Positions 1 through 10,239 of a stretch of 10,239 nucleotides of DNA are shown here, piece after piece. The stretch's first letter is position 1. Each line of letters begins with the position of its first letter. Both the position numbers and the translations under genes were made by a program. The stretch lies in the NCBI GenBank assembly GCA_947442905.1, contig CANEWV010000030.1:1-10239 (forward strand), in the 5' to 3' direction. Under the pieces are notes generated by a model. It made no database searches. It saw nothing but the letters and a program-made list of their open reading frames with translations, and had not been told where the DNA came from. The DNA is from Chitinophagaceae bacterium (GTDB lineage Bacteria; Bacteroidota; Bacteroidia; Chitinophagales; Chitinophagaceae).

Positions 1-2197
1 ACAAGTTTTTCGCTTGGTTATTATAAACATCAACAGATAGAGTGATACGATCTTTTAAAATGCTTAAATCCATACCAAGGTTTCTGCTCTCGTTGGACTC
101 CCATTGAAGCGCTTCATTTACTAAACCAGCAGAGTAATACGCATTGATTGCTTGATTGTTGATGCCGTAGTATAAGCCACCATCGTTTCTGAAAGTTGTT
201 AAAAATAAATAGTCGTTGATTCGGTTGTTACCAACATTACCATATCCTGCTCTAAATTTAAGATCAGAAATAAACGAATTATCTTTTAAGAAGTTTTCAT
301 TTTTAGCTCTCCATGCAATAGATCCTGAAGGAAAAACACCCCACTGCTTACCTGGCGCAAATTTTGAAGCACCGTCAGCTCTTGCATTAAGTGTTACGTA
401 GTATTTATTTTGATACGCATAATTGATTCTACTAAAGAACGACATATTGGTATATCTCGTTTTATTTACACGAGGATAACCCGTAAATGAAAGTCCACTT
501 CCTAAATTTCCAAATGCATTATCTGGTGTCGTGAAATTTGCAAATCCTCTAACCAGTTGCGTATATGATTCTGTTCTAAAATCGTATGTTTCCTGTCCAA
601 CTAAAAAGTCAAAATCATGCTTGCCTTTGTACTTATTAACTGAATACGTTAATACGTTAGAATTTGTAATTGTTTTACGAATGGCTGTATCAAGCTGTGC
701 AATTGGTTTTCTAGAACCTGATATCATCGAATATGGCGTAATAGAATCACTGAACTGACGATCCACTAATTTAAATTGATCAACACCAACGGTAGATTTG
801 AAAGTTAAATTCTTAGCAATATTGTAAGTTACGCTTAAGGCAATATTTCCAACTGTTGTTGACTTTCTTCTATACTCAGCATCCGCTAGTGTAATAGGAT
901 TGATAAGGTTAAGGCCATTACCAACGTTAGGATCTGCTAAAGGATCTGGATCGTCTAAATCTTGGTTACTAGATAAGAAAGGTCTATACTTAACAGCGTT
1001 ACGAAGTCTTGAAAAAGAAGATCCTTGATCAGATGATACACCTGCGCCATTTACTTCGGTTTGCGTATAACGCGTTGTTAAAGCGGCTTTTAATTTATTA
1101 CTGAACTTATAATCAGCACTAAAATTTAATAAGTCTCTTTTATAAGTAGAATTTAAAATAACAGCCTTATCATCGTTTCGGGTATACCCAAAATTGTAGG
1201 TTAAATTTTTAACGCCACCTGATGCAGTAATGTTATGCGTTTGTGCTACACCCGTGCGGCCCATTACTTCGTCTTGCCAATCAACAACATTTACATTGTT
1301 ATAATTTTTTAAAGTATCCCAAGTGGTACCAAAATTTCTAACAAAAGTAGCACTGTCTGTACTTGATCCTCTAGATCTTTCTGACTGATACATAACATAA
1401 TCAGCAGGCGATAAAACACCTAATTTTTTAGCGAGCAACTTAACGCCAACAAAGCCATTATAGCTTACTTGTAATTTTCCAGGCTTACCTCTTTTTGTAG
1501 TGATTACAATAACGCCATTCGCACCACGTGCACCATAAATAGCGGTTGCAGCAGCGTCTTTTAATACGTCAATGGTTTGAATATTTTGAGGCGCAATGGC
1601 AGATAATCCATTTTCAACCTGAACACCATCCACAATATATAATGGAGAGTTGTCACCAGTAATAGACATACCGCCTCTTACCCTCACTCTAACATCTGCA
1701 TCTGGAGAACCTTCGGCAGTTGAAGCAGTTACCCCTGCCAGACGGCCATTTAACGCCTCAGCAGCAGAGTTAACCGGAATATCTTTTAAATCTTTTGCAC
1801 TCACACTAGCAATAGATGCTAATACGTTTTTGCGTTTTACCGTTTGGTACCCAATCACCACCACTTCTTCAGTTTCTGAAGCAGTAGAATTGAGTGAAAC
1901 ATTGATGGTAGATTTATTGTTAACAGCAACTGTTTGATCGGAATAACCCACATAAGAAAAGGTTAAACTACTTTTGCCATCTTGCAATACAATTTTGAAC
2001 TGGCCATTTTTATCGGTAACAGTACCTGCTTCTTTTCCGCCTTTAACCCTAACACTTACGCCTTCTAAAGGAAGGTCGTTAGAAGTAACTTTACCTTTTA
2101 CTTCAAGTTTACCGGTTTGGGCAATAGAAAGATTAGGATTTAAATTTAGTACCCCTACCAATAATAATAGGTATAGGCATACACTTTTCATACGCAT
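1..2197 (-). CDS. SusC/RagA-type TonB-dependent outer-membrane receptor, partial (3' end beyond left edge)
   Basis: Outer-membrane, TonB-energised importer for oligosaccharides or similar nutrients; the family normally works with a SusD-like surface lipoprotein, whose gene would lie to the left, outside the window. About 732 codons are visible, against a usual 1000-1100, and the frame stays open to the edge. Domains in order: signal peptide (about 1-27, ending SIAQ), a carboxypeptidase-regulatory-like beta-sandwich (about 30-103), the TonB-box-like segment EEVVVIGY (110-117), then the plug with RVRVRGG (170-176), PLYIVDG (185-191) and KDAAATAIYGARGANGV (213-229), all SusC hallmarks. The rest is beta-barrel. 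There is no STN domain between signal peptide and sandwich, so coupling to a FecR/ECF-sigma pair is not suggested. The start at 2197 is an ATG; a second in-frame ATG lies at 2191 (ATGCGTATGAAA), and I prefer the first because it adds a positive charge to the signal peptide. Substrate cannot be read from the sequence. Confidence 0.95.
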   Translation of the reverse strand, partial: MRMKSVCLYLLLLVGVLNLNPNLSIAQTGKLEVKGKVTSNDLPLEGVSVRVKGGKEAGTVTDKNGQFKIVLQDGKSSLTFSYVGYSDQTVAVNNKSTINVSLNSTASETEEVVVIGYQTVKRKNVLASIASVSAKDLKDIPVNSAAEALNGRLAGVTASTAEGSPDADVRVRVRGGMSITGDNSPLYIVDGVQVENGLSAIAPQNIQTIDVLKDAAATAIYGARGANGVIVITTKRGKPGKLQVSYNGFVGVKLLAKKLGVLSPADYVMYQSERSRGSSTDSATFVRNFGTTWDTLKNYNNVNVVDWQDEVMGRTGVAQTHNITASGGVKNLTYNFGYTRNDDKAVILNSTYKRDLLNFSADYKFSNKLKAALTTRYTQTEVNGAGVSSDQGSSFSRLRNAVKYRPFLSSNQDLDDPDPLADPNVGNGLNLINPITLADAEYRRKSTTVGNIALSVTYNIAKNLTFKSTVGVDQFKLVDRQFSDSITPYSMISGSRKPIAQLDTAIRKTITNSNVLTYSVNKYKGKHDFDFLVGQETYDFRTESYTQLVRGFANFTTPDNAFGNLGSGLSFTGYPRVNKTRYTNMSFFSRINYAYQNKYYVTLNARADGASKFAPGKQWGVFPSGSIAWRAKNENFLKDNSFISDLKFRAGYGNVGNNRINDYLFLTTFRNDGGLYYGINNQAINAYYSAGLVNEALQWESNESRNLGMDLSILKDRITLSVDVYNNQAKNL

Positions 2198-2211
2198 ACG
2201 TAAATGATTTA

Positions 2212-2303
2212 GCAATCGTTAAATTATTAAAAATCGTAGCCCAATGCTACACCCATCTAGACAATCTTTACGCCAAAAACGATTATTTTTCTACGCAATC
2301 GTT
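2212..2303 (-). repeat. Direct repeat pair AACGATTGC in the SusC leader (candidate regulator half-sites)
   Basis: The nonamer AACGATTGC (plus-strand GCAATCGTT) is exact at 2212-2220 and 2295-2303, spaced 83 bp apart. The distal copy also forms an inverted pair with ACGATT at plus 2279-2284 (ACGATT, 12 bp, AATCGT). The hexamer core around ATCG resembles half-sites of LacI-type regulators only loosely. Function is inferred; a coincidence of short AT-rich words is possible. Confidence 0.35.
2236..2250 (-). other. Small perfect hairpin in the SusC leader
   Basis: On the minus strand GTAGC, loop ATTGG, GCTAC gives a perfect 5-bp stem with a 5-nt loop, extendable by one G-U pair, followed directly by GATTTTTAATAATTT. 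It lies 39-53 nt upstream of the SusC start. It could be a weak intrinsic terminator or attenuator for read-through from the DUF1080 gene, or a 5'-UTR stem protecting the susC message. The short stem makes strong termination unlikely. Confidence 0.3.
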
Positions 2304-2331
2304 CCCGGTAAAAAATGGGCGTAAGGGGCAA

Positions 2332-4455
2332 TTATAGGGGCAGTATCCTGATATTTCTAAAACGAACCACATCTCCATGGCCTAAAAAGCCAATATGACC
2401 TGAAGTTCGCTTTAATCCAGGATGCTCGTTATGATCCATTGTTCCGTTTATTGAAGCTTCTTTAATATCAGCATCTGTAATCGTTTCGCCATTTAAGATC
2501 ACTTTTACACGGGTTCCCTTTACCACAACGACTTCCTCATTCCACTCGCCGGTAGGCCTTAGAAAGCCCCTTCTAGCCGGCACAACGCCATATATAGAGC
2601 CGTGGTACTGGTAAGGCTTCAAGTTCTTATAGATGTCCGCATCATTATCGAGTATTTGCAGCTCCATTCCTACGTAAGCGGCATCGCCAGTTAGTGGCGC
2701 TCGAATACCAAGCCCATTATTTGCACCAGGGGTTAATTGGAACTCAAAACGGTATTCAAAATCGGAATACTCGTCTTTGGTATATAAATTTCCGCCGCCT
2801 GCGCTTTTTGGATTCACCATAATGGACCCGTCTTGCAAAAGATAGCCGGCTTTATTGCCCACCCAGTTGTCTAAATGGGTCCCGTCAAATAATTGCTTAA
2901 ACCCTTGTTGCTTTTCCAAATCTGAAAGTTTGGTTGGCTCATTACTAGGAAGCTCTCTAATATAAATGTTGCGGTAAGCAACATAAGTGCCATGTGCTTG
3001 TAATTCAATTTGCTCTTTTACAAAAATGGGGAGTGTGCGGTCCCAATAATTTTCTAGCACCACTTTATCTGTTACAAGCACACCATTTAAATAAACCGTT
3101 ACCTGCGCTCCGCGCATGATGATGTGAAAAGTGTTCCAGCTACCAATTTTATTATCTGCTACCACTTTTGGATGGCGCTCATTTTTTTGATTGTTGTACA
3201 GTCCACCAGAACCCACCTGCGCGCCTACTTCACGTCTACTGGTATCCCAAATTTGTACTTGTGGTGTGCCGCGTAAATAAATACCCGCGTCTCCTTTTTC
3301 GGTGATTTTCCAATCTACAAAAAGTTCAAAATCGCCAAACTGTTTTTGCGTACATAAATTATCGCCATGTCCTGTAAAAACAAGAAGACCATCTTTTACC
3401 ACCCAGTCAGACTTTATTTTTTCATCTGCTTTTGATTGCGCATCAATCAGTTGTTGTGCGGTCATTTTTGAGCGGGCAATAGGATTGGCAACAAGGCCTT
3501 TCCATCCGGTTAAATCTGCTCCGTTAAATAAATTTTCGAAACCATAATCATATGGCATGGCCTTAATATGATAAGCCAATTTACCAGCTACAATAGCACT
3601 ATCCTCCCCTCTTAATAAAGCAAGTGCTTTTTGTACAACAGGTCTTATCATCGGACCTTTAAAATCTGGATTGACAAGTGCTAATTTAGCCACTACAAGG
3701 GCCGCATCAGATTGTAGCCCTGGCGTTTCTAAATATTTAGCGGCAAACATGAGCGCGCCTAGTTTATTTACTTTGCCAGCCTCTATAATGATTCCTTTTT
3801 GAGCCGTTGGGCTTTTTGCCGTTTCCATTTGATCTTGCAAATCCAACAACCTCTGTACTGGATTTACTGCCTTGGCTGGCGTTAATGCAACTGCCTGCAT
3901 TGCGGGCAACGCAGTGTTTGAATGCTTAATAGCTGCTTCTATGGCAAGCTTGCTAGCTGGTGAAGCTTTTGAAAGTGCAGCTTCTAGTGCAGCGAGTGAT
4001 TTTTTTGTATGAAGTGTAGCAAGTGACATAGCCGCTACACCAGCAAATGTTGGAACCTCAATATAACTGGCAATTGTTTTAACGGCTTTATCAGATCCTA
4101 CATAACCAAGTCTTTCAATTAAATAAGAACGCACTAAAATATTTTTTTCTTGTACATCTTTAAGTAGATCCAAGGCGTTGATTAAAACACTTGCCGCTTT
4201 ATTGGCTAAGTCTTTATTAGTAGCTGCCGCATGTAAATAGGCATCTAGCTCATACATCGCTTTTACATGTGGTGCATTAGCGCCAGCTTCTGTACTATTA
4301 AATACATTAAAAAACGGTGTCCAATCTGCTTTTTGCCAAGCCTTCATTTTTGCAACGGTCACCTCTACAGTTGCAGTATTACCTTGCGCAAATGAATTAC
4401 TACTGCTAACTAAAAAAAAGGCTGCTATAATAAAAGCTAAAAATATTTTTTTCAT
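2332..4455 (-). CDS. Secreted helical-repeat protein with two tandem DUF1080 (3-keto-disaccharide hydrolase) domains
   Basis: Seen: 707 residues with a Sec signal peptide (1-23, SNSFAQ cleavage, no lipobox), an Ala-rich alpha-helical HEAT/armadillo-like region (about 60-300), then two DUF1080 (PF06439) modules. Module 1 (about 306-500) opens GFENLFNGADLTGW and contains DAGIYLRG and GSWNTFHI. Module 2 (about 518-706) opens GFKQLFDGTHLDNW and contains GLGIRAP, YQYHGSIYGV, GEWNEE and HIGFLGHG. DUF1080 proteins are concanavalin-like beta-sandwich folds; family members are known to cleave 3-keto-glycosides made by a partner Gfo/Idh/MocA dehydrogenase. Such a dehydrogenase gene lies 29 bp upstream on the same strand, supporting that role in the periplasm. 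The helical region may be a scaffold or partner-binding arm. Which module is catalytic is not known; module 1 carries an insertion-like stretch (322-348) and module 2 is closer to the typical stand-alone form. Start ATG at 4455 directly precedes a Lys-rich signal peptide. Confidence 0.9.
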   Translation of the reverse strand: MKKIFLAFIIAAFFLVSSSNSFAQGNTATVEVTVAKMKAWQKADWTPFFNVFNSTEAGANAPHVKAMYELDAYLHAAATNKDLANKAASVLINALDLLKDVQEKNILVRSYLIERLGYVGSDKAVKTIASYIEVPTFAGVAAMSLATLHTKKSLAALEAALSKASPASKLAIEAAIKHSNTALPAMQAVALTPAKAVNPVQRLLDLQDQMETAKSPTAQKGIIIEAGKVNKLGALMFAAKYLETPGLQSDAALVVAKLALVNPDFKGPMIRPVVQKALALLRGEDSAIVAGKLAYHIKAMPYDYGFENLFNGADLTGWKGLVANPIARSKMTAQQLIDAQSKADEKIKSDWVVKDGLLVFTGHGDNLCTQKQFGDFELFVDWKITEKGDAGIYLRGTPQVQIWDTSRREVGAQVGSGGLYNNQKNERHPKVVADNKIGSWNTFHIIMRGAQVTVYLNGVLVTDKVVLENYWDRTLPIFVKEQIELQAHGTYVAYRNIYIRELPSNEPTKLSDLEKQQGFKQLFDGTHLDNWVGNKAGYLLQDGSIMVNPKSAGGGNLYTKDEYSDFEYRFEFQLTPGANNGLGIRAPLTGDAAYVGMELQILDNDADIYKNLKPYQYHGSIYGVVPARRGFLRPTGEWNEEVVVVKGTRVKVILNGETITDADIKEASINGTMDHNEHPGLKRTSGHIGFLGHGDVVRFRNIRILPL

Positions 4456-4484
4456 GGTGGTTGATTTGTCGAAAATTAAAAATA

Positions 4485-5747
4485 CTAGATGCCGTAGGGT
4501 GCACGCATAGGTGGATTGATCATTTTATTGGCTTCGTCATCACCAATAAACACCTGCGCCTCAGGATCAAAATTTAATGTGCGCCCTAACTGCAACGCAA
4601 TTTTACCGAGGTTAATAATGGTGCAAGACCTATGCCCATTGGACTCATTAAGTGCAAATGGGGTTCTATATTTTACAGATTCTAAAAAGTCAGTTACTTG
4701 TGGAACAGGATCTGGAAGTAACGCTAACTTTTCTTTTAAATTAGGTATGGTTGATTTGAAACCAGCAAACAATTTACCTTCTGGACCTTCAATGTAAGCT
4801 ACCGATTCATCTTTGGCTTCACCATCTAAAATAATTTTACAACCATCGGCATAGGTGTAAATAATTTTTCGGAATGTGCCGCAAGCATCTGGGTGTTGCT
4901 GATCTGCATCTACTTCTACTTTTACTGGACTGGTATGATCCTTGCCTAAAAAATATTGAATAGGGTCTAAATAATGCTGACCCATATCTCCAAGTCCACC
5001 ACCATCATAATCCCAATAACCTCTAAATGTTCCATGCACGCGGTGTGCGTTATAAGGCTTGTATGGAGCAGGGCCTAGCCATCTGTCATAATCTAATGTT
5101 TGGGGAACAGGCTGCGCTTCAAGTCCTGTTTTTCCTACCCAATAAAACTTCCAGTCAAAGCCTGTGTGCTTGCTAACCGTTACTGTTAATGGCCAACCGA
5201 GCATGCCAGATTCTACAAGTTTTTTTATGGGCTTCACGGTTGTTTTCATACCGTAAAACTCATCTTGAAATCTGAACCATGTATTTAAACGAAACATTCT
5301 ACCATATTGCTTTACTGCCTCTACAACCCGCTTACCTTCACCAATGGTTCTGGTCATTGGCTTTTCACACCAAATATCTTTTCCAGCTTTTGCTGCCTCA
5401 ATAGACATAATGCCATGCCAGTGCGGCGGTGTTGCAATGTGTACGATATCTACTTCAGGCATTGCAATGAGTTCATGATAATCTAGCATTGTTTTTACAC
5501 CACTGCCTACCATTTTAGCGGCAGCTGCTAAATGCGTTTGATCTACATCACATAATGCAACCACTCGGGTACCCGCAAGGCCTATATGACCTCTACCCAT
5601 TCCGCCAAGGCCAATAATGCCTTTGGTTAATTGATCACTAGGGGCTATAAACCCTCTACCTAAAACTTGTCTCGGAATAATTGTTACCCCTGCAGCTATA
5701 GCAGCGGTACTGCGTAAAAATTTACGTCTTGAATTGGATTGTGACAT
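4485..5747 (-). CDS. Tat-exported Gfo/Idh/MocA-family NAD(P)-dependent oxidoreductase
   Basis: A 420-residue sugar oxidoreductase, probably periplasmic. Numbered from the chosen ATG (5747): Tat signal SRRKFLRS (6-13) with hydrophobic stretch AAIAAGV; Rossmann nucleotide-binding motif GLGGMG (46-51); acidic cofactor end CDVD (66-69); catalytic-lysine motif CEKPMT (127-132, Lys129); and the family's D-x3-H pair in LGDMGQHYLD (Asp254, His258). The pattern WLGPAPYKPYN (223-233) is typical of the Tat-exported Bacteroidota/Planctomycetota subgroup. The frame extends to a TTG codon at 5789, but the ATG at 5747 puts the twin-arginine motif at the N-terminus and is preferred. It is followed 29 bp later by the tandem-DUF1080 gene, so the pair probably forms an operon: this enzyme would oxidise the C3 hydroxyl of a glycoside and DUF1080 would cleave the 3-keto product. 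The specific reaction is inferred from family and neighbour; other members act on inositols, amino sugars or as GH109-like glycosidases. Confidence 0.92.
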   Translation of the reverse strand: MSQSNSRRKFLRSTAAIAAGVTIIPRQVLGRGFIAPSDQLTKGIIGLGGMGRGHIGLAGTRVVALCDVDQTHLAAAAKMVGSGVKTMLDYHELIAMPEVDIVHIATPPHWHGIMSIEAAKAGKDIWCEKPMTRTIGEGKRVVEAVKQYGRMFRLNTWFRFQDEFYGMKTTVKPIKKLVESGMLGWPLTVTVSKHTGFDWKFYWVGKTGLEAQPVPQTLDYDRWLGPAPYKPYNAHRVHGTFRGYWDYDGGGLGDMGQHYLDPIQYFLGKDHTSPVKVEVDADQQHPDACGTFRKIIYTYADGCKIILDGEAKDESVAYIEGPEGKLFAGFKSTIPNLKEKLALLPDPVPQVTDFLESVKYRTPFALNESNGHRSCTIINLGKIALQLGRTLNFDPEAQVFIGDDEANKMINPPMRAPYGI

Positions 5748-5754
5748 GGCAAGT

Positions 5755-5774
5755 ATCTTAATGTACTTAAAGAT
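5755..5774. promoter_or_regulatory. 20-bp imperfect palindrome centred on GTAC, upstream of the oxidoreductase
   Basis: ATCTTAATGTACTTAAAGAT matches its own reverse complement at 16 of 20 positions (outer ATCTT/AAGAT and central GTAC are perfect). It ends 7 bp before the oxidoreductase ATG, in the divergent gap shared with the DUF1003 gene. On the minus strand it overlaps TATCTTTA (5775-5768), a 7/8 match to the Bacteroidota -7 box TAnnTTTG, but no clear -33 TTTG lies at the expected distance. It fits an operator for a dimeric regulator; a chance AT-rich dyad or short mRNA hairpin is the alternative. Confidence 0.35.
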
Positions 5775-5839
5775 ATAGAAGTCAGCCAATACTATAACAG
5801 CAGTTATTAGCTAATTTTACCCATAAATACGCCTGTATT

Positions 5840-6301
5840 ATGAAAAACGCAAACACGGTAAGCCTTCAGCAAATCAAGGATTCTCATATGCCCTACAGAA
5901 ACGCCAATATTAGACACAAAGAAAAACTTACTAAACTAGATAGATTAGCACTTTGGATCACCAAAAAAGTGGGGTCGATGGGTTTTTTTATGCTTGTTTT
6001 TGCATGGACCGCAATTTGGTTAAGCTGGAATACTTTAGCACCTGCTCATTTGAGATTTGATCCATTCCCTGCGTTTGTACTCTGGTTATTTATTTCAAAC
6101 ATGCTTCAAATATTTTTGATGCCGCTCATTATGGTTGGGCAAAATTTACAATCGAAGCATTCGGAAATTAGGGCAGAAGAAGATTACTTAATCAATAAAA
6201 AAGCAGAGCTAGAAATAGAAACGATTTTAGTGCATTTAGAAAATCAAAATAAATTGATCCTTCAAATTTTAGCAGATATAGAAAAGGAGCAGAAGCATTA
6301 A
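5840..6301 (+). CDS. DUF1003 family small membrane protein
   Basis: A 153-residue protein, the only plus-strand gene in the window. The DUF1003 (PF06210) signature is clear: KVGSMGFF (43-50) entering the first membrane helix (about 45-64), WNTLAPAHLRFDPFPAF (63-79), a second helix (about 76-98), then PLIMVGQN (95-102) and a charged helical, probably coiled-coil tail (about 104-151) containing EEDYLINKKAELEIE. Topology is two helices with a short loop; its biochemical function is unknown in the literature I can recall. The ATG at 5840 is preferred; an internal Met17 (5888) would still keep the whole domain. A TAATTTTA word at 5812-5819 is a near match to a -7 box but lacks a -33 partner. It stands divergent from the oxidoreductase and converges on the esterase with 1 nt between stop codons, so it probably has its own promoter and is not functionally part of the sugar operons. 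Confidence 0.9.
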   Translation: MKNANTVSLQQIKDSHMPYRNANIRHKEKLTKLDRLALWITKKVGSMGFFMLVFAWTAIWLSWNTLAPAHLRFDPFPAFVLWLFISNMLQIFLMPLIMVGQNLQSKHSEIRAEEDYLINKKAELEIETILVHLENQNKLILQILADIEKEQKH

Positions 6302-6302
6302 T

Positions 6303-7226
6303 TTACTTTCCTGCAATCATTTTATTGACTTGCATCCAAGCGGCAACCCTATCAAACCAACTATCGGGCGTAGTGGCATTTTGCAAGCCAAAACCATGAC
6401 CGCCATTTTGGTAAATGTGCATTTCTGTTTTTACGTTATTTTTTAAAAGGGCCTGGTAAAACCGAATGCTGTTTTCTACAGGAACCGATTTATCATCAGA
6501 AGCGTGCACTAAAAAAGTAGGCGGCGTTTGAGCAGTTACTTGAAGCTCCGATGAAAACAATTTAATTTTTGCAGCGGCCGCGTTTTTACCGAGTAAATTA
6601 TCTCTTGAGCCTTTATGGCAAATTGTGGAGTCCATGCTAATAACAGGGTATACTAAAATGCCAAAGTCAGGTCGTAAATTAGTGAGGCTCGTATTTTCGA
6701 TATAAGATTCAGAAAATTTTGTAATGCCTGTGCTCGCTAAATGACCCCCTGCCGAAAACCCAAGCACACCAAGCATATTAGGGTTAATATCAAAACTAGC
6801 TGCCCTATCTCTTACGAGTTTAATGGTTTGCTGCAAATCTTGAAGTGGTACCATTTCTTTATTTGTCATGCAACTATCAAAAGGTAAGCGGTACTTTACA
6901 ACAAAAACAGTAACACCTATTTTATTAAACGCCCCTGCTACTTCTGTTCCCTCATGCCCACTCGCAAGTCTTGCATAACCACCACCCGGACATACAATTA
7001 ATGCAGTTTTGTTGACGTCTTGCTTTGCTGGTTTAAAGACCGTAACCGAAGGGCTTGTGACGTTTGCAATAACCGTTTTGCCGGATGCATTTTTACTAAC
7101 CATTTCTTCTTTATTACACGGAAGTGCATTAGGTACAGGGCCTTCATAAATAGAAAACTCTTGCTGTGCCATAGTTAAAGAAGATGCTGACATAAAAAGG
7201 AGGATTAACAAATATTTGATACGCAT
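6303..7226 (-). CDS. Secreted alpha/beta-hydrolase (carbohydrate esterase-like), last gene of the esterase/transporter cluster
   Basis: A 307-residue serine hydrolase with a Sec signal peptide (1-20, LTMA/QQ). Visible fold landmarks: oxyanion loop CPGGGY (79-84), nucleophile elbow GFSAGGH (156-162, Ser158), acid loop HASDDKSVP (241-249, probably Asp245) and catalytic His277 in NGGHGFG. The full triad is present. The N-terminal segment (about 50-80, VTSPSVTVFKP then ALIVCPGGGY) and KYRLP (111-115) place it with the Bacteroidota/Planctomycetota hydrolases often annotated as acetyl-xylan esterase-like or polyhydroxybutyrate depolymerase-like. Likely role: periplasmic removal of acetyl or other acyl groups from glycan fragments; the exact ester is unknown. 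Its ATG overlaps the transporter's TAA by one base (TAATG), indicating translational coupling. It differs clearly in sequence from the other esterase at 8488-9411, so the two probably act on different linkages. No terminator is visible after its stop codon, which abuts the DUF1003 gene. Confidence 0.9.
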   Translation of the reverse strand: MRIKYLLILLFMSASSLTMAQQEFSIYEGPVPNALPCNKEEMVSKNASGKTVIANVTSPSVTVFKPAKQDVNKTALIVCPGGGYARLASGHEGTEVAGAFNKIGVTVFVVKYRLPFDSCMTNKEMVPLQDLQQTIKLVRDRAASFDINPNMLGVLGFSAGGHLASTGITKFSESYIENTSLTNLRPDFGILVYPVISMDSTICHKGSRDNLLGKNAAAAKIKLFSSELQVTAQTPPTFLVHASDDKSVPVENSIRFYQALLKNNVKTEMHIYQNGGHGFGLQNATTPDSWFDRVAAWMQVNKMIAGK

Positions 7227-8479
7227 TATCGTTTTATTTTTTCTATTCTTCCACTAAAAATAAATAAAACTGCAATACCAAGTGGTACGAGTGTAGCTGC
7301 TAATATAAAAAATGGCGTGTAAGATGTTTTGGTAAGTGCTGGCACCATCCATGTAGTAGCAAGCACACCCATATTAGCTGCAAATCCACCAAGCCCAGAT
7401 AGTGTACCTACTGCTTTACCCGATAAATAGTCGGAAGGCATCGTTTGTATCGTTCCAATGATTATTTGAAATCCAAAGAGTGCAAAAAATATAGCGATCA
7501 TGGCATAAGATGGATTATTGAGTCCAATTATAGTGAGTAGTGCAGGAAACATAAATAAACCGCCCAGTAACACAATTGATTTTCTGGTTTTGGTAACGCT
7601 CCAGCCAGCTTTTAATAAACGCCCAGATAACCAACCGCCACCAATGCCACCAATCATGGCACCTACATAAGGGAACCATGCAAATGCACCAATGGCTTTA
7701 ATGTCAAAATGAAATTTATCTGCCAAATAAAGGGGAAGCCAAATTACAAACAACCACCAAATGGGATCGAGTAAAAAGCGAGATAATAAAATACTCCAGC
7801 TTTGTCTGATTTGCAAAATTTGCTTAAAAGATAGTCCTCTATCTGATGGATCTGCAGGTTGTTGACCATCCAAGATGTATTGACGCTCCTCCTCTGTTAA
7901 CCAAGGGTGCGCATCTGGTGTTTTTTTATTGATCCATAGCCATGGGATAAGCCACAATAAACCAAGTAGTCCAATTAAAATAAATGTAGCTTTCCATCCT
8001 ATAAAACCGTACAAAAAAGCAATAAGTGGCGCAGAAATTATACTACCAACAGAAGCGCCAGCATTAAAAATACCTTGCGCAAGTGCACGCTCTTTTACAG
8101 GAAACCATTCGGCATTACTTTTTGCAGCACCCGGCCAATTACCCGCTTCTCCTAAACCTAATAGTGCCCTAAAAATTGAAAAGCTCATGATACCTCTAGC
8201 AGCAGCATGAAAAGCAGCTGAAATACTCCATACCACAATGGAAACAACGAAACCAAGTCTGGTACCAATGGCATCAAATAATTTACCGCTGAGGGCCTGA
8301 CTAAACGCGTATGCAATGGTAAAACAACTGACAATAAACGCATACTCCGATTTATTCATTTGCAATTCCGATGCAATACCGGGCCACATAATGGCAAGTG
8401 CATTACGGTCTATATAATTAACAACAGTAGCAAGCCCTATCAAACTTAAAATCCACCAACGTAAGCCCTTTAATTTCAT
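7226..8479 (-). CDS. MFS transporter, hexuronate/anion:cation symporter type (ExuT-like)
   Basis: A 417-residue, roughly 12-helix inner-membrane permease of the anion:cation symporter group of the major facilitator superfamily. Marks: VVNYIDRNALAIMWP (19-33) in the first helix, the loop 2-3 motif GKLFDAIGTR (65-74), FRALLGLGEAGNWPGAAK (103-120) on helix 4, and the central cytoplasmic loop with HPWLTEEERQYI (191-202). The GEAGNWPGA stretch and the E-E-R central loop are typical of glucuronate/galacturonate permeases (ExuT) and close relatives; D-galactonate and glucarate carriers share parts of them, so the substrate is best called an acidic monosaccharide. It starts 8 bp after the upstream esterase and overlaps the next gene by 1 nt, placing it in the sulfatase-esterase cluster. 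Inference: it carries the uronic acid released in the periplasm into the cytoplasm. Enzymes of cytoplasmic uronate breakdown are not in the window. Confidence 0.9.
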   Translation of the reverse strand: MKLKGLRWWILSLIGLATVVNYIDRNALAIMWPGIASELQMNKSEYAFIVSCFTIAYAFSQALSGKLFDAIGTRLGFVVSIVVWSISAAFHAAARGIMSFSIFRALLGLGEAGNWPGAAKSNAEWFPVKERALAQGIFNAGASVGSIISAPLIAFLYGFIGWKATFILIGLLGLLWLIPWLWINKKTPDAHPWLTEEERQYILDGQQPADPSDRGLSFKQILQIRQSWSILLSRFLLDPIWWLFVIWLPLYLADKFHFDIKAIGAFAWFPYVGAMIGGIGGGWLSGRLLKAGWSVTKTRKSIVLLGGLFMFPALLTIIGLNNPSYAMIAIFFALFGFQIIIGTIQTMPSDYLSGKAVGTLSGLGGFAANMGVLATTWMVPALTKTSYTPFFILAATLVPLGIAVLFIFSGRIEKIKR

Positions 8480-8487
8480 CGCAAATT

Positions 8488-9411
8488 TTATTTTTTAAAC
8501 GCATCCAACGATTCTATAAATTTAAATATCGCTGTGTTAAGCATGGCGTTTTGATCTTTATCAAATTTACCATGAAGGCCGCCTGGTATCGTAATAAATT
8601 CTGTTTTTACACCAGCCGCAACTAGCGCAACATGGAGCGCCACTGATTCTTGATAAGGTACGGTAGGGTCAGCATCACCATGTACAATAAATACAGGCGG
8701 GCTTGTTTTTTTAACCCAATGGATAGGCGATACTGATTTGATAAAACTTTGATCCTCTTTTTTTGATCCTAACCAATTGGTAGCCGACTTACTTTTAATG
8801 TAAGGACCATATGCCCAATCATTTACGTCTGCGATACCATACTTGTCAATAATAGCGGCCACATTAATATTTTCGACACCACTACAATTGTTATCAAAAA
8901 TGTGATTGTTTTGAAGTAGTCCACCCATCAATGCCAGATGACCTCCAGCAGATCCGCCCATAATAATAATTTTATTGGGATCAAGATGAAGTGCTTTTGC
9001 ATTTTTAATTAAATAAATAAGCGCACAACGCGTGTCTTCGATAGCAGCTGGCGCTGTTGCTTGGCTAGTTAATCTATATTCAATATTCGCCACTGCAAAC
9101 CCTGCTTTAAAATAAGGCGCAAACCCACCTTGCTCTTCTTTAGCACCATGATTCCATCCGCCACCATGAATATTAATGATAACAGGATTTAGGGGACCAT
9201 TTGATGGAGGCAAATACAAATCCATACGACCATCCCAATCATTTACCTTAGCATACACTACATTTAATTGTGAGGTAAAGCCTGCTGGCACTGCAACTGT
9301 TTTAAACTTAGAAGAATCAATTACAATAGGGGTAACGGCAGCTGTTGCTTGCGCAAATCCGCTCGTACAATAAAATGCCAATACAAATCCGATGATTGTT
9401 GCCCTTTTCAT
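8488..9411 (-). CDS. Secreted alpha/beta-hydrolase of the feruloyl/acetyl-esterase (BD-FAE-like) type
   Basis: A 307-residue serine hydrolase with a Sec signal peptide (about 1-20, GFAQA cleavage region). Landmarks: LDLYLPP-like strand MDLYLPPS (63-70), oxyanion motif HGGGW (82-86), EYRL (111-114), nucleophile elbow GGSAGGH (152-158, Ser154), acid loop HGDADPTVP (244-252, probably Asp248) and His280 in GGLHGKF. The triad is complete. HGGGW with GGSAGGH and the DxxVP acid loop is typical of the esterase_lipase/BD-FAE group that removes acetyl or feruloyl groups from plant polysaccharides; lipases and peptidases of the same superfamily are less likely in this setting. It follows the sulfatase by 12 bp and precedes the transporter by 8 bp, so co-transcription is very likely. 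Substrate is inferred only from context. Start ATG 9411 directly precedes MKRATIIGF, a good signal-peptide n-region. Confidence 0.9.
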   Translation of the reverse strand: MKRATIIGFVLAFYCTSGFAQATAAVTPIVIDSSKFKTVAVPAGFTSQLNVVYAKVNDWDGRMDLYLPPSNGPLNPVIINIHGGGWNHGAKEEQGGFAPYFKAGFAVANIEYRLTSQATAPAAIEDTRCALIYLIKNAKALHLDPNKIIIMGGSAGGHLALMGGLLQNNHIFDNNCSGVENINVAAIIDKYGIADVNDWAYGPYIKSKSATNWLGSKKEDQSFIKSVSPIHWVKKTSPPVFIVHGDADPTVPYQESVALHVALVAAGVKTEFITIPGGLHGKFDKDQNAMLNTAIFKFIESLDAFKK

Positions 9412-9423
9412 AAACTTATTGAT

Positions 9424-10239
9424 TTAATTTTTTCCTTCTTTTTTTGCTTTTACTTTAGTAGCATGACGTCCGCTGCCATCGCCGTTATCCAAATAACCAC
9501 CTGCTGGATTTAATCCGTCTAATACTTTTTGTAATTTATCTTTTTCTGCTTTATTCGTATCATCTACCGCCACTTCTTTTTCTTCAAATGGCGCATTGCG
9601 CATGTCAAATAAATTTCCTGCTCTATTTAATTTCCAATTGGCACTTCTAACGTACCAATCATTACCAAGTTCGGTAAAAATCCAATCTCTTGGTGTGCCT
9701 ACACTACCTTTTAATTGGTAAGCAAAGCTTTTACCATCCAAAACATTGTTGGTTGGAAGTGGGGCTCCAGCTAGCTCGGCAAACGTTGGAATAAAATCGG
9801 TAGCATCAATTAAATCTTTAGAAACAATGCCTCTTTTAATTGCGTTTGGCCAATTCACAATTAATGGAACCAAACTACCACCTTCTGTCATTGTACCTTT
9901 TTTACCAACAATTTTTTTACCATTAACGGTACCAATATTTGCTGCCTGACCAGCAGTGCCATTGTCTCCCATAAAAACAATGATGGTATTTTCTCTGATT
10001 TTTAAACTATCAAGTGTGCGTAAGAGTTTGCCCACTAGCTTATCCATATAATTGATATTATCAGTATATAGGGTTTTAAAATCGGTAGTACCTGGTTTTG
10101 TATCAGGCGTGGCAATAATTTCACCATGCACCTGCACCATTGAGTAATACATATAAAACGGGTCCTTGGTATGTTTTGATAAAAAGTTTTCGATATGCGT
10201 ATGCATTAGATCAGGCATATACTCATTTTCTTTTAGAAT
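9424..10239 (-). CDS. Arylsulfatase-type (S1 family) sulfatase, partial (5' end beyond right edge)
   Basis: C-terminal part of a formylglycine-dependent sulfatase; the reading frame stays open to the window edge (seven codons upstream of an internal ATG at 10218), so that ATG is not the true start. Numbered from it: DPFYMYYSMVQVHGE (19-33), the conserved central strand with a His; VFMGDNGT (81-88), containing the Asp85-Asn86 pair that binds the active-site calcium; KKGTMTEGGSLVPLIVNWP (106-124) with the substrate-binding lysine of the K-G-x-x-x-E-G-G motif; and DATDFIPTFAELAGA (138-152). The N-terminal C/S-x-P-x-R formylglycine site lies outside, so activity type cannot be confirmed. The tail is Lys-rich (KVKAKKEGKN). 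It is the first visible gene of a tight cluster with two esterases and an acidic-sugar permease, which suggests it removes sulfate from a glycan rather than from small aryl sulfates. Sulfatase subfamily and substrate cannot be assigned. Confidence 0.9.
   Translation of the reverse strand: MLKENEYMPDLMHTHIENFLSKHTKDPFYMYYSMVQVHGEIIATPDTKPGTTDFKTLYTDNINYMDKLVGKLLRTLDSLKIRENTIIVFMGDNGTAGQAANIGTVNGKKIVGKKGTMTEGGSLVPLIVNWPNAIKRGIVSKDLIDATDFIPTFAELAGAPLPTNNVLDGKSFAYQLKGSVGTPRDWIFTELGNDWYVRSANWKLNRAGNLFDMRNAPFEEKEVAVDDTNKAEKDKLQKVLDGLNPAGGYLDNGDGSGRHATKVKAKKEGKN

Follow-up and report, generated by a model that had tools for sequence, protein, structure and literature searches.

Oxidation of a glycoside followed by its cleavage is a known chemistry in gut bacteria. 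In Bacteroides thetaiotaomicron the BT2156-BT2160 system, work on which was reportedly published in Nature in 2024, includes a DUF1080 protein (BT2157) and a Gfo/Idh/MocA protein (BT2158). The DUF1080 family, PF06439 (3keto-disac_hyd), is now named after 3-keto-disaccharide hydrolase and, to my knowledge, few of its members have been characterised.

In the lactose pathway of Caulobacter, 3-oxidation by the membrane-bound dehydrogenase LacABC precedes the proposed action of a periplasmic DUF1080 hydrolase with a single such domain, CCNA_01705 (PMC9007349). The beta-eliminases AtOGE of Agrobacterium and PuCGE of the gut also act on 3-keto-glycosides after C3 oxidation (PMC10628242), although these are Mn-dependent TIM-barrel enzymes with a fold unrelated to DUF1080.

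Here I examine a window, meaning the whole 10,239-nucleotide stretch of DNA analysed, from a bacterium related to Sediminibacterium. Two neighbouring genes in it probably cleave sugar chains by this oxidise-then-cleave chemistry; what differs here is that the cleaving protein has two unequal DUF1080 domains and that, in near relatives, it lies in an otherwise ordinary sugar-digesting cluster. Compared with BT2156-BT2160, the pair consists of two genes only. Its dehydrogenase is a distant relative of BT2158 with a PF19051 C-terminal domain, whereas its DUF1080 protein, unlike BT2157, is a tandem with a HEAT N-terminus and a first domain that lacks the family Glu. I consider it reasonably probable that this gene pair makes up an independent, exported unit that cleaves glycosides with the help of oxidation, an accessory within an ordinary polysaccharide locus.

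Results

The oxidoreductase lies 29 bp (4456-4484) ahead of the DUF1080 gene and SusC comes next, an order proposed in the first-pass annotation and borne out by the ORF calls (Table 1). The SusC reading also stands, as the 738-aa frame, open at the window edge, scores well over the TIGR04056 cut-off of 368.25 bits. Scans for promoters and terminators gave 11 and 3 sites in the window against 10.1 and 3.8 in shuffled sequence.

Table 1. Features of the window, with positions, strand and basis of assignment.
Feature	Position	Strand	Basis
SusC/RagA-type TonB-dependent transporter, interrupted by window edge	2..2215	-	TIGR04056, 575.6 bits
HEAT + 2 x PF06439 protein, predicted secreted, 707 aa	2332..4455	-	ORF and profile search
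DUF1080 domain 2, residues 516-707, Glu-bearing type, MELQILD	2335..2910	-	
E598 codon, domain 2	2662..2664	-	alignment, 81/81
DUF1080 domain 1, residues 301-503, Glu-less type, PQVQIWD	2947..3555	-	
Q399 codon, Gln at family Glu position, domain 1	3259..3261	-	alignments
HEAT-type helical repeat region, residues 25-300	3556..4383	-	profile and model
Gfo/Idh/MocA oxidoreductase, predicted exported glycoside dehydrogenase, 420 aa	4485..5747	-	PF01408 + PF19051
D254-x3-H258 codons	4974..4988	-	alignment, 71/71
K129 codon, EKP motif (residues 128-130), predicted catalytic Lys	5361..5363	-	alignment, 71/71
GLGGMG nucleotide motif	residues 46-51 of oxidoreductase		sequence
Twin-arginine signal region, SRRKFL = residues 6-11	5658..5747	-	sequence
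Esterase, BD-FAE type, same locus	6303..7226	-	PF20434, 76.2 bits
MFS transporter, same locus	7226..8479	-	PF07690
BD-FAE-type esterase, same locus	8488..9411	-	PF20434, 241.8 bits
Sulfatase C-terminal part, interrupted by window edge, same locus	9424..10239	-	PF00884

The oxidoreductase frame encodes 420 aa from its ATG, or 434 aa if translation starts at the TTG further upstream (5789). Scores of 69.9 bits for PF01408 (cut-off 24) and 472.9 bits for PF19051 (cut-off 23.3), together with the Rossmann motif, the EKP lysine and the D-x3-H pair, place it in the Gfo/Idh/MocA family as the first-pass annotation had done. R7, R8, F10, E128, K129, P130, D254 and H258 are present in all 71 aligned oxidoreductases (neighbours of the best 80 of 537 DUF1080 matches; 76 rows including the window, less five of at most 350 aa). 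The twin-arginine motif is of the S/T-R-R-x-F-L type and export is predicted from it. This export signal on an NAD-type enzyme hints at, but only suggests, a tightly bound and recycled cofactor like that of GFOR. The closest NCBIfam model, the BT_2158_fam glycoside 3-dehydrogenase (NF058561), matched over residues 6-301 only and with 148.8 bits against a curated cut-off of 750, so that I infer both the substrate and the C3 position. The BT_2159 model gave 31.4 of the 650 bits of its cut-off; both shortfalls count against oxidation-assisted cleavage. The structure model of the enzyme is of low confidence (pLDDT 44.5, pTM 0.37, 15 sequences).

The DUF1080 protein has the two domains that had been claimed for it: PF06439 scores 285.7 bits over the 707 aa in two stretches (cut-off 26.8), and in the nearest genome (G001) each domain individually exceeds the cut-off, at 148.3 and 147.7 bits. 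What had been overlooked is a helical stretch of some 275 residues at the N-terminus. HEAT_2 scores 19.0 bits in the window copy, below its cut-off of 27.7, and 124 bits in four stretches of a 1144-aa Dyadobacter relative (L088); the structure model contains only helix up to residue 299, and the alignment shows this region to be the least conserved part of the protein. The tandem resembles BT3469-type proteins (PDB 4jqt, the top Foldseek row), in which the first of two DUF1080 domains is without the canonical Glu motif (YQFEID) and the second has it, a pattern also seen in four related ORFs. However, the 4jqt chain has no HEAT region, NSG is retained in its domain 1, which belongs to a different subtype, and its title is only that of a putative glycosyl hydrolase.

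Among the best 80 of 537 matches plus the window, domain 2 has E598, Q600, D603 and H693 (the family E-x-Q-x-x-D plus His) in 81/81, and in domain 1 the family Glu is replaced by Gln, again in 81/81; a search with domain 1 found this Q399-type Gln in all 120 of its best matches. The first-pass annotation had staked its reading on intact DUF1080 catalytic residues, which holds for domain 2 but not for domain 1. Because they are so conserved, the Glu, Gln, Asp and His of domain 2 are presumably catalytic. Single-domain proteins of the family have the Glu in all 30 rows compared (26 distinct), a set drawn from 49 family ORFs by removing 17 outside 200-310 aa, which left 32, four of them second copies of genes already in the set, and by excluding L139_2 and L140_1 from the profile as unlike the family. 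Near the motifs, domain 2 has NNG and LGHG where most single-domain members have NSG and QDHG, and this counts against oxidation-assisted cleavage.

The predicted fold of domain 2, compared mainly over residues 508-707, matches PDB entries titled 3-keto-glycoside eliminase/hydratase, and the titles of ligand-bound PF06439 structures name 3-keto-glucose or its glycal as the ligand. The model also resembles the ERGIC-53 lectin (15.7) and CBM66 (15.6), only about 3 Z units below its best matches. Since lectin folds score nearly as well, the fold by itself is no proof of the reaction. HEAT repeats typically bind proteins. This habit, the lectin-like scores and the invariable loss of the Glu from domain 1 would all suit a non-catalytic glycan-binding scaffold, with the HEAT region and two lectin-like domains positioning the substrate or the oxidoreductase. 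I find this rather improbable, as the four residues kept throughout domain 2 are not obviously needed by a pure scaffold.

Among the best 80 of 537 matches, the oxidoreductase gene stands directly ahead of the DUF1080 gene in all 77 loci with testable upstream DNA (the other three are L061, L062 and L079). The 77 include L102 and also L104, where only the C-terminal end of the oxidoreductase is present, at the contig edge. The same order is found in L157 (tblastn 57.7%). The pair is a real unit, its adjacency being above chance; every other gene family occurs in at most 19 of the 80 loci. A lone oxidoreductase with no DUF1080 gene in 16 kb (G359) counts against the oxidation-assisted unit. Absences in the two genome scans are weak, as these scored at most six and at most three candidates per genome.

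This coupling bears on the unlikely alternative that the DUF1080 domains cleave glycosidic bonds directly, in the style of a GH16-type glucanase, and that the oxidoreductase acts separately, for example on the released sugar. For one DUF1080 protein, from Thermogutta, endo-glucanase action on xanthan and lichenan and a GH16-like fold have been reported (PMC10881899), a precedent that also counts against the oxidation-assisted unit, and an outsider (L140), unscanned and GH16-like by reading, aligns E-x-D-x-x-E on the DUF1080 E-x-Q-x-x-D columns. Against direct cleavage stand the coupling at every testable locus and the 3-keto-glycoside eliminase/hydratase titles of solved family members with ligands.

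An oxidoreductase next to two DUF1080 domains, one of them Glu-bearing and the other Glu-less, is met with repeatedly; the two domains are either fused, without HEAT in L015 and L134, or encoded by separate neighbouring genes (L155, L156). After removal of domain matches of up to 100 aa, 92 ORFs were of the window type, a number of distinct sequences and not of independent species, some genes being represented twice or more, truncated at different points. Domain-1 proteins also occur in Bacteroidaceae. A search for their genomic context with P0322 matched 5 of 296 genomes drawn from the phylum, 5 of 295 drawn from the class to which the window belongs and 0 of 98 from another class; every match lies in a frame of at least 714 aa and none is stand-alone.

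Several of the oxidoreductases are annotated as inositol dehydrogenases by one source (jgi), probably automatically. Such names, and the varied neighbours outside the window's clade, would fit a pair that acts on inositol, a sugar acid or another non-glycoside and lies in a polysaccharide locus incidentally. This seems very improbable, as the strongest named match of the oxidoreductase is a glycoside 3-dehydrogenase and the PF06439 ligands are, by title, 3-keto-glucose or its glycal. I also considered, and rejected, a pair specific to uronate loci; the more frequent neighbours at the best 80 of 537 loci include no gene family of uronate metabolism.

Around the pair, the nearest named models are a D-galactonate transporter for the MFS protein (TIGR00893, 250.9 bits, cut-off 395) and the pectin acetylesterase PaeX for the esterase at 6303..7226 (NF041902, 230.8 bits, cut-off 550). 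The first-pass annotation saw no classical glycoside hydrolase or lyase in the window and made 3-keto cleavage the explanation of the whole locus. That explanation fails, since close relatives (L030, L031, L034 and L073, from which the flanks of the window itself are extrapolated) carry ordinary glycan enzymes just beyond the window limits; 3-keto cleavage as a reading of the pair is supported. L034, with the gene order of the window, has a PF05426-type lyase fragment (identified by BLAST against the copy in G009), three sulfatases and, after SusC, a SusD-like gene, an unscanned 607-aa frame at the position of SusD in L031. L031 has SusC followed by SusD (Pfam), GH28, a GH88 fragment and est1; L030 and L073 have GH88 and hexuronate catabolism genes; and G009 has a SusC-SusD pair further upstream. 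The relatives thus hold polysaccharide utilisation loci with SusC/SusD and degradative enzymes, of which the window includes a partial SusC. They share SusCD, the PF05426 lyase, sulfatases, esterases, GH88, KduI and Uxa/Uxu with ordinary Bacteroidota uronate-glycan loci, and differ in having the pair in addition. Given these genes, the pair seems to be an add-on to an ordinary locus, the target of which would be a glycan that is sulfated, acylated and rich in uronate.

Discussion

How might the oxidation-assisted unit work? The oxidoreductase, with its twin-arginine signal, would probably be exported together with its NAD and would oxidise one of the hydroxyls on the ring of a glycosyl residue, C3 being the likeliest position. 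The HEAT-DUF1080-DUF1080 protein would then break the bond thus activated through elimination followed by hydration, with domain 2 as the likely catalytic site and domain 1 perhaps binding substrate or carrying out a different half-reaction. The unit may handle a residue or linkage beyond the reach of the normal enzymes of the locus, which in this lineage would comprise SusCD, a PF05426-type lyase, sulfatases, esterases, GH88, GH28 and hexuronate catabolism.

Several further observations count against the oxidation-assisted unit. An electron acceptor that could serve an exported NAD enzyme is not apparent. Deletion of BT2157 or BT2158 left growth on raffinose-family sugars unimpaired in one study (PMC11501099), and ten Pedobacter DUF1080 genes gave no lactose phenotype, for which the authors suggest possible redundancy (PMC9007349). 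A bolder and improbable version makes the pair a self-contained, redox-neutral glycosidase of two proteins and three active sites, in which bound NAD would oxidise the glycoside and the oxidoreductase would later reduce the keto sugar and regain its NAD; the Glu-bearing/Glu-less pairing would then be a general Bacteroidota design.

The absence of a glycoside hydrolase from a 10-kb window should not be taken as its absence from the locus. Finally, the oxidoreductase and its two-domain DUF1080 partner, which travel together, are a compact case: how labour is divided between the two domains can be tested with just two purified proteins. Should the Glu-less domain prove to be catalytic, the PF06439 name would span two reactions; should it do no more than bind, proteins with tandem DUF1080 domains would be over-annotated.

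Oxidoreductase and DUF1080 genes as a unit

The oxidoreductase gene and the DUF1080 gene behind it form a unit. Among the 80 best of 537 matched loci, all in named genomes and all found through the DUF1080 protein, which makes this test of coupling one-sided, the oxidoreductase lies directly upstream on the same strand in 75; tblastn adds two more (L102, and L104, where only the gene end is present) and three loci start at a contig edge, so that the arrangement holds in 77 of 77 testable loci, including those of Chitinophaga, Dyadobacter, Runella, Larkinella, Flavihumibacter and Agriterribacter. After the oxidoreductase, the most frequent neighbour family in these 80 loci, with families defined by single-linkage clustering at 35% identity, occurs in 19 and includes a PF07969 amidohydrolase. 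Of 295 genomes drawn evenly from the class, five have oxidoreductase matches and five the DUF1080 protein: four carry both (G022, G195, G323 and G337), a contig edge cuts the oxidoreductase in G001 (L021), and G359 has the oxidoreductase with no DUF1080 gene found within the 16 kb fetched. A draw of 296 genomes of the phylum adds G034 and G446, and wherever the sequence reaches far enough upstream, in six genomes, the oxidoreductase, 58-71% identical to the window's, precedes the DUF1080 gene.

The neighbourhood varies in other ways (Table). One oxidoreductase orthologue occurs without its DUF1080 partner, the G034 locus has further Gfo/DUF1080 relatives upstream of the pair, and a single third DUF1080 gene (motif VEIQIAD) directly precedes the oxidoreductase in 5/80 loci (L050, L052, L054, L059 and L065).

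The window DNA is of Bacteroidota, near Sediminibacterium (Chitinophagaceae); the nearest of the genomes compared shares 25% of sampled 31-letter words with it, and the contig of that genome is the same sequence as L032 (Sediminibacterium sp.). The minus strand carries an edge-cut sulfatase, two esterases with an MFS transporter between them and, beyond a DUF1003 gene on the plus strand, the oxidoreductase, the DUF1080 protein and SusC. Because the DUF1003 gene diverges, this order suggests that a separate transcription unit begins at the pair. The DUF1003 position is kept in four relatives (L030, L031, L033 and L034) and missing from L073. The stretch 5' of the pair is well conserved in four relatives (mean column identity of 93% over five sequences), and a promoter scan gave no convincing promoter. 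ORF coordinates confirm the 29 bp gap between the two genes reported by the first-pass annotation, and the twin-arginine motif, nucleotide motif, EKP lysine and D-x3-H that it described are all present in the oxidoreductase.

Coordinates of genes and gene groups discussed (window positions without prefix)
Feature	Location	Strand	Remarks
Oxidoreductase	4485-5747	-	420 aa
DUF1080 protein	2332-4455	-	707 aa
DUF1003 gene	5840-6301	+	between two minus-strand units
Oxidoreductase orthologue	L144:6260-7528		71%; DUF1080 partner absent; adjoins GH127 gene
Pair in G034	L157:7958-13390		oxidoreductase 57.7%; DUF1080 gene 9220-12588; then second, distant oxidoreductase match (28%)
Separate-gene version	L155:5636-8372, L156:5916-8646	-	G054 and G033, another family
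BT3469-type tandem genes	L015:1243-4036, L134:161-2847		first domain YQFEID or YQVEID; second EYQILD or EFQILD
Domain-1 paralogue	L026:8956-10479		same gene in L014
PSCyt1, PSCyt2/PSD1 and DUF1501 genes	L030:1-5380		Bacteroidota MAG; precede KduI

Two unlike DUF1080 domains

The DUF1080 protein comprises HEAT repeats and two PF06439 domains. The window copy gives a weak HEAT_2 score (19.0 bits for a cut-off of 27.7), but a 1144-aa Dyadobacter relative matches clearly (124 bits); the structure model (pLDDT 75.8, pTM 0.60, 20 sequences) predicts helices up to residue 299 and strands beyond. The mean majority share per column over the window copy and 80 relatives is 0.83 in domain 1 and 0.78 in domain 2 against 0.48 in the repeats, and both domains are therefore strongly constrained.

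The Glu of the family motif E-x-Q-x-x-D is present in 30/30 single-domain rows (26 distinct), and a profile derived from those rows, applied to every ORF collected by then, found it in 39 of 43 one-domain ORFs, the four without it being L014 (a HEAT-domain-1 paralogue), L128_1 (a split partner), L138 and L007 (truncated). Loss of presumed catalytic residues, which the first-pass annotation counted against its reading, is not seen in domain 2, where Glu, Gln, Asp and His are all kept in 81/81, and is seen in domain 1, where Gln replaces Glu in 81/81 and His is retained. Domain 2 differs from most family members in having NNG for NSG and LGHG for QDHG.

Searched alone, domain 1 gave 4187 matches, with Gln in 120/120 of those listed. 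They include pieces of tandem proteins (such as P0241 and P0253) and also proteins of 325-340 aa that look complete yet lack domain 2, two of which are named Bacteroidaceae (P0276, 67%; P0312, 63%); the N-terminal stretch of these shorter proteins resembles the end of the repeat region in the window protein, with no HEAT match listed. Given the constant Gln and these domain-1-only proteins, domain 1 appears to be an old subtype rather than a decaying copy. The L026 paralogue has the repeat-region end and domain 1, with domain 2 replaced by an Lcl_C domain; it adjoins a ceramidase-family gene, and the 11.3 kb fetched show no oxidoreductase match.

Other tandem DUF1080 ORFs pair a first domain lacking the canonical Glu with a Glu-bearing second in 4/4 cases (L015, L016, L134 and L136). 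A Gfo/Idh/MocA-like gene adjoins those of L015, where Pfam confirms it, and L134; the short flanks of L016 and L136 show no such gene. G054 and G033 have separate genes on one strand, the oxidoreductase, a Glu-bearing DUF1080 and then a second DUF1080, which in G054 lacks the Glu (WQAEV). An oxidoreductase beside Glu-bearing and Glu-less DUF1080 domains may thus be a recurring design, a lead that draws on few independent events.

Oxidoreductase, locus and likely target

The best named model for the oxidoreductase, BT_2158 glycoside 3-dehydrogenase, reaches 148.8 bits where its cut-off requires 750, and the best solved sequence is 8tdf_A (103.3 bits); the protein lies outside the BT_2158 equivalog. 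An acidic residue at the end of the second Rossmann strand favours NAD over NADP; D67, at this position, is invariant in 15/15 and so suggests that NAD is used. If it is an exported NAD enzyme, it must retain and recycle its cofactor.

In six of the best 80 of 537 loci the DUF1080 protein is at least 84% identical (L030-L034 and L073). The contigs L032 and L033 are short. L034 reproduces the window's gene order exactly and extends it on both sides: a PF05426-type lyase fragment at the edge of the locus (158 aa, 72% to the copy in G009), three sulfatases, esterase, MFS, esterase, DUF1003, oxidoreductase, DUF1080, SusC, a 607-aa gene that is SusD-like by position (its equivalent in L031 is SusD) and DUF4440. 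L031 starts with a lyase fragment (73%) and continues after SusD with a LacI regulator, a GDSL-GH28 protein and a GH88 fragment. L073, the G009 contig, has two PF05426 genes, SusC-SusD and sulfatases upstream, and DUF4440, GH88, a mannitol-dehydrogenase-family gene, UxaC, PfkB kinase, KDPG aldolase, MFS, UxuA and GH20 downstream; the same catabolic run follows the pair in L030, where KduI and a short-chain dehydrogenase precede it and no lyase lies within its 22 kb. The Pfam families found before KduI in L030 are partly named after planctomycetes.

The flanking SusD and glycoside hydrolase genes that the first-pass annotation proposed to look for are thus present in relatives: SusD in L031 and L073, GH88 in L030, L031 (fragment) and L073, and GH28 in L031. 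Its reading of the whole locus as one that breaks glycosidic bonds by C3 oxidation and cleavage is not supported, as L030, L031, L034 and L073 carry lyases, GH88/GH28 or both. Since lyase, GH88, GH28 and SusD lie just beyond the window's limits in close relatives, the lack of lyases and glycoside hydrolases in the window is most likely an edge effect.

By the standard scheme for such loci, SusCD would import oligosaccharides, which sulfatases, esterases, lyases and GH88 would strip and cut; homology suggests that a resistant residue is then oxidised by the oxidoreductase and removed by the DUF1080 protein through elimination and hydration. This chemistry is that of BT2157/BT2158 (PMC11300592) and of Caulobacter lactose use (PMC9007349), systems from which the window differs in its HEAT repeats, its fixed pair of Glu-less and Glu-bearing domains and its closely coupled two-gene unit. 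The literature searched, with subscription journals outside its scope, yielded no description of a HEAT-DUF1080 protein. Against a broad role, one study reports that strains lacking BT2157 or BT2158 by deletion grew unimpaired on raffinose-family sugars (PMC11501099). The family is also reported as a direct glucanase (PMC10881899; PMC5673643). The target of the locus is most likely a sulfated, acylated, uronate-rich polysaccharide that is opened first by lyases.
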